64,000 bases of DNA from Ignavibacteria bacterium (GTDB taxonomy: Bacteria > Bacteroidota > Ignavibacteria > Kapaibacteriales > UBA2268), in the NCBI GenBank assembly GCA_026417135.1, contig JAOADV010000001.1:248001-312000 (forward strand). Direction: 5' to 3'. The notes under the pieces are model-generated. The model did no database searches, was not told the DNA's origin, and worked only from the letters and a program-made list of their open reading frames with translations. A program made the position numbers and the translations under genes. Below, piece after piece: positions 1 to 64,000 of this stretch (positions are counted from its first letter, which is position 1; each line of letters begins with the position of its first letter).

Positions 1-2
1 TA

Positions 3-257
3 GGTTTTGTGGTTGGTGCAACCAATCCCAAAGAATTTAAACATATAAGGTCTTTATCGAGTAATAACTTCATTCTAACCCCAGGTATCGGAACTCAAGG
101 CGGAGAATTAACTAAGATATTAAAAGAAAATGGTAATTGTCCTCTACTTGTCAACGTTTCTCGAGATATTATTTTTGCAGAAGATACAGAAAATTTCGAA
201 GAGTACATTCAAGAAAAGACTAAAACATATTACCAAAAACTTCAAGTAAGCGAATAA
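3..257 (+). CDS. pyrF: Orotidine 5'-phosphate decarboxylase, C-terminal part (cut by window start)
   Basis: This is the end of the enzyme that decarboxylates OMP to UMP, the last step of pyrimidine synthesis. The visible 84 residues carry the conserved VVGAT segment followed by LTPGIGTQGGE, the phosphate-binding end of the TIM barrel in long-form (type 2) OMP decarboxylases. The reading frame is open to the window edge, so the true start lies upstream; a GTG at position 9 is an internal valine codon, not a start. The stop codon overlaps the start of the next gene by one base (TAATG), which suggests translational coupling. The family call is firm; the rest of the protein cannot be judged. Confidence 0.9.
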   Translation, partial: GFVVGATNPKEFKHIRSLSSNNFILTPGIGTQGGELTKILKENGNCPLLVNVSRDIIFAEDTENFEEYIQEKTKTYYQKLQVSE

Positions 258-1246
258 TGAAAGAATCGCCAAAAGAAATTTCATTGCAAAAGAAAGTTTA
301 CAGATTTATTTCAGACCCATCGAAGGTATTTTCCACAACTTCTGGAAAACGACTGCAAATACTTTCTCCCGGTCAACTTAATAGGAATGAAGGTCCAGAT
401 TTCTTAGATACCGCATTATTGTTAAATGGTACTATTTTAATCTGCGATGCTGAATTCCACAGCAAAGCTTCCGACTGGGATTTACATCAGCACTTGCAAA
501 ATCCAAACTATCGCAATGTCGGCTTACATATTGTAATCGAAAATGATAAAAAAATTGATTTCCCTTTCGAAACTTTAGTTATCAAAACCAGCGATTTGAA
601 GGACATAGATTATTCAACAAACGCCGGTTCGTTCGAAGTTATCGAATCCTACGAAGAAATTCAAAATTATGCGCTATTTCGTTTGCTCCGCAAAACTGCC
701 GAAGCAAAAATTATAGTCGAAAATATGAATTTAGAGCAATCGTTCGCAACTCTTATTAAAAATTTTCTCTACAGATATTTCTCCAAGCGCCATCGCCCAA
801 TATATGAAAAAATTGATATAGAAAAATTCGTCAAAGATTTCACCGAATCCGAGATGACTGTTTTCCTAAGAAATATACAAGTGGGTTTAAACTTCAATGT
901 ATCTGAACAAATATTCAAGTTGATGAAGACAAAAATTTCTACCGAAGGTAATCACCTTCGGCGGGAAATAATTTTGAATTGTCTTTTACCCCTATCACTT
1001 GCTATCGCAAACGAAGAGCAAAGAATTTCTTTGTTTGTTTGGTTCTGGTCGACCCCTTCGCTGAACTCTTACGGTGTTTTGAAAAGAAAATTCAAGAATT
1101 TACCTCAAAACTTCCTTTGGCAACAGCAAGGGTTGTTGGAAATTCTTCAGGAGTATGGAAAGAAATCGGCAGGAAATACTCCGAAAAATTTAAAAATTGG
1201 TGAAGTTTTGAACTTTTTCGTAGTTGGCAATCCACCATTTAAATAA
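257..1246 (+). CDS. DUF2851 family protein
   Basis: A 329-residue protein of unknown function. Near the N terminus it shows the DUF2851 pattern: a PGQLNRNEGPDF stretch (about residues 38-49), then an acidic/aromatic segment with CDAEFHSKASDWDLHQH (about 73-89), and an LHIV strand. The family is widespread in Bacteroidota and nearly always annotated as hypothetical. Many relatives are longer (around 400 residues), so this looks like a compact version. The start codon overlaps the pyrF stop by one base. The conserved histidines and acidic residues suggest an enzyme, but no reaction can be inferred. Confidence 0.8.
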   Translation: MKESPKEISLQKKVYRFISDPSKVFSTTSGKRLQILSPGQLNRNEGPDFLDTALLLNGTILICDAEFHSKASDWDLHQHLQNPNYRNVGLHIVIENDKKIDFPFETLVIKTSDLKDIDYSTNAGSFEVIESYEEIQNYALFRLLRKTAEAKIIVENMNLEQSFATLIKNFLYRYFSKRHRPIYEKIDIEKFVKDFTESEMTVFLRNIQVGLNFNVSEQIFKLMKTKISTEGNHLRREIILNCLLPLSLAIANEEQRISLFVWFWSTPSLNSYGVLKRKFKNLPQNFLWQQQGLLEILQEYGKKSAGNTPKNLKIGEVLNFFVVGNPPFK

Positions 1247-1332
1247 GTTATTTTATTTTATAAAGTTTAACAATTTATTTGAAAAAAGTAAATAAAAAAG
1301 AAAAACGGCATAAATTCAAGAATAAACTAAAC

Positions 1333-1341
1333 TTATCCACG
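1333..1341 (+). promoter_or_regulatory. DnaA-box-like site
   Basis: TTATCCACG differs from the consensus DnaA box TTATCCACA only at the last base. It lies about 210 bases before the dnaA start in an AT-rich gap. It is a single site, with no cluster of neighbours visible. Confidence 0.35.
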
Positions 1342-1486
1342 AAATCTAACAAGTTTACATTGGCTTTAATTTAATTCATACTTATGTTTAGAAATATCAA
1401 TAAAAAAAAACAAACAAGTCTTTTTTTGTTAATTTTTAGAAAATTTCGCTTGAAAATTTCAAGAAAAAAATACAATTTAGTTTAAC

Positions 1487-1521
1487 AAGGTAAATCAATA
1501 TCAATATTTTTGATTTACCTT
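1487..1521 (+). promoter_or_regulatory. Perfect 12-base inverted repeat before dnaA
   Basis: AAGGTAAATCAA at 1487-1498 is matched by TTGATTTACCTT at 1510-1521, with an 11-base spacer. There is no T-run after it, so it is not a standard terminator. It ends 16 bases before the dnaA ribosome binding site (GGAGG at 1538-1542). That position suits an operator or an RNA hairpin in the dnaA leader. The symmetry is observed; the function is inferred. Confidence 0.4.
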
Positions 1522-1551
1522 CTTGTGAATTAACTATGGAGGTTGGTCTGA

Positions 1552-2991
1552 ATGAATTCGAACGATTTATTTTCTAACGATTTGATTTTAACTAAAACAA
1601 TAGACGATAAAGAATTTGAAGAACCCAACCAAACATTGCAAAAACGATGGAAGCAATTGCTAAAGTTTGTCAAAAGCAATGTTAGCTCAAGTTCGTTTAG
1701 AACTTGGTTCTTACCTTTAAAACCAATTTCAATAACAAAAACTGAGCTTGTGGTCGAAGTCCCATCTCAGTTTTATTGTGAGTGGTTGGACCAGCATTAC
1801 TATTCATTGCTTCGAACTTGTATCCAAAAGTTTTTTGGGGAAGAGGTAACATTAAAATACCAAGTTGTTGTAGATAATTCGAATTCGGAGAAAATTAATA
1901 TTAAACTACCCAGCCAAAATTCGCAAAAACTTGAACAGATACGAGCAAACTTCATTCAAAAGCTCGAATACGACCCAAACCTCGTAAAACACTTCAATTT
2001 CGAAAACTTCGTTGTAGGCGATAGCAACCAATTCGCTTACTCTTGTTGTCTTGCTGTTGCTAAAAACCCAAAACAAACGAAATATAATCCCTTGATAATC
2101 TACGGAAATACTGGGTTAGGGAAAACACATCTATTGCAGGCTATTGGTAATTATATACTTTTAAATCATACTGATGTTAAAGTTTTGTATTCAACAAGCG
2201 AGAATTTTGCAAATAACTTTATCGAGGCTATTAAAAATAATAATATGAACGATTTTGTAAACCTTTATCGAAATGTCGATGTACTACTTATCGACGATAT
2301 ACAGTTTTTCCAAAACAAGGGGAAAATACAAGACCACTTTTTCCATACATTTAACACTCTTCACCAAGCTGGGAAAAATATTGTATTAACAAGCGATAAA
2401 CCGCCAAAAGATTTAAAGGATATAGATGAGCGTTTAATTAGTAGATTTCAATGGGGATTATTAGCCGATATTCAACCCCCTGAATTGGAAACAAGGATAG
2501 CAATTACAAGGAAAAAAAGTGAGAATGAAGGGATAGAGCTCCCCGACCAAGTCATAGAATATATTGCACAAAACATAACTTCTAACGTTCGCGAAATTGA
2601 AGGAGTAATCGTTAGTCTTATAGCACAAGTTGCATTCAGCAAAAAGAAACCGACTGTTGAACTTGTCCGTGAAATTCTTCGCTCGAAACACATCAAAACC
2701 CCAAGAATTATTACCATTGATAAGATAAAAAATGCCGTCGCAAATTATTACAACCTAAATCCACAGGAATTGGAATCCAAATCCAGAAGAAAAGAAGTTA
2801 CTATTCCACGCCAGTTAGCTATGTATATTGCCAAAGAATTTACCAACATTACACTACAAAGGATTGGAAAAAACTTCGGTGGAAGAGACCACACCACTGT
2901 ACTTTATGCGATAAATACAATCGAGAGAAATTTACTTGTCGACGAGCGGTTAAAAGCTGCATACGAGTATATTGTAAAAAAACTTATCTGA
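1552..2991 (+). CDS. dnaA: Chromosomal replication initiator protein DnaA
   Basis: Starts chromosome replication by binding DnaA boxes and melting the origin. The 479-residue protein has the full domain order: domain I (about 30-105), a short linker, an AAA+ ATPase with Walker A GNTGLGKTH (185-193) and Walker B LLIDDI (245-250), and the C-terminal DNA-binding domain with the DnaA signature GGRDHTTV (443-450). The start is supported by a strong Shine-Dalgarno sequence, GGAGG at 1538-1542, nine bases before the ATG. The next gene begins five bases after the stop, so the two are probably cotranscribed. Confidence 0.98.
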   Translation: MNSNDLFSNDLILTKTIDDKEFEEPNQTLQKRWKQLLKFVKSNVSSSSFRTWFLPLKPISITKTELVVEVPSQFYCEWLDQHYYSLLRTCIQKFFGEEVTLKYQVVVDNSNSEKINIKLPSQNSQKLEQIRANFIQKLEYDPNLVKHFNFENFVVGDSNQFAYSCCLAVAKNPKQTKYNPLIIYGNTGLGKTHLLQAIGNYILLNHTDVKVLYSTSENFANNFIEAIKNNNMNDFVNLYRNVDVLLIDDIQFFQNKGKIQDHFFHTFNTLHQAGKNIVLTSDKPPKDLKDIDERLISRFQWGLLADIQPPELETRIAITRKKSENEGIELPDQVIEYIAQNITSNVREIEGVIVSLIAQVAFSKKKPTVELVREILRSKHIKTPRIITIDKIKNAVANYYNLNPQELESKSRRKEVTIPRQLAMYIAKEFTNITLQRIGKNFGGRDHTTVLYAINTIERNLLVDERLKAAYEYIVKKLI

Positions 2992-2996
2992 CCCTT

Positions 2997-3866
2997 TTGA
3001 AAAAAATTAACATCATACGCGAAGTAAGAAAAACCTTCTTTTTAATTTTAGGTATTCTTTCTGCTACCTTTGGGTTAAAATCCTTTCTTTTGCCAAATAA
3101 ATTTATCGATGGTGGCGTAACGGGTGTATCAATGTTAAGCTCTATTCTTTTGGAATTACCACTTCCATATTTCATCATCATTTTCAACGTTCCTTTTTTG
3201 CTACTTGCTTTTTTCAACCTATCGCGAGAACTCGCCCTACGAGCCATTCTTGGTATTATTGGTTTATCTATTTCCTTATTTTTTATTCCATTTCCCGTCC
3301 TTACCTACGACAAGCTTTTGGTTGCTGTTTTCGGTGGTGTCTTTCTTGGGGCTGGGATTGGATTTGCAATTCGTGGTGGCGGAGTTATCGACGGCACCGA
3401 AATTCTTGCTGTTTTTCTAAGTAGGAAAATACATACAACCGTTGGAGATATAATTTTGGTTGTTAATGTTATTATTTTTTCGTTTGTTGCTATTCTTTTA
3501 GGCGTCGAAATTGCTTTCTACTCCATACTTACATATTTATCTGCATCTAAAACAACTGACTTCATTATCGAAGGAATCGAAGAATATATTGCGGTTATTA
3601 TAGTTTCCGAAAAAACTGAAGAAATCCGAAAAGCTATCATTTTCGATTTAGGTCGCGGAGCCACAATCTTCAAAGGTCGAAAAGGTTTTCAAACAGATTC
3701 TTTTTCATCTGACACTGATATTATCTACACGGTCTTAACACGGTTAGAACTTCCTCGACTCACATTAGAAATTAACAGAATTGACCCCAAAGCCTTCATT
3801 GTAATGCATAAAGTCAAAGACATAATTGGTGGTTACGTAAAAAAGCGGCCCCAAAAAATAGTTTAA
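2997..3866 (+). CDS. YitT family membrane protein
   Basis: A 289-residue integral membrane protein of unknown transport or signalling role. It has about five hydrophobic helices in the first 190 residues, including the YitT-type segments FIDGGVTGVSML (about 37-48) and a glycine-rich AIRGGGVIDGTEILA. A C-terminal DUF2179 cytosolic domain follows (about 200-280), with IYTVLTRLELPRL. The best start is TTG, five bases after the dnaA stop; no ATG is available before residue 46, which would remove the first helix. It lies between dnaA and an MFS gene on the same strand. Confidence 0.85.
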   Translation: MKKINIIREVRKTFFLILGILSATFGLKSFLLPNKFIDGGVTGVSMLSSILLELPLPYFIIIFNVPFLLLAFFNLSRELALRAILGIIGLSISLFFIPFPVLTYDKLLVAVFGGVFLGAGIGFAIRGGGVIDGTEILAVFLSRKIHTTVGDIILVVNVIIFSFVAILLGVEIAFYSILTYLSASKTTDFIIEGIEEYIAVIIVSEKTEEIRKAIIFDLGRGATIFKGRKGFQTDSFSSDTDIIYTVLTRLELPRLTLEINRIDPKAFIVMHKVKDIIGGYVKKRPQKIV

Positions 3867-3881
3867 CAAAAACCTGTTTCT

Positions 3882-5267
3882 ATGACAATTCCAACCAAAA
3901 CGAAAAACACGGTTTTATTTGTCTCGGTAATAACTGCATTTTTAACGGCATTTTTGGGAAGCTCAGTTAATGTTGCTTTGCCATCGATTGAAAAGGAGTT
4001 TAAAATCGATGCTGTAACTATAGCTTGGATTTCTACTTCCTATTTGCTTGCAACAGCATCGCTACTTCTACCTTTCGGAAGACTTTCCGATATTTTAGGA
4101 AGAAAGAAAACATTTGTAGCTGGATTATTTTTTTATACTATTTTTTCTTTCCTTTCCGTTTTTGCAGCAAACGAAATTTGGCTAATAATTTTGCGAGCTC
4201 TCCAAGGAGTTGGTTCAAGTATGATTTTCGCCACAAGTACCGCTATTATCATTTCTGTATTTCCTTTTGGGGAAAGAGGCAAAGCTATGGGCTATTCCGT
4301 TACAGCAGTCTACTTGGGTCTCTCGTTAGGACCATTGATTGGTGGCTTTCTAACCCAAGCACTTGGTTGGAGAAGTATTTTCTATTTAAATGTCCCTTTT
4401 GGCATATTCGCAATAATACTTGTTTCGTTGAGGCTTAAAACCGAATGGGCAGATTCGAAAGGCGAAAAGTTCGACCTTACTGGTTCAATAATATATTCAC
4501 TTGCTTTGCTCTTGTTAATGTTGGGTTTAACTAATATTCAGACTTTAAATGCAAAATTTGCCGTTCTGTTGGGCTTTTTTTTGCTTTTGCTTTTTGTACT
4601 CTACGAAAGGAAAGCAAACTATCCTATTCTCAATTTAGAACTTTTTTCCCAAAACCCAGTATTCTCTTTTTCCAATATATCGGCATTAATTATTTATAGT
4701 TCAACACTTTCAGTCTCTTTTTTGTTGAGTCTCTATCTCCAATATATTAAGGGATTGGACCCAAAACAAGCTGGTTTTATATTATCGATACAACCAATAG
4801 TTCAAGCATCATTATCATCATTTGCTGGAAAACTTTCCGACAGAATCGAAGCCAGAATTGTTGCATCCTTTGGTATGCTACTGTGTTCAATAGGGCTATT
4901 CTTTCTTTCTTTTATCAATTTTCATACACCTTTGTATTATATTTTCATTTCTCAAACTATTTTAGGAATTGGTTTCGCATTTTTTTCTTCACCAAATACC
5001 AACGCAATTATGAACTCAGTAGATAAAAAATTCTATGGAGTTGCTTCTGCAATGGGGGGAACAATGCGGCTCGTTGGACAGACATTGGGCTTAGGTTTTA
5101 CCACGATGTTTTTCTCTATTTACTTGGGTCATAATGAAATAACTCCTAAAATATATCCTACCTTCGTTTCAATCGTTCAACATTTACTTATAGGATATGC
5201 TTTGCTCTGTTTTTCTGGAATATTTGCATCACTTGTAAAAGGGAGTGTCAACCAAAAAAGCATTTGA
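3882..5267 (+). CDS. MFS drug-efflux-type transporter (DHA2/EmrB-QacA-like)
   Basis: A 461-residue major facilitator protein, hydrophobic throughout. It has the loop 2-3 motif GRLSDILGRKK (about 67-77) and the antiporter motif region LGLSLGPLIGGFL around helix 5, followed by GWRSIFYLNVPFG, which is typical of the 14-helix DHA2 multidrug exporters. It probably exports small toxic compounds or metabolites using the proton gradient; the substrate cannot be read from sequence. It follows the YitT gene by 15 bases, so it may share its transcript. No adjacent regulator or membrane-fusion partner is present. Confidence 0.85.
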   Translation: MTIPTKTKNTVLFVSVITAFLTAFLGSSVNVALPSIEKEFKIDAVTIAWISTSYLLATASLLLPFGRLSDILGRKKTFVAGLFFYTIFSFLSVFAANEIWLIILRALQGVGSSMIFATSTAIIISVFPFGERGKAMGYSVTAVYLGLSLGPLIGGFLTQALGWRSIFYLNVPFGIFAIILVSLRLKTEWADSKGEKFDLTGSIIYSLALLLLMLGLTNIQTLNAKFAVLLGFFLLLLFVLYERKANYPILNLELFSQNPVFSFSNISALIIYSSTLSVSFLLSLYLQYIKGLDPKQAGFILSIQPIVQASLSSFAGKLSDRIEARIVASFGMLLCSIGLFFLSFINFHTPLYYIFISQTILGIGFAFFSSPNTNAIMNSVDKKFYGVASAMGGTMRLVGQTLGLGFTTMFFSIYLGHNEITPKIYPTFVSIVQHLLIGYALLCFSGIFASLVKGSVNQKSI

Positions 5268-5378
5268 AGATATCATAAAGAATAAATAAAGTTCACGAAC
5301 AATAGAACTAAGGAAACAAGTAAATAGAAATGTTTTTTGGGAGTAAGATTATCAAAAATCGGAACTTTGTAAAAAAAG

Positions 5379-5462
5379 TGCCCGGAACAGGAATTGAACC
5401 TGCACGGCTTTCCAGCCACTGCGCCCTGAACGCAGCGCGTCTACCAGTTCCGCCATCCGGGC
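5379..5462 (-). tRNA. tRNA-Leu (CAG)
   Basis: On the minus strand an 84-base cloverleaf is visible: acceptor GCCCGGA/TCCGGGC, an anticodon stem CTGCG/CGCAG around the loop TTCAGGG (anticodon CAG), a variable arm, a GTTCAATTC T-loop and discriminator A. CCA is not encoded. A run of seven T follows the 3' end, which could help terminate transcription. It lies seven bases from tRNA-Ser, so the two are likely transcribed together. Confidence 0.95.
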
Positions 5463-5468
5463 TTGTCG

Positions 5469-5555
5469 CGGAGAGTGAGGGATTCGAACCCCCGGAAGGA
5501 AAACTCCTTCAACGGTTTTCGAGACCGCCCCGTTCAGCCACTCCGGCAACTCTCC
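5469..5555 (-). tRNA. tRNA-Ser (CGA)
   Basis: Minus-strand 87-base cloverleaf with acceptor GGAGAGT/ACTCTCC, anticodon loop CTCGAAA (anticodon CGA), a long variable arm with a GGAG/CTCC-type stem as expected for serine tRNAs, a GTTCGAATC T-arm and discriminator G. CCA is not encoded. It is directly upstream of tRNA-Leu. Confidence 0.95.
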
Positions 5556-5604
5556 ATTTAAACAAGACGAAACTTTAAATTACAAATTTACGATTTCGGC
5601 ACTT

Positions 5605-8600
5605 TTATTTTATTACAACAATCCGATGAATTTCTTTGGTAAATTTCGAATTAAATTCAAACAAGTATGTACCAGACGTTAAATCTTTTAAATCGAAGTA
5701 ATACTGCTTCTGCCCAGAAATTAATTCGAAACGTTTGAGCTCTGTCCCAAGCAAATCACGTACAACTATTTCACCAACTAAATCATCTTCGACCAATAAG
5801 AACAAATATTCACTTGTCGGATTTGGATAAAAGTGGATATGTGCTTTACTTTCTTCGACCGAACTTATTGCATAGTATGGGTCTGATATCTCACTTGTAC
5901 AACCGGGAGCAGTTGTAACTTGGACGGTATAGTATCCAGTCCAAAGTGGTAAAATTCTATTGCTTGTATCACCATAAAGTATTTTTCCATTAAAATACCA
6001 TTGATTTCCGTAGGGAGCACTTGAGTACAAGAATCCGAGACTATCGGTAATTACTGGCTTGGTCGGCTTTCGAAGAATTCTGACAACTTTCTCAATAGAA
6101 TCTTTGAATGTGCTTCCAGTTACCCATTGTACCAACTTTATCCTGCCAGTTCCCGAAGAACCCCATCTTACCCATACTCGGCGGTTTTGAGAAGAGCCAG
6201 AAATTGTTCCACCTTGAACTTTCCACTGTGAATTTGCACCAAGATTAGAAATAGCCTCGAAGAAAGTTTCATTGTTCTCGCAAACTATAGTGTCGCCAGC
6301 CATAGCAGCATATTCGAATATCCTTACAATAAGCTCTGTCGAATCGAAACATCCTTCTGGAGTTACTTGGACTAATTTAACTTTTCCTATTCCGGGTTCA
6401 GCCCAACCTACCGTAACTGTATCTCCTTTACTACTGCCTATAATTCGTCCTTTTGTTACAGACCAGTTGTTAACTACTTGTGGATTAGCTCTTTTAGTTA
6501 TATATTTTACCACTTCTTCTTTCATCGCTTCCTTTTTTCCAGAAATGGTTGGATTAGGTTTGGAATAAATTTCAACTGTTAATCTTACCGAATCCACGCA
6601 ACCAAATTCATTAACACGTTTTAATATAATGACCCCAGGCGAAGTGTTGCCCCATCTTATCAAAGCTATATTGTTCAATGGCTTACTTTCGACAACTCCA
6701 TTTCGGACGGTCCAGTAATTTTTAATGTTAACAGAATCACTTGTTGAATAAATAAATGTCTGACCAGAACAAACACGACGAGGTCCGGTTAAAATTTTCC
6801 CAGGTAATCTTGAAATATGTACAATCAACTTTGCTGAATCAAGACAGTTAAATTGATTGACAGCAGTTAAAATTATATGACCAGTTTTAACCGTATCCCA
6901 GCGAATAATAATGGTATCGGAAGTGGGATTATTCAAGATAGAACCACCTTCGACTCGCCAGAAATAGCCGTGATTTAGTTCTGTTTTAGCCCAAACTCTT
7001 TGAATCTGAGCACTACAAACAACCGAATCGCCAACAATAACTGGCTTTGGCAAAGAATGAATGCTAATATTAAAGCCATTATCCGCAGAGACAATCTTGG
7101 GATTTGTCGATACGACACGCATCCTGTAAAAGTTACTTGCTGGGATATTTGTTGGCACGTAACATAAAATAGGAACTCTTCGAATTGCAATTGCCGAGCC
7201 AATTACAAGCGGACGCGAAAAATTACCTGCTGAATCACTTAACTCAATATTGAATCGATTTCCAGGTTTAAAATCGTAAAAAGAATAAAACTCAACCGAA
7301 ACTGTGTTGCCCACGCAGATTGAAGTCGGAACACTTTTCATCCTTAGCTCGGGCTTTATAGTATCTTGATTGAAAACATATAAACCATAGCGAGTGGCAA
7401 TCCACTTATTATTGGAAATATCGACAAACACAGATTGGAAATCATTTGTATAAAATGGAGAGTTTTTTTCATTATATACATACATATTCGTATCACGAAT
7501 ATGAACAATCCCAGCGTTCCGTGTAGTTATCCAAGGGAAACCCAATTTGTCGAAAGTAATATCTAAAACGGTTAAATCTGGAAATCCAGTTGTAGGAGTG
7601 TGGGAAACCCAAACGGTATCGAAAGTAAAAAGACCTTGAAATGCTGTCCCAACATAAAGTTTACCAAATTTATCTTCACCTATCGAAGTAACAAATAAAC
7701 CAAACAATGGAGAGTTGAAAGCATCGTAGAACCAAATATTGTTCTCTTCGATTACAGCAACGCCATTATTTCCAAGCCCAACGTAGATTCTCCCCCTATC
7801 AGATTTAGCAAGAGCCGAAACAACCCGAGAAAACCTTCCAACAAAAATTGTATCGTAGCGAATCCAATTTCCATCCTTTAGTAGGACAAGACCAGAGTCC
7901 GTCCCTATCCACATATTGTTATCCACACTCAAAAGATGAGTAACGCGATTACTTGGTAACCCAGAAAGTCCATAATAGTAACTTGACCAACTATTCCTAT
8001 CTCTGATAAACAAGCCAGAATCGGTTGCAACCCAAACCCTATTTTGATTATCAACCTCGATGGCGTTTATTTGCTTACGCAAAGGAGAATTTCTGGTATT
8101 AAAAACATTCCAATTTGCACCATCATAAGAAACGAGCTCGTAAGGAGTAGATATCCATTTTACTAAATCCTGACCTTCGTTTACTTCTTTGACAAAATTC
8201 GTAGGTAAAAGAGAATTCATAAAATCAACTTTAAGAAATATCGTATCCCTTACAACTGTGACTTTGTTCCTTGTCCCAATTAACCTCAACCTATTAGGTG
8301 CGATATAAATTGTATTGATGTAATTATCGCTCAAATTTGAATTCGAGGTGTTAAAGACTGTCCATCCACGCGGAGATATGAAAACCAATCCATTACTAGT
8401 TCCAATCCACTTATTTTGAGTTCCTTCGAATGCAAAACTTGTAATGGTATTACTTGGCAATAATGAGCTACTGGTATCATACACAATGAAATCGTTGCCA
8501 ACCCAGTTAACCAGTCCGCCTTGCAAAGTTCCTATCCATCTTGAATTATTAATAGGGTCGAATTCTATAAAAGTTATGTGGTCGTCGGGCAAATCAGAAT

Positions 8601-9198
8601 TGCTTGAATTCCAAACATACCATTGATTTCGGTCGTACATAGAAAGACCATTTGGAGTAGCAACCCAAACATTGCCAAAAACATCAATCTTTACATAGTT
8701 AATATAATTGCTGGGTAAACCAGAGTTGCTTATGTCGTAGATTGTCCAGGTATTGTCGTTATAGAAAACAAGACCGTTGTCAGTTGCAATCCATTTTGAA
8801 CCAGAAGCGTCGATGGTAATATCATTAATAACATTAGAAGGTAAATCGGAATTAGAGGTATCGAAAACAACAATTTGATTAGAACGAAAGCGAATAAGTC
8901 CGCGGTCTGTTCCTATCCAAATAGTGTCGGGGGAAAACCTTTTAATGAAACGGATATTGTGGCTGGGAATCGGACTTACAATTTTTTGAAAAAAACCAAC
9001 ATATTTGAACGAATCTAAATCGAATGCTCCAATACCAGCTTCCCTCGAACCGAAAAGAAATATCGAACTTCCAAAAACTGGGCAAATACTTGTAATATCA
9101 TTTCCATTAAAATAAAAACGATATTTCGGATTAGGTTGCGAAAAAGTAATGTAAAAGGTTGAAAATGCAAGCGAAAGAAATATCAAGATATTTTTCAT
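5605..9198 (-). CDS. Secreted two-component-regulator-type beta-propeller protein with T9SS sorting domain
   Basis: A 1197-residue protein exported through Sec (signal peptide about 1-21, ending TFSQ) and then probably the type IX secretion system. Residues about 22-610 hold a dozen or more Reg_prop repeats of about 40 residues (forms such as WIGTDRGL, WIATDNGL, WVATPNGL with SNSDLPSN linkers), enough for two seven-bladed propellers. About 660-1080 holds several PKD/Ig-like repeats with GCxDS and VRWG motifs. The C terminus (from about 1110) is a T9SS type A domain with FYPNPTSEYL. Such propellers usually sense ligands in hybrid histidine kinases, but no kinase is attached here. It is the last gene of the ricT-actD-actE cluster, one base after actE. 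Its ligand is unknown. Confidence 0.88.
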   Translation of the reverse strand: MKNILIFLSLAFSTFYITFSQPNPKYRFYFNGNDITSICPVFGSSIFLFGSREAGIGAFDLDSFKYVGFFQKIVSPIPSHNIRFIKRFSPDTIWIGTDRGLIRFRSNQIVVFDTSNSDLPSNVINDITIDASGSKWIATDNGLVFYNDNTWTIYDISNSGLPSNYINYVKIDVFGNVWVATPNGLSMYDRNQWYVWNSSNSDLPDDHITFIEFDPINNSRWIGTLQGGLVNWVGNDFIVYDTSSSLLPSNTITSFAFEGTQNKWIGTSNGLVFISPRGWTVFNTSNSNLSDNYINTIYIAPNRLRLIGTRNKVTVVRDTIFLKVDFMNSLLPTNFVKEVNEGQDLVKWISTPYELVSYDGANWNVFNTRNSPLRKQINAIEVDNQNRVWVATDSGLFIRDRNSWSSYYYGLSGLPSNRVTHLLSVDNNMWIGTDSGLVLLKDGNWIRYDTIFVGRFSRVVSALAKSDRGRIYVGLGNNGVAVIEENNIWFYDAFNSPLFGLFVTSIGEDKFGKLYVGTAFQGLFTFDTVWVSHTPTTGFPDLTVLDITFDKLGFPWITTRNAGIVHIRDTNMYVYNEKNSPFYTNDFQSVFVDISNNKWIATRYGLYVFNQDTIKPELRMKSVPTSICVGNTVSVEFYSFYDFKPGNRFNIELSDSAGNFSRPLVIGSAIAIRRVPILCYVPTNIPASNFYRMRVVSTNPKIVSADNGFNISIHSLPKPVIVGDSVVCSAQIQRVWAKTELNHGYFWRVEGGSILNNPTSDTIIIRWDTVKTGHIILTAVNQFNCLDSAKLIVHISRLPGKILTGPRRVCSGQTFIYSTSDSVNIKNYWTVRNGVVESKPLNNIALIRWGNTSPGVIILKRVNEFGCVDSVRLTVEIYSKPNPTISGKKEAMKEEVVKYITKRANPQVVNNWSVTKGRIIGSSKGDTVTVGWAEPGIGKVKLVQVTPEGCFDSTELIVRIFEYAAMAGDTIVCENNETFFEAISNLGANSQWKVQGGTISGSSQNRRVWVRWGSSGTGRIKLVQWVTGSTFKDSIEKVVRILRKPTKPVITDSLGFLYSSAPYGNQWYFNGKILYGDTSNRILPLWTGYYTVQVTTAPGCTSEISDPYYAISSVEESKAHIHFYPNPTSEYLFLLVEDDLVGEIVVRDLLGTELKRFELISGQKQYYFDLKDLTSGTYLFEFNSKFTKEIHRIVVIK

Positions 9199-9199
9199 A

Positions 9200-9805
9200 T
9201 TAACCTCTTTTATTGTTTTTTTGAAGTTCCCTTAAATAATGTATTAAACACCATTTATCGTAAAAGCTCAATTTGTCATTATAATGAAACATTAAATTTT
9301 GACCAGCAGAAAGAATGTGAAAAAGTCTCCCATCGCTTAAAAGCCAAGTACTTGCCGAAGTCAAATCTTTTGGCTGAGGGAACCCTTCCTCATCTTCCTT
9401 TAACTGAACTTGGGTAATTATGGGTCCATTTCCCTTGCCATCAAAATTGTGGCAGGAAACACAAAATCGTTTGAATAAAGTTTCGCCTTTCTTTAAAACA
9501 TAAGCTGTTGGTGGAAGGGGATTTTCGAAATGAACCTGCGGAAACTCAAATTCGTATGGTAAATACGGATAAAAGTAAATATCAGGAGAATAAGATTCAT
9601 CGATAGGAAGTAAATTAATCGTTCTTTGATTTAAAAAAGTGTCGGCATAGGGTAGCCGAACATTTTCTTGCTTGTCCATATCATCAATTATTTCCAAATT
9701 GGGTATATTTTTCCTAAAATAAAACTTTCCTTTTATGTTTAAAATCCAAAATATGCTCGACAGAACCAAAAGCAATAGAACAATATAAAAAACGAACTTT
9801 CTCAT
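9200..9805 (-). CDS. actE: ActE-like monohaem cytochrome c of alternative complex III
   Basis: A 201-residue membrane-anchored c-type cytochrome. An N-terminal helix (about 4-23) is followed by one haem site CVSCH (115-119). After that comes an SDGRLFHILSAGQNLM segment whose Met172 is a likely distal ligand, then WCLIHYLREL. This arrangement (Pro-rich NPLPPT segment, haem motif, SDGR-FH---GQN-M) matches ActE of the quinol-oxidising alternative complex III. It starts three bases after the actD-like gene, but actA, actB, actC and actF are not in this window. It should act at the cytoplasmic membrane, facing the periplasm. A generic cytochrome c is the alternative. Confidence 0.72.
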   Translation of the reverse strand: MRKFVFYIVLLLLVLSSIFWILNIKGKFYFRKNIPNLEIIDDMDKQENVRLPYADTFLNQRTINLLPIDESYSPDIYFYPYLPYEFEFPQVHFENPLPPTAYVLKKGETLFKRFCVSCHNFDGKGNGPIITQVQLKEDEEGFPQPKDLTSASTWLLSDGRLFHILSAGQNLMFHYNDKLSFYDKWCLIHYLRELQKNNKRG

Positions 9806-9808
9806 TTT

Positions 9809-10297
9809 CTATTTATCAACTATTTTGTTAAAATTAACCTTAAATTCCTCTTCGATTTTGCGTGCAAGCGATTCTTCTAAAGTAATAATCAAGACGTTAT
9901 CTTGAATTTTCCCCCAGTTCTCGTTAACAAAATGTCTAACTTCTAATGGTACGAACTTATTTAAAAACAAATTAACCACAAAAAATCGAAAGAAAACAAA
10001 AAAACCAAGAAACAACATTGAAACTTCGAAAGCGAAAGGTAAAGCCAAAAGCAAATTAAAATCCGGTTTGGAACTTAAAATCATCGGTGTTTCGAAAGTT
10101 GCAACGTAATATTGAAACGAAAGAGCAATTATCGACAAAATTAGACAAAGCCAAAATAAATGAAAAGAAAAAACTTTAAGCGGAAATCCCAACTTAATGA
10201 CATTTTTGCTAATAATGTAGATGTTGTATCTATTGTATTTGCAAAAATCCAAGAATTCAGAGGTTAAAACTTGCTTCGATAAAAATTTGTAATACAT
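9809..10297 (-). CDS. actD: ActD-like (DUF3341) membrane subunit of alternative complex III
   Basis: A 162-residue protein with two central helices (about 42-66 and 85-112). The segment QYYVATFETP followed by LPFAFEVSMLFLGF corresponds to the DUF3341 core (in family members, a quinol-side loop then P-FE-T-L). ActD anchors and packs the alternative complex III core. The sequence is divergent: the usual GG-P of the loop has become SSKP, so the call rests on the pattern and on the actE-like neighbour downstream. It begins five bases after the ricT stop. Confidence 0.6.
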   Translation of the reverse strand: MYYKFLSKQVLTSEFLDFCKYNRYNIYIISKNVIKLGFPLKVFSFHLFWLCLILSIIALSFQYYVATFETPMILSSKPDFNLLLALPFAFEVSMLFLGFFVFFRFFVVNLFLNKFVPLEVRHFVNENWGKIQDNVLIITLEESLARKIEEEFKVNFNKIVDK

Positions 10298-10302
10298 TTA
10301 TC

Positions 10303-11445
10303 TTACAACGTATTATCTTCGAGCAGAGAAATATCGTCCGGACTGAGTTTGCGGTCGTCGTCGAACAATTGTTCTTCGATAACTTTATCTGGTGGCGAAA
10401 CTTTACCTTGTTGAACAAGCCTATCGATTGTTTCTTTCGAAACAATACGAATATAACCAGTATTTTCCATCAAAAGATGTACCCTATGATTAAAAATATC
10501 TATTTTATGGATTCTTCCAATACCTTCGGCAAGCTCAACAATAGAAAACATTTCGGGAAAATTTTTATATTCTTCGAGATAGACTTCGTGCTCGTAGAGA
10601 ATACAACATTTAAGTCGACCACAATATCCGCTCAACTTAGAAACATTATTGGCAAGTCTTTGCAAACGGGCGTGTTCCAATGTAACGTGACAGTTACGGC
10701 AGTGGAAAGTCGTACAACAGATTGGCAAACCGCAAGGTCCCATTCCCCCTATCCTTCTTGCTTCTTCCCTCGTACTTATTTGGCGAAGTTCTATTCTTGT
10801 CTTGTAAATTTTTGCCAAGTCCTTCACTAATTCGCGGAAATCCACACGTTGAGGGGCACTGAAATAAATTGTAAGACGCTGTCTGTCCACCTGCCATTCA
10901 GCTTCGGTAACTTTGATATCCAAATTGTGTTTCTTGGCAAGCTTTCTTGTGGTTAAAACGATTTGTGGCTCTTCGCTTCGATTCTTTTCAAATATTCTCA
11001 TATCCTTTTCTGTTGCAAGACGAACAACAGAAAACTGAAGCTCTTCCTTTTTGTATATCTTCTCCCATCGCTCTTTGGCAGACTCACCAATCGAAACGAC
11101 AGTACCTAAATCGAAACCATTGTCGACCTCAACTATGACATATTCATAGTTGTAAAACAAAAGGTTTTTGGAATTTTTATATATTTTCTTTCTTTTGACT
11201 TTAAAAATAACCTCGACAAGAGGACTTACTAATGGCTCCTTGAGACCACCGTCGTGTTTTACATAACTTACATCAAAATTATCGACATACTCAAGATTGA
11301 AAAAGCGGGTTTCTTCGTCCGAAGGCGAGTATTCTCCTTGTTTTAATATTTTGTAATAATATGGATTTCTTTTTTTTTCCTTTAACGAAGTAGTTTCCGA
11401 ATCTTTATGATTATCCGATGAATTCTCTGAAAATGTATCTTTCAT
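10303..11445 (-). CDS. ricT: PSP1 domain protein, RicT (YaaT) family
   Basis: A soluble protein of 380 residues from the chosen start. The central PSP1 domain contains the cysteine signatures CGLPICC and CGRLKCC that bind iron-sulfur clusters in the RicA-RicF-RicT complex of Bacillus, which assists RNase Y-dependent RNA processing. The longer frame to 11499 begins with a hydrophobic, non-conserved stretch, so the ATG at 11443-11445 (MKDTFSEN) is preferred. The N-terminal 30 residues and the last 40 are charged tails. It is the first gene of a tight cluster (gaps 5, 3 and 1 bases) leading into actD-like and actE-like genes. Its role in Bacteroidota is not established. Confidence 0.85.
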   Translation of the reverse strand: MKDTFSENSSDNHKDSETTSLKEKKRNPYYYKILKQGEYSPSDEETRFFNLEYVDNFDVSYVKHDGGLKEPLVSPLVEVIFKVKRKKIYKNSKNLLFYNYEYVIVEVDNGFDLGTVVSIGESAKERWEKIYKKEELQFSVVRLATEKDMRIFEKNRSEEPQIVLTTRKLAKKHNLDIKVTEAEWQVDRQRLTIYFSAPQRVDFRELVKDLAKIYKTRIELRQISTREEARRIGGMGPCGLPICCTTFHCRNCHVTLEHARLQRLANNVSKLSGYCGRLKCCILYEHEVYLEEYKNFPEMFSIVELAEGIGRIHKIDIFNHRVHLLMENTGYIRIVSKETIDRLVQQGKVSPPDKVIEEQLFDDDRKLSPDDISLLEDNTL

Positions 11446-11739
11446 TAATATTTCGCAATTTATGATAAAATTGAAATGTAAAATTAAAGAAAAAAGCAAA
11501 TCGATAACTTGTTCTTAATTTCATAACTTTAAATTCATTGTTTTATTAAGAAAATATTCTTAAACTGAACCCCAACTTATTTGCTTTATAAGTTTTAATC
11601 TCACCGAAAAGTTAATTATATGCAAAATTCAAGCCAATGGAAAATCTTCCTAAAAACTTCATAGTTTATGCAATGTTACACATTCCTTCGAAACGATTTT
11701 AATAAACGGGAACAACTGATATAAATCCTAAATCTTCTG

Positions 11740-11812
11740 TGGCTAGGGACGGAGTCGAACCGCCGACACATGGATTTTCAGTCCACTGCTCTACCACCTG
11801 AGCTACCTAGCC
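11740..11812 (-). tRNA. tRNA-Phe (GAA)
   Basis: Minus-strand 73-base cloverleaf: acceptor GGCTAGG/CCTAGCC, D-arm AGCTCAGGTGGTAGAGC, anticodon stem TGGAC/ATCCA region with loop CTGAAAA (anticodon GAA), T-arm GGTTCGACTCC and discriminator A. CCA is not encoded. It stands alone between ricT and plsC. Confidence 0.96.
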
Positions 11813-11882
11813 AAACATTACAAAATTAATAAAAACACAGATATTTGCCAAAATTCATAAAAAACATCCATCTCCGACTAAA

Positions 11883-12608
11883 TTAACGAATGGTCAAATT
11901 GTCGGATATTTCCTTACGCAAATCATTCATCATACACTCCCAATCAATCCTCGACTCATTATTGTTTAATTGCCTTTCTTTTCCAACAATCACTTCGACA
12001 TAACCACTTCGGAAGAAAATACTACCTCTCGGTAAAATCATTTGAGTCCCTTTAATTGTGATAGGAACAATGGGTTTATTCGATTTTTGTGCGATAAACA
12101 ATGCTCCTTTCTTAAACTCTTGTAACCTTCCATCGCGACTTCTTGTTCCTTCGGGAAACAAAAGAACCGAGACATTCTCTTTTACCAAAGAAATTGTTTT
12201 TTCGATGCTCTTTCTCGAAGCAAAAGCATTATCTCTTTCTATCGGAACAAAATCAGAAAATTTCAAGTACCACCCAAAAAACGGTATCCTTTCGAGCTCC
12301 TTTTTATACATTATTCGCAAATTAAAAGGAATTGCAACGAATACACAAGGAATATCGAAATAACTTGTATGATTTGCAACAAAGACGTAGGACTTATTTG
12401 GTGAAATGTTTTCTAAACCTCGAACAATGACCTTAACCCCAGCAACGAAAAGTAATCTTTTAGCCCAAACACGATAGTGGTTCAATTTCTTATAAGATTT
12501 ATTAAAAAGCAAAAGTCCGAACACACCAAGAATTGAGTCAAAAGCAGTTATTAAGATGAGAAAAAATAATCTAAGTGGAAATAAAACAATATCTAAAATT
12601 TTGGTCAA
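11883..12608 (-). CDS. plsC: 1-acyl-sn-glycerol-3-phosphate acyltransferase
   Basis: Transfers an acyl group to lysophosphatidic acid to make phosphatidic acid at the inner membrane. The 241-residue protein has an N-terminal hydrophobic segment (about 8-35), the catalytic box NHTSYFD (an HX4D motif, about 78-84) and the substrate-binding box FPEGTRSRDG (about 151-160), followed by PIVPITIKGT. These are the ordered motifs of the PlsC/LPLAT family. The start overlaps the stop of the ArsR-type regulator by four bases (ATGA), so the two are translationally coupled. The length is normal for the family. Confidence 0.92.
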   Translation of the reverse strand: MTKILDIVLFPLRLFFLILITAFDSILGVFGLLLFNKSYKKLNHYRVWAKRLLFVAGVKVIVRGLENISPNKSYVFVANHTSYFDIPCVFVAIPFNLRIMYKKELERIPFFGWYLKFSDFVPIERDNAFASRKSIEKTISLVKENVSVLLFPEGTRSRDGRLQEFKKGALFIAQKSNKPIVPITIKGTQMILPRGSIFFRSGYVEVIVGKERQLNNNESRIDWECMMNDLRKEISDNLTIR

Positions 12609-12901
12609 TTTCGATTTTTACAAATAAGATTACATATTTCAATAATCGAAGGGTTAACAATTCGGTAAAATCTTTGAAGACCCGAAGGTCTGCATTCTAA
12701 GATTCCAGCGTTTTGCATTAATTTTATCTGTTTAGATACATTCGCCTGCATCAAGCCTGTAGCATTAATTATCTCAGTTACACATTTTTCTCCATCCATT
12801 AAACAACGAAGTATCTTTAATCGGGAAATTTCAGATAAAATTTTAAAAATCTCTGACAGCTGTTTTAACTGTTCATCCGAAAAAGTAGTTTTCAAACCCA
12901 T
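12605..12901 (-). CDS. ArsR-family winged-helix transcriptional regulator
   Basis: A 98-residue DNA-binding protein with the ArsR winged-helix layout: LSEIFKILSEISRLKILRCL (about 15-34), a recognition helix GLMQANVSKQIKLMQ, and a wing ending GLQRFYRI. No obvious metal-binding ELCVCDL-type motif is present, so it may respond to another signal or none. It overlaps plsC by four bases, and may control that gene or the upstream folP/ompA genes. The partnership with a lipid acyltransferase gene is unusual enough to note, but its target cannot be named. Confidence 0.85.
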   Translation of the reverse strand: MGLKTTFSDEQLKQLSEIFKILSEISRLKILRCLMDGEKCVTEIINATGLMQANVSKQIKLMQNAGILECRPSGLQRFYRIVNPSIIEICNLICKNRN

Positions 12902-12944
12902 TTCAATAGAAATATTAAGTTAAATTCAAAATTACAATAAATTC

Positions 12945-14972
12945 CTATCTCTTCAAAATTTTGAACTCGACACGGCGGTTTTTCTGGCGCCCCTCTTCAG
13001 TATCGTTCGAATCGATAGGGAACATTTCGCCATATCCTTTTATTATAATCCTACGAGGGTTGATACCTTTTGAAATCAGATAATTTGCAACAGAGCGAGA
13101 ACGTTGAAGAGATAAATTATAGTTGTATGCGGGCGAACCAATGTTATCTGTGTGCCCCGATATTTCGACCTCTATTCCTTCGTTTTCCTTCATCAATTTT
13201 AACAAACGATTAAGTTCGGGATATGAATCTTCGAGTAAAACATAATCGTTGTAATTAAAAAAAATATTGTTTAATGTAATACTTTCTCCAACTTCAAGGG
13301 GGACAAGATAAAGGTCTCGGCGAATCTCCTGATAAAAATAATCTTTCTTTATATCAATGTTTTCGCTTATCGACATAAATCCATCGGCTTTGGCAAGGAA
13401 ACCATAACGAAATCCACCCGGTAGGACTATTTTATAATTTCCAGTTAGAGGATTTGATTCAGTTATCCCGATTATTTTGCCTTCGGGAAGAATCTCATAT
13501 TGGATTTTCGCCGAAATTGGAGTATCATTCTTTTTGTTTAGAACTTTTCCATAGACTATCACAACGGGTTTTGGTTGCAACGACTTTGGCAGTTCCACTC
13601 GAAAAATATCCTCGCGTCCGTAAGAATTTTTAGTTGAAATAAAATACGCATACTCGCCAGAAGCAGGAATAGAAAAATAAGCATCCCAACCTTCTGAATT
13701 TACAAACTTGCCGAGATTAATTGGGGTGCTCCATTTTTGCCAAGTCGAATCCAAGCGATGAGTAAGAAAAATATCCAAGCTACCGTAGCCGGGGAAACCA
13801 GATGACGAAAAATAAAGAGTTTCGTCGTCGAAAGCAAGAAACGGAGAAGTCTCGTCGCCAGCTGTATTAATATCCTTCCCCAAGTTCATAGGCTTCGAAA
13901 ATGTCCCGTCATCTTGCAAAAAACTCACATAAAGGTCTAAGCCACCATAAGAATCTTTTCCTTCTAAAGAAAGTAGCAGAATCTGCCCATTGTATGCCAA
14001 AAAGTAAGCGGTCCTTTCATTTAAATTTTCGAAACCATTTACAACTATTTCATTCGGAAATTCCCATTCTATGCCGTTAAATCTTGAAATAGAAACTCCT
14101 TCCTTCATTTTACCAGACGGCAAATAAACATTCCCTAAAATAAGCGATAAGCCATCGGGGGTCGTTCCAAAAGCAAAGTTGTGATATTCATTATTTATTG
14201 GGGCTTTCAAAATTTCCGCTTGTGTAAAGTCAAAATTGGATGCAACTTCGGAAAACCAAATATCTTGCCTTTTTGCATTTCCAATATTCGAGGGATGTCC
14301 CTCTCGTGTAAAATAAATTCTTTTTCCATCCGGAGTTACAACTGGGGCAAGCTCTTGGTAAGGGCTATTAATTTTGGGTCCCAAATTTCTTGGCTCTTTA
14401 ATTTCATCTTTTGAAACAATTGCCTCGTTAATTTTTATCTGGAAATCACTTTCATCATATTCAGAAATTCCTACACAATCAACTTGAAGATAATCATTCA
14501 AAAAAGAAGTTTTAAAATAAATTAAGACAGATTTTATTTTATATAAAGTTTTTTCAATAACAATCTTAACCAACTTTCCTTTTACCTTATATTGAGCAAA
14601 TACTTGCTTTTTAAAAACTAAGTATCTATTATTTTTTTCGTCCAGAAAGAAAATTTGCGTTATGCAATCATCAGAATTATTTAGGTTAAGTATTAATGTT
14701 CGAACAAATTGAGGTTTTGAAAACCCTAAATGTAAGTATTCGCCTTCCTTAGTCCGAATATTCCGTGGAGCCCAAGCACAAGGTGTAAATCCAAAGGTTG
14801 GTAATACATTTGGTTTACCAAGCGACTGTTCTGCCGAATACTCTCTATTACCTAATTGGGACGAAAAGCTAACTACATAAGAAGCCCATTGAATATTATC
14901 GTGAGATAAAACTTGTTGTTTAAACAAAAAAAGCAAAACAAGAAAATTAATTTGCTTTCGAAGAATTTTCAT
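12945..14972 (-). CDS. OmpA-family protein with PD40 propeller and carboxypeptidase-regulatory domain
   Basis: A 675-residue envelope protein. After a signal peptide (about 1-23) comes a discoidin/jelly-roll-like domain (about 28-170, with EQSLGKPN). A PD40 (WD40-like) propeller follows (about 190-450, with repeats such as YFTREGHPS, YFSSSGFPGYGSLDIF and AYFISTKNSYGREDIF). Then come a carboxypeptidase-regulatory-like domain (about 465-545) and an OmpA C-terminal peptidoglycan-binding domain (about 560-675, with SGHTDNIGS and RSRSVANYL). The propeller-CRD-OmpA order resembles PorE of the type IX secretion system, but there is no N-terminal TPR domain. Its first codons overlap the end of folP by 26 bases. 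It probably links the outer membrane to peptidoglycan. Confidence 0.85.
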   Translation of the reverse strand: MKILRKQINFLVLLFLFKQQVLSHDNIQWASYVVSFSSQLGNREYSAEQSLGKPNVLPTFGFTPCAWAPRNIRTKEGEYLHLGFSKPQFVRTLILNLNNSDDCITQIFFLDEKNNRYLVFKKQVFAQYKVKGKLVKIVIEKTLYKIKSVLIYFKTSFLNDYLQVDCVGISEYDESDFQIKINEAIVSKDEIKEPRNLGPKINSPYQELAPVVTPDGKRIYFTREGHPSNIGNAKRQDIWFSEVASNFDFTQAEILKAPINNEYHNFAFGTTPDGLSLILGNVYLPSGKMKEGVSISRFNGIEWEFPNEIVVNGFENLNERTAYFLAYNGQILLLSLEGKDSYGGLDLYVSFLQDDGTFSKPMNLGKDINTAGDETSPFLAFDDETLYFSSSGFPGYGSLDIFLTHRLDSTWQKWSTPINLGKFVNSEGWDAYFSIPASGEYAYFISTKNSYGREDIFRVELPKSLQPKPVVIVYGKVLNKKNDTPISAKIQYEILPEGKIIGITESNPLTGNYKIVLPGGFRYGFLAKADGFMSISENIDIKKDYFYQEIRRDLYLVPLEVGESITLNNIFFNYNDYVLLEDSYPELNRLLKLMKENEGIEVEISGHTDNIGSPAYNYNLSLQRSRSVANYLISKGINPRRIIIKGYGEMFPIDSNDTEEGRQKNRRVEFKILKR

Positions 14973-15768
14973 AATATAATTTTTTGTAAATCTCCTTCAA
15001 AAAAATCATATTTTTCACATTATGAACTCTAACAATTTCTATGTCATTATTTAATAAAAGCGAATGAAGAATAATCGTTGGAATATCTCTTTCAATGGGG
15101 TCTTCAATGTTTAAAGTTTTTCCTAAGAATGATTTTCTCGAAATACCCAACATTAAAGGTACGCCTAATTCAGTAAATTTCGACAAATTTCTCAAAAGCT
15201 CCCAATTATGGTCGACAGTTTTCCCAAACCCAATACCTACATCGGCAACAATCTTTTTTACTCCAAAGGATTTAGCAACATTAATTTGAGTCTTCAGAAA
15301 TTCGAAAATATCTTCGACAACGTTTCCATAGGTTGGATTTATCTGCATTGTTTTTGGAGTTCCTTGCATATGCATAATTATTAAGGTGCAATCGGTTGTT
15401 GCAGACAAAGTCGCAATCCTTATGTCATTTCTTAATCCAGAAACATCGTTGATTATGGTTGCCCCATATCGAACCGCCTCGGAAGCCACTTCGTATTTCA
15501 TTGTATCAACAGAGATTACAGCTTCGGGAACTTGCTCCTTTATACCCTTAATCACTGGAATCACTCTGTCGAGTTCCTCTTCAACAGAAACTGGGTCCGA
15601 ATTGGGACGAGTGCTTTCTCCACCGATATCAACAATATCGGCTCCTTGCTCAATAAGTTTAATAGCCCAATCGATTGCTGCTTTTCTATCGTAATATTTA
15701 CCGCCATCGGAAAAAGAATCTGGTGTAACATTTACAATCCCCATAATCAAAGGAAATTTCCTTTTCAT
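14947..15768 (-). CDS. folP: Dihydropteroate synthase
   Basis: Condenses 6-hydroxymethyl-dihydropterin pyrophosphate with p-aminobenzoate in folate synthesis; the sulfonamide target. The 273-residue TIM-barrel protein begins almost at the first signature, GIVNVTPDSFSDGG (10-23), followed by the second signature DIGGESTRP (about 47-55) and the pterin-binding segments ISVDT, IINDVSG, DVGIGFGK and GISRKSF. The length is normal. It is the first gene of a minus-strand cluster, has a plausible TAAATTTG box 25 bases upstream, and overlaps the next gene by 26 bases. Confidence 0.96.
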   Translation of the reverse strand: MKRKFPLIMGIVNVTPDSFSDGGKYYDRKAAIDWAIKLIEQGADIVDIGGESTRPNSDPVSVEEELDRVIPVIKGIKEQVPEAVISVDTMKYEVASEAVRYGATIINDVSGLRNDIRIATLSATTDCTLIIMHMQGTPKTMQINPTYGNVVEDIFEFLKTQINVAKSFGVKKIVADVGIGFGKTVDHNWELLRNLSKFTELGVPLMLGISRKSFLGKTLNIEDPIERDIPTIILHSLLLNNDIEIVRVHNVKNMIFLKEIYKKLYYENSSKAN

Positions 15769-15792
15769 ATATGAAAAATTCTATTTAGAGTT

Positions 15793-15800
15793 CAAATTTA
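15793..15800 (-). promoter_or_regulatory. Candidate -7 box for folP
   Basis: TAAATTTG on the minus strand fits the Bacteroidota -7 consensus TAnnTTTG and lies 25 bases upstream of the folP ATG. No clear -33 element is seen. In AT-rich DNA this match has limited weight. Confidence 0.35.
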
Positions 15801-16024
15801 AAAAAATTATGGGAAAATTCTTATTAGAGAATCTGATGCTTAAAAGTGACTTTTTTGCAAGTAAAATTTTGTATTACTCAGAATTGGTAATTGGGAAAAT
15901 TGAAATGCCAAAGGATTTTTTTTGGAAAAAGTTTCAAACACTATTGAGTATTTTGAAAATTTGGAAAGAAAGGGATTTTAATGTTTTATAAATTAAATCC
16001 CAAGAACGAAAATTTACTTTATTA

Positions 16025-16252
16025 CTAAACTTTGATATCCAAAAACCCTTTGCTTATTTGGGCTTGAGCCAAATTGTGAATTTGTTGAAGACTAGGAAGA
16101 TTAGAAGCTAACATTTGTAGAAGTTGTGAATGCAAAGAATTTGGGGAATTTCCAGTTGCTTGTCGAAATTGTTCAATTTGAATTTCTCGTTGAACCAATA
16201 AAGAATTACGGTTTTGGATATCTCCAATGTTATTTGTTTGAGTTGAATCCAT
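16025..16252 (-). CDS. Small hypothetical protein (75 aa)
   Basis: I do not recognise this 75-residue protein. It is hydrophilic, rich in Gln, Asn and Ser, has no membrane segment or cysteine, and looks helical with heptad-like leucines (LHSQLLQMLASNLPSLQQIHNL). A Shine-Dalgarno-like GAGGG sits about seven bases before the ATG, which supports real translation. It stands alone between folP (divergent) and the M49-like gene. It could be a small structural or regulatory protein. Confidence 0.5.
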   Translation of the reverse strand: MDSTQTNNIGDIQNRNSLLVQREIQIEQFRQATGNSPNSLHSQLLQMLASNLPSLQQIHNLAQAQISKGFLDIKV

Positions 16253-16337
16253 AATTTACCCTCTTTTTATGTATTATCGACAAAATTTAGAAAAAATTTA
16301 GTCAGTACAAGTAATTTCAGAGAAATTCAACAAAAAG

Positions 16338-18002
16338 CTATGGCAAAAGGTTCAAAATAGAATATTCAGTATCGATATCTCTTGGAATATTCTTAAACTT
16401 CTCGATAATTTGCTTTGTCTCCGTATCCATTTTTCCATATTTGTCCAAAAGTTCACCAGCTTTTTGATAATCTCCTTCTGCTTGAATTGTCAAAACCAAC
16501 CTTGCAAGCTCTTCAATACCCGACATTAAGTTTATTTCGTCGATTACAACTTTACCATTTTGGTATTTTATTAAACCTTTTTCTCGGAGAAAGTTTAACT
16601 GAACAAGATTTGCTTTACCGTGTGCCTTTTCGACACCAAAACGAATAGAACGAAAAAGCCCCGCAACGTATGTAACCTTTGCCTTCTTCAAAAAATCATC
16701 GCTAATAAGTTTTTTCTCGTATAAATGTTTGTAATTATACATACCGACAACATCAGCCTTACATTCTTCAATTGCCGAATAACGCTCTTTAAGTGCTTTG
16801 CGGACAGGAAGTGTATCGTTACCATAAACAAAACCTCGCCCCAGAGTATGAGAAACTTCGTGTAAGGTAACAAAACTTGTGAAAGCTTTTTTATCGATAA
16901 AAGGTAGAAGTTCCGTTGAAAAAATTCTCTCTGCCATTGGCTTTAAAATCTTTTCAAACTTAGCTTCCATCATATTTTTAAACATCGATTTTTTCCCACC
17001 TTTCAATTCGTGTACCTTTGGGTCGTTCGGAAGAGAATTTGCAATGGTTTTCGTTCCAGCTTGGCAATCGCCTCCAAAATAAACTACATTTACAACTTGA
17101 AGGACATTTCCTTTTCCAGCACTTTTCCGGATGTACTTTTTATCGTAGGGGAGATTATGTTCAAAATAGTCCAGATTGTCTTCGAACATTTCCAATTCCT
17201 TAGTTCCTTCTTCATCCTTTATCATTACAATTGCTTCGTATGCCGTTTTATAATTGAATAGTTTATCTTCGTAATTTTCGATTGGTCCGATAACTACATC
17301 TATTTTGCTATTGCGAATATCCATCCAAGCCATATCACTTTCGAAATAGTCATCAGTCCGAAGTGCCTTCGCTCGAAGCAACAAAAACTTTTTCAAACTT
17401 TCATTTTCGCAATAATTTGCAGCCTCTTCAAGCTTCCGAGCAATTTGTTCAACTTCTGGATAAAATTGATGGTACAACATTGGCTTTAGCTTACCATTTT
17501 CCCGCAAAATTACAGTGTATTGACTTTCGAATAATTCCTTTTCGGAAGGATTATTCGCAATGTAGGAATTAAATTCATCTTTTGTCATATCTAAGGGATA
17601 AAAATTAGCACCATCTGGCTTTTTTTTCGGTCCATTTCCGACAAACCGGATACCATCGTATATCAAATCGTAAGGACCGTAATGGATCCGCACTAATTTC
17701 AATAGTTTCTTTGCTTCGTCAGTATCAAGTTTGGCAAGCGAATCGCGAATCGAAATTGCATCGGGTGCTGTTTGCTTCCAAAAAATAGAATCGGCAAACT
17801 TTCCCGCTTCTACTAAAAGCTCTACAACTTTACGCTCCTTCTCTGTTAAACCAGATAAATCGACAGAAATGGTAACTGGTGCGAATTCTTCGATTCTTTC
17901 TTCGATAGAAGGTAACTGTTCAACATTTTCATCCTTTATTTCTTCCATCTTGCCACACGAAATAGTCATTAATAATGCCAAAATGAAAATTACACTTCTC
18001 AT
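16338..18002 (-). CDS. M49-like (dipeptidyl-peptidase III family) metallopeptidase lipoprotein
   Basis: A 554-residue predicted lipoprotein: signal peptide with Cys16 in MTISC, then an acidic linker. It has a zinc site HEVSH (381-385) and a second motif EECKAD (412-417) that supplies a Glu ligand. Classical M49 enzymes have HExxGH; the five-residue HExxH form with a nearby EE-KADxVG motif resembles the C-terminal M49 domain of plant NUDX3-type proteins. It should act on the periplasmic side of an envelope membrane, probably as a peptidase. A Shine-Dalgarno-like AAAGGTGA precedes the ATG. It is transcribed away from the phosphatase gene at 18070, with 67 bases between the starts. Confidence 0.78.
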   Translation of the reverse strand: MRSVIFILALLMTISCGKMEEIKDENVEQLPSIEERIEEFAPVTISVDLSGLTEKERKVVELLVEAGKFADSIFWKQTAPDAISIRDSLAKLDTDEAKKLLKLVRIHYGPYDLIYDGIRFVGNGPKKKPDGANFYPLDMTKDEFNSYIANNPSEKELFESQYTVILRENGKLKPMLYHQFYPEVEQIARKLEEAANYCENESLKKFLLLRAKALRTDDYFESDMAWMDIRNSKIDVVIGPIENYEDKLFNYKTAYEAIVMIKDEEGTKELEMFEDNLDYFEHNLPYDKKYIRKSAGKGNVLQVVNVVYFGGDCQAGTKTIANSLPNDPKVHELKGGKKSMFKNMMEAKFEKILKPMAERIFSTELLPFIDKKAFTSFVTLHEVSHTLGRGFVYGNDTLPVRKALKERYSAIEECKADVVGMYNYKHLYEKKLISDDFLKKAKVTYVAGLFRSIRFGVEKAHGKANLVQLNFLREKGLIKYQNGKVVIDEINLMSGIEELARLVLTIQAEGDYQKAGELLDKYGKMDTETKQIIEKFKNIPRDIDTEYSILNLLP

Positions 18003-18069
18003 AGTTCACCTTTAAATAATATTTCCTATCATTCGACTTTTCTTTTTTCAAAAGAAAAAAAATAAAATT

Positions 18070-19185
18070 ATGAACTTCTTACCAAAAAAACTGAATCGCT
18101 CAATATTTTTAATACTTTTCTTTTTTGCCTTCAACTCTTTCTTGTATTCCAAACTCTTAATGAATCCTTACCTCCAAGCTGTTACTCAAAATTCAATTGT
18201 TGTAATGGTCGAGACAGATACAAAAGACCCAGTTTTTGTTCAGTATGGTAAAACAAGTCTTGAGAACTCATCTAAAACAAAATTTTATTTAGTTACCGAA
18301 GACAAACGCTCGCAAACTTATGTCCATCGGGTCTATTTAGAGAATCTCGAACCAAATACAGAATATAAATATCGAGCAGTTCACAAAAAAGACACCTCTT
18401 CAATCTTTACTTTTAAAACTGCCGTTCCAGAAGGAGTTCCATTCCGCGTTGCAATTATGGGAGATAACCGTTCTAATCCCGAGAAACATTCAAAAAAATC
18501 GAAAAAAATGGCACAACATAGTCCACACATTTCAATTTACACTGGAGATTTGTGTTTTGCTGGAAGATATTTTGAATGGAAACAAGAATTCTTCACACCC
18601 GAAGAGCAAGAACTTATCGCCCGAGTTCCTTTTTTCAACTCGCTCGGTAATCACGAAGCTCAAACAGAACTAACCAAAGTTTTCCTTCAAGCCCCAAAAT
18701 CAAGTTCGAACGACGAATACTATTATTCTTTCGATTATGGCGATGCACATTTCTTGATTTTAAATACAGAAACAAACGTTTCGCCCGGCTCACCTCAATG
18801 GAAATTTGCCGAGTCGGACTTAGCTAATACTAACAAAAAATGGAAAATAGTTGCTTTTCACATTCCAGCTTATTCCTTTGGGAAGCATCCACCTAACAAA
18901 AAGATGCAAGAGATGACAACGCAAATATTTGAAAAATATGGCGTCGATTTAGTTTTAAATGGTCATAACCACTTTTACCAACGAAATTTAGTTAATGGAA
19001 TCTACCATATCACAACTGGTGGTGGGGGTTCTCCTCTTTACGAACCAACCTACGAAGGACCCTACATCCAAAAGTCTGTTAAAGATTATCACTATGGGAT
19101 AATGGATATTTCAAAAGATTCGATAGTAGTAAAAATCTACGATTTACGCGACAAAATTATTGATGAGTTTACCATAAAAAAATAG
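18070..19185 (+). CDS. Purple-acid-phosphatase-like metallophosphoesterase
   Basis: A 371-residue exported protein with a hydrophobic N terminus (about 10-28). An N-terminal fibronectin-III-like domain follows (about 30-115, ending YRAVHKKDTSSIFTFKT), as in purple acid phosphatases. The calcineurin-type catalytic domain has all five metal-binding blocks in order: GDNR (about 135), GDLCFAG, GNHE, AFHIP and NGHNHFYQR. It likely hydrolyses phosphate esters in the periplasm or outside the cell; the natural substrate is unknown. It is monocistronic, with an intergenic gap on both sides. Confidence 0.88.
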   Translation: MNFLPKKLNRSIFLILFFFAFNSFLYSKLLMNPYLQAVTQNSIVVMVETDTKDPVFVQYGKTSLENSSKTKFYLVTEDKRSQTYVHRVYLENLEPNTEYKYRAVHKKDTSSIFTFKTAVPEGVPFRVAIMGDNRSNPEKHSKKSKKMAQHSPHISIYTGDLCFAGRYFEWKQEFFTPEEQELIARVPFFNSLGNHEAQTELTKVFLQAPKSSSNDEYYYSFDYGDAHFLILNTETNVSPGSPQWKFAESDLANTNKKWKIVAFHIPAYSFGKHPPNKKMQEMTTQIFEKYGVDLVLNGHNHFYQRNLVNGIYHITTGGGGSPLYEPTYEGPYIQKSVKDYHYGIMDISKDSIVVKIYDLRDKIIDEFTIKK

Positions 19186-19411
19186 CGTAGTTTTTTTCAA
19201 CCGATTTTGACTTTTTAAATCCGAAACAAACAGGAAAAACAAGTATCTCTCGCTCTATACCACAAAATTTGCATTACAAGTAAGATTCACACCTATTAAA
19301 GTAAATCGAATAAGTTTGCTAATTTCACAAAGTAGCAATATTTGTAGCTAACACGGGAAAAGATAACTTCTGAACAAGGTAAAAAATGGATTTAATTAAA
19401 GAGATAGAACA

Positions 19412-21070
19412 CTAAAAGTCTTCGAACCTCATAAATACTTTAAATAAAAAATACGAAGGTAAGTTTTGTTGCTTTCTGTATTCTCCGAAAAGTTGAAGGT
19501 TAAGATTTCTGAATAATTCAAATCCATAACCTACTTGAACCCGAAATAAGTCTTTTCTTATTCCATCTAAAAATTTCACACGATAACTATCATCGCCAGA
19601 GCGAGTGTAATTAAAATCACCACCAACATTTCGTATAACTTTTCCAGAATCATCTGTTACATTTGCTCCGTGTCTTTGATAAGAAACCCTTAAGTTAAGT
19701 GGATATTTGCTACCAAGTAAATAAGATGTAAGAGATACGGACAATTCATCCGAATTAGGATACAAATAAGTTCCAAACAATTTCCCGTCGTTAGTCCTGT
19801 TATTTGTCCTATTGAAGTGTGTAAACATATAGGGTTCTACTCGAGTATATTCGACACCAATATTAGTTGAAAAAGGAAATGCTACGAAAGAACCAATATT
19901 CCAAGCGGTTTTGTTACCCCAGAAATTTTTACCAATTTCTGAAATAACTAAATCTTCGAGCATCCAAGTTCCCAAAATTTGAAACGAAGGCAAAGGATTC
20001 CATTCGAAACTTAATCCCATTGTGGTTTTATCGCGGTCGTGAAGTGAATGTTCAACCGATTTAAGGAAAGTAAACGGATTTAGATATGCAAGCTCGACAC
20101 TTCTTCCCGAATATACAATGGTTTCGAAATAAGTTAAATTGAAATTTTTCAATAAAAGAGTAGCAGTATGTAAAACCAAGTATTTCGGTGGAATATCCGC
20201 ATTAACTCCATATTGCCAATCAGTTTTAGATTGTGAAATTAAACTAAAATGCGAAAAGCAATAGCGAAAGTTTTGAAATTTCACACCTAAAAAAAATTCA
20301 TCCATAGGTGGGGCATTGTCGGAAACTACGATAGTTTGGTTCACACCAGAACCCAAAAAACGAGTTTCGCGCGAAATTCCTGTATAAAACCATTTATACT
20401 GAAACCTAACGTGAGATTCAACAAGGTCGAAATCACTATCAAGTAAGGTGAATTTCACACTGTGGGCAAGAGTTTTATCTTCCCGTATACCAAATCGTCG
20501 TGACCCAGAAAAAAATTTTCCATTAGTAACTTGCAAGAAATAGCCTAAGACCGAGTCGATTGTTCCATAAACCCTAAAACCAAGATTACCGTAGATTGAA
20601 TTTTCGTTTTTTTCTTTATCGGAACCAACCATAAAACGCAAAGAACCTAAAGGTTTTGCAGATACGGAATTCTTAACATCTTGATATTTGTAGATGTATT
20701 TATCTTTTTCGGAAAACAAATCATTTATGCTTATGAAAAGTGAATCGGTTTCACTCGGAATTAAGACAGAAACTTTTTCTGGAATTATGTCAAATTCTGA
20801 AAGGAAGGTGTTAAGCAAATTTAAATCGCTCGTGGATAGCAAATAACTCGAATCCTTCGCTAACTTTAACATTTCAACAACTTCACCCCTTGTAAAAGGG
20901 ATGCGAAAAAAACTAACATTTTTTAAAATTCCCTGTATCTGCAGACGCTTTAAAAACGAATAAACTGGATTACTTGTTGGAACATTTTCAACCTGAGAGA
21001 AGGATGTTTCGATTTGAACAAAGGAAAAGTAGTAGAAAACAAGGAAACAAAAAAAGAATTTAATCATCAA
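19412..21070 (-). CDS. Wzi-like capsule assembly outer-membrane protein
   Basis: A 552-residue outer-membrane protein with a signal peptide (about 1-25). The N-terminal domain (about 30-120) is helical. The C-terminal part is rich in alternating aromatic strands, as in a beta-barrel, and ends with FKVFMRFEDF, an aromatic-terminated strand. The layout matches the Cap_assembl_WzI family (capsule attachment at the cell surface). The call is strengthened by the upstream gene, a Wza-like exporter that overlaps it by four bases. No glycosyltransferase or polymerase genes follow, so the exported polysaccharide is made elsewhere. Confidence 0.7.
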   Translation of the reverse strand: MMIKFFFCFLVFYYFSFVQIETSFSQVENVPTSNPVYSFLKRLQIQGILKNVSFFRIPFTRGEVVEMLKLAKDSSYLLSTSDLNLLNTFLSEFDIIPEKVSVLIPSETDSLFISINDLFSEKDKYIYKYQDVKNSVSAKPLGSLRFMVGSDKEKNENSIYGNLGFRVYGTIDSVLGYFLQVTNGKFFSGSRRFGIREDKTLAHSVKFTLLDSDFDLVESHVRFQYKWFYTGISRETRFLGSGVNQTIVVSDNAPPMDEFFLGVKFQNFRYCFSHFSLISQSKTDWQYGVNADIPPKYLVLHTATLLLKNFNLTYFETIVYSGRSVELAYLNPFTFLKSVEHSLHDRDKTTMGLSFEWNPLPSFQILGTWMLEDLVISEIGKNFWGNKTAWNIGSFVAFPFSTNIGVEYTRVEPYMFTHFNRTNNRTNDGKLFGTYLYPNSDELSVSLTSYLLGSKYPLNLRVSYQRHGANVTDDSGKVIRNVGGDFNYTRSGDDSYRVKFLDGIRKDLFRVQVGYGFELFRNLNLQLFGEYRKQQNLPSYFLFKVFMRFEDF

Positions 21071-22791
21071 TTTCTCCTGGTCAACAAATTAATTATCAAG
21101 TAGGTCAAACTTATTAGAGTGGCAATACCTGTTGCTATCATACTATAATATTGTATATCGATACCGGGAGGATAATCGGGAGGACGAGGCACGTAAATTT
21201 CATCGCCATCGAGTACAACTGTTTCGCTTGGCTCTAACCAAGCCTTCTGCGGTCCCCGAACAATGCTTATTCTTCCTTTTTGTGCGTGGGATAATAATCC
21301 ACCTGCCTCGCGAATATAGTAATCTACCTTCTTTCCCTCAGCATACGTTACATAACCAGGATTCCTAACCTGTCCCCAAACATAAACCTTACGGGTCGCT
21401 GGAGGTAAAACAACAAGATAACCATCATCTAAAAAAATGTTTTGAGAAGCATCTTTCCCAACAAGCAAACTATAAAAATCACAAGAAACAAATTCATTCT
21501 TAGTTAAAAGGTTCATTTTAAATCGAGTTGTATCTTCCATAGTTAAATTACTAATTCGCAAGAACTCTTGGTAACTTCTCGTAGGGTTATCCCAAATCCT
21601 TTTTGCATCAAAATTTCGAAGAACAAAGGCTTGTGAATAAGAAGGTATTCCAACTATACCTCCAGCGAGATTAATTAAATCCAAGAGTCTCGTTTTCCCA
21701 ATTTCTATCGGATATATACCGGGCTTTTCTACCACACCAAAAACTCCGGCAATCCCAATTTTCCCTTTAATGCTTGGCTCTTTTTCTCCAATAACAACAT
21801 AAGAATAAGGCTCCAACAAAAAGTCTTCGTTAGGGTTCATTAAAGAATCGAGCGAAAACCATCTTTTTTCCCCATTTGAAAAAACAATGTAGGAATTTTT
21901 CAAATCGGCAGACTCTTTGAACCCTTTTGAAAACTTAATCAAATCCGAAACTTTGTCGCCGAGCTTGTAAAAGTACTTGCCAGGTCGAACAACTGCACCC
22001 GAAATTGTAACATATTCAAATTCAAGTGGGGGAAAAGGGACAGATATTTCGTCGCCTTCTCGAATGTATGGGTCGAAAAAGAATAAATCCCTCGAACGAC
22101 TCAGTTCAACATCCACTTTTCGAAGACCGTACTTTGGATTAAAAACGTTGATATTCCTTGTTGAATAAAATATATCCGAAGGGATACCATATTTCAACAT
22201 TGTCTCTTCTCGTAAGCGGTTCATTTCGTGAATATAATTTTCAGTTTCGAAAGCTTTCGCAGAAGCATTAGAAGTAGTCTCTTTAAACATTGCAAACGAA
22301 ATTGCATCAGAAATCCGGAAGTTGGCGGGCAAAAAATAAACTCCGGGTTTATCGACATAGCCAGAGATTTGTACTACAACAGTTCGTGGATGATACAAAG
22401 AAACAAAAACCTCTGCGTTAGGATTAATCTGTTTAGCTTTTTCTATAATTAGTCTTTTAGCTTCCTTCAAAGTTTTGCCAGATAAGTCTACTTCCCCAAT
22501 CCTCGATAGAATCACTTTATTTTCGGGGGTTACTTTAACAATTTCGGGCTCTACTATACTTGGGAAAATCATCACACTTAAATAATCATTTGGACCAATG
22601 TAATAATAGTTTTCATCAACAACCGAGCTAACTGGGTATTTTTCTAACTGTGTTGGAATTTCAGTTCCTGAACGCATTCTAATCTGTTCATCAAATAAGT
22701 CTTTTTGAAGGACTGGCAAGCCCGTCATTTGACCAAAAACAAACCCAGAACAACTAAACGCAATTATGCTCAGAAATACGAAAAGCCTCAT
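21067..22791 (-). CDS. Wza-like polysaccharide export protein with SLBB domains
   Basis: A protein of 574 residues (from the chosen start) with a signal peptide ending near FVFGQ. A Poly_export domain (about 42-140) with YIGPNDYLSVMIFP is followed by tandem SLBB domains (forms ISGYVDKPGVYFLP, ISGAVVRPGKYFYK, IAGVFGVVEKPGIYPIE and VWGQVRNPGYVTYAEG) and a C-terminal hydrophobic helix (about 550-570) before TRRN. This is the outer-membrane polysaccharide channel architecture. The frame extends to an ATG at 22803, but the ATG at 22791 gives a cleaner signal peptide and leaves room for a leader after the -7 box. It overlaps the Wzi-like gene by four bases. Confidence 0.85.
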   Translation of the reverse strand: MRLFVFLSIIAFSCSGFVFGQMTGLPVLQKDLFDEQIRMRSGTEIPTQLEKYPVSSVVDENYYYIGPNDYLSVMIFPSIVEPEIVKVTPENKVILSRIGEVDLSGKTLKEAKRLIIEKAKQINPNAEVFVSLYHPRTVVVQISGYVDKPGVYFLPANFRISDAISFAMFKETTSNASAKAFETENYIHEMNRLREETMLKYGIPSDIFYSTRNINVFNPKYGLRKVDVELSRSRDLFFFDPYIREGDEISVPFPPLEFEYVTISGAVVRPGKYFYKLGDKVSDLIKFSKGFKESADLKNSYIVFSNGEKRWFSLDSLMNPNEDFLLEPYSYVVIGEKEPSIKGKIGIAGVFGVVEKPGIYPIEIGKTRLLDLINLAGGIVGIPSYSQAFVLRNFDAKRIWDNPTRSYQEFLRISNLTMEDTTRFKMNLLTKNEFVSCDFYSLLVGKDASQNIFLDDGYLVVLPPATRKVYVWGQVRNPGYVTYAEGKKVDYYIREAGGLLSHAQKGRISIVRGPQKAWLEPSETVVLDGDEIYVPRPPDYPPGIDIQYYSMIATGIATLISLTYLIINLLTRRN

Positions 22792-22811
22792 ATTGAACTC
22801 CAAGTAAACAG

Positions 22812-22819
22812 CAAAATTA
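22812..22819 (-). promoter_or_regulatory. Candidate -7 box for the Wza-like gene
   Basis: TAATTTTG on the minus strand matches TAnnTTTG, 20 bases before the preferred ATG at 22791 and only 8 before the alternative at 22803. It therefore favours the shorter protein. Confidence 0.35.
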
Positions 22820-22928
22820 AAAAAACAACAAAGAATGTCTTTTATGTGTTTATTTCATTTATTCAGTTTATGTTTCAAGAAATAAACCCAATAGTTTTGG
22901 GAGCAACGAACGAATTTCAATCAAATGA

Positions 22929-23432
22929 TTAATTTAAATATGGTTTCCTTCCAGCTAAATACATTGCCGCAGCAGCTATCGATGCATTCTCAATAGTTGG
23001 TAAATTAATTTTGATTGGAATATTAAGTTCTTCGGGGATATGGTTAGCAGAAAAGAAAATACCAATTGTCGGTTTACCTTCGGCTAATACCTCGATAATA
23101 TCGTTTATTTTCATAATCATCTCATCATTATCGAAGGCTTCGGAAGGAACAAAAAAGGCAAAAATCACAACTTCGGAATCTTCTATGCCTTTACGTAAGC
23201 TTATTAAATCCTCGAAAGTTGCTTCTTCATCAATAAAACCTAAGTCGCAATTTCCAACAAAAATTTGTGTTAAATAATTGAAAAAGATTATGCCATAATC
23301 AAACTTGTCGTCATCTACGAAAGAAAAGGCTGCGATTTTTGTGAATTCTGGGAAGGGTTTAAATTCGGTATCACTTATTAACTGAATACTTCCATAAGAA
23401 TCAATAAGACGCCGATACTCACTCGGGTCCAT
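22929..23432 (-). CDS. Hypothetical protein, possibly a flavodoxin-fold or CoA-ligase-like fragment
   Basis: I do not recognise this 167-residue soluble protein with confidence. It alternates hydrophobic strands and helices (KIAAFSF, YGIIFFN, VVIFAFFV, PTIGIFFS) like a Rossmann or flavodoxin fold. The end, PTIENASIAAAAMYLAG, recalls the last helix of acyl-CoA synthetase/succinyl-CoA-ligase-like subunits. It lacks any catalytic motif I can name. Its start overlaps the upstream thioesterase gene by 14 bases, so the two are coupled and may act on the same acyl substrate. Confidence 0.6.
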   Translation of the reverse strand: MDPSEYRRLIDSYGSIQLISDTEFKPFPEFTKIAAFSFVDDDKFDYGIIFFNYLTQIFVGNCDLGFIDEEATFEDLISLRKGIEDSEVVIFAFFVPSEAFDNDEMIMKINDIIEVLAEGKPTIGIFFSANHIPEELNIPIKINLPTIENASIAAAAMYLAGRKPYLN

Positions 23433-23904
23433 TCAAATCCTTTAATTGTTCCACATCACCACATTCAAATTTACGAACTAATTCTAAAAATCTTGTAGGT
23501 AAGGGAGTCGAAGAGAAACTACATTTGTCAAGATGGACAAGTATACTTCGTGCGAAACAAACAATATATCCTTTTTCGTTTAAAACAAGGTTTTGAAATT
23601 CAAAAGAACTTCGTTTATACCAACTAATTCGGGTTCTAACTTCATAATTTTCCCCTAAATGCAAAGGAAGAAAGTAATCGATTTCATTATGAACTTTCAT
23701 TAAAGGGAAATCATTTGTAAAAGTATTTGGGTTTATTTCTATCCCAAGAGCTTCCAAATATTCACCTTGTGCAATTTCAATCCAATACAAAAAAACGATA
23801 TTATGAACCACACCGAACGAATCTACTTCGTGAAAGCGAACTTTATTTTTATAACTATGTTTAAACTTTAAAATTAAAGAGGGAGTTATTTCATCAATAT
23901 TCAT
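23419..23904 (-). CDS. Acyl-CoA thioesterase, YbgC/FadM hot-dog family
   Basis: A 161-residue single hot-dog-fold protein. The active-site pattern is VRFHEVDSFGVVHNIVFLYWIE (about 22-43 in total), in which the Asp and the downstream His-Asn occupy the positions used by 4-hydroxybenzoyl-CoA thioesterase-like enzymes. A later FEFQNLVLNEKG strand-turn is also typical. It should hydrolyse acyl-CoA esters in the cytoplasm; chain length is unknown. It lies two bases after the polyprenol-kinase-like gene and overlaps the next gene, so the three form one operon. Confidence 0.85.
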   Translation of the reverse strand: MNIDEITPSLILKFKHSYKNKVRFHEVDSFGVVHNIVFLYWIEIAQGEYLEALGIEINPNTFTNDFPLMKVHNEIDYFLPLHLGENYEVRTRISWYKRSSFEFQNLVLNEKGYIVCFARSILVHLDKCSFSSTPLPTRFLELVRKFECGDVEQLKDLNGPE

Positions 23905-23905
23905 T

Positions 23906-24601
23906 TTAGAGGATATTCAAGAAATTCTGTCCAAAACTTGTAGCTAAAATTGCACCAAAATACATAACTAAGGAAATACTTAAGGGAATTCCAAGATTAT
24001 CGTCGATACGCAACCAAGCCGAAGAAGCTTCGACAACTCCAGCAATAATAACCCCGATAAAACCTAATATCAAAAAACTAATTGGGGCTTTCAGAATAAG
24101 CCAAATAACAAAAACTGTAAGAAAACCGACAAGGACAAAAGCAATGAACCCTTCGAAAGTTTTATTTAGAAATCTAATTCGTCCTATACGTTTACCAACC
24201 AATGCTGCAACTGCATCGGAAAAAACTAAAACGTAAAAGGATGTAATGGTCAAAATTTTAGGGAAAAGTATAACATTTATAGTGGCAGAAATTAGGACCC
24301 AAGTTGCACCATTGAAAACGAAATTTTGTCTCTCAAATTTCCGAAAAAGTTTACCGAAAATTTTCATTATAAATTTTTTTACAATATTTTCAGATTTAAT
24401 CTTTATATCTATGTATATAGCAATGATAGTTAATATAGAAAGGACAACAATTGCAAACTCTTTTGTAACGAAAAGATAAATAGTTGGGATTAAGATAGAT
24501 ACCATATGAAAAAGTTTTCTCCAAACCTCAACCGAATATGGCACATCGTCGTATTTTTCGATTGGCTCAAATTTTTCGTTGATTTCCTTAATGATTAACA
24601 T
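23906..24601 (-). CDS. Dolichol/polyprenol kinase-like (SEC59/DGK1/VTE5 type) membrane protein
   Basis: A 231-residue protein with about six hydrophobic helices. It has the CTP-dependent lipid-kinase signature: a soluble N-terminal part, a WRKLFHM segment at the first helix, and the DAVAALVGKRIGR motif (about 138-150) followed by NKTFEGFIAF. Family members phosphorylate dolichol, phytol or diacylglycerol using CTP; in bacteria the substrate is usually unproven. The gene starts only 12 bases from the divergent ispE start, and the downstream gene is a thioesterase, suggesting lipid or isoprenoid metabolism. Confidence 0.78.
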   Translation of the reverse strand: MLIIKEINEKFEPIEKYDDVPYSVEVWRKLFHMVSILIPTIYLFVTKEFAIVVLSILTIIAIYIDIKIKSENIVKKFIMKIFGKLFRKFERQNFVFNGATWVLISATINVILFPKILTITSFYVLVFSDAVAALVGKRIGRIRFLNKTFEGFIAFVLVGFLTVFVIWLILKAPISFLILGFIGVIIAGVVEASSAWLRIDDNLGIPLSISLVMYFGAILATSFGQNFLNIL

Positions 24602-24613
24602 AGGGCTCCACCA

Positions 24614-25468
24614 ATGTTAAGTATAAAATCATTTGGTAAAATAAACCTTGGTCTGGAAATACTTGGCAAACGAGATGATGGATTTCATAATATTAACTCT
24701 ATCTTCCTTCCAATAACGCTTTCCGATATTCTAACGTTCGAAACTTCTGAAAAATTTAATATTACAATTTCACCAAAATCTATTAAAATATCAAAAGAAG
24801 AAAATCTAATTTACAAAACCATTTGCTTAATACAAAACAAATACAAAATTAACATAAACAAAATTAAAGTTCATCTAAAAAAGAAAATCCCTATTGGTGC
24901 TGGTCTTGGTGGGGGGAGCTCCAACGCTTCTGCTACTATAACGGGTATTGACAGAATTTTTGGTTTAAACCTTTCTCTTACCGAAAAACTATCCTTGGCA
25001 AAAGAAATAGGTAGCGATGTTACATTTTTTTTATACAGCAAACCCGCAATAGTGCGTGGAATTGGCGACATTATTACCCCATTAGACAACTTAAATCTAA
25101 ACTTTATCATAATCTTGATTTATCCAAACTTCACAATTTCAACAAAATATGCATACTCATTATTCAAAAACCTATCAAACAAACAACCAACCGATTATTT
25201 AAAAATATTAAACAATGCCAACCAAAGCCCATTAATTTTGAGAGATTATTTCAGCAACGATTTCGAACAAATAATCTTTCCAAAATTTCCTATATTAAGT
25301 GAAATAAAATCAAAATTACTAAATGCTGGTGCTTTCTATTCGAGCTTAAGCGGAAGTGGCTCGACTGTTTACGGATTATTCGAAAAAGAGTTCAATCCGA
25401 CTAAAATTTTACAAGAATTTTCGAATTTCCAAACCTTCGTTGCTGAACCACTTATTTCCGAAGAATAA
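24614..25468 (+). CDS. ispE: 4-diphosphocytidyl-2-C-methyl-D-erythritol kinase
   Basis: Phosphorylates CDP-methylerythritol in the non-mevalonate isoprenoid pathway. The 284-residue GHMP kinase has the N-terminal substrate motif GKINLGLEILGKRDDGFHNI (about 7-26), the ATP-binding glycine loop PIGAGLGGGSSNAS (about 92-105) and the C-terminal LSGSGSTVYGLF motif. The length is normal. It is divergent from the polyprenol-kinase-like gene, with a 12-base gap between starts, so the two promoters must overlap the opposite coding sequences or be shared. Confidence 0.95.
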   Translation: MLSIKSFGKINLGLEILGKRDDGFHNINSIFLPITLSDILTFETSEKFNITISPKSIKISKEENLIYKTICLIQNKYKININKIKVHLKKKIPIGAGLGGGSSNASATITGIDRIFGLNLSLTEKLSLAKEIGSDVTFFLYSKPAIVRGIGDIITPLDNLNLNFIIILIYPNFTISTKYAYSLFKNLSNKQPTDYLKILNNANQSPLILRDYFSNDFEQIIFPKFPILSEIKSKLLNAGAFYSSLSGSGSTVYGLFEKEFNPTKILQEFSNFQTFVAEPLISEE

Positions 25469-25522
25469 TATAGGTTTCATACTTAAATTAATAAATCTTA
25501 AAGAATAATCCTCACTTTTCAT

Positions 25523-25530
25523 TAATTTTG
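25523..25530 (+). promoter_or_regulatory. Candidate -7 box for glgA
   Basis: TAATTTTG fits TAnnTTTG and ends 11 bases before the glgA ATG, followed by a T-run. If real, the leader would be only a few bases long. No -33 TTG is seen. Confidence 0.4.
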
Positions 25531-25541
25531 CTTTTTTTATT

Positions 25542-27032
25542 ATGAATATACTTGTCGCAACAGCAGAAATTTCACCAATAGCAAAAGCTGGCGGTTTAGC
25601 CGATATAGTAAGATATCTTTCTTTATACTGGGAGAAATTAGGACATAAAAGTATTGTTGTACTTCCGAAGTATCAATTTATCGATTGTAACTATTGGGGA
25701 TTCAAGCCAACCGACCTTATACTTTATGTTCCTATCAGTCATTGGGTTGAATTTGCGAGACTTTGGGAAGGCAAATTGCCAGACACTAATGTTTCAATTT
25801 ACTTAGTCGAAAACAACGATTACTTTTCTCGCTTAGGAATTTACGGCGAACCCGAAGAATATCACGATAACGATAGGCGATTTATCTTTTTCTCCCGTTC
25901 GATATTCGAAACTGCAAAAGCTTTAAAATTTAAACCCGATATCATTCACTCACACGATTACCACACCGCCTTTACTATGGCATTTCTAAAATCGCAATAT
26001 CGTTACGACCCACTTTTTTCCTCTACGGCCGGAGTATATACCATTCATAACTTAGCCTATCAAGGTATATTCGACCCAACTCGAGCTATGGAATTTTCAA
26101 CCTTTGGGATGAAAGAATTTTACCCGGGCTCGTGGTTCGAGCACAATGGCCTTGTCAACTCTATGAAAGTTGGAATAATGTTCGCCGATAAAATTACAAC
26201 CGTAAGTCCAAACTATGCCGATGAAATTCGAAATCCTTATTTTGGAGAAGGGCTCTCCAATGTTCTGTCCTTGCGGGGTGCCGATTTAATCGGGATTCTC
26301 AATGGAGTTAACTATGATGAATGGAATCCAGAAAACGACCAAAATCTCTTTTTTAATTTTAGTATTAAAAATTTAATCGAAGGTAAGAAAAATAATAAAA
26401 TTGAATTCCTTCGCTCATTTGGTGTCCCTCCCGACGAAAACTACGAGCTACCTTTGATTGGTAGTGTAACTCGATTGACTGAGCAAAAGGGCATCGACCT
26501 ATTGCTTTACTGTCTCGAAACACATTTAGAAAACAACTGGTTTAGATTCGCCCTTCTTGGTTCAGGCGAAAGAAAATACGAAGATTATTTCCACTACTTA
26601 CAATGGAAATTCCCAACAAAAGCTTTAGTTCATCTGGGCTATTCAAATACACTTGCCCATAGAATCATTGGTTGCTCGGATTTTCTCATTCTTCCCTCTC
26701 GCTTCGAACCTTGCGGCTTGACACAAATGTATGCCCTTCGGTATGCTACAATACCAATTGCTCGCTACACCGGAGGGTTTGTCAATACAGTTGAAGAATA
26801 CAATCCAATTACAATGGAAGGCACTGGGTTTACTTTCTACCAATATAACGCACACGATATGTCATATGCCATAAGTAGAGCCTTTCAGATTTATAATCAA
26901 GAGCCCCACTGGACACAAATTCGAAAAAATGCAATGTTGAAAAACTTTTCGGCAGAAAACAGCGCCAAAGAATACTTAAAAGTTTTTCAATGGGCTTTAG
27001 AAAAAATTGGTAGAAAGGTCGATATTGAATAG
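25542..27032 (+). CDS. glgA: Glycogen synthase (ADP-glucose type, GT5)
   Basis: Extends alpha-1,4-glucan chains from ADP-glucose. The 496-residue GT-B protein begins with MNILVATAEISPIAKAGGLADIV (23 residues in total), where KAGGLAD corresponds to the K-x-GGL substrate loop. It has the conserved HSHDYHT, the GVYTIHNLAYQG strand, SVTRLTEQKG at the start of the second Rossmann domain, and the catalytic SRFEPCGLTQMYALRY block (about 387-402) with its Glu. The length is as expected. No glgB, glgC or glgP is nearby. The 218-base gap downstream shows only a weak TTTACC/GGTAAA repeat. Confidence 0.93.
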   Translation: MNILVATAEISPIAKAGGLADIVRYLSLYWEKLGHKSIVVLPKYQFIDCNYWGFKPTDLILYVPISHWVEFARLWEGKLPDTNVSIYLVENNDYFSRLGIYGEPEEYHDNDRRFIFFSRSIFETAKALKFKPDIIHSHDYHTAFTMAFLKSQYRYDPLFSSTAGVYTIHNLAYQGIFDPTRAMEFSTFGMKEFYPGSWFEHNGLVNSMKVGIMFADKITTVSPNYADEIRNPYFGEGLSNVLSLRGADLIGILNGVNYDEWNPENDQNLFFNFSIKNLIEGKKNNKIEFLRSFGVPPDENYELPLIGSVTRLTEQKGIDLLLYCLETHLENNWFRFALLGSGERKYEDYFHYLQWKFPTKALVHLGYSNTLAHRIIGCSDFLILPSRFEPCGLTQMYALRYATIPIARYTGGFVNTVEEYNPITMEGTGFTFYQYNAHDMSYAISRAFQIYNQEPHWTQIRKNAMLKNFSAENSAKEYLKVFQWALEKIGRKVDIE

Positions 27033-27250
27033 TCATGGAAAACACGAAGAAAATAAAACTCAATTATGTTTTAAAGCTAACGAATAAGTTAACTAATATT
27101 TGGTAAAGAAAAGCCTTTCTTCAAATCCCAATTAACAAATCACCCAACAGAAGAGAAAAATTATTGCATAAATTTACCAAAGGTAAAATCAAGTTTTTAA
27201 AGATTCAATCAAGGCTTTAAATAGTGAGATTAAGATTCATCAAAATCAAT

Positions 27251-27874
27251 TTATAATTCGACTTTGCTTGCTTTTTTCGAGAACAACTTAACACCAAAAT
27301 AAAATAACAAAGCCAATACAATTACTGCCAAAATCACTCTCCAATATATTTTTAGAAAGTATAAGGCACTTTCCCAATTTGCCCCAAGACTTACCCCAGC
27401 ATAAATAATAAGAAAATTCCATACGAAGGCACTGATACCAGCAAAGAAAGTACTTTTAACAGTCGAAAGTTCAGCCACCCCAGCTGCAAAGGCAACAACA
27501 GCACGTGTTCCCGAAAGAAATCTATTTCCAGCAACTACCCAATATCCGTATTTACCGAACCAAGTCCTAACTTTTTGGATATATTCTGGCTTCAAAAACT
27601 TGAATCGGTTTTTATCGATAACCCTTTCTCCAATTGTTTTCCCAATTATAAACATTGTCAAAAAGCCAGATGTAGAGCCAAATGTAGTAACAATAAGGAG
27701 AGGCAAAAATTCTACACGCCCAAAGCTAACTAAGCTTCCCAAGAAAAGGACAATTACATCACTTGGGGTCGGAGGTAATATGTTTTCGATATAACTAAAA
27801 AAAAATGCAACAAAGAGAAGTAGAACTGGTGAAATTGTGGGCGAAGAAAGATATTCAACTATCTTTTGTTCCAT
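27251..27874 (-). CDS. DedA-family (VTT domain) membrane protein
   Basis: A 207-residue polytopic membrane protein. It has the DedA signatures: ENILPPTPSDVI (about 30-41), a re-entrant-loop glycine/proline motif, and GNRFLSGTRAVVAFAAG (about 116-132), followed by two terminal helices. DedA proteins act as flippases or transporters for lipid carriers such as undecaprenyl phosphate or phospholipids at the inner membrane. The start overlaps the end of the HAD-phosphatase gene by 16 bases, making it the last gene of the nitroreductase-ftsH-phosphatase cluster. Confidence 0.88.
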   Translation of the reverse strand: MEQKIVEYLSSPTISPVLLLFVAFFFSYIENILPPTPSDVIVLFLGSLVSFGRVEFLPLLIVTTFGSTSGFLTMFIIGKTIGERVIDKNRFKFLKPEYIQKVRTWFGKYGYWVVAGNRFLSGTRAVVAFAAGVAELSTVKSTFFAGISAFVWNFLIIYAGVSLGANWESALYFLKIYWRVILAVIVLALLFYFGVKLFSKKASKVEL

Positions 27875-28401
27875 TGCTCAAGCAATTTAATAAAGTCATA
27901 AAGGTTATTAAGACGATAATCTGGGTTTTCGTTTATGACTTCATCAGAAATGCCAATTAAAACAGTTTTAACTCCGGCTCTTTTTCCAGCAATGATGTCT
28001 TTTTCTTTATCTCCAACCATCCACGATTGCGAAGGTTCAATCCCCCATTTTCCAATCGCTTCCAAAAGCATAGCAGGGCTTGGCTTAAGACAGTTACTTT
28101 CTTTCTCCGATGCGTCAACACAATAATAAACATCGTCGAAACAGAAGCCAAACTTATCCATAAGTATTTTGTTCATAAAACTATCAATTTGATGAAGTTC
28201 CTCTTGGGACATTAAACCTTTTCCAACACCCTTTTGATTCGAAACAAGGATTAATTTGTAATCAAAAAATCTAATTCGAGGCAAGACTATGAGAAAATCG
28301 GGGATAAAATGAAAATTATCTTTATCCTTTATATATTCACCTACAATTCTATAATTGACAACCCCGTCGCGATCGAAGAATACTGCTTTGGTCTTTCCCA
28401 T
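27859..28401 (-). CDS. HAD-IIIA phosphatase, GmhB-like
   Basis: A 180-residue HAD-superfamily phosphatase. Motif I is FFDRDGVVN (about 8-16), motif II is LVSNQKGVGKG (about 53-63), and the C-terminal motif is KPSPAM...VGDKEKDIIAG. This order is that of D-glycero-D-manno-heptose 1,7-bisphosphate phosphatase and histidinol phosphatase. The GmhB zinc loop is incomplete: only two cysteines (CVDASEKESNC) remain of the usual Cys-His-Cys-Cys set. The substrate is therefore uncertain. It lies four bases after ftsH. Confidence 0.8.
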   Translation of the reverse strand: MGKTKAVFFDRDGVVNYRIVGEYIKDKDNFHFIPDFLIVLPRIRFFDYKLILVSNQKGVGKGLMSQEELHQIDSFMNKILMDKFGFCFDDVYYCVDASEKESNCLKPSPAMLLEAIGKWGIEPSQSWMVGDKEKDIIAGKRAGVKTVLIGISDEVINENPDYRLNNLYDFIKLLEQWNKR

Positions 28402-28405
28402 TCAA

Positions 28406-30436
28406 TCAATTTTCAGTTGGAGATATCGAAGAAACTGTGCCGGAATTCTGTTTTTGCTCGCTTCCACCATTCAACTTCAAGCTTTTAAGAGCTCGAAGTT
28501 TAGTTATGCTTATCGGAGGTAGTTCCTCACCACGGATAAGCATATCAAGTTCTTCGCCTTCCAAAGTTTCGCGCTCTAAAAGTACGCGAGCAGTTTTATG
28601 CAATAATTCATTCTTTTCCCGAAGAAGACTTTCTGCTTTTTCGTAAGCATCTACCAAAATTTTCCTTACTTCTTTATCTATAATAAGAGCTGTAGCTTCG
28701 CTATGGTCGCGAGGTTGTGCAATTTCCCGACCCAAGAAAACTTCTTCATGCTTATTAGCAAAAGTAACGGGACCAAGCTCCTCGCTCATTCCCCAATCGC
28801 AAACCATTTTCCTTGCAATATTTGTAGCACGTTCCAAATCGTTGGCGGCCCCAGTCGACAAAGAATTAAAAACAACCTTTTCCGCAGCCCGACCAGCCAT
28901 CAAGACAACTAACTGTGCAATTAAATATTCTTTCGAAAGAGTATGGAAGTCTTCTTTGGGTAAAGTTGCAGTAACTCCAAGGGCTCGACCTCGAGGAATA
29001 ATAGTTACTTTATGAACAGGGTCAGCATTTGGTGTAAATTTTGCGACAAGCGCATGCCCCATTTCGTGATACGCAGTTATTTCCTTTTCTTTTTCCGATA
29101 TTACAAGACTTTTCCTTTCAATCCCCATCAAAACCTTATCCTTTGCAACTTCGAAATCATACATTGTTACAACATCGCTATTTCTCCGAGCTGCAAGTAG
29201 TGCGGCTTCGTTCACAATATTAGCAATATCTGCACCAGAAAGACCTGGAGTCGCTTTCGCCAAAACTTCAAAATCAACATCTTCGGAAAGTGGCAATTTT
29301 CTTGAATGAACTTTGAATATAGCTTCCCGACCTCTTACATCAGGTCTATCGACAACGACTTGGCGGTCGAACCTTCCTGGCCTAAGCAAAGCGGGGTCGA
29401 GAACATCGGGTCTGTTTGTGGCAGCAATAACAATCAAGCTGCTGTTCTGTTCAAAACCATCCATTTCGACTAACAGTTGATTCAGTGTCTGTTCTCGTTC
29501 GTCGTGGCCACCGCCTAAACCAGCACCTCTTTGACGGCCTACAGCGTCAATTTCATCTATAAAAACAATACAAGGAGCGTTCTTCTTAGCTTGTTCAAAC
29601 AAATCGCGTACTCGACTTGCACCTACTCCAACAAACATTTCAACAAATTCTGCCCCAGAAATCGAAAAGAAAGGAACATTTGCCTCGCCAGCAATTGCTC
29701 GGGCAAGCAATGTTTTTCCCGAACCAGGAGGTCCAATCAAAAGCACTCCACGAGGAATCCGCCCACCAAGCCTTTGAAATTTCTGAGGGTCTTTTAAAAA
29801 TTCGACTATTTCTTGCAACTCCTCCTTCGCTTCATCACAACCAGCAACATCTTGGAAAGTAACTCTGTTTTGGCTATTCGAAATCAAACGGGCACGAGAC
29901 TTTCCAAAAGAAAAAATATTTCGATTCGAAGAACCACCACTTCCAATTTGCATTCTTCGCAAAAAGAAAATATAAATTGCAATTAAAACTATCCACGGAA
30001 GTAAAGAAAGAATTGTATTCCAAAATGGATTATTTGCACTTTCGTACTTTATTTCAATTCCTTTCGAAATCCAAAGCTCTTCGGTCTTTGAATCGATAAC
30101 TCCAAGCTTAGTAACAAAATGGCGAACTTGCCTAATTCTCCCCTCGACATTCAAACTAATCGGTTCTTTCAACTCACCGTGAAATTCAAAATCATTTAAA
30201 TGAGACTTTGTAATAACTGCAGATTTAATGTACCCTTCGTTCAAAAGTTCGAGATATTTGTTGTATGGAATTGGCCATTCTGGTCTTTGAACGGAATTAA
30301 ACATCATATAGATACCAACAACAGAAGCAAATATTAACAACCAAAGGAAGAGATTTTTTCCAAACCGTGCATTTTGATTGTCCCCCAAAATTGGTGGCTT
30401 TTTGAAAGGATTTTTTTTATCTTGATTTTCACTCAT
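28406..30436 (-). CDS. ftsH: ATP-dependent zinc metalloprotease FtsH
   Basis: A membrane-anchored AAA+ protease that degrades misfolded membrane and selected soluble proteins. The 676-residue protein has two transmembrane helices (about 29-47 and 139-160) around a periplasmic domain, Walker A GPPGSGKT (235-242), Walker B VFIDEID, the second region of homology with [18 protein letters not shown], and the zinc-binding HEMGH (457-461). The C-terminal tail is Ser/Gly-rich. The length and motif set are complete. It sits between a nitroreductase gene (24 bases upstream) and the HAD-phosphatase gene. Confidence 0.98.
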
Positions 30437-30460
30437 CGAGTCAATCTCCTACAATTTCAA

Positions 30461-31063
30461 TTAAATTATTGGATTTCCCCAAAAATTTTTAAAAAAATTA
30501 ACTTCCAAAGGTAGCCTTCGCCTTTCTTTTAATTCTCGCTCGCGATTATGCTCATCTAAATAATCTATATTACCCGGATAACCAATTGCAATAACCACAA
30601 TAGGTATGAAATCCTCTGGAACATTTAAATTTTCGCGTAATAATTCTCGGTTGAAACCAGCCATCGGATGAGCATAAAGCCCTAAATCGAATGCTTGAAG
30701 ATATATCGACATTGCTGCGGCACCAACATCAAATAATGCCCATTCATTTTCTTTGCTCCGATTTTGTCGCCATTTCTTATCGGCAAACCCACAAATGAAA
30801 ACTGGAACGTTTTTACACCACTTTTGATTTCCCTCGTCCAATGTCTCGAAAACTTTATTGTATGAATCAACATCATCGTAATAGTTAACAACAACAAACC
30901 GCCAAGGTTCATCACCCCCGCACGAAGGAGCCCAACGAGCAGCTTCGCATAAAGAGAGAAGATTTGAGTCCTCGACTTTTTTCGATAACTCGAAAGCACG
31001 AGGACTCCATCGTTTTGCTAACAAATCATTTATGTAAACGGAAGTTTTGGCTAATTTGAGCAT
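30461..31063 (-). CDS. Nitroreductase family protein
   Basis: A 200-residue FMN-dependent oxidoreductase. It shows the nitroreductase N-terminal FMN contact region RWSPRAFE, followed by EAARWAPSCGGDEPWRFVVV (about 41-60) and the later dimer-interface segment DVGAAAMSIYLQAFDLGLYAHPM (23 residues in total). Substrates in the family range from nitroaromatics to quinones and flavins, and none can be assigned. It is the first gene of a four-gene minus-strand cluster with ftsH, 24 bases apart. Confidence 0.88.
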   Translation of the reverse strand: MLKLAKTSVYINDLLAKRWSPRAFELSKKVEDSNLLSLCEAARWAPSCGGDEPWRFVVVNYYDDVDSYNKVFETLDEGNQKWCKNVPVFICGFADKKWRQNRSKENEWALFDVGAAAMSIYLQAFDLGLYAHPMAGFNRELLRENLNVPEDFIPIVVIAIGYPGNIDYLDEHNRERELKERRRLPLEVNFFKNFWGNPII

Positions 31064-31214
31064 TTTAATACTTTAAAATTTTATTTTAACTTTATAAAAA
31101 CTAAATAAGATAAACGATTCTTTGAAGACTATATTTTAGGTAACAATTTCCACGCTTTTTTGTATCGAAAAGTGGTCTTTTCGAAAGTACTTAACAAAAA
31201 TTAAAGTGTTTGTC

Positions 31215-34200
31215 TTATTTTATCACGGGAATCGATACAAAATAATCTTGTCCTTTGCATTTAATTTTAAGATAATAAATACCATTTGGAATCGAAGAGA
31301 CATTTAAATGAATTTGTTTGCTAAGACCATTATATCTGAATTCGTTTAAAGCTATTTCGCGTCCGAAAATATTATATATTCTATAATCGAAATCTTCGAA
31401 GCAAGAAATGTTGGATAAAATTACGTTACAATTAGTCTCGTCGTAAAACACTTTAATTTCATTTGATTGCTCAATCAAATCCACTTTTACAACAGGAGTA
31501 GTATCGACTTCAACTTTGATAGACTTGGTGGAATCGATACCACAAGTTCCCGAAATTTTGCAGTTATAAATTCCAGCATCAGCAACAGAAACTCTGTTAA
31601 CAGTCAAAATGGGTTTATCAGCACCAAATAATCTGAAACCATCTTTGAACCATTGGTACGAAATTTTATCACCTTTGGCACTAACAAATAAATTGAGTGT
31701 TTCACCTTTTCTGACTATTGTATCGGAAGAATGTGATAGGATTTTCGTCTCAGGAATAAAATCTATCGAAAATTCTGGTGTCTCGGCAGTTACGGGGCAA
31801 GGCCCACTAACTATTGCTTTATATTTACCTTTGACACTTTCATTTATGTTACGAATTACTAATACCGTATCTCTTGCGTTTGGCAAAATGTTCCCATTAT
31901 GAAGCCATTGAATACGAATATTAGAACCACGAGCTTTTACAAACAATTTTACAGAATCCCCTTCGCATACAACAGTATTTTCCGGTTGACTTCCCGATTC
32001 TAAAATCGAAGGCAATTCGTATATTGTAATTGGGGCTCGTAAAGTTGCTATTACCCCTCGTTTGTGGGAAACACGTATCCATAATGAATCTGCAAAGAAA
32101 GTAGGTGGAATTGCCCACGTATAGCTCGTACCTTTAACATCGGTTTTCAGTGGTTCCCAAGGACTTGCATAACTCTTTTTTATCTCAATATCGAAAGTGT
32201 CGGTAGCAGGTAGAGTTTCGGAAGCCCACCTAATGCTCAAATTAGTATTAGGACAAATTTTTTCGGCACCGGTGGGATAATCCAACCTTATTTCGGCTGG
32301 CGTAAACTTAAGCAACAAAACATCATTCGAGCCGCCATACCCCGTACCACCAATTGGATTTATCGTCGTCATATTCTTGGAATTAGTAACCCCAGCGATA
32401 TAAAAATCCCTCGTTTCAGTTAAGCAAAATGCTTTGGTCGAATCGTCATCTAATGTTCCAAAAATATCGGTAAAATTCAAAGAGCTTCCATCGCTAACCA
32501 TTTCAGCATAAAAAATATCATATTTTCCTATTTTCTTACCAGTCGGATTACTTACTATCGGGAAATTTGTAGAATTTGTATAACCTGTAATGTATAACTG
32601 ATTGTTTTCAAAGTCTAACGTCGTTGGAAAGTCATTCAATGAACCACCAAGAAATGTAGAAAAGACCAAATCTTGGCGCCGACTAATATTACCCCAACTA
32701 TCACGAGTTTCTATAATGTTTGAAAGTTGGGCAACAAAAACATCTGCACCACCTTTATGAGTTGACTGAAATGCATTTGTCGAAACTGGAAAGCTTGGTC
32801 TCGAAGTTGTTTCCTTATAAGTAACCCCAGAAAAAATAATTTTTTGGTCGGCAGTATAAGACACTGCTAAACCAATGTCATCGGCTGAACCTCCAAAATA
32901 AGTGGAATAGTCAACTTTTCCTTCTCCGCCTAAAATTTTTATCGCAAATGCATCCCAACCTCCGTTGAATGCTCTATCGTAAGGGGAGTCAACTACTTGC
33001 CCACCCCAGCCAGTTCTTAACGGTACCAATGGAAAGTCACTTGATTTAGTCCCTCCAGTTATAAAAATATTAGTACCAACAGCCATTGCGTAAGGACGGT
33101 CGTCGTCGCCACCACCAAAATATGTGCAATATTCAATTAAACGGCCAGAGGAAGATAATTTAATTATAAATATATCTTCTCTTCCTTTTATTTTTGTTTG
33201 ATATGCCCCACCAGTAACTGGTAAATTGGTCGAAGTAGTATAACCACAAACAAAGAAACCATTGTCGGAGGCAATTTGTCCAGCAGTAGCAATATCTTCT
33301 CTATTTCCACCTAAGTAAGTAGAATAAATAATGTTTTTCAAATCGGGAGCAAATTTTGTAATAAAAACATCACTAAGACCGTTGATTGTTTGATTGGCAG
33401 CGTTCACCACAGGAAAATCAGTTGAATTAGTCGTCCCAGCAAGATATATATTCCCACTGACATCCAAAGATAAAGCTACGGGGGAGTCATTCGTTGTGCC
33501 ACCTAAAAAAGTGGAATAAAGTAATTCTCTTTTTGCATTCCTCAAATCGAACTTACTTATAAAAACATCTTGCATTCCGTTATAAGATTCATCATAAGCG
33601 CCGGGTCGTGTGGGAAAATTTGGGGATTCAGTCCATCCGACTGCTAACAGCACACCAGTATTTAATTCCTTCAGAGCAACTATTTCTTCGTCCCCACTAC
33701 CGCCTAAATAACTAAATAAAACAATTGGGTCGATAATTAGCCTTTGCGACTTGTCGTAAGGACCTACTTCGAAAGTAAATTTATTTTCGCCTAAAGATAT
33801 GAATTTACATTCTACTTCAGCCTTTATTCCATTTTCATCTTGATAAGCAAAAAGACTACCATTGTAAACTTTGCCAAATCTGGTTTCAATCACGAGATTT
33901 TTCCCATCAGCGATAGTTGTAAATGCTCCTTCAAAATTCAAAACAATCTTATCGACTTCACCGCCAGGGTTGACAATTAAATCATATCTGGGATTTCCTT
34001 CTTGATTCTTAACCAGTAAATCGATTTCTGGGTAAATATCTGTTATTAAGATTTCTCTATATCCTTTGACATCGTGTACCCAATTTTCAACTTTATTTCC
34101 AAAAATGTAGCTAATGCCCCAATTACTGGGTTCCTTCGCAAGAAAATTCTCGAATTTACTTTTTTCAAAATTGATTCGGACAAAATGTCCCTTTTTTAAA

Positions 34201-34412
34201 GTTGAATTAACGTCTCTTTCGATTTCGAAATAATCAAAAGCGATTCCTTGCTGGGTAACAAGAAAGTTGTAATTTGATTTCAGTTGAGCAAATTTAATTT
34301 GTCCGGGCCATTGACCTTTATTTTCGACGAAATAATCACCAGTAAAAGCTAATAAACGAAATGACAAAAAAGTTAGAAAGAGAACAATAATGTAAAAATT
34401 CCTAACTACCAT
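31215..34412 (-). CDS. Secreted SBBP-repeat/Ig-like protein with T9SS sorting domain
   Basis: A 1065-residue exported protein. The signal peptide (about 1-22) is followed by a DUF7948-type domain beginning FVENKGQWPGQIKFA (about 28-225). Next comes a long series of SBBP propeller repeats (about 230-700, with units such as YSTFLGGTTNDSP, YSTYLGGNREDIA and YCTYFGGGDDDRPYA). About 725-985 holds Ig-like domains with C...GxYxC patterns (for example DAGIYNCKISGTC). The C terminus (about 990-1065) is a T9SS type A sorting domain ending YFVSIPVIK. It is probably cell-surface bound or released, as part of the T9SS cargo set seen elsewhere in the window. No enzymatic domain is visible. Confidence 0.87.
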   Translation of the reverse strand: MVVRNFYIIVLFLTFLSFRLLAFTGDYFVENKGQWPGQIKFAQLKSNYNFLVTQQGIAFDYFEIERDVNSTLKKGHFVRINFEKSKFENFLAKEPSNWGISYIFGNKVENWVHDVKGYREILITDIYPEIDLLVKNQEGNPRYDLIVNPGGEVDKIVLNFEGAFTTIADGKNLVIETRFGKVYNGSLFAYQDENGIKAEVECKFISLGENKFTFEVGPYDKSQRLIIDPIVLFSYLGGSGDEEIVALKELNTGVLLAVGWTESPNFPTRPGAYDESYNGMQDVFISKFDLRNAKRELLYSTFLGGTTNDSPVALSLDVSGNIYLAGTTNSTDFPVVNAANQTINGLSDVFITKFAPDLKNIIYSTYLGGNREDIATAGQIASDNGFFVCGYTTSTNLPVTGGAYQTKIKGREDIFIIKLSSSGRLIEYCTYFGGGDDDRPYAMAVGTNIFITGGTKSSDFPLVPLRTGWGGQVVDSPYDRAFNGGWDAFAIKILGGEGKVDYSTYFGGSADDIGLAVSYTADQKIIFSGVTYKETTSRPSFPVSTNAFQSTHKGGADVFVAQLSNIIETRDSWGNISRRQDLVFSTFLGGSLNDFPTTLDFENNQLYITGYTNSTNFPIVSNPTGKKIGKYDIFYAEMVSDGSSLNFTDIFGTLDDDSTKAFCLTETRDFYIAGVTNSKNMTTINPIGGTGYGGSNDVLLLKFTPAEIRLDYPTGAEKICPNTNLSIRWASETLPATDTFDIEIKKSYASPWEPLKTDVKGTSYTWAIPPTFFADSLWIRVSHKRGVIATLRAPITIYELPSILESGSQPENTVVCEGDSVKLFVKARGSNIRIQWLHNGNILPNARDTVLVIRNINESVKGKYKAIVSGPCPVTAETPEFSIDFIPETKILSHSSDTIVRKGETLNLFVSAKGDKISYQWFKDGFRLFGADKPILTVNRVSVADAGIYNCKISGTCGIDSTKSIKVEVDTTPVVKVDLIEQSNEIKVFYDETNCNVILSNISCFEDFDYRIYNIFGREIALNEFRYNGLSKQIHLNVSSIPNGIYYLKIKCKGQDYFVSIPVIK

Positions 34413-34592
34413 ATAACCTCCATATATTTCATAAATTTTTACATCTCAAAAAATAATTTACAAAAAAACAAAAAATTAAACAAAAAGTTACAAAACTTTG
34501 TTTCCAGAATGGTTTAGATATATGCAAAAAAACTTAAAGAAATTCTCTAAGAATTTTAAATTTGGATTAATTAATACTTGTTAGAAATTTTG

Positions 34593-34950
34593 TGGAGATG
34601 GCGGGAGTTGAACCCGCGTCCGAAGTGACCCGAGCGTAGTGCCTACATACTTAGTCGTTCTTTTAAATTCGCTTATGGACGAACCGAACGACAGGTTTTC
34701 CACAAGCTATCCGCTGTGCATGTCGCAAATGGACCAGCGGAGTACCCATTTGCCAGCCTATTTAATGGCGACACCCCTTAAAAAGCCAATAGGCAAGCTT
34801 TAAAAGGGATGTGGCAGTTCAATTATTAAGCTGCCAAGGCATAACCGTTATTGGCATTTTTGTTTTGCCGTTTGGATTTACGTGCGTCAACGGCAAAGCA
34901 CGGTATGCCACTATCACTCCAAATCACCCCGTCGAAGCCAATTCATCCCC
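34593..34950 (-). ncRNA. ssrA: Transfer-messenger RNA (tmRNA)
   Basis: A 358-base RNA on the minus strand. The ends form the tRNA-like acceptor GGGGATG/CATCTCC with discriminator A, and the 3' part has the T-arm GGGTTCAACTCCCGCC. The 5' part has the conserved GGCTTCGACGGGGTGA. The internal reading frame most likely encodes the tag ANNGYALAA, beginning at GCC and ending with tandem TAA stops; an earlier resume codon in the same frame cannot be excluded. It rescues stalled ribosomes and marks the product for proteolysis. CCA is not encoded. Just upstream of the tag, TTTGCCGTT pairs perfectly with AACGGCAAA, probably a pseudoknot helix. Confidence 0.97.
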
Positions 34951-35024
34951 TCAAAGAACCTTACTAATTGACGTTTTGCTTTCCTAATTTATTTTGTTTT
35001 AACATTAAATTGACAATAAATTTT

Positions 35025-35032
35025 TATTTTTG
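35025..35032 (+). promoter_or_regulatory. Candidate -7 box for penicillin-binding protein 2
   Basis: TATTTTTG matches TAnnTTTG and ends 19 bases before the ATG. There is a TTG at 35010-35012, but the 12-base spacing is too short for a good -33 element. Confidence 0.35.
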
Positions 35033-35051
35033 CAATCGACAACGTTAATCT

Positions 35052-36848
35052 ATGGAAAAAGACTTTCTCAAAACCAGATTTGTAATTATCCAATTAACCT
35101 TAGGAATAGTTTTTCTCATATTTATTGGAAGGTTATTTTATCTACAAATTCTTCGTGGCAGCGTTTACAAGCTTAAATCTGAAACACAAGCCATCAAAGC
35201 TCAAGTTGTTCACCCATTTAGAGGCAACATCTACGATAAGAATGGACAACTTCTGGTTTACAATTCACCGTCTTTTTCCTTACAGCTTTTCACAGGGAGC
35301 TTCCGTAAAGACAGATTGAACTTCTTGGCTCATATTTTAGGGATGGACACCGTCAATTTGTATCACCTAATATTGCAAAATATTTACAATTATCGTTTTG
35401 GAGACATAAAATTACTCCGCGATTTGGAGTTCGATATCGTCCAAAAAATCAACGAAAACTTGGATTATTTACCCGGCGTTGAAATTGTTGTAGAGTCGAA
35501 AAGAGTTTACAATTTAACTGCCAAAATGTCGCATATCATTGGATATCTCCAAGAAATCAATCAAGAAGAAAGAAAGAACGAGCCATATTATGATATTGGT
35601 GATTTTATTGGCAAAACTGGACTGGAAAAATTTTACGAAACAGAATTACGTGGACAAAAAGGTAAAAGATTTGTAGGTGTTTCTGGGGATGGTGTTCGTA
35701 CTGCAAAATTTAACGAAGGTCGTGCGGACCAATTAGTTCGAAACGGTGATGACCTAATATTAACCATTGATTTAAATCTCCAAAAGAAAGCCGAACAATT
35801 GCTCGAAGGCAAACTTGGTGCAATTGTTGCAATCGACCCAAACAACGGGGACATCCTTGCTTTGGTAAGCAAACCAGATTACGATGTTACTCTACTTTCT
35901 GGTAAAGATTTCCCCAAAAATTATTCTATCTTAGAATCAAATAATTCAAAACCCTTGTTAAATCGTGCGATACAATCCCGTTATCCACCGGGCTCTACTT
36001 GGAAACCTCTAGTCGCATTAGCTGGTTTAGAAAGAAAAGTAATTAATGAACATACTACTTTTTACTGTTCTGGAAGTTTTCAATTTGGCGACAGAACCTT
36101 TGCTTGCAACGGCACCCACGGATACGTAAACGTCCGACGGGCTTTACAAGTTTCGTGTAATGTCTTTTTCTACCAAACAGCACTTAAGCTCCAATTCGAA
36201 GGAATTGCAAAATGGGGCTCGGAATTTGGTTTTGGGCAACGAACTGGTATCGACCTTCCATTTGAAATTACTGGTATCCTTCCCGACCTTGCTTTTCTAA
36301 AACGAAAATATGGTGATTTGAAAAAGGTTCCCTCTGGTTCCGTTGTTAACTATGGAATTGGTCAAGGAGAAATCAGCGTTACTCCAATTCAAATGGCTTG
36401 CTTCACTTCCGCTATTGCAAATGGTGGTAACTTTTTTAGGCCTCGACTTGTAAAAGCTATACGCAACAACATATTGAATCAAATTTATCCTTTGCCAATA
36501 GAAAGTCGAAAAATTCAAATCGACCAAAAAAACTTGGAATTTGTTATTAACGGTATGTTCGATGTTGTAAACACTCCTGGCGGGACAGCCTTTGGAATTA
36601 GTATCCCAGAATTAACTATCTGCGGGAAAACTGGGACAGCGCAAGTTCGAGAAGGAAAACCACCACATTCTTGGTTTATTTGTTTTGCTCCAAAAGAGAA
36701 TCCAAAGATTGCAATTTCTGTCATTGTCGAAAATGCTGGATATGGAGCAGCAGTCGCTGCTCCTATCGCAAGAGAACTTTTAAAGGAATTTTTTGGAATT
36801 AAAGAACCAATATCTCCTATCGACTCAACAAAAATTTCACCAGATTAG
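35052..36848 (+). CDS. mrdA: Penicillin-binding protein 2 (peptidoglycan transpeptidase)
   Basis: A 598-residue class B penicillin-binding protein that crosslinks peptidoglycan during elongation with RodA and MreB. The N-terminal transmembrane helix (about 10-32) is followed by the pedestal domain with FRGNIYDKNGQLL (about 56-68). The transpeptidase domain has the three active-site motifs STWK (315-318), SCN (368-370) and KTGTA (526-530). The length is typical of PBP2/MrdA. No mreBCD or rodA lies in the window, so the usual cell-shape cluster is broken up or located elsewhere. Confidence 0.95.
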   Translation: MEKDFLKTRFVIIQLTLGIVFLIFIGRLFYLQILRGSVYKLKSETQAIKAQVVHPFRGNIYDKNGQLLVYNSPSFSLQLFTGSFRKDRLNFLAHILGMDTVNLYHLILQNIYNYRFGDIKLLRDLEFDIVQKINENLDYLPGVEIVVESKRVYNLTAKMSHIIGYLQEINQEERKNEPYYDIGDFIGKTGLEKFYETELRGQKGKRFVGVSGDGVRTAKFNEGRADQLVRNGDDLILTIDLNLQKKAEQLLEGKLGAIVAIDPNNGDILALVSKPDYDVTLLSGKDFPKNYSILESNNSKPLLNRAIQSRYPPGSTWKPLVALAGLERKVINEHTTFYCSGSFQFGDRTFACNGTHGYVNVRRALQVSCNVFFYQTALKLQFEGIAKWGSEFGFGQRTGIDLPFEITGILPDLAFLKRKYGDLKKVPSGSVVNYGIGQGEISVTPIQMACFTSAIANGGNFFRPRLVKAIRNNILNQIYPLPIESRKIQIDQKNLEFVINGMFDVVNTPGGTAFGISIPELTICGKTGTAQVREGKPPHSWFICFAPKENPKIAISVIVENAGYGAAVAAPIARELLKEFFGIKEPISPIDSTKISPD

Positions 36849-36916
36849 AACTAATAATCTTGTAACTTTTTTAAAGAACGAGTTTTATTATTTTTTTCTA
36901 CCAAATCGGAGGTTTT

Positions 36917-38926
36917 ATGAAAAGTTTAGTTACGGCTTTCTTTGTTCTTCTTGCATTCTTAGCAATTACAGCTTGCGAAAATATTGGAGACGAAACTACA
37001 AATAAAAACAATTTTCAAGCCGTTCTTGTCGATGAGCAAGATATTCCAGTTCCCAACGCAATAGTCGAAGTTTTTAGAACTACACTTGGGAAGACTAATA
37101 TCCTTGTATCTGAGGAAATTATATGTATCGATACTACCGACGAGGATGGAAATTTTGAACTGAAAAATCTTCCATCTTCATTAAATAACTTGAAAATTAG
37201 AATACGACACAGCGATTTCAAAAAGTTCGAAGAAAGTTTGGATGTTCTATTTAAAAACCAATCCAAAGAAAAAATAAGGCTTCGTATCTTACATAAAGAA
37301 GAATGTTGTGGGAAAATAATTATTTACACATTAGGACCAGACTCGTCAAAATTAAGCAACGTTTCTGTAAAGTTGAATAGAAAAGATGATGTCGTTAGAA
37401 AAAGCAAAACAAATGAAGACGGGAAATTAGTATTCGAAAATGTATGCCAAGGTCAATATTGGTTTAGATTATCCAAAGACGGATACGAAGTAGTTGAAAA
37501 AGAGTTCACAATCGGAAAATGCGATACATTAGAATTTACTTTCGTCCTAAATCGAAAAAGTAGCTTCGAAAAAGACACTTGTTGCAAAGGAATTCTTGGA
37601 ATAGAGGTTAAAAACCAAAATGGGGAAATTCTAAATGGAGCATTGGTATATTTAAGAAAAGAAAGCAAGGTTATAACAAAACAAGTAGTTAAAGACAATC
37701 AAGCAGTTTACTTTAAAGAACTATGCCCGGGGTCGTATAGTCTTTTGATTCAAAAATCTGGATATTCTGCTGCCGAAGTTGACGTAACACTCCAATGCAA
37801 CGACTCCGTCTTTGTTTCATCAACTTTGTATAGGGATACTTGTTGTAATGGAAAAATTGCTATAACCGTAAAAGATAAAGAAAATAACCCAATTTCGGAC
37901 GCCAAAGTTATTATTTGGCTTGGTAAAGAAAAGATAGGCTACACGACAACAAATTCCAATGGATTTGCATTGTTTGAAAATCTTTGTCAAGGAACTTACT
38001 CTTTAAGTATTCAAAAAGATGGATACCAAACTATTGAATTTACTGTTGAACTTGGTTGCAACGAAGAAAAAGAATTTTCGAAAACATTTCAAAGAAAAGA
38101 AACCAACCAAGATTCTTGTTGCTTTGGTATTTTGAAGATTTTTGTTAAGGACAAATCAAGCAACCAATATGTCAACGGAGCATTAGTTAAAATGTGGAAA
38201 AAATCTGAAATTTTGAAAACAGCCGAAGTTACCGAAGGTGTTGCTTTATTCAAAAACATTTGTCCCGGTAGTTATAGTTTTTCGATACATAAAGAAGGAT
38301 ATAAAACAATCGAATTCACACTTACTTTTGAATGTAACGACACTTTGGAAGCAACAAAATATCTTGAAAAGACAATTCTGGATAGCTGTTGCAACGGTAA
38401 ATTGATTCTGATTGTCAAAGATACATCAAACAATCAACCAATAAAAGGTGCAGAAGTAAAACTATGGAAAGGCTCGACCAAAGTTGGAATCCAAAGTACC
38501 AATGAGAATGGAAAGGTTGTTTTCGAAAAATTATGCGAAGGAGATTACAGTGTTTCAATCTATAAGTCTGGATACAGCGGAAAAGAATTTAGCTTCGACA
38601 TTGGATGCGACCAGACAATTGAAAAACACGCATATTTAAAACAAAAAGGAACGGATACTTGTTGCACTGCTGTTTTAAAACTTCGCATCATCAATTCGAG
38701 TAATAATGAACCAATTTCTGGAGCTAAAGTTGTTATCAAAGACGGAGAAACAACTTTAGCAGAAATTACTTCCGATTCAGAAGGGTGGGCAATTAAAGAA
38801 AAATTATGCGCCCCCAAAAACTACTCGGTCAGGGTATCTGCCGAAGGGTTTCAAGCTAAAGAATTCACAATAACTTTCAAAGAATGCAATGTAATTAAAG
38901 AAACTATTAAACTTAGCTCCCAATAG
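36917..38926 (+). CDS. Lipoprotein with six tandem four-cysteine carboxypeptidase-regulatory-like domains
   Basis: A 669-residue predicted lipoprotein (lipobox ITAC, Cys20). After a first beta-sandwich domain (about 33-125) come six repeats of about 90 residues, each opening with a Cys-Cys pair (130, 222, 309, 401, 491, 582). Each carries a third Cys in a (L/I/V)CxGxYS-like strand and a fourth in a xCN/xCD turn near the end. All 24 cysteines are kept. The repeats look like transthyretin/carboxypeptidase-regulatory beta-sandwiches (GAxVKLWK, TNENGKVVFE, GYxxxEF), so two disulfides per domain are likely. The gene has a strong Shine-Dalgarno GGAGG five bases before the ATG and is followed by a terminator. 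Function unknown; a rigid surface rod or adhesin is plausible. Confidence 0.85.
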   Translation: MKSLVTAFFVLLAFLAITACENIGDETTNKNNFQAVLVDEQDIPVPNAIVEVFRTTLGKTNILVSEEIICIDTTDEDGNFELKNLPSSLNNLKIRIRHSDFKKFEESLDVLFKNQSKEKIRLRILHKEECCGKIIIYTLGPDSSKLSNVSVKLNRKDDVVRKSKTNEDGKLVFENVCQGQYWFRLSKDGYEVVEKEFTIGKCDTLEFTFVLNRKSSFEKDTCCKGILGIEVKNQNGEILNGALVYLRKESKVITKQVVKDNQAVYFKELCPGSYSLLIQKSGYSAAEVDVTLQCNDSVFVSSTLYRDTCCNGKIAITVKDKENNPISDAKVIIWLGKEKIGYTTTNSNGFALFENLCQGTYSLSIQKDGYQTIEFTVELGCNEEKEFSKTFQRKETNQDSCCFGILKIFVKDKSSNQYVNGALVKMWKKSEILKTAEVTEGVALFKNICPGSYSFSIHKEGYKTIEFTLTFECNDTLEATKYLEKTILDSCCNGKLILIVKDTSNNQPIKGAEVKLWKGSTKVGIQSTNENGKVVFEKLCEGDYSVSIYKSGYSGKEFSFDIGCDQTIEKHAYLKQKGTDTCCTAVLKLRIINSSNNEPISGAKVVIKDGETTLAEITSDSEGWAIKEKLCAPKNYSVRVSAEGFQAKEFTITFKECNVIKETIKLSSQ

Positions 38927-38940
38927 AACAAGAATAAATT

Positions 38941-38981
38941 ATTGAACAAGGGGGGTAATCCCCTTGTTCAATAAAGTTTTT
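38941..38981 (+). terminator. Rho-independent terminator after the cysteine-repeat lipoprotein gene
   Basis: A perfect 13-base inverted repeat, ATTGAACAAGGGG (38941-38953) and CCCCTTGTTCAAT (38960-38972), with a six-base loop, is followed closely by GTTTTT. It lies 14 bases after the stop codon at 38926. Confidence 0.85.
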
Positions 38982-39099
38982 AAAAACCGAAAGTATATTC
39001 TACCTTTCAAATAAATAATAGTCTAGAATAATTAATTTCACTATTATTAAAATGCAAAAAAACTTTCTTCGTTTTTTTAAAAGCATTTTTTTGATGGAT

Positions 39100-39633
39100 A
39101 TGAAACATTTGCTAAATAAAGTCTTTATTTTATCTGTTTTAATATTTTTCATTGCTTCTTGTGAGGAATTTCAAACAGATAGAGAAGCTGTTAGAAAAAC
39201 AATTTCCGAAATGCTAAATGGTACAATCGGTTTCGAATGGTTTCCCTATGAATATTCCAACTACAAACCCGACAGCAATATTTGTAAGCAAATTGATTCG
39301 CTTTGGAAAATAAAAAGGTATAACTTCATTGTTTTTGTAAATCCAAGCTGTAATTGCACTGAAACTGAAAAAATTTTCCCAAGTGTGATTAAATCTTTAA
39401 AAATGGGCAATGTCCCCGATTCAAGCATATTTGTATATTCAATGATGAACACAAGCTTTTCGCACCCTTTTAGGAATAAAATAAATATTAAATCGCTCCC
39501 AAGTTGCTTCACCGAAATTGATTCATCCAATGCTATTTATTACTCTTGTTTGGATACTTTAAAAATTTACCAGGTTAAATATCCAGGGAAATATCGTATC
39601 GAACATATACTTGCCACAAGCTTAGAAAAGTGA
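39100..39633 (+). CDS. Hypothetical lipoprotein, possibly thioredoxin-like
   Basis: A 177-residue predicted lipoprotein with the lipobox IASC at Cys21. The frame opens at an earlier ATG (39052), but the third ATG (39100) gives a clean signal peptide with no extra charged stretch. The middle shows a strand-turn NFIVFVNPSCNC followed by an amphipathic helix, reminiscent of a thioredoxin fold with a CxC rather than CxxC site. I do not recognise a family. It lies after the terminator, so it has its own promoter, and no partner gene is adjacent. Confidence 0.6.
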   Translation: MKHLLNKVFILSVLIFFIASCEEFQTDREAVRKTISEMLNGTIGFEWFPYEYSNYKPDSNICKQIDSLWKIKRYNFIVFVNPSCNCTETEKIFPSVIKSLKMGNVPDSSIFVYSMMNTSFSHPFRNKINIKSLPSCFTEIDSSNAIYYSCLDTLKIYQVKYPGKYRIEHILATSLEK

Positions 39634-39661
39634 TTGTATTTAATTACATTTCTCCATCTCC

Positions 39662-39829
39662 TTAATGGCTTGACAAAGTCAACCGCAACGAACCAACATT
39701 ATTATTATCTTGTCGAAAAAGGCAATTCAATAATCCATCGTTGTCAATATCAACAATACCAACATTACTTTGCCGGTCAATTCTGTTTACATAATTTTTC
39801 TTGCAATCCAAGTTTGAAAAGGGTATATC
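39662..39829 (-). pseudogene. Possible remnant of an FG-GAP/VCBS-type repeat
   Basis: In the 274-base gap before the lyase gene, one minus-strand frame reads NVGIVDIDNDGLLNCLF. Its DxDxDG core matches the calcium-binding turn of FG-GAP/VCBS repeats common in secreted proteins of this group. The frame is closed by stops on both sides after 55 codons and has no start codon or domain context. It looks like a decayed fragment rather than a gene. The evidence is one short motif, so confidence is low. Confidence 0.3.
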
Positions 39830-39878
39830 TTAATCTCAATTACTCTTCCATAACCCACTAAATTTTAGCAATTATAAG

Positions 39879-39886
39879 TAATTTTG
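39879..39886 (+). promoter_or_regulatory. Candidate -7 box for the ammonia-lyase-family gene
   Basis: TAATTTTG, followed by a T-run, ends 21 bases before the ATG at 39908 and fits TAnnTTTG. No -33 element is seen. Confidence 0.4.
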
Positions 39887-39907
39887 CTTTTTTTCTAAGG
39901 CGTAAAT

Positions 39908-41431
39908 ATGTCAATTGTTTTAGACGGGACAAGTTTAACAATCGAAAAATTGGTTAAAATTGCTCGAAATTGTGAAAGTGTTGTTATTACAGATGATTCA
40001 TTAGAAAGAATCAAAAAATGCCGCCAGATGCTTGAACGAAAATTAAAAGCACGTGAAGTAATGTATGGCACAAACACTGGGATTGGTGAGTTTTCCGAAA
40101 TTGTATTATCCGACGACGAAGTTCGAGAGTTTCAAAGATATCTGGTTTACAATCATTCTGCTGGAATTGGCGAGCCAATGCCAATTGAATATGTTAGAGG
40201 TGCAATTGCAAGTAGAATTAATGTGCATTCCAAAGGTTTCTCGGCTTGTCGACCTGAAATTACACTTACTCTTGTCGAAATGCTCAACAAAGGAGTAATA
40301 CCAGTTGTTTGCCGAAAGGGTTCGGTTGGTGCTTGTGGCGATTTAGCCCCTATGTCCCAAATTGCTTTACTGATGCTTGGCGAAGGCGAAGCATTCTACG
40401 GTGGAGAGAGACTACCGGGCAAGATTGCCTTCGAAAAGGCTGGAATTCCGATTCCCGGGCTTGAGGCAAGAGATGGTCTCGCAATAATCAACGGCTCTAA
40501 CTTTGTAACCGCAATAAGCGCACTACAATTATGGGATTTTAAAAGATTCATTAAACAAGCCGAAATTGCTTCTGCAATGTCGTTGGAAGCACTCCTTGCA
40601 AATATGAAACCTTACGATTTGAGAATCCACAAACTTCGAGGTTTCGACGGAGCCATTCGTAGTTCTGCTACTATCATGAAATGTTTGGAAGGCAGTTCCT
40701 TATTAAGCGGAAAAGTTAAAACAAGAGTGCAAGATGCTTATTCTATGCGTTCGACCCCACAAGTCATAGGTGCTGCGAGAGATGCAATAGAATTCGCTTG
40801 GAAACAAGTTGAAATTGAACTCAACGGAGTCGGCGACAATCCAATATTCGTAGTTGAGGATGAAATAACATTAACAGGGGCTAATTTCCAAGGAAGTCCG
40901 ATTTCCCTACCTATGGACTTCGCTGGTGCAGCAATAACTATGGTCTGTGTGCTATCGGAACGAAGATTAAATAGGTTGCTAAATCCCGCTTTAAATCAAG
41001 GGTTACCAGCTTTCCTCACAAAAAACCCCGGATTCTTTTCTGGACTAATGTTAAGCCAATACACTGCCGATACAATGATTGTCGAGCAAAGAATTTTATC
41101 AACTCCTGCTTCTATACAATCTATTCCAGCTGCGGCGGACCAAGAAGATTTTGTCTCTATGGGTATGAACACCGCTTTGAAAAATGAACAAATATTGGAA
41201 AACGCTTACGGAATCTTGGGGATTGAATTCTTAGCCGCTGCACAGGCTTTAGATTTAAGAAATTTAGAATATGGGAAGGGCGTTGAAATAGCAAGAAAAG
41301 TAATTAGAAAATACATTCCTTTTTTGGAAGAGGATAGACCTCTTTATTCCGACCACAATAAAATCAAAGAGCTTGTAAAAAGTGGCGAAATTTTAGAAAG
41401 CGTCGAACAAGAATTAGGTAGCTTAGACTAA
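39908..41431 (+). CDS. Histidine/aromatic amino acid ammonia-lyase family enzyme with Cys MIO triad
   Basis: A 507-residue MIO-family lyase. Active-site residues line up with bacterial histidine ammonia-lyase: Tyr53 (MYGTNTGIG), His83 (YNHSAG), Asn195 (INGSN), Arg in YSMRSTPQ, and QEDFVSMGMNTA near the end. The MIO-forming triad, normally Ala-Ser-Gly, reads Ala142-Cys143-Gly144 (GSVGACGDLAP). The usual RPHxGQ segment is replaced by RGFDGA. These changes make the substrate uncertain: it could deaminate histidine or another amino acid, or be an aminomutase. No hutU, hutI or hutG is adjacent. A phosphate acyltransferase gene follows 15 bases later. The family is certain; the specific name hutH is not. 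Confidence 0.85.
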   Translation: MSIVLDGTSLTIEKLVKIARNCESVVITDDSLERIKKCRQMLERKLKAREVMYGTNTGIGEFSEIVLSDDEVREFQRYLVYNHSAGIGEPMPIEYVRGAIASRINVHSKGFSACRPEITLTLVEMLNKGVIPVVCRKGSVGACGDLAPMSQIALLMLGEGEAFYGGERLPGKIAFEKAGIPIPGLEARDGLAIINGSNFVTAISALQLWDFKRFIKQAEIASAMSLEALLANMKPYDLRIHKLRGFDGAIRSSATIMKCLEGSSLLSGKVKTRVQDAYSMRSTPQVIGAARDAIEFAWKQVEIELNGVGDNPIFVVEDEITLTGANFQGSPISLPMDFAGAAITMVCVLSERRLNRLLNPALNQGLPAFLTKNPGFFSGLMLSQYTADTMIVEQRILSTPASIQSIPAAADQEDFVSMGMNTALKNEQILENAYGILGIEFLAAAQALDLRNLEYGKGVEIARKVIRKYIPFLEEDRPLYSDHNKIKELVKSGEILESVEQELGSLD

Positions 41432-41446
41432 AATGGAATATAAATT

Positions 41447-42343
41447 ATGACACTGAACAAATTAGAGAACTTAATTCAAATTGCACAGCAAAAACCAATG
41501 AAAAAAATTGCTGTCGCAGCATCCGAAGACGAGCAAGTCCTTCTTGCTTTAAAACAAGCTATCGATGAAAAAATTGTCGAGCCAATTTTAGTAGGAAATA
41601 AAGAAAAAACACTAAAAATAGCCGAATCGATTCAATTTGATATCTCCCGATTTGAAATGGTCGAGGAAACTGATACGAGTCGCTCCGCTCGTATTGCTGT
41701 AAAACTCACACGTGAAGGATACGCACAAATAATTATGAAAGGACTTGTTTCGACAGCGGATTTTCTTCGAGCAATCTTAGACAAAGAACAAGGGTTACGA
41801 AGTGGTCAACTCCTTAGCCACGTAGGAATTTTCGAGATTCCATCTTACCACAAGCTTTTAGGCTTGACCGACGCAGCACAAAACATAGCTCCAAATTTAG
41901 ACGAAAAAATATGCATCTTACTAAATGCAGTTGATTTGTTCCACCGACTGGGCGTTGAAAATCCAAAAGTAGCAATGCTTTCAGCGGTAGAGACCGTTAA
42001 CCCAAAAATGCAGTCGACTATCGACTCTGCATTAATTACGATGATGAACAAAAGAAAGCAAATTCGTGGATGCATAATCGATGGTCCACTTGCTTTCGAT
42101 AACGCAATATCCATTGAAGCTGCGAAGCACAAAGGAATTGAAAGCGAAGTTGCTGGCGACGCAGACCTATTAGTTGCTCCCGATATAGAAACTGGAAATG
42201 CTCTCTACAAAAGTTTCACCTACTTTGCTGGTGGTATTGTAGCAGCTGTAATACTTGGAGCAACAGCACCAATAGTTTTAACTTCACGTTCCGATTCCGA
42301 AATGAGCAAATTTATGTCGGTGGTTCTTGCAGCTACTTTTTGA
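41447..42343 (+). CDS. ptb: Phosphate butyryltransferase-type phosphotransacylase
   Basis: A 298-residue cytosolic enzyme of the phosphate acetyl/butyryltransferase family, which swaps CoA for phosphate on an acyl group. It has the family features: an AAASEDEQVL-like N-terminal segment (residues about 21-30 read VAASEDEQVL), IIMKGLVSTADFLRA (about 95-109), AVETVNPKMQST and DGPLAFDNA (about 206-214), and a glycine-rich AATAPIVLTSRSDS ending. The length fits phosphate butyryltransferase rather than the longer Pta. It follows the lyase gene by 15 bases and is probably cotranscribed. No acyl kinase (buk or ackA) lies beside it. Its stop codon abuts the stop of the convergent gene. Confidence 0.82.
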   Translation: MTLNKLENLIQIAQQKPMKKIAVAASEDEQVLLALKQAIDEKIVEPILVGNKEKTLKIAESIQFDISRFEMVEETDTSRSARIAVKLTREGYAQIIMKGLVSTADFLRAILDKEQGLRSGQLLSHVGIFEIPSYHKLLGLTDAAQNIAPNLDEKICILLNAVDLFHRLGVENPKVAMLSAVETVNPKMQSTIDSALITMMNKRKQIRGCIIDGPLAFDNAISIEAAKHKGIESEVAGDADLLVAPDIETGNALYKSFTYFAGGIVAAVILGATAPIVLTSRSDSEMSKFMSVVLAATF

Positions 42344-43048
42344 TTAAATCGAAATAACCAAACTTAAAGCAAGGAATAGACCACCAAAATCGGTTATAGG
42401 TTTATCCTTTATGCTCTCTAATCCACGACCACCAAAAGGTATCCAATAATATCGAGCAGAAACTCCGAGAGCCGACTTATCGGATGTAGGAATATCGAAC
42501 CCACACCCTAAAAAACTTCCGAAACGAATGTATGTATCTAAATATTTAAGAGAGGTAAAGAACTCTTTGTTGTAAGGGCTTGCAAAAATAAAAGTTGGTC
42601 CAACGCCAAAATTAACGTATGGTGAAAAATTGGGGAATAAAACATCTGTCAAAAAGTAATGTTTGAGTCCAAAGGTTAGCGGAAACATATAAAGTCGATT
42701 AACTTTGTTTGGAATGAATATCCTACCAGTCCACGGGTCGTAGTATTCAAACTCGTCGGTATTTCGAGCACCAGAAATGTAAAGATTAGCAAAAAATGTT
42801 GTGTTTGGAAGAATGTTGAACTCGTAAAAAGCTCCAAATCCAAACCCACTATTCGAAAGGACTAAACTCAATCCCCAGAACCTTTGGGATTTGTTAAAAA
42901 TAACATCATTTTCAATAAGTGGTTTAGGAGATGAAAAAATTATTGTTGTATCGCTCCCCGCTCTGACAGGTAAAGTTTTCCTACTATCATTCCCAAACAA
43001 ATTGAAAGACAAAAGTATTACTAGACAAAATAATCTAAACATTTTCAT
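42344..43048 (-). CDS. Hypothetical outer-membrane beta-barrel protein
   Basis: A 234-residue exported protein with a signal peptide (about 1-19, ending FNLFG). The mature part has alternating hydrophobic and polar residues rich in Tyr, Phe and Gly (GFGFGAFYEFNILP, LYMFPLTFGLKHYF, ALGVSARYYWIPFGG), and the chain ends with a strand LALSLVISI, typical of eight-strand OmpW/OprW-sized barrels. The role cannot be read. It is convergent with the phosphotransacylase gene, with no base between the stops, so readthrough or shared termination is likely. Confidence 0.7.
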   Translation of the reverse strand: MKMFRLFCLVILLSFNLFGNDSRKTLPVRAGSDTTIIFSSPKPLIENDVIFNKSQRFWGLSLVLSNSGFGFGAFYEFNILPNTTFFANLYISGARNTDEFEYYDPWTGRIFIPNKVNRLYMFPLTFGLKHYFLTDVLFPNFSPYVNFGVGPTFIFASPYNKEFFTSLKYLDTYIRFGSFLGCGFDIPTSDKSALGVSARYYWIPFGGRGLESIKDKPITDFGGLFLALSLVISI

Positions 43049-43088
43049 ATACTCTTCTCATAAAATAAAACGAATTGGTATGCAAAAA

Positions 43089-43119
43089 TTGTATATTTTG
43101 AATGAAATATGTAATTTTG
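43089..43119 (+). promoter_or_regulatory. Candidate Bacteroidota-type promoter for the Nif3-family gene
   Basis: TTG at 43089-43091 and TAATTTTG at 43112-43119 are separated by 20 bases, matching the Bacteroidota TTTG-N19-21-TAnnTTTG layout. The -7 box ends 23 bases before the ATG. It is the only promoter candidate here with both elements. Confidence 0.5.
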
Positions 43120-43142
43120 AAAGTCTTTGAAATTGAAAATTA

Positions 43143-43979
43143 ATGGAGATTGATGAATTTGTCTTAAAGATAAAAGAACATTTGCCTTTCGAAGCTGGAT
43201 TAGAAAACGACAGAATTGGAATTCAAATAAATTCAGGCAAAAAGAAAATAAACAAAGTACTTGTTACTTACGAAATCACAAAAGAAGTTACCGAAGAAAT
43301 TAATGAAAAAAAGGTTGAGTTGATTGTTTCCTTCCATCCTTTGATTTACCACCCAACAACCCAAATTACCGTCGAGGAACGGGTTGGTGAAATTTGCATT
43401 GAACTTATCAAGAACTCGGTTTCACTTGTAGTATGCCATACGAACTTCGACGCTTATAAATACGGAACAAGTTTCCTTTTCGGCGAAGCAATCGGATTGA
43501 AGGAAATGGAATTTATAGAACGGCATAAAACCTTACCCGATTTCGGATTTGGAGTATTTGGAACTTTCGAAACCCCGATTTTCCAACAAGACCTTTTAAA
43601 ATTAGTTCAATCAGTAACAAATTCACCAATAAAATGGACGGAAGGAAGGACAGAAAATATTAAAAAAATCGCAATCCTTGGAGGAAGTGGCATAAACTTC
43701 GCAGCTAAAGCATACGAATCTGGGGCAGATGCATTCATTACTGCGGATATCTCTTACCACAATTTCCACAAATACAAGGGAAAAATGATGCTTATTGACC
43801 CCGGTCATTGGGAAATGGAATACCTTGTTCCATTCAGTTTGGCACGGCTTCTACGAAAAATTTTCGAAGACCAAATAATTTTTTATGTTTCAAAAACTTA
43901 CACCAACCCAATCAAATATTATCCATATCAATATCTTAACCAAGAGCAAGTAAAGAAAATGCTAAATATAGAGGAGTAA
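43143..43979 (+). CDS. Nif3-like dinuclear metal centre protein
   Basis: A 278-residue cytosolic protein of the Nif3/YbgI/YqfO family, known for a toroidal hexamer with a two-metal centre of unsettled biological role (sometimes annotated as GTP cyclohydrolase I type 2). It has the N-terminal metal-binding SFHPLIYHPT (about 65-74), CHTNFDAYKYG (about 98-108), and the C-terminal DPGHWEMEYLV motif. It lies upstream of the zinc-ribbon protein gene (seven bases apart) and RNase P RNA, a gene order often seen in this and related groups. Confidence 0.9.
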   Translation: MEIDEFVLKIKEHLPFEAGLENDRIGIQINSGKKKINKVLVTYEITKEVTEEINEKKVELIVSFHPLIYHPTTQITVEERVGEICIELIKNSVSLVVCHTNFDAYKYGTSFLFGEAIGLKEMEFIERHKTLPDFGFGVFGTFETPIFQQDLLKLVQSVTNSPIKWTEGRTENIKKIAILGGSGINFAAKAYESGADAFITADISYHNFHKYKGKMMLIDPGHWEMEYLVPFSLARLLRKIFEDQIIFYVSKTYTNPIKYYPYQYLNQEQVKKMLNIEE

Positions 43980-43986
43980 AAAGCCT

Positions 43987-44721
43987 ATGATGAAATATCC
44001 ACTGCAATATCTTGTTGCTCTGTCGCTTGTGGACAGAAAACAAGATGATTTAGAAGACGAATATGGCGACTTACCCGAAAGAATACAAGAAATGAAGGAA
44101 AAGTACGAAGAGCTCGAATCGTTTGTGAAAGAAACACAAAGAATTCTCGAAGAGGACCGCCTATTTATTATGAACTCTAAAAAAGCACTCGAAGAACTAA
44201 AAGCTCGGGAAGAAAGACTTTCGAAGCAACAATTCTTAGTAAGAAACAACAAAGAGTTTGATGCTATAACCCGAGAAATTGAGTATGCAAGAAACGAACA
44301 CGCAAGAATTTCCCAAGAGCTCCAACAAGCTAAAGTCAAGGAGGAAAATTTAGTTGTAATCTTAGAACAACAAAAGAAAAGCGCCGAAGAAGCCTTGAAG
44401 GAATTGCGCGAACTCGAAAAAGATTATGAGCTTATTGCCACAAATCAAAACGAGGAACTAAACGAAATAAAAATGGCGAGAATGAAAATTATAGAACGAT
44501 TAGATAAGTATCCATTGGAATTATACAACAGAATTAGAAATTCACATAAGGACGCAATTGTTAAAGTCAAAAAAAATAGTTGCACTGGTTGCTTTAGCCA
44601 CATCCCACCACAAAAAATTGTTGAAATTCGTAACAATTTAGATAAATTATATACGTGTGAAAATTGTGGGCGGATTTTATATCCAGAAGATTTAGAAATT
44701 GATAGTGAGTTTATCTTATAA
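43987..44721 (+). CDS. C4-type zinc-ribbon coiled-coil protein (DUF164)
   Basis: A 244-residue protein with a long coiled coil (about 15-170; Glu, Lys and Leu-rich, with RxEEDRL-like heptads) and a C-terminal zinc ribbon, CTGC...CENC (about 198-230, CTGCFSHIPPQ and YTCENCGRIL). This is the DUF164/zinc-ribbon family. The cellular role is unknown; a nucleic-acid or ribosome partner has been suggested for relatives on the basis of the ribbon. It follows the Nif3-family gene by seven bases and precedes RNase P RNA by 18. Confidence 0.87.
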   Translation: MMKYPLQYLVALSLVDRKQDDLEDEYGDLPERIQEMKEKYEELESFVKETQRILEEDRLFIMNSKKALEELKAREERLSKQQFLVRNNKEFDAITREIEYARNEHARISQELQQAKVKEENLVVILEQQKKSAEEALKELRELEKDYELIATNQNEELNEIKMARMKIIERLDKYPLELYNRIRNSHKDAIVKVKKNSCTGCFSHIPPQKIVEIRNNLDKLYTCENCGRILYPEDLEIDSEFIL

Positions 44722-44739
44722 TTTTAATTAAGTTTAGCG

Positions 44740-45190
44740 GGCGCTCTTTGATAGAAGGGTGGGCAGTCGCAAGGGAAACAAAAACCCTTGAGGAAAGTCC
44801 GAACTCCACGGAACAGCCTGCTTCCTAACGGGAAGGCAGCAAGCCGAGTAAAGGCGAGCTGACGGAAAGTGCCACAGAAAACAGACTGCCGCATATTCCA
44901 TTCCAACTTGGAGTATGCTGGCGATGGTGAAAAGGTGGGGTAAGAGCCCACCAGCATTTCGGGTGACCGAAATGGCTTGGCAAACCCCAGGCGGAGCAAG
45001 GCCAAGTAGGAAAGTACTCCAAACATTGATTGGAGCCGATTTGTTCCGTCGGTAAACCCAAACGGGTTTGTACTTTCGGGTAGGCCGCTCGAGAACATTG
45101 GCAACAATGTTCCCAGATAAATGACTGCCTCCATCAGTTCTTACTGATGAAGACAGAATTCGGCTTATAGCCCTTTTATCTTAGAGTGCC
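44740..45190 (+). ncRNA. rnpB: RNase P RNA (bacterial type A)
   Basis: A catalytic RNA of about 450 bases that matures tRNA 5' ends. The conserved GAGGAAAGTCCGAACTCC occurs near 44790-44810 and the 3' signature ACAGAATTCGGCTTA near 45153-45168. The P1 helix is a long pair between GGCGCTCTTTG...AAGGG at the 5' end and CCCTTTTATC...GTGCC at the 3' end. Internal helices around 45080-45120 are GC-rich relative to the neighbours. The exact ends are set from P1. Confidence 0.95.
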
Positions 45191-45228
45191 TCTTAAATTA
45201 TAATTATGTTTAATTATCGAGATTAATT

Positions 45229-45537
45229 ATGAAACTTTCCGACGACCCCTTTGTCCGTGAATTATTACCAGAATTTGTCGAAAACTGGTTAACAGATATC
45301 CAGTCCCAATTTAAGAATTTCATTCGGGAGGAAAATTCGGAAGACTTATACCGGTTCGCTCATACACTCAAAGGTTCTTGCTTTCAATTTGGCTTGGACC
45401 ACATAGCACATTTGGGTATTGAATTAATGGGTTACGCAAAGTCGCGTGAATGGGACAAAGCTTCCGAAATGGAAGAAAAAATAAAAAATGCATTTCTCGA
45501 AGTGAAAAACTTTTTGGAAAGCAATAACCTTACATAA
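45229..45537 (+). CDS. HPt-domain (histidine phosphotransfer) protein
   Basis: A 102-residue all-helical protein that relays phosphate in multistep phosphorelays. The phosphoacceptor His45 lies in FAHTLKGS, and the following CFQFGLDHIAHLGIELM forms the second helix of the four-helix bundle. No histidine kinase or response regulator is adjacent, so its partners are elsewhere. It is downstream of RNase P RNA and 12 bases before the next gene. Confidence 0.85.
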   Translation: MKLSDDPFVRELLPEFVENWLTDIQSQFKNFIREENSEDLYRFAHTLKGSCFQFGLDHIAHLGIELMGYAKSREWDKASEMEEKIKNAFLEVKNFLESNNLT

Positions 45538-45549
45538 AAGGAGAAAGCT

Positions 45550-46038
45550 ATGAAAAATCTCCAATGGTTTTTTATCTTCTTTGTTGTCTTTAATTCCTAC
45601 ATTTTTGCTCAAATCCGTGTCGCAGTATTACCTTTTCAAAATATGGACGGAGACCTAACCTTAAACCTTCTAAGCTACAAACTTCAAGATAGTGTTGCAA
45701 CGGTATTAAAACAAAATGATTCGCACGGAATTGATTACGTCATTATTCCTTCGGATTCAATCGAATATCTTGTAAGCCAATTCAATCTCGACCCAACCAA
45801 CCCACAATATCCAACAGATATGTGGAAAGCTGTTAAAATGATGAATGCTGACGTTGTAATTAGTGGAACATTCAATCGCAAAGCCGAAAGAATCCTTATC
45901 AACGCTTATATATACGATGTAAAGACAAAATTAGCCTTTCCCGAACACCAAGCCCGCAATATCTTTAAACCCGAAGACCAAGTTATGGAATCAGTATCAA
46001 TAATTGTCAAAAAGCTTCTTCCCGGTTTGAAGCGATAA
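45550..46038 (+). CDS. Secreted TolB/CsgG-N-like protein
   Basis: A 162-residue exported protein with a signal peptide (about 1-21). The mature part starts IRVAVLPFQNMDGD and continues with a strand-helix pattern resembling the TolB N-terminal/CsgG/FlgO type domain that defines periplasmic lipoproteins and amyloid exporters. The segment ADVVISGTFNRKAERILINAYIYDVKT (27 residues in total) is the characteristic second half. The strong Shine-Dalgarno AAAGGAG precedes the ATG, 12 bases after the HPt gene stop. Possible role in outer-membrane assembly; not proven. Confidence 0.65.
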   Translation: MKNLQWFFIFFVVFNSYIFAQIRVAVLPFQNMDGDLTLNLLSYKLQDSVATVLKQNDSHGIDYVIIPSDSIEYLVSQFNLDPTNPQYPTDMWKAVKMMNADVVISGTFNRKAERILINAYIYDVKTKLAFPEHQARNIFKPEDQVMESVSIIVKKLLPGLKR

Positions 46039-46199
46039 TCTTCAAATTTGCTGGCTTTTCCTTTTTTCGACAGGTAAATTTCGCGTAGGAATTTAAACTT
46101 CTTCAATGCGAAGCATAATTTTTAAATTTGTAAAAGCACTTTTTATTAAATCAAACAAAAGTTTTATTTTATCGCTGGAAGAGAGGGAGGAAATTTATA

Positions 46200-47477
46200 T
46201 CACTTATCCGCTTCTCCCATTACTGGGTCTATCGAACCAATAATTGCGACAATATCGGCAATCATAGACCCAATAGCCATTTCTGGTAAGCCTTGTAAAT
46301 TTGATGCCGAAGGAGAACGAATTTTTAATTTCCAAGGATGGCCTTCACCAGTGGACACTATAAAGAATCCAAGTTCACCTTTTGGCGCTTCAATAGCAGT
46401 ATAAGTTTCGCCCGGTTCCGGAATAGCCCCAAAATTCACTAGCATAAAATCATTAATCAATTCCTCCATTTTCGTATAAACATCTTGTTTTCTCGGAAGA
46501 ACCATTTTATCTTTCAATCGAACCGCCCCTTTTGGCATCTTATCTAATATTTGCCATACCATCTTTAAACTTTCCTTCATTTCGTCTATACGGACCATAT
46601 AACGCGACCAAGAATCGCAATCGCTATAGGTTATGACATCGAAATCCAATTGATTATAAACAAGATAGGGTTCATCTCTTCTTAAATCTCTCGGTATTCC
46701 ACAACCACGAAGCACAGGACCAGTCAGCCCAAGACTTATCGCTTTTTGAGGTTCGATGATACCTATCCCAGCCATCCTATTGATAAAAATTCGATTTCTG
46801 TGAACAAGTTTTTCGAAATAAGCAAGCTCGTTTGGAAAAGCTTTAGCCCACTCTTTTATTTTGTCCACCGCTTCGGGAGGCAAATCGTATGCAACACCAC
46901 CTATTCGGGTGTAGCTCGTTGTAAAGCGAGCCCCACAGATTAACTCGAATATATCGTACAACTTCTCTCTTTCTGTAAAAGTCCAAAGGAGCATTGTAAC
47001 AGCACCAACATCCAAGCAAGTCGACCCCATAGCCATAAGATGTGACGAAATTCTTGCTAACTCGCAAACCAAAGTCCGTATCCATTGAGCACGCGGTGGG
47101 GCTTCTATCCCCAATGCATTTTCAATTGCTAAAGTAATTGCTACATTGTTAGACATCGGGGACAAGTAATCCAATCTGTCGGTATGTGGAATGAATTCAT
47201 AATATGTACAATTTTCAGCAAGTTTTTCAAACCCGCGATGCAAATAACCCAATTCTGGAACACAATTAATAATTGTTTCGCCATCTAACCTTAAAACAAC
47301 TCGTAAGACGCCGTGAGTTGCGGGATGTTGCGGACCCATATTTAGAACCATATCGTTTTCTAATGGGTCGTCGAAAATTAAAGAAATATCCTTATCGATT
47401 AGCCTTCGATAAAGCTTGCTTTGCCGTATTTGGCTAATTTTCTCGACTTCTCGATACGAGGTTATATTTCTATCCAT
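46200..47477 (-). CDS. nuoD: NADH-quinone oxidoreductase subunit D
   Basis: A 425-residue (from the chosen start) 49-kDa-type subunit of complex I at the quinone-binding junction. It shows LNMGPQHPATHGVLR (about 45-59), GYLHRGFEKLAEN, TDRLDYLSPM, the GCGIPRDLRRDEPY segment and an ETYTAIEAPKGELGFF block near the end. A frame runs up to an ATG at 47504, but the ATG at 47477 is preferred because the -7 box candidate (47502-47509) would sit inside the longer frame. No other nuo genes flank it: the neighbours are convergent or divergent. Confidence 0.95.
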   Translation of the reverse strand: MDRNITSYREVEKISQIRQSKLYRRLIDKDISLIFDDPLENDMVLNMGPQHPATHGVLRVVLRLDGETIINCVPELGYLHRGFEKLAENCTYYEFIPHTDRLDYLSPMSNNVAITLAIENALGIEAPPRAQWIRTLVCELARISSHLMAMGSTCLDVGAVTMLLWTFTEREKLYDIFELICGARFTTSYTRIGGVAYDLPPEAVDKIKEWAKAFPNELAYFEKLVHRNRIFINRMAGIGIIEPQKAISLGLTGPVLRGCGIPRDLRRDEPYLVYNQLDFDVITYSDCDSWSRYMVRIDEMKESLKMVWQILDKMPKGAVRLKDKMVLPRKQDVYTKMEELINDFMLVNFGAIPEPGETYTAIEAPKGELGFFIVSTGEGHPWKLKIRSPSASNLQGLPEMAIGSMIADIVAIIGSIDPVMGEADK

Positions 47478-47501
47478 TCTAAATTCTGCGAAAATAAAAA
47501 G

Positions 47502-47509
47502 CAAAAATA
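47502..47509 (-). promoter_or_regulatory. Candidate -7 box for nuoD
   Basis: TATTTTTG on the minus strand fits TAnnTTTG and lies 25 bases upstream of the ATG at 47477. It supports the shorter NuoD start. Confidence 0.35.
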
Positions 47510-47603
47510 TGATTTTAATTTTAATTATTCAACAAATGCCTTACCCCAAAATCTATAAAAAACTTTAACATTATCGAATTTTTTTTATAACAATCCAAAT
47601 TCA

Positions 47604-47611
47604 TAAATTTG
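47604..47611 (+). promoter_or_regulatory. Candidate -7 box for the TonB receptor gene
   Basis: TAAATTTG fits TAnnTTTG, 41 bases upstream of the ATG. No Fur-like palindrome or -33 element is evident. Confidence 0.35.
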
Positions 47612-47652
47612 CACTTTTATTTATTTTTAGCTTTTTTAAAAGAAATTTATCA

Positions 47653-50007
47653 ATGGGAAATTATAGATTCTACCCCCAAATTTTTTTATTACTTTTCGTT
47701 CTTTCAATTTCTTATTCCTCTTTTTCACAAAAAATAGAAACAACATCATTTCTTAAAATAATTGTAGTTGATGAGAACTCTGCCCCAATCCCTCAAACAC
47801 AAATATACCTGGATACAATCAAAAACATTTTTCTAACAAATTCTCTTGGATTAACAATAATCCAAATACCCAGATATTCATCTTTAAAAATGCAATTCAA
47901 AAAAATTGGTTACAATACTCTGGATACAGTGGTTTCGATTGACCAGAATTTGGATACAAACTCCTTTTTCGTTAAACTTTCACCAAAAAATTTTAAGAGC
48001 AAGGAAGTGGTTGTAACTGCAACAAGAACAGACAAAGAACTTCAAAACCACCCAATGCCAGTCCGAACGATTTTAATCGAAGAAATTAAACCTATCTCCA
48101 CATTTAGTCTTGGAGAAATATTGAAAGAGTTCACCTCATTAATGGTTATCGACGACTACACACCAGGAAGCGGAGTACAGGTCCAAGGACTTGACCCCGA
48201 CTACACATTGATTTTAATTAATGGTGAACCCTTAGGTAACCGAACTGGGGAAGTTTTCGATATATCTTCTTTTTTTATTGGCAACCTAAGTAAAATCGAA
48301 ATTGTTCGTGGACCACATTCTTCGATTTACGGTAGCAATGCTCTTGCTGGTGTGATTAACATTATCACCGAGGAACCCAACAAACCTACCGACTTTACCA
48401 TTTCGGGAAGATATGGTTCACATTCAACTTACAATATATATTCCAATTTAAAGAAGGTTTTACTGTCCGGAATTCTTTCTACGTCGATATACTACAATTT
48501 TTGGAGAACCAGCGGTTACAAACTTAATCCAAATTCTGTTGGCAAAACTGTCCCCGACATTAACCAACACACATTGCACACCGAAGGCTTCTGGAATATT
48601 ACAAACAACTCTCGTTTGAAAATTTCGTTTCGGTCTAATTTCGAAACGGAACAAAACCAGTATTTGACCAAAACCTCTACTCAAAGCGATACCATTAAGA
48701 CAAAAAATGATGTAAAAGATATTAATACCTCAATACTTTATAAAAACATAGTCAATAAATATCTCAACTACGAGTTCCGAACCTACCATTCCTTTTTTTC
48801 ATCGAATACAAAAGACCATTACTTAAAAAATGGTGATTTATTCGATAGTTACTTTTTCGAGCAAAATCTGCACAAAATAGAATTTCAAGCAAACTTTCTT
48901 CCTTTCGCAGCTAACTATGTAACTTTTGGCGCTGGATTTCAAACAGAAACTGCTAAGTCCCTAAGCATTGCCGAAGGTTCAAGACTAAACACGCAATTTT
49001 ACCTTTACCTTCAAGACGATTTTTACCCATACAACAATCTTAATATAATTACAAGCTTACGTTTTGATAGACACAGCAACTACCCACCACAATTTAGTCC
49101 CAAGTTGGCAGTATCTTATGAATTAATACCTGAAGTTACTTTGCGCGGGTCATTTGGTACTGGATTCAAAGCTCCAACTTTCGAAGAATTATACCTCGAC
49201 TGGACGCTTTCGAGAGTTGGGTACTCAGTCTTTGGAGTTGCTTACGTACCCAAAGGGATTGCTAAACTTAAAGAACAAGGGCAAATCGCTGAATTTCTTA
49301 TTTCACCAGACAGTATACCAACACTTAAGCCAGAAAAATCTGTTTCGTTCGATTTTGGCTGGAACATCAGATTGTCCGATATACTTTTTACAAAAATCAA
49401 TTTTTTCCGTAACAATGTTACAAATCTAATAGATTTTGTTCCTATTGCAATAAAAACAAATGCTCAACGAGTCCATACATATAGAAATATTAACAGAATT
49501 TTCACTCAGGGCCTTGAATTAACCTTGGAAGTTAACTTTTTAAAATATTTTAGATTTTCTACATCCTACCAGTATTTAGAAACGGGAGATTTAGATGTCA
49601 TCAACAGGATTAAAAGCAAGAAGGAATTCAAAAGAGACCAAAATGGCTTCGACAGACCCGTTCTCCTTTCCGAATATGGTGGTCTATTTCTTCGACCCAG
49701 AAATTCTGGTATTTTTAGGATGACTTACAACAATGAAAGTTTAGGATTAAACACATCGATTACTTTAAATCTAAAAAGTAGCTATGGATATAGAGACATA
49801 AACGGAAATAACATACTCGACGATAATTTAGAGTATGCTCCCGGATATGCTATTTTGAATTTTCATCTTTATAAAACAATCTTTGATAAGTTTTCTGTGA
49901 ATTTTACCATAAACAACATTTTAGATAAAAAAGATAGAAGAATGCTTTCGCCAACTCCTGGTAGAACTTTTAGTTTTACAATAAATTACAACTATGTTCA
50001 ACAATAG
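47653..50007 (+). CDS. TonB-dependent outer-membrane receptor, probably for haem
   Basis: A 784-residue outer-membrane receptor. A signal peptide (about 1-25) is followed by a carboxypeptidase-regulatory-like domain (about 30-110), a plug domain (about 115-240, including VVVTATRTDKEL and GPHSSIYGSNALAGVINIIT) and a 22-strand barrel ending in NYNYVQQ. No TonB box is obvious. The next gene encodes an HmuY-like haem-binding lipoprotein 10 bases later, so the receptor is probably HmuR-like and takes up haem with energy from TonB. Iron or haem regulation would be expected but no operator is visible. Confidence 0.85.
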   Translation: MGNYRFYPQIFLLLFVLSISYSSFSQKIETTSFLKIIVVDENSAPIPQTQIYLDTIKNIFLTNSLGLTIIQIPRYSSLKMQFKKIGYNTLDTVVSIDQNLDTNSFFVKLSPKNFKSKEVVVTATRTDKELQNHPMPVRTILIEEIKPISTFSLGEILKEFTSLMVIDDYTPGSGVQVQGLDPDYTLILINGEPLGNRTGEVFDISSFFIGNLSKIEIVRGPHSSIYGSNALAGVINIITEEPNKPTDFTISGRYGSHSTYNIYSNLKKVLLSGILSTSIYYNFWRTSGYKLNPNSVGKTVPDINQHTLHTEGFWNITNNSRLKISFRSNFETEQNQYLTKTSTQSDTIKTKNDVKDINTSILYKNIVNKYLNYEFRTYHSFFSSNTKDHYLKNGDLFDSYFFEQNLHKIEFQANFLPFAANYVTFGAGFQTETAKSLSIAEGSRLNTQFYLYLQDDFYPYNNLNIITSLRFDRHSNYPPQFSPKLAVSYELIPEVTLRGSFGTGFKAPTFEELYLDWTLSRVGYSVFGVAYVPKGIAKLKEQGQIAEFLISPDSIPTLKPEKSVSFDFGWNIRLSDILFTKINFFRNNVTNLIDFVPIAIKTNAQRVHTYRNINRIFTQGLELTLEVNFLKYFRFSTSYQYLETGDLDVINRIKSKKEFKRDQNGFDRPVLLSEYGGLFLRPRNSGIFRMTYNNESLGLNTSITLNLKSSYGYRDINGNNILDDNLEYAPGYAILNFHLYKTIFDKFSVNFTINNILDKKDRRMLSPTPGRTFSFTINYNYVQQ

Positions 50008-50017
50008 AGGGTCAAAA

Positions 50018-50626
50018 ATGAAAATCATAATCAACATTATAATTACAATTGCTTTTTTGGCACTATTTGCGTGTAGCAAGAAAGATGAAGAACCAACACA
50101 GCCCTCAAACAATGTCCCGAAGGTCGTAACAATAAAAGACCTACCAGCAGATACTGGTAAAAAAGGAAAGTTTACTTTATTTAGATTTAGCGATAGTACA
50201 ATTGTCTCTAATGCTGACTCCAATTCAACTAAATGGGATATAGGCTTTGCTGGAACTACGATTATCACAAATAGTGGAGTACGCGGTCCCGGCAATGGCG
50301 GTGCAATAATTTTAAAAGAAGTAGACTTCTTCCAAGTCAAGGAAGCTCCCGAAAGTGGATATAGAATCGAAAATTCCTTAACAGATTTGGCAATTCCAAC
50401 TGGTTCTGGAAACGGTTGGTATTTATATAACCCACAGACCCACGTTGTCTCGCCGATAGCGGGAAGAGTTTTAGTTATACGAACTGCCGATGGAAAGTAT
50501 GCTAAAATGCAAATTGTTAGCTACTGGAAAGGTAATCCGCAACCAATCGACCCATTTACTCACCGTGAAAGGTTCTATACATTTAGATACGTTTATCAAC
50601 CAAATGGTTCAAGGAAATTTGAGTAA
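50018..50626 (+). CDS. hmuY: HmuY-family haem-binding lipoprotein
   Basis: A 202-residue lipoprotein (Cys19 after ALFAC) of the HmuY family, which captures haem at the surface and passes it to a TonB receptor. Family features are KWDIGFAGTTI, the GPGNGGAI loop, GNGWYLYNPQTHVVSPIAGRV and a final YTFRYVYQPNGS. Porphyromonas HmuY uses two histidines to hold haem; here His in PQTHVV and His in FTHRERF are the only plausible ones in those regions. The ATG at 50018 is chosen over 49994 because it gives the signal peptide and has AGAGGG upstream. Confidence 0.82.
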   Translation: MKIIINIIITIAFLALFACSKKDEEPTQPSNNVPKVVTIKDLPADTGKKGKFTLFRFSDSTIVSNADSNSTKWDIGFAGTTIITNSGVRGPGNGGAIILKEVDFFQVKEAPESGYRIENSLTDLAIPTGSGNGWYLYNPQTHVVSPIAGRVLVIRTADGKYAKMQIVSYWKGNPQPIDPFTHRERFYTFRYVYQPNGSRKFE

Positions 50627-50650
50627 TTTTCACAACAAAGGAGGATTTTT

Positions 50651-51562
50651 ATGCAAAATTTACCAAAGCTTAAGTTATGGTTTATGGCAACACGGCCATT
50701 TTCATTTACCGCTTCGATTATTCCAGTTCTTTTCGCGCTCGTTCTTGCAATTTACTTAAACGAATCGAGTATCAATTGGTGGCTTTTTCCCGTTGCCCTT
50801 TTCGGTGCAGTCTCATTCCATATTGGAGCAAACTTAGTTTCAGATTACTACGATTTCAAATTTGGTATCGATACCAAAGAAACTTACGGTGGAAGTCGAA
50901 TACTTGTTGAAAATCTACTACCTCCTGCTTCAATTCTTCGCGCCGGCTTAATTTCCTTTGCTTTTGGTTTTTCTGTTGGACTAATACTCGTTTATGTTCG
51001 CGGTTACGAAGTGTTATTAATGGGATTAGCTGGTCTTTTTTGTGGCTTATTTTATACCTTTTCGAGAAAGGGCTTAAAATACATCGCCTTGGGCGATGTC
51101 GCCATATTTATAGCCTTCGGACCTTTACTTGTAATTGGTAGCTACTTTTCACTTACTGGTGTTTATGGGTGGAACATATTATGGTATTCGTTACCGATAG
51201 GATTCCTTGTCGTAGCAATCCTGCACGCAAACAATACCCGAGACTTATTCAACGATATGAAAGCAAACATTAAGACCATACCAATTTTCCTTGGATTGAA
51301 AGGCTCGCAAATCTATTACTACTTTTTAATTTTTGGAGCTTATTTGTTGGTTATTCTCCAAGTAATCACAAAATCATTGGGTCCTTACTCTCTTTTAGTT
51401 CTTTTGACATTGCCAGTGGCTTTACAAAATACCAAAAGTATAGCTACTGCTAAATCAAATGACATAAATCCAATTATAGCACTTGATGTAAAAACTGCCC
51501 AATTGCATATGCAATTCGGTTTATTATTAATTATTAGCATAATATTGAACATACTTCTATGA
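50651..51562 (+). CDS. menA: 1,4-dihydroxy-2-naphthoate prenyltransferase (UbiA family)
   Basis: A 303-residue integral membrane enzyme that attaches a polyprenyl chain to 1,4-dihydroxy-2-naphthoate in menaquinone synthesis. It has eight to nine hydrophobic helices and the two Asp-rich motifs of the family, NLVSDYYDF (about 57-65) and NTRDLFNDMKANIKT (about 197-211). An N-terminal ATRPFSFTASIIPV segment is typical of MenA. A perfect Shine-Dalgarno, AAAGGAGG (50637-50644), lies six bases before the ATG. The next gene overlaps by four bases. Related UbiA enzymes for other quinones are the main alternative. Confidence 0.88.
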   Translation: MQNLPKLKLWFMATRPFSFTASIIPVLFALVLAIYLNESSINWWLFPVALFGAVSFHIGANLVSDYYDFKFGIDTKETYGGSRILVENLLPPASILRAGLISFAFGFSVGLILVYVRGYEVLLMGLAGLFCGLFYTFSRKGLKYIALGDVAIFIAFGPLLVIGSYFSLTGVYGWNILWYSLPIGFLVVAILHANNTRDLFNDMKANIKTIPIFLGLKGSQIYYYFLIFGAYLLVILQVITKSLGPYSLLVLLTLPVALQNTKSIATAKSNDINPIIALDVKTAQLHMQFGLLLIISIILNILL

Positions 51563-52179
51563 AGCAAGTCTTTGGTGGTATCATTCTGGCTTTCGTTTTT
51601 TGGTTTGTAATTTTCTCCCCTATAACAGCCCAGGAAATAAATTTCTGGGCTGTTATGACCTTTTCTTGTGTTATTCTTACAGTCTATGCTTTTTCCTTCC
51701 AAAAAAAGGAGCTAATGAATTTCCTTCGATTCAAGCTTTCCGACATTTTTTGGGGGCTGATTTCCGCACTAATTTTATACTTCATATTCTTTCTTGGGGA
51801 AAACATTATTAACTATATATTCCCTTTTACCAATCAAGAAATTGAAGGTATATATCGAATAAAAGAGGGTACAAATCATTTTCTCATTTCTTTTCTGTTA
51901 GTTTTCGTAATAGGTCCTGCGGAAGAAATATTTTGGCGCGGTTTCGTACAAAACCAAATTTTTATAAAGCTCCAAAAGCCGTATGTTTCAATCCTGTTAG
52001 CAACATTAATCTATACTTTTGTCCATATTTGGGCTTTTAGTTTTACCCTACTAATTGCAGCATTTGTATGCGGATTTTTATGGGGCTATATGTTTTACAG
52101 ATTTAAATCACTTATGCCAGTTATAATTTCTCATTCAATTTGGGACTTTGGAATATTTATACTTTTCCCATTGAACTAA
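51559..52179 (+). CDS. CPBP-family intramembrane metalloprotease
   Basis: A 206-residue membrane protein with about seven helices. It carries the CPBP/Abi motif set: GPAEEIFWRGF (about 115-125, EExxxR), the second motif FVHIWAFSF (about 152-160) and HSIWDF near the end. Bacterial members act as prenyl-protein-type or general intramembrane proteases; the substrate is unknown. The start overlaps menA by four bases. A strong inverted repeat lies in its early codons (51622-51656). Confidence 0.85.
   Translation: MKQVFGGIILAFVFWFVIFSPITAQEINFWAVMTFSCVILTVYAFSFQKKELMNFLRFKLSDIFWGLISALILYFIFFLGENIINYIFPFTNQEIEGIYRIKEGTNHFLISFLLVFVIGPAEEIFWRGFVQNQIFIKLQKPYVSILLATLIYTFVHIWAFSFTLLIAAFVCGFLWGYMFYRFKSLMPVIISHSIWDFGIFILFPLN
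51622..51656 (+). repeat. Strong hairpin inside the CPBP coding region
   Basis: ATAACAGCCCAG (51622-51633) is perfectly matched by CTGGGCTGTTAT (51645-51656), extendable by a G-T and two A-T pairs into a five-base loop. It lies 63 bases inside the gene. Possible roles are an mRNA stability or attenuation element; the function is inferred. Confidence 0.5.
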
Positions 52180-52270
52180 AAAACCGCAAATAACTAAATT
52201 TTTTCATTTTAGAGCAAAATGTAAATCGTAGAATTCCGAGATTTTAGTTTTACTAATTGACCATTTCAAA

Positions 52271-52292
52271 GTGTTAGCAAATGTGCTAACAC
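52271..52292. repeat. Perfect 9-base hairpin after the CPBP gene
   Basis: GTGTTAGCA (52271-52279) and TGCTAACAC (52284-52292) form a perfect stem with a four-base AATG loop, 91 bases after the CPBP stop. No T-run follows, so it is not a normal terminator. It may be an mRNA 3' element or an operator. Confidence 0.5.
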
Positions 52293-52422
52293 AAGAAACC
52301 TCGCCCGATAATGAAAATTTTGTGGGAAGAATGTGCTGATTTACATTCAAACATTTTGCTTTAGGCATATCGCTTCAGAACATTGAAAAATGCATAAGCC
52401 TTGCTATCTCTGTTGCTACAAG

Positions 52423-52498
52423 CTGGAAGCCTGTCCTACCGAAAGAAAGGTAGATATCTTGCATCCATATGATTTTTCCGAAAAAAAACTGGAAGCCT
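52423..52498. repeat. Direct repeat CTGGAAGCCT
   Basis: CTGGAAGCCT occurs at 52423-52432 and again at 52489-52498, 66 bases apart. The wider first copy (GCTGGAAGCCTGTCCTACC) resembles a dispersed intergenic repeat I associate with several environmental bacterial genomes. That resemblance is from memory and unverified. Confidence 0.35.
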
Positions 52499-52830
52499 CT
52501 GTTAATTCAAAAATTCACAGCCTTTGGGCCCAAGAAAATTACTGAACTCAGTCTCTTTTCTACTTTAATTCCACCAATAAAATATTAGGTCAGCCCACTT
52601 TTGCATCAATTTTTTAAAAAACTAATACATCAGTAAGTTAACTTTATCTCGTTTCGATTGTTTGGGTTATTTTGTTTTGAGAAAAAACTTACAAAGAAAC
52701 AATAACTCATTATTAACAATCTTGTTAGGTCTTTTGGTCCATTTATTAACTTACCTCATCCACAATCCAGAGAAAAGAATTAGAAATACAGAAAACTAAA
52801 AAATAAAAATATCCTCAAGGACAAATAAAA

Positions 52831-52853
52831 AGGGCTGTCAATATGACAGCCCT
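52831..52853 (-). terminator. Rho-independent terminator for the giant secreted protein gene
   Basis: AGGGCTGTCA/TGACAGCCCT forms a perfect 10-base stem with a three-base loop. On the minus strand it is followed by TTTTATTTGT. It lies 23 bases beyond the stop of the minus-strand gene at 52877. Confidence 0.8.
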
Positions 52854-52876
52854 AAAACAAAACAAAGGCAAAGTTA

Positions 52877-55800
52877 CTATTTCAGATAAATCATTTGTTT
52901 TGTAATTTCAATCCCATTGAAATTAAGCTTGTAGAAATATACCCCGCTTGCAAGATTAATAGAGACTGGGTCGAATTCAATACTATAAGTACCACCGTGA
53001 ACATTCGCATCGAAAAGATTAGCAAGAACCCTACCGTAAGTGTCAACTAAAACTAATTTTGCTTTACCTACCGAAGGCACTGTAAAGGTAATGGAAGTTG
53101 TTGTAGCAAATGGATTCGGCTTGTTTTGCTCCAATTGAATATCATTGACAACTTCGGTTACGCCAGCAACTTGTCGGAAAGTTACGGTAACAACAGCCGA
53201 AGAGGAATTTACCTCGCCACAGCTGTTGCTTACCTTACAATAATATGTTCCAGCATCTTCGCTTGTTACATTCGCTTTTTCGTAAGTTGCAGAATTAGCC
53301 CCTGGAATTGGTTGTCCATTCTTATACCATTGATATGTAAATGGTTGTGAACCATCTGCATCGACAGTCAATGTAAGAGTTTGACCAACATTTAAGTTAA
53401 TCGATGCGGGAGGTTGCTGGGTAATGCGGGGTTTCATATTAACAAACAAGGAAGCAGATGAGGAAACAAGTTGATAGTTTGTAGGTGGCAAAGTCAAAAC
53501 AACATCGTAACTTCCAGCATCGGCAAGCATAAGATTAGAAATAGTAAGAGTAGAACTCTTTGAGCCAGAAACTCGCCCATTATCAGTTAAAGGAACCCCA
53601 TCTTTTCTCCATTGGTATTTCAATTCTGTACCATTAGTAAATGTTGCTTCGACGCTGAAAGAGGCAGTTTGAGATTCACAGGCAGTTACATTTTCTGGTT
53701 GCTTTGTGATTGTGATACTTGGAACTGTTATAGAAAAGCCACGGGCAGTATCGCTACCGCAATGTCCAGTAATATAAACCCAGTAGTCGGATGCTATGTC
53801 GGATGGACGCACATCACGAATAGTTAACACGTTAGATTTAGAGCCAGAAATCCTATCGTTGTCTTCTAAGGCAAAGTTACCCCTATACCATTGGATTATT
53901 ACATCTCCCGAAGGTTTAATTCCTTCAACATTCGCATCGAAGCTAAACATAGCGACATCGCCAACTTTGACAATTTGCTGTTTATTTGCTTTTGTAATTT
54001 TTGTTCTCGAGTGCACATAAACAAGAACCTCATCTGTAAAGACGGGGCGAACACCACGGCAATCTTGTATTGTAAGTCGACAACGATAAACACCAGAATT
54101 CTCGAACTTTACACTACGCATCGTCAAAACTGGTGTCCTAGCACTTGGATTATCCAGAATATCGACTCCATCTTTTTGCCATTGGTAATTAAGAACAACT
54201 CCTTCGGTTACCACGAAAAGCATTACATCGTCGTTTGGACAAGCTGCTTGGGAGACTGGTTGCTTAGCAATGTTAAATAGTGGCCAAACTGTAACGCTTA
54301 TTACATTCGACGGGACACCTTCGCCAGTTGGGTAACAAGCAGGCGAACCATAAACGAGAAGCCGATATTCACCACTCATCGATGGGTCAGCAATTCGAAA
54401 TTCAAGAGTTCTCGAACGTGCAGTTGGGAATTTTTCAATATCAAGATTCTGCCAAGCACCACCAACATTCTTTTGCCACTGATATCCAGTAATTGTACCA
54501 TGCGCCGACGTTGTGAGAGTGAAATTATCGGTTTCACAAATGTTTGTTGGGTCTTTGTCGCATCGGATAACATTATTTTTCACAGTCTCGGTAACATCGA
54601 CATAAGCTGAATTAGAAGCAACTTGTGCGGGCCCGCAATTACCCGGACCCAAGACAAGTACGCGATAGAAACCTGTTGCCTCAGCTGGATTTGAAATAGG
54701 CTGGATTAAATTTGGACCAGTAGCCCCAGGAATATTAATCCAGACATTTGGGTTGTTGGCATCTCGCTTTTGCCATTGCCAACCAGTAATTGTTCCAGTC
54801 GAGCTGCTTGTTAATGTAATAGTGGGATTTCGGTCAATACAAATAGAGGAATTCGACGGATGCGTAACTATTGCAATTGGGGATTCTACTCTTAGATGTC
54901 GTTCCGTTGCAGTTGTTGTTACACCGAAGAAACTTACTATACAACCATAGGTAGCCGAATCCGCTTGAACAATAGGACTAAGTGTCAAGGTCGAGCCTGT
55001 TGCCCCAGGTATATTCGAAGAATTTCTTGTCCATTGGTAGGAAAACGCTGGGCTCGTAACAGTTCTGCTAATACCATCAGCATAACCAGTAATCGAAGGA
55101 GTAGTAGACATTGTTACGCTACCATCTCTACAATACACAGTTCGTAAGGGTGAAAAAGCAACAGGAGTTGTCGTTATAAAGGGAACAACTTCGTCGCATC
55201 CAATAACTGTTGAACTGGTACGGCGGGTTTCTCGGTCGAAATCTATTGTAATTCCACTTATAGTAGGAGCTAAGAAACGATTATCTCCTATAGTTGAGCC
55301 AGTCAAATGAAGGTCATTATTAGCTATAAAGACTGGCTGTAAATCTGTGGAGTTAGCATCGCCCCCAGAAGATGTACGCCAAGCAGATAGTGAAGTCCTA
55401 TCTCCTCCATAAAATCCAAGAATTCCATAAGAACCATACGCATAATAGTTGTTATAATTAATCGTGGAGAATGTGTAACCCGAAGGCACATAAACAGTAT
55501 ACATTTTACTACCAGAAATAGCACTACCCAAACCATTAGCAAATATGTTATTCCTTAGGTCCGTTCCCGTTACTCCTGTGGATGTTATTATCAAGCAGGC
55601 ACTCATACTCGCAGAGGAACCAACGTTCGCTTGATTACCATACATATGTATTGTATTATGGTAGATTTTGTAATTTGTTCCACCAGTGAGCCTGATTCCA
55701 AATGGATTATAAATAGTAGAGGAAACACTGTAATTCATCGTATGAATATCGTAAATCATATTATTAGCAATCAAAATATCGGAGTTTCCAGTGGAAGTAG

Positions 55801-57667
55801 TAACATTAATACCATAAGCACCCCACCCACCGGAAGACTCTTGATAAATACCGTAAATTCTATTGCCCACAATTTGAGTTTCTCTATTATCTTGTCCAAG
55901 CTCGATTGCGGCGATATTTGTCCCGTCGTTTCGAATAATGTTGTATACGGTATTATTCATAATTCTTGCTCCAGGTGCAAATCGAAGAAGGTTAATGCCA
56001 CGAAATCCAACATAATCAGCTGAATTGTCCGAACCAATAATGTTGCCAATAATTCTCAAACTGTCGATTGTTGCACCCGACACACCAGCTATGTAGATTC
56101 CTTGGTAGCACCTCGAAATTGCGTTATTTTCGATAGTTAAGAAATCATGGTCAGCCCCATCAACATAAAGTCCAATACTTGAAGTTTGCGAAGTTGTTCT
56201 TCCAATAGCAATAAGATTACAATTTCGTATGGTAACATTTGTGCAACCTTGGTTAGTTCCAAGGGACCACAAACCTATTGGTACACCAGCTGTTGCCGAC
56301 GTAGCGTCGTTTCTAATTGTAAGATGCCTACCACTGCCGCCTATACTACCATCGATGATGACACGGTCAGCTCCATAAAGAACAACAACAGCTGTACCAG
56401 AATAGCTTCCAGAAATTGTTCTGCTTCCTCCAGAAGGTCTTATAGTTAATGTGTACCCACTACCATCATATTCAGTCCACTGATTAAGAACTGGCTGACT
56501 TGGAGGTGTTTCAGTAATGTCTGTCATAATCAACAGAGTAACATTTCCTCTCATACCAAAGGTATTAATTTCGTAAAATGCTTCTGAAAGAGTTTGATAA
56601 TATTGTCCCGTTCCAACCGTATAAGTTCCAATCCTAGGACCACGCACTTCACGAGCACCAGTAGGATTTGTAATCGAAGGAGTATAATCAGTTGTTCCTA
56701 TGCGAAAACTGGTGCACTGAGCATCGAGTAGATTGCCTTCGGAAGCTGTAGAAGAAATATCATAGGCAAGCCAAAAATAATTAGTTCCAGCTGCTAGTGT
56801 TTGCGAACCAGTAACCGTGAAAGTCCCCGAAGGACTTGAAATTGTCGAGCCAAATTGTGTAGATGTCGAAAAGGTCGAAGAAGTTCCAGTATAAAAGACT
56901 CTTGCAGCTGTAATATCTGCCGTGTTCGTTGTTCCAGTAGTATTGAAAGTAATACTCGATAATGTAAGAGGGCTTGCTGAGCCTTCTGTTGTAACTTCCA
57001 ACGCAATTATTGGTTGATTAGTAAATCCCCGACCAACACCACCAACTACTTGCAAGGTTCTCGAAGAACGATAAGTCATTGTACTAGGATATTCAACGTA
57101 GCACACTTCATCAATATACATATCATTACCGAAGCCGCTGTATGCTTGGAAAATAATATAATTTGTCGAACCATTAAAACCAGAGGGGATGTTATACGAA
57201 TAGTAATTCCAACTTGCGGAAGCAGCGTATCTGTGAACGGCACCTAACCGAGTTGCATTAGTTAAGTTGGGTTGAGTGTTAACCCATACAATAACACTAT
57301 CCGGAGAGCTAGAATAACCAGGGTCCCGATACATATAGAAACTCACGGTTGGTGTTGCCGAACCTCTTTGCGACCAGTCAATCGCAGGAGTAACTAAAAT
57401 AGCCCAAGAACCAGAGCTGGCACTATATGAATAATAGCCAGCCATTCCAGCACCAGAATAGGGAGAAGTCGATGGATACCTTCCTGATGTTAGCCTTTCC
57501 CAATTGTAGCTACCACTTCCAATTGACCTTGACCAACCAGAAGGTGGGAAAGTAGTCCCATCAAACGATTCACATCGAGTTATTTGCGAAAGAAGAGTGT
57601 AATTCGAAGTTGCTAAGAAAAGAATTAATAGTAAAAGCGCAGAAGAAAAGAGTTTGGAAAATCTCAT
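52877..57667 (-). CDS. Giant secreted adhesin-like protein with beta-helix, Ig-like domains and T9SS sorting domain
   Basis: A 1596-residue exported protein. After a signal peptide (about 1-27) comes a jelly-roll/MAM-like domain (about 30-195, with CESFDGTTFPPSGW and YIDEVCYVEYP). A beta-sandwich repeat follows (about 205-335, with GTNYFWLAYDISSTA), then a right-handed beta-helix (about 345-800, NTTI-type turns such as NVTIRNCNLIAIG and DSLRIIGNIIG). At least six Ig-like domains (about 830-1500, DAGTYYCKVSNSCG) precede a T9SS type A sorting domain ending FNGIEITKQMIYLK. The ATG at 57667 is preferred to an in-frame ATG at 57694 because AAGGAG lies seven bases before it. It probably sits on or beyond the cell surface. 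It may bind or degrade a polymer, but no catalytic residues are assigned. Confidence 0.87.
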   Translation of the reverse strand: MRFSKLFSSALLLLILFLATSNYTLLSQITRCESFDGTTFPPSGWSRSIGSGSYNWERLTSGRYPSTSPYSGAGMAGYYSYSASSGSWAILVTPAIDWSQRGSATPTVSFYMYRDPGYSSSPDSVIVWVNTQPNLTNATRLGAVHRYAASASWNYYSYNIPSGFNGSTNYIIFQAYSGFGNDMYIDEVCYVEYPSTMTYRSSRTLQVVGGVGRGFTNQPIIALEVTTEGSASPLTLSSITFNTTGTTNTADITAARVFYTGTSSTFSTSTQFGSTISSPSGTFTVTGSQTLAAGTNYFWLAYDISSTASEGNLLDAQCTSFRIGTTDYTPSITNPTGAREVRGPRIGTYTVGTGQYYQTLSEAFYEINTFGMRGNVTLLIMTDITETPPSQPVLNQWTEYDGSGYTLTIRPSGGSRTISGSYSGTAVVVLYGADRVIIDGSIGGSGRHLTIRNDATSATAGVPIGLWSLGTNQGCTNVTIRNCNLIAIGRTTSQTSSIGLYVDGADHDFLTIENNAISRCYQGIYIAGVSGATIDSLRIIGNIIGSDNSADYVGFRGINLLRFAPGARIMNNTVYNIIRNDGTNIAAIELGQDNRETQIVGNRIYGIYQESSGGWGAYGINVTTSTGNSDILIANNMIYDIHTMNYSVSSTIYNPFGIRLTGGTNYKIYHNTIHMYGNQANVGSSASMSACLIITSTGVTGTDLRNNIFANGLGSAISGSKMYTVYVPSGYTFSTINYNNYYAYGSYGILGFYGGDRTSLSAWRTSSGGDANSTDLQPVFIANNDLHLTGSTIGDNRFLAPTISGITIDFDRETRRTSSTVIGCDEVVPFITTTPVAFSPLRTVYCRDGSVTMSTTPSITGYADGISRTVTSPAFSYQWTRNSSNIPGATGSTLTLSPIVQADSATYGCIVSFFGVTTTATERHLRVESPIAIVTHPSNSSICIDRNPTITLTSSSTGTITGWQWQKRDANNPNVWINIPGATGPNLIQPISNPAEATGFYRVLVLGPGNCGPAQVASNSAYVDVTETVKNNVIRCDKDPTNICETDNFTLTTSAHGTITGYQWQKNVGGAWQNLDIEKFPTARSRTLEFRIADPSMSGEYRLLVYGSPACYPTGEGVPSNVISVTVWPLFNIAKQPVSQAACPNDDVMLFVVTEGVVLNYQWQKDGVDILDNPSARTPVLTMRSVKFENSGVYRCRLTIQDCRGVRPVFTDEVLVYVHSRTKITKANKQQIVKVGDVAMFSFDANVEGIKPSGDVIIQWYRGNFALEDNDRISGSKSNVLTIRDVRPSDIASDYWVYITGHCGSDTARGFSITVPSITITKQPENVTACESQTASFSVEATFTNGTELKYQWRKDGVPLTDNGRVSGSKSSTLTISNLMLADAGSYDVVLTLPPTNYQLVSSSASLFVNMKPRITQQPPASINLNVGQTLTLTVDADGSQPFTYQWYKNGQPIPGANSATYEKANVTSEDAGTYYCKVSNSCGEVNSSSAVVTVTFRQVAGVTEVVNDIQLEQNKPNPFATTTSITFTVPSVGKAKLVLVDTYGRVLANLFDANVHGGTYSIEFDPVSINLASGVYFYKLNFNGIEITKQMIYLK

Positions 57668-57756
57668 TGCTAACTCCTTATATTTAAAAAACATACAATT
57701 AACACAAAAATCATTGCTAATTTAATAAAAATTCAATTTTATACCAAACATAAAAT

Positions 57757-58755
57757 TTACTTGAAACGATAACTTTTGATAAGATCCCATTTTAGAATTT
57801 GTTGAATTGTTTGTTGAAAAATTTTCGGACTACCTACATCTAAATTTGCTTCAAGGGTAATTGTCATTTCCTGAACACTCCCGCCAGCATTAAGTTTTAA
57901 ATCGATTTTACCCTTTGCATCAACTAAATTATAGGGAAGCGAAAGATTTTGTAACCCATAAAACCTTGTAGGTTTATAAATAACAAAAGGTTTTGAAAAT
58001 TTTCCCTCAATATAATACTTATTATTTAGAAAACCAGTAACTTTTAACTCTAATGTATCGGATAGATTAATTCCTTCAATTTGCATTTCAATCGGGGAAA
58101 ACCAAATCGAGTCGCGATAAACATATTTTAAAGGATATTGGATTTTAAAAACATCAGCAATATGTTTTAACCGAGGCGTACTTAAACCTTCCGTCCAATT
58201 AAAAATTGACATAGTATCACGAACGTGGGGTTTAAGCTGTTCAACATAATCTTTGTAATAATCCAATTTTTCGCCTTCAATTTTTGCAACCTCGCCATAC
58301 GGAGAATAAATGATTGTGAATTCCTTTCCCATTGGAATGCTCATAGCTTGAAAGTCCTCGAACTTGAGAATGTTTGGGTCACTAACTTCAATATTAATAA
58401 ACTCGTATGTTTTTTCCCCTTCGATAAACTTGTAATGCATAGAATCAATAGAAACTTCAACTTTCGCAAAACCATCTTTTGGGGGGTCGGGTTGAAACAA
58501 AGTCATAAAATAAGTAATTATTCGCTTATATTCGATAATTGAACTATCAATGTAGAGCCTTTTAACAATTGTTGTATCGACATAGTTGTAATTGTAGTAA
58601 ACAAGAGGCTTATAATATCCTTTCAAATTATATGCTGGGGGTAATTGCGGTTCTTGCAAACCCTTTTGAATTTTTTCTTGGGCGGTCGAAAAATTTAATA
58701 TTAGATTGAACAATAAGTAAACAAGGACCAACTTGCTAATGTCATTCCATCCCAT
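57757..58755 (-). CDS. Hypothetical secreted protein
   Basis: I do not recognise this 332-residue protein confidently. It has a signal peptide (about 1-26, ending FSTAQ), then a beta-rich chain with YNYNYVDTT, MSIPMGKEFTIIYSPYGEVAKIEG and a final LKWDLIKSYRFK, loosely like lipoprotein families of Bacteroidota (DUF6263-like). Its first codons overlap the end of the Nudix gene by 55 bases. No other start codon is available nearby that would preserve the signal peptide, so the overlap looks real. Lacks cysteines in conserved positions and catalytic motifs. Confidence 0.7.
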   Translation of the reverse strand: MGWNDISKLVLVYLLFNLILNFSTAQEKIQKGLQEPQLPPAYNLKGYYKPLVYYNYNYVDTTIVKRLYIDSSIIEYKRIITYFMTLFQPDPPKDGFAKVEVSIDSMHYKFIEGEKTYEFINIEVSDPNILKFEDFQAMSIPMGKEFTIIYSPYGEVAKIEGEKLDYYKDYVEQLKPHVRDTMSIFNWTEGLSTPRLKHIADVFKIQYPLKYVYRDSIWFSPIEMQIEGINLSDTLELKVTGFLNNKYYIEGKFSKPFVIYKPTRFYGLQNLSLPYNLVDAKGKIDLKLNAGGSVQEMTITLEANLDVGSPKIFQQTIQQILKWDLIKSYRFK

Positions 58756-59234
58756 ATTGTTCCCGATTTGATATTATCAATTATTTCATCGTAACTAAAA
58801 ATACAAACAGAAATTTCTTCGCTTTCATCTAACTTCTGTTTAAACTTTTCAAGATTGCTTGCAATAAATACATTACAAATTTCATCTGTTAAACCATTAC
58901 AAGGATTGAAATGCCCAATTTTTTTTATTTCACCTGCCTTGTAACCAGTCTCCTCGATTAATTCATTTAGAGCACTTTCTTCGATAGTGAAGCCTTTTTT
59001 CACTCCGCCACCCGGAAACTCTAAACTTTCCCTTTTATTGAGATATCTGTATTGTTTTGTCAAAATAAAACGATTATCCTCCAGCATTGGAATAATCATT
59101 ATTGAACCAAGTGTGTGAACATAGTAATACTTAGCAATTTTTTTATTTGGTAATACATAATCTTCGACAATATACTCCCAATAAGGGTTTTTATCGACAA
59201 TTACTTCGGAAACTTTTTCAAATTTATTAAACAT
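58701..59234 (-). CDS. Nudix hydrolase, ADP-ribose pyrophosphatase-like
   Basis: A 177-residue Nudix hydrolase. It has the conserved approach FPGGGVKKGF and the Nudix helix ESALNELIEETGY, in which the usual Arg of REUxEE is Asn (LNELIEETG). The preceding sugar-binding strands (YRYLNKRESLEFPGGG) resemble NudF/ADP-ribose pyrophosphatase. The Arg change may alter metal binding, although the catalytic Glu residues are kept. It lies between ndk and the secreted protein gene, with a 55-base overlap with the latter. The intended nucleotide is not certain. Confidence 0.8.
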   Translation of the reverse strand: MFNKFEKVSEVIVDKNPYWEYIVEDYVLPNKKIAKYYYVHTLGSIMIIPMLEDNRFILTKQYRYLNKRESLEFPGGGVKKGFTIEESALNELIEETGYKAGEIKKIGHFNPCNGLTDEICNVFIASNLEKFKQKLDESEEISVCIFSYDEIIDNIKSGTIWDGMTLASWSLFTYCSI

Positions 59235-59286
59235 TTAGAAAAGCAAAATATGAATATATTAAAGACAAAATGTATTCAAAAAAGTT

Positions 59287-59712
59287 TCAAGAATTTTGCA
59301 CTATTTCACCAGATGAGAAAAAGAACAAAACCTCCCTTACTCCATTTTCCATCGAATCGGAGCCGTGAATTGCATTTTTCTCAATATTTGTGCCGTAAAG
59401 CTTGCGAATAGTTCCTTCTTCTGCTTTGGCTGGGTCGGTTGCCCCAATAAGTTTACGAAAATCATCGATTGCATTCTCCTTTTCGAGAGCCATGGCAACA
59501 ATGTTGCCACTAGTCATATACTTGACTAAATCTTCGAAAAAAGCTTTCCCACGATGAATTTCGTAAAATGCTTCTGCTTGCTCCTTACTAAGCCGTGTCA
59601 ATTTCATCGCAAGAATTCTAAAACCAGCCTTTTCGATACGCGAAACAATATCCCCAATAACATTTTTCCCAACGGCGTCGGGTTTGATTATTGCTAATGT
59701 TTTTTCAATCAT
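59287..59712 (-). CDS. ndk: Nucleoside diphosphate kinase
   Basis: Transfers the gamma-phosphate from ATP to nucleoside diphosphates through a phospho-His intermediate. The 141-residue protein begins with MIEKTLAIIKPDAVGK and has the catalytic segment NAIHGSDSMENG (about 113-124, with the phosphorylated His). The length is normal for bacteria. It starts 14 bases after sucD, and Nudix, the secreted protein and sucD-ndk probably form one minus-strand operon. Confidence 0.97.
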   Translation of the reverse strand: MIEKTLAIIKPDAVGKNVIGDIVSRIEKAGFRILAMKLTRLSKEQAEAFYEIHRGKAFFEDLVKYMTSGNIVAMALEKENAIDDFRKLIGATDPAKAEEGTIRKLYGTNIEKNAIHGSDSMENGVREVLFFFSSGEIVQNS

Positions 59713-59726
59713 ATTATCCCCTAAAA

Positions 59727-60653
59727 TTATTTTGCTTTACTTTTCTTTTTGAGCTTCTTGTTATAGACTTCAAGGACTGTTCTTCCAATATCTGCGGGAG
59801 ACTCAACAACAGTTACCCCAGCACTGTTTAAAGCATCAATTTTTTCTTTAGCAGTTCCTTTCCCACCAGCAATGATAGCACCAGCGTGTCCCATCCTTCT
59901 ACCGGGAGGCGCTGTTCGCCCAGCAATAAAAGCAACAACTGGCTTGTTAACATATTTTTTTATGTATTCAGCGGCTTCTTCTTCGGCTGTCCCACCAATT
60001 TCACCTATCATCAAAATGATTTCAGTTTTGCTATCTTTATTAAAGAGCTCAATAACATCGATAAAATTTGTCCCTACAATAGGGTCGCCGCCTATTCCAA
60101 TACAAGTACTCTGCCCCAATCCAACATCGGATATTTGCTTAACAGCTTCGTAGGTTAAAGTACCACTTCTCGAAACAACTCCAACTGTACCAGGTCTGTG
60201 AATAAAGCCGGGAATTATACCCAACTTACACTCTCCGGGTGTAATAATACCGGGACAATTCGGACCAATCATCCTCGATTTAGATGATTTTAAAGCAGAA
60301 TATACTTTAACCATATCTTTTGTCGGAATTCCTTCGGTTATGGTAACTATGAGTTTAATTCCACCGTCGATTGCTTCAAGAATCGCGTCGGAAGCAAAAC
60401 TTGGGGGTACGAAAACTACGGTTGCATCGGGCTTTGTTTCGCGCACAGCATCACGAACAGAATTAAATACTGGAACTTCTTTCGGAAATGGAAATGCATC
60501 GGTTCCACGATACTTAGTTCCTCCCTTGCCCGGAGTAACACCACCAACAATTCGCGTTCCATACTCCAGCATCTGAGCAGTATGAAATGTACCCTCGCTA
60601 CCAGTAATTCCTTGAACGATTGCTTTTGTTTTTTTGTTGACCAATATGCTCAT
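59727..60653 (-). CDS. sucD: Succinyl-CoA ligase, alpha subunit
   Basis: The CoA-binding, phospho-His subunit of succinyl-CoA synthetase in the TCA cycle. The 308-residue protein has the N-terminal Rossmann CoA site [13 protein letters not shown] (about 13-25), [18 protein letters not shown], and the phosphorylated His in [11 protein letters not shown] near 250. The length is as expected. The beta subunit (sucC) is not in the window, so it may be located elsewhere. It is the first gene of the ndk cluster. Confidence 0.96.
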
Positions 60654-60745
60654 AAGATGCCCCCGATAAAGTCAAAAAAATGCAAATTAAAAGATTTTGA
60701 TTACTTAAGCAATTAAAAGATACTATTAAACTAATTAAAAACATT

Positions 60746-62230
60746 TCATTCTGGGATTTTTGGAAGCCAAAGTATTTCCTCGCGAATTGGGCTGTTGCGG
60801 GAATTAAATACTCTATGGTAAAATTTTTTCTCCGATGGATAGTAATACTTAGCCAATTCATCAAGTTTCAAATCTTTATCTAAAAGCAGTGCTTTAAACT
60901 TGTGTCCTCGCAAAGCCCCAACAAATTCCTCTCGGAATTTTTCCTTAATCGAGGAATTACTAATTAAAATGTCGTTGACCAAAACGTAATGAGGATAGCT
61001 TGTCTTCCCAACTGACCTTTGAATAAAATTGTGGCATAAAAGATAAACATCCCCATCGAAATTTTTGACAAAATGTAATATATTCTGAATATTTTTTTTG
61101 TCTTCTTCTCGAGGTATTGGAACAAATGGGTCGTAAACAAGGAGAAGAAACTGAGAAAAGACAAGTAACTTCAAGAAAAAGTTAAATTCTTTCGATTTAA
61201 AATGCTCTTGAATGTTACTGTATGCTATTGGAAAAACAATTGATAAAGCTGTAACGAATGGTATTAGCACATTGAGAAATCCACCATAATGTAAGCGAAG
61301 GAGATAAGAATTAATTAAAGTACCAAATAGAAGTGCAAGTAAAAATAAATTGCTCGAAACAAAACTTTTAGATTTCGACAAAAAGAAGAATACGCAAAGA
61401 ATCAAAGAAATAGAATAAAAAGGTAGTAAATCTGTTGTCCAAAAAGAATAAAGCCGAGACAAAATCCAATGGTGAGATGATGGAAAGGAAAAATTCCAAA
61501 AAATATACCATCCATTGGAAACATAATATTCTACAGCGGTCGAAACTGCAATTGATAGAAAGTAAACAATTCCATTTGTGTAGGATAGTCGTCTATTCTT
61601 AAAAAAGAGAGCAATTAACAAAAATGGATGTATAAAAAGATAACTTTGTTTTGTGTAAAATGCTAAAAAAGCAAAAGTTCCCGATAAAACTTGGTGTACT
61701 TTTTTTTCTTTAATCAAAAAATAAAAAGATAGAATGAAGAACAAATTAGCTGTTGTATCGACTCTTGCAATATCGAACCAATAGCCAGTCGTCGAGTACG
61801 ATAGCCCAAAAAGTCCCATTCCAATAGCTGCGTAGAAATTATCGCCAGTTTGGTCCTTTACAATCTTAAAAATGATAATTTCGGAAACAACAAAAGATAA
61901 AATAGCAAGTAACCTTAAGGTGAAAAAACTTGGAGCTGACACAAACGAAAGGAGATATCCAAGATAATAAAATAAAGGGGTATAAATATATGGAATGAAT
62001 TCAAGGGATGGCTCGGCAAAGATGCTTTTATTTTCGATTAGCCGCAATATATGTTCAATTGTTCCACCCTCCATCCATTCCAATTCATAAGGATAACCAA
62101 GGCGTAAAATAAAAACTAAAGCAAGAACCAACTGTGAACAAACAACGAATGAAATGAGAAGGATTTTCAATAGCCTATTTTTATATCCTTCGCTTGAATT
62201 TAAATTGGTTTTTCTTTCCTTAAACGCCAC
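60746..62230 (-). CDS. GT-C type membrane glycosyltransferase (PMT/GT39-like)
   Basis: A 494-residue protein with about ten hydrophobic helices, starting at GTG. It has an early acidic loop (LEWMEGGTIEHILR, about 52-65) after the first helix, as in GT-C enzymes that transfer sugars from lipid-linked donors. The C-terminal part (about 400-494) is a soluble domain. The family includes dolichyl-phosphate mannosyltransferase-like and ArnT-like enzymes; neither donor nor acceptor can be assigned. No alternative ATG exists until about residue 54. Located 92 bases upstream of sucD. Confidence 0.72.
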   Translation of the reverse strand: MAFKERKTNLNSSEGYKNRLLKILLISFVVCSQLVLALVFILRLGYPYELEWMEGGTIEHILRLIENKSIFAEPSLEFIPYIYTPLFYYLGYLLSFVSAPSFFTLRLLAILSFVVSEIIIFKIVKDQTGDNFYAAIGMGLFGLSYSTTGYWFDIARVDTTANLFFILSFYFLIKEKKVHQVLSGTFAFLAFYTKQSYLFIHPFLLIALFFKNRRLSYTNGIVYFLSIAVSTAVEYYVSNGWYIFWNFSFPSSHHWILSRLYSFWTTDLLPFYSISLILCVFFFLSKSKSFVSSNLFLLALLFGTLINSYLLRLHYGGFLNVLIPFVTALSIVFPIAYSNIQEHFKSKEFNFFLKLLVFSQFLLLVYDPFVPIPREEDKKNIQNILHFVKNFDGDVYLLCHNFIQRSVGKTSYPHYVLVNDILISNSSIKEKFREEFVGALRGHKFKALLLDKDLKLDELAKYYYPSEKKFYHRVFNSRNSPIREEILWLPKIPE

Positions 62231-62259
62231 TCTAAATTACAATTTTAAAGAGATTTCTT

Positions 62260-62267
62260 TATATTTG
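62260..62267 (+). promoter_or_regulatory. Candidate -7 box for the last secreted protein gene
   Basis: TATATTTG fits TAnnTTTG and ends 21 bases before the ATG at 62289. No -33 element is visible. Confidence 0.35.
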
Positions 62268-62288
62268 TTATTTACACAAACTTCAAAA

Positions 62289-64000
62289 ATGGAAAAAACA
62301 AAGTTAACGATTATTTACATTTGGGTGGTAATTTTCTTAACTTTTCCATTTTGGTCTGCGGGAAAAAATTGCGTTCCAACTGGACCCCAACCTGAGCTTA
62401 TAGTTAATGGTAATTTCGAACAAGGCTTCTTTGGGTTCAAGTCCACATACGACACATTCAACATTAAATTCCCAAAGAACATAAAAATAACACATAACCC
62501 ATACTTAATGTACTATACTTTCGATTCTTGTATGGACCCTACACGACCAAATGGAAAATTCCTCATAGTAAACGGAAATGATATCTACGACGAAACTGAA
62601 ATTGTTTGGGAACAAGGAGTAAAAATTGAACCGTGGACATTTTACGAATTCAGCTATATGTATACAAATATCGACTCGAAAGTAGATACAAACAAGCATC
62701 TTCCTATTATTCAGGTTTCCTTCAACGAAACTTTTTTCGATGTTGTCTATGTTACAAAAGAAATTTGTAAATGGGAAAAAAGAAGTTTCATTTGGTTTTC
62801 TGGGGTTTCCGATACACTAATCATTAGATTTCGTGATTTAAAAAAAGCTTTCTTTGGCAACGACTTTGCATTAGATGAAATTTCATTAAAATCGCTTTGC
62901 AATTTGCAAGCTTGCGCTGGAAATGACGTAGAAATATGCGAAGGGGATACAATACGATTAGGTGACCTTCAAAACCAAAGTGCAATACAAGGCTTTAAAC
63001 CTTACAAATTCAATTGGTCGCCAGCAAATTTGGTAAGCTCTCCATTCGAACCTAACCCTCTGGCATTTCCTACAAGAACTACAACATTTACACTCGAAGT
63101 CATAGATAGCTTGGGTTGCGTAAGTCGCGATACCGTAAAGGTTTTCGTTAGACCAAAACCACCAGCACAAATTCATTCAAACAGAAAAGTCCCAATTTGT
63201 CCTTGCGACAGTATTATGCTATATTCCCTCGAAGGATTTAAGTACCTCTGGTCAACTGGCGATACGACAAGATACATTATCGTCCGGACACCCGGATACT
63301 ACAAACTTCGTGTAGAAAACGAATTTGGGTGCTACGATACCTCTGGATTCTGGGTCGATTTACTCGATGTCTCAAACTCAATAAAAATTGATACATTTTT
63401 TGCCAATACTGGCGAAATTATTACCGTACCAATAAAACTAATCACAGAAAAGAACCATTTCGTTTGTAAATACGACAGCTTTAAAATAGTAATTAATTAC
63501 AATCCTACTGTCCTATTTCCACTAAACCATTTTCCAAAGTATACCGACAACAAAGAAGAAACTTTGGAAATCGAGGGCATTGCAAGAAATTTCGTTCTCG
63601 ATACCATAAGATTTTTCGTTTTATTAGGTTATCAGCCTTCAACTGATTTGAAAATTAACCTTATCCAATGGAACTGCGACAAAGTCCAAACTGAAACTTA
63701 TAATGGCCGCGTTGTAATAAAAAATATTTGTACCGAAGGAGGCTCTCGTCTTGTTGATATGAATCAGAAACTTTTTCTTTCCGAAATATTTATCGACCGA
63801 AATGTACAATCAACAGCAAAAGTGTATTTTGGTATCATCGAAGAAGGTTACACCGAAGTTCAAGTTTTCGACCTTTTAGGTAATCTAATTTCCAAACCTT
63901 TCTCTCAAATCGCTTCGCCGGGCGTTTATACATTCGAAATCCAATTAAATAAATTAAAAAGCGGAACTTACTTTGTAGTTTTGAAAACTCCTACAAAAAT
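62289..64000 (+). CDS. Secreted T9SS cargo protein (cut by window end)
   Basis: An open frame of 570 codons running off the window. A signal peptide (about 1-25) is followed by a carbohydrate-binding-like jelly-roll domain starting ELIVNGNFEQGF (about 36-195), and then a PKD-type region with CAGNDVEICEGDTIRLGD (about 205) and WSPANLVSSPFEPNPLAFP. A further beta-rich segment follows (about 360-490), and the end matches a T9SS type A sorting domain (YFGIIEEGYTEVQVFDLLGNL, about 513-533, in pieces; then KSGTYFVVLKT). Only the last few residues are missing. Substrate binding at the surface is plausible. Confidence 0.83.
   Translation, partial: MEKTKLTIIYIWVVIFLTFPFWSAGKNCVPTGPQPELIVNGNFEQGFFGFKSTYDTFNIKFPKNIKITHNPYLMYYTFDSCMDPTRPNGKFLIVNGNDIYDETEIVWEQGVKIEPWTFYEFSYMYTNIDSKVDTNKHLPIIQVSFNETFFDVVYVTKEICKWEKRSFIWFSGVSDTLIIRFRDLKKAFFGNDFALDEISLKSLCNLQACAGNDVEICEGDTIRLGDLQNQSAIQGFKPYKFNWSPANLVSSPFEPNPLAFPTRTTTFTLEVIDSLGCVSRDTVKVFVRPKPPAQIHSNRKVPICPCDSIMLYSLEGFKYLWSTGDTTRYIIVRTPGYYKLRVENEFGCYDTSGFWVDLLDVSNSIKIDTFFANTGEIITVPIKLITEKNHFVCKYDSFKIVINYNPTVLFPLNHFPKYTDNKEETLEIEGIARNFVLDTIRFFVLLGYQPSTDLKINLIQWNCDKVQTETYNGRVVIKNICTEGGSRLVDMNQKLFLSEIFIDRNVQSTAKVYFGIIEEGYTEVQVFDLLGNLISKPFSQIASPGVYTFEIQLNKLKSGTYFVVLKTPTK

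Follow-up and report, generated by a model that had tools for sequence, protein, structure and literature searches.

A lipoprotein array of four-cysteine, CnaB-like domains with predicted nested disulfides in the Ignavibacteria

The 64,000-nucleotide stretch of Ignavibacteria DNA analysed here (the window) contains an ORF (36917-38926, +) for a 669-residue lipoprotein, which consists of a lead domain followed by six domains with four cysteines each. Natural variation among homologues strongly supports the prediction that each of the six domains holds two nested disulfides, one joining the second cysteine to the third (C2-C3) and the other the first to the fourth (C1-C4). A stalk of the CnaB/CarboxypepD_reg kind, furnished with disulfides, fits these data best, rather than a redox device. 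We put the probability at about two in three that the protein is a lipid-anchored extracytoplasmic stalk in which the disulfides make a pulling force bypass some 80% of each domain.

Gene and protein organization

The array gene lies in a genome of 2.24 Mb. Residues 1-20 (36917-36976, +) form the signal peptide and lipobox, as judged from the sequence and from comparison with homologues; the lipobox is LAITAC, Cys20 is the lipidated residue, and acidic residues are found behind it (CENIGDE). The lead domain (residues 21-129; 36977-37303, +) is CarboxypepD_reg-like by sequence, Pfam and homologue comparison, and does not have the cysteine set. The initial annotation had described it as cysteine-free, which is wrong: besides the lipid Cys20 it carries a single cysteine, Cys70, that is absent from homologues.

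A Cys-Cys opens each of the six following domains, at residues 130, 222, 309, 401, 491 and 582, exactly as first reported along with the ORF and its coordinates. The domains are about 90 residues long (87-92). With the cysteines listed in order from C1 to C4, domain 1 (37304-37579, +) has Cys130/131/177/202, in a register typical of first domains, and its predicted pairs are 130-177 and 131-202. The others are domain 2 (37580-37840, +; Cys222/223/270/294; predicted pairs 223-270 and 222-294), domain 3 (37841-38116, +; Cys309/310/357/381; 310-357 and 309-381), domain 4 (38117-38386, +; Cys401/402/449/473; 402-449 and 401-473), domain 5 (38387-38659, +; Cys491/492/540/564; 492-540 and 491-564) and domain 6 (38660-38923, +; Cys582/583/631/657; 583-631 and 582-657). 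The last is of a C-terminal tip type with the pattern CCTAxLKL...LCAPxxY...ECN. The strand motif CxGxYS, which had been ascribed to every repeat, holds in all six for its C3 cysteine, with deviations in the surrounding residues in domain 6 (LCAPKNYS) and domain 1 (VCQGQYW).

Pairwise identity among the six repeats is 17-47%, and all 24 domain cysteines are nevertheless retained, C3 and C4 having been located in every repeat. Since the same set recurs in most domains of the homologues (see below), conservation of the cysteines is, from the sequences, far beyond chance. No repeat array is left in the gene at the DNA level, where Tandem Repeats Finder gave an 8-bp match alone; the repeats are thus old and maintained by selection at the protein level.

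In Pfam the protein matches PF13620 (CarboxypepD_reg) in seven stretches, with an E-value of 1.5e-57 and 192.3 bits against a gathering score of 32.3. Weaker matches are to SdrD_B, SpaA and PEGA.

Distribution of homologues

A full-length alignment of seven proteins served to scan genomes. Of 60 related genomes, 37 have homologues, as do 48 of the 294 genomes sampled from the class (Ca. Kapabacteria/Ignavibacteria MAGs), the related MAGs carrying the labels Candidatus Kapabacteria, Ignavibacteria or Bacteroidetes/Chlorobi group. The strong matches in a sample of 296 genomes from the phylum were those of the window's family and of one further genome of the class; the weak matches that were examined proved to be ordinary Cys-free or two-Cys domains. 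Plasmid records yielded weak relatives only (<60% identity), whose annotations name either SpaA pilin-related or carboxypeptidase regulatory-like proteins. The array proteins comprise 3-10 domains, the window protein having six and its four congeners seven. A literature search turned up no publication that deals with these proteins or with CarboxypepD_reg arrays of the four-Cys kind.

Predicted fold

An AlphaFold (AF2) model of domains 3-5, built from 110 sequences, has a mean pLDDT of 95 and seven strands per domain. The best Foldseek matches are the Bacillus TIE protein (6fwv, E 1.6e-18), Gram-positive pilins, SdrD B and Cna B repeats, low TM-scores being due to different inter-domain angles, and a profile search of solved structures returned 6fwv, NOMO2 (9c7v) and SdrD. 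The carboxypeptidase-regulatory/transthyretin-type fold named at the outset is thus borne out by Pfam, model and Foldseek together, and the modelled array domains have a CnaB/CarboxypepD_reg-like fold.

In the model the Cys-Cys immediately precedes strand A, C3 closes strand D and C4 directly follows strand F. The sheet order of CnaB-type domains is D-A-G-F, which makes these sites neighbours at one pole of the domain. At the column aligned with the isopeptide lysine of 6fwv, none of 337 domains has Lys (the residues are V/P/I/A/L/T/Y), which rules out an isopeptide bond as the clamp. Nor is there sortase anchoring through LPXTG, as the lipobox lies at residue 20 and the chain stops after domain 6.

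Disulfide pairing from natural cysteine variation

The domain profile was mapped onto 62 proteins, namely 60 arrays or fragments and two Cys-free neighbours. Written as the numbers of (N-terminal Cys, C3, C4), the composition is (2,1,1) in 297 of 337 complete domains. The exceptions are (1,1,0) in 16, where C4 and one cysteine of the N-terminal pair are gone; (1,0,1) in 15, where C3 and one N-terminal cysteine are gone; (0,0,0) in eight, of which seven are lead domains and the eighth belongs to an unrelated protein; and (3,1,0) in one, where C4 is lost and an extra N-terminal cysteine gained. An odd count occurs in none of the 337, and the compositions (2,1,0), (2,0,1), (1,1,1) and (1,0,0) are absent. 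Across these domains, then, the set is either conserved or reduced in pairs only. Homologues that kept the sandwich and had shed the cysteines would have told against the initial annotation; the homologues keep the set.

These paired losses are a natural experiment that fixes the pairing by sequence alone. Where C4 is missing, the remaining N-terminal cysteine stands at the C2 register (16 of 16). Where C3 is missing (15 of 15), it occupies the C1 register in 10 and lies two residues downstream in 5, a site that the second cysteine takes when the pair has a one-residue shift, such as in first domains. Residues 1 and 3 of a strand point to the same side. The register of the retained cysteine agrees with nested C2-C3 and C1-C4 bonds in 31 of 31 cases and, taken with the facing of the strand, leads to that pairing. 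A shift of the pair like that in domain 1 would swap the partners to C1-C3 and C2-C4. A vicinal C1-C2 disulfide, by comparison, would leave C3 and C4 together, a combination never seen among the 337 domains.

Some of the exceptions share a common descent: on a noisy tree of 80 columns, parsimony counts 10 and 11 changes. Judged by array position alone, they arose at least five times independently. Loss of C4 is found in first and middle domains, and loss of C3 in first, last and middle domains.

Two phylum relatives outside the class (L055 and L064) have two-Cys domains with one cysteine at the C2 register and the other at C3, and these independently support the C2-C3 bond. A two-Cys CarboxypepD_reg domain in another phylum relative, L058, has one cysteine where the domain begins and the other close to the C3 position. 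The two-Cys domains of all three are possibly an older, single-disulfide form. A search for solved structures related to the phylum two-Cys domain, in which a C2-C3 bond might be displayed, found none.

Parity and register together thus back the two disulfides per domain that had been predicted, and these bonds presumably form inside the cell.

A probable lipid-anchored stalk

The architecture proposed is a lipid-anchored stalk, in which the lead domain and six seven-stranded CnaB/CarboxypepD_reg-like domains would follow one another head to tail. In each domain the two cysteines ahead of strand A would form nested bonds, C2 with the C3 that closes strand D and C1 with the C4 that directly follows F. 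From C4 to the next Cys-Cys there are on average 17.4 of 90 residues (n=231), so that a C1-C4 bond would tie the beginning of one domain to a site some 17 residues short of the following one, and tension would skip the other 73 or so. Force would enter at the N-terminus of a domain, cross the C1-C4 disulfide and leave through strand G; because the C1-C4 loop is bypassed, an oxidised domain would resist being pulled open. The disulfide clamp might in this way act in the array as isopeptide bonds act in the CnaB stalks of Gram-positives, stalks that are inextensible in pulling experiments (PMC12617251, PMC5080380). The stiff, lipid-anchored rod of the initial annotation is accordingly plausible, yet its mechanical purpose is something that we infer. 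The C-terminal tip domain would bind a ligand or make contacts.

The stalk may be exposed at the cell surface. An acidic residue follows the lipid cysteine at +3 in 28 of 47 homologues and at +4 in 16 of 47, positions +2 to +7 having been compared. In Bacteroidota, SDDDD and K-(D/E)2 act as signals that send lipoproteins to the surface (PMC5080379); the LES criterion is a polar or basic residue and then acidic residues within +2 to +6. The +3/+4 residues bear some resemblance to these signals, known from other Bacteroidota, and would be a weak sign of surface exposure.

The disulfides may instead serve stability alone and protect small extracytoplasmic domains from heat, proteases or denaturants, in a periplasmic or surface binding scaffold that bears no load. 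Disulfides are common stabilisers, isopeptide bonds in the CnaB fold likewise add resistance to proteases and heat (PMC12617251), and the gene context gives no hint of force. We regard this as unlikely, because the change from six to seven domains between congeners, with lead domain and C-terminal tip conserved, is stalk-like, and because the C1-C4 bond is placed so as to take about 80% of the domain out of the load path.

Gene neighbourhood

A PBP2-type gene (35052-36848, +; PBP_dimer and transpeptidase domains by Pfam, mrdA-like) ends 69 bp upstream of the array gene. Comparison of loci places an mrdA-like gene with the orientation of the array gene 66-110 bp upstream of it at eight loci in four genera, the window's included, and about 2 kb upstream at a ninth, with other ORFs between. 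From this arrangement one could take the protein for an envelope spacer or cell-wall factor that partners PBP2 and spans the periplasm instead of facing outward. Such a role is improbable, given that the neighbours are different in other genera, that no peptidoglycan-binding domain was found in the array protein with Pfam, and that a domain number ranging from 3 to 10 is unlike a spacer of fixed reach. In another family a sigma-54 regulator lies upstream of the array and Nuo51/2Fe-2S genes (hydrogenase- or complex I-type) downstream; further neighbours, by clade, are an ABC transporter, large secreted proteins and, in part of the window's family, PBP2. Since the neighbours vary between families, gene context does not prove a stalk function either.

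Other genes were recorded in passing. O-antigen-ligase-like (PF04932) and GNVR-domain (PF13807) genes are present further upstream in three other genera (L119, L120, L131, L135). Within the window, a phosphate acetyl/butyryltransferase gene (41447-42343) lies 15 bp behind an aromatic amino acid lyase gene (39908-41431) on the same strand. A 1065-residue secreted protein (31215-34412, -) has DUF7948, SBBP beta-propeller repeats, two Ig-like domains and a Por secretion tail, which marks it as type IX secretion cargo.

Oxidation of the array protein

Searches of 60 genomes from the window's order turned up neither DsbB nor VKOR, and no DsbA was found in the window's genus; control genomes did give matches. 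Among 197 genomes of the class, VKOR is present in 28, including array-bearing genomes of other orders, and DsbB in one. The window's protein thus keeps twelve predicted disulfides in an order without recognisable DsbB or VKOR, and some agent must oxidise it.

The next gene after the array (39052-39633) encodes a lipoprotein of an order-wide family (50 of 60 genomes), which has an invariant CxC (usually P-[ST]-C-x-C), an invariant proline and a cis-proline-like LP motif. Its predicted fold (pLDDT 93.8) appears thioredoxin-like, the best Foldseek matches being mostly of that type with E-values above 0.01; no Pfam or NCBIfam family attains its cut-off, and a profile search for solved structures found none. 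This CxC lipoprotein is a candidate oxidant or isomerase of the array disulfides. The stronger claim of a dedicated redox partner we reject, because the family is order-wide, because in the loci read it adjoins the array in the window's genus only and has other neighbours elsewhere, and because a terminator-like hairpin of 16 pairs directly 3' of the array gene (38939-38974, +) splits the two genes.

It is very improbable that the cysteines bind metal (as a CC-C-C site) or form a redox-active chain running the length of the protein. A domain with four cysteines has in principle the ligands for Zn or Fe, and a thioredoxin-like CxC lipoprotein is the next gene in the window's genus, but that gene is unlinked elsewhere and stands behind the hairpin here, and the fixed-pair losses leave one N-terminal cysteine and one partner in strict register, which a four-ligand site would not do. 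On the parity data we reject both such a metal site and the vicinal C1-C2 disulfide. The redox role suggested in the initial annotation finds no support either, the cysteines being at invariant structural positions and lost in pairs only, and no redox gene being linked to the array beyond one genus.

A broader proposal, less likely than not, can be offered tentatively: the array proteins could be a class-level Gram-negative stalk family in which nested disulfides replace isopeptide bonds, and the window's order could oxidise them without DsbB or VKOR by an unrecognised route, perhaps through the CxC lipoprotein.

Comparison with known systems

The lead domain resembles TIGR04134 (radical SAM-associated putative lipoprotein) over residues 7-103 only, at 29.9 bits, below the curated cut-off of 39.8 for membership. 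All seven domains of the protein match the CarboxypepD_reg profile (PF13620; compare CarbopepD_reg_2, PF13715), whereas ordinary members from other parts of the phylum have either no cysteine or two, one at the C2 position and one at C3. The NOMO arrays of the BOS complex are similar in that tandem TTR-like domains form a rod (profile match 9c7v); NOMO, however, is a eukaryotic ER protein, and the match spans about one and a half domains.

The CnaB isopeptide domains of pilins, Cna B, 6fwv and SdrD B share with the array a seven-stranded TTR/inverse-Ig-like fold and a tandem stalk architecture, and in both the covalent clamps are expected to oppose stretching. They differ in the clamp itself, which is a Lys-Asn/Asp isopeptide bond in CnaB domains and two predicted disulfides in the array, and in attachment, the array protein being lipid-anchored in a Gram-negative envelope and without a sortase motif. 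If the stalk reading is true, the array would be a Gram-negative, disulfide-based counterpart to the isopeptide-clamped stalk of Gram-positive adhesins.
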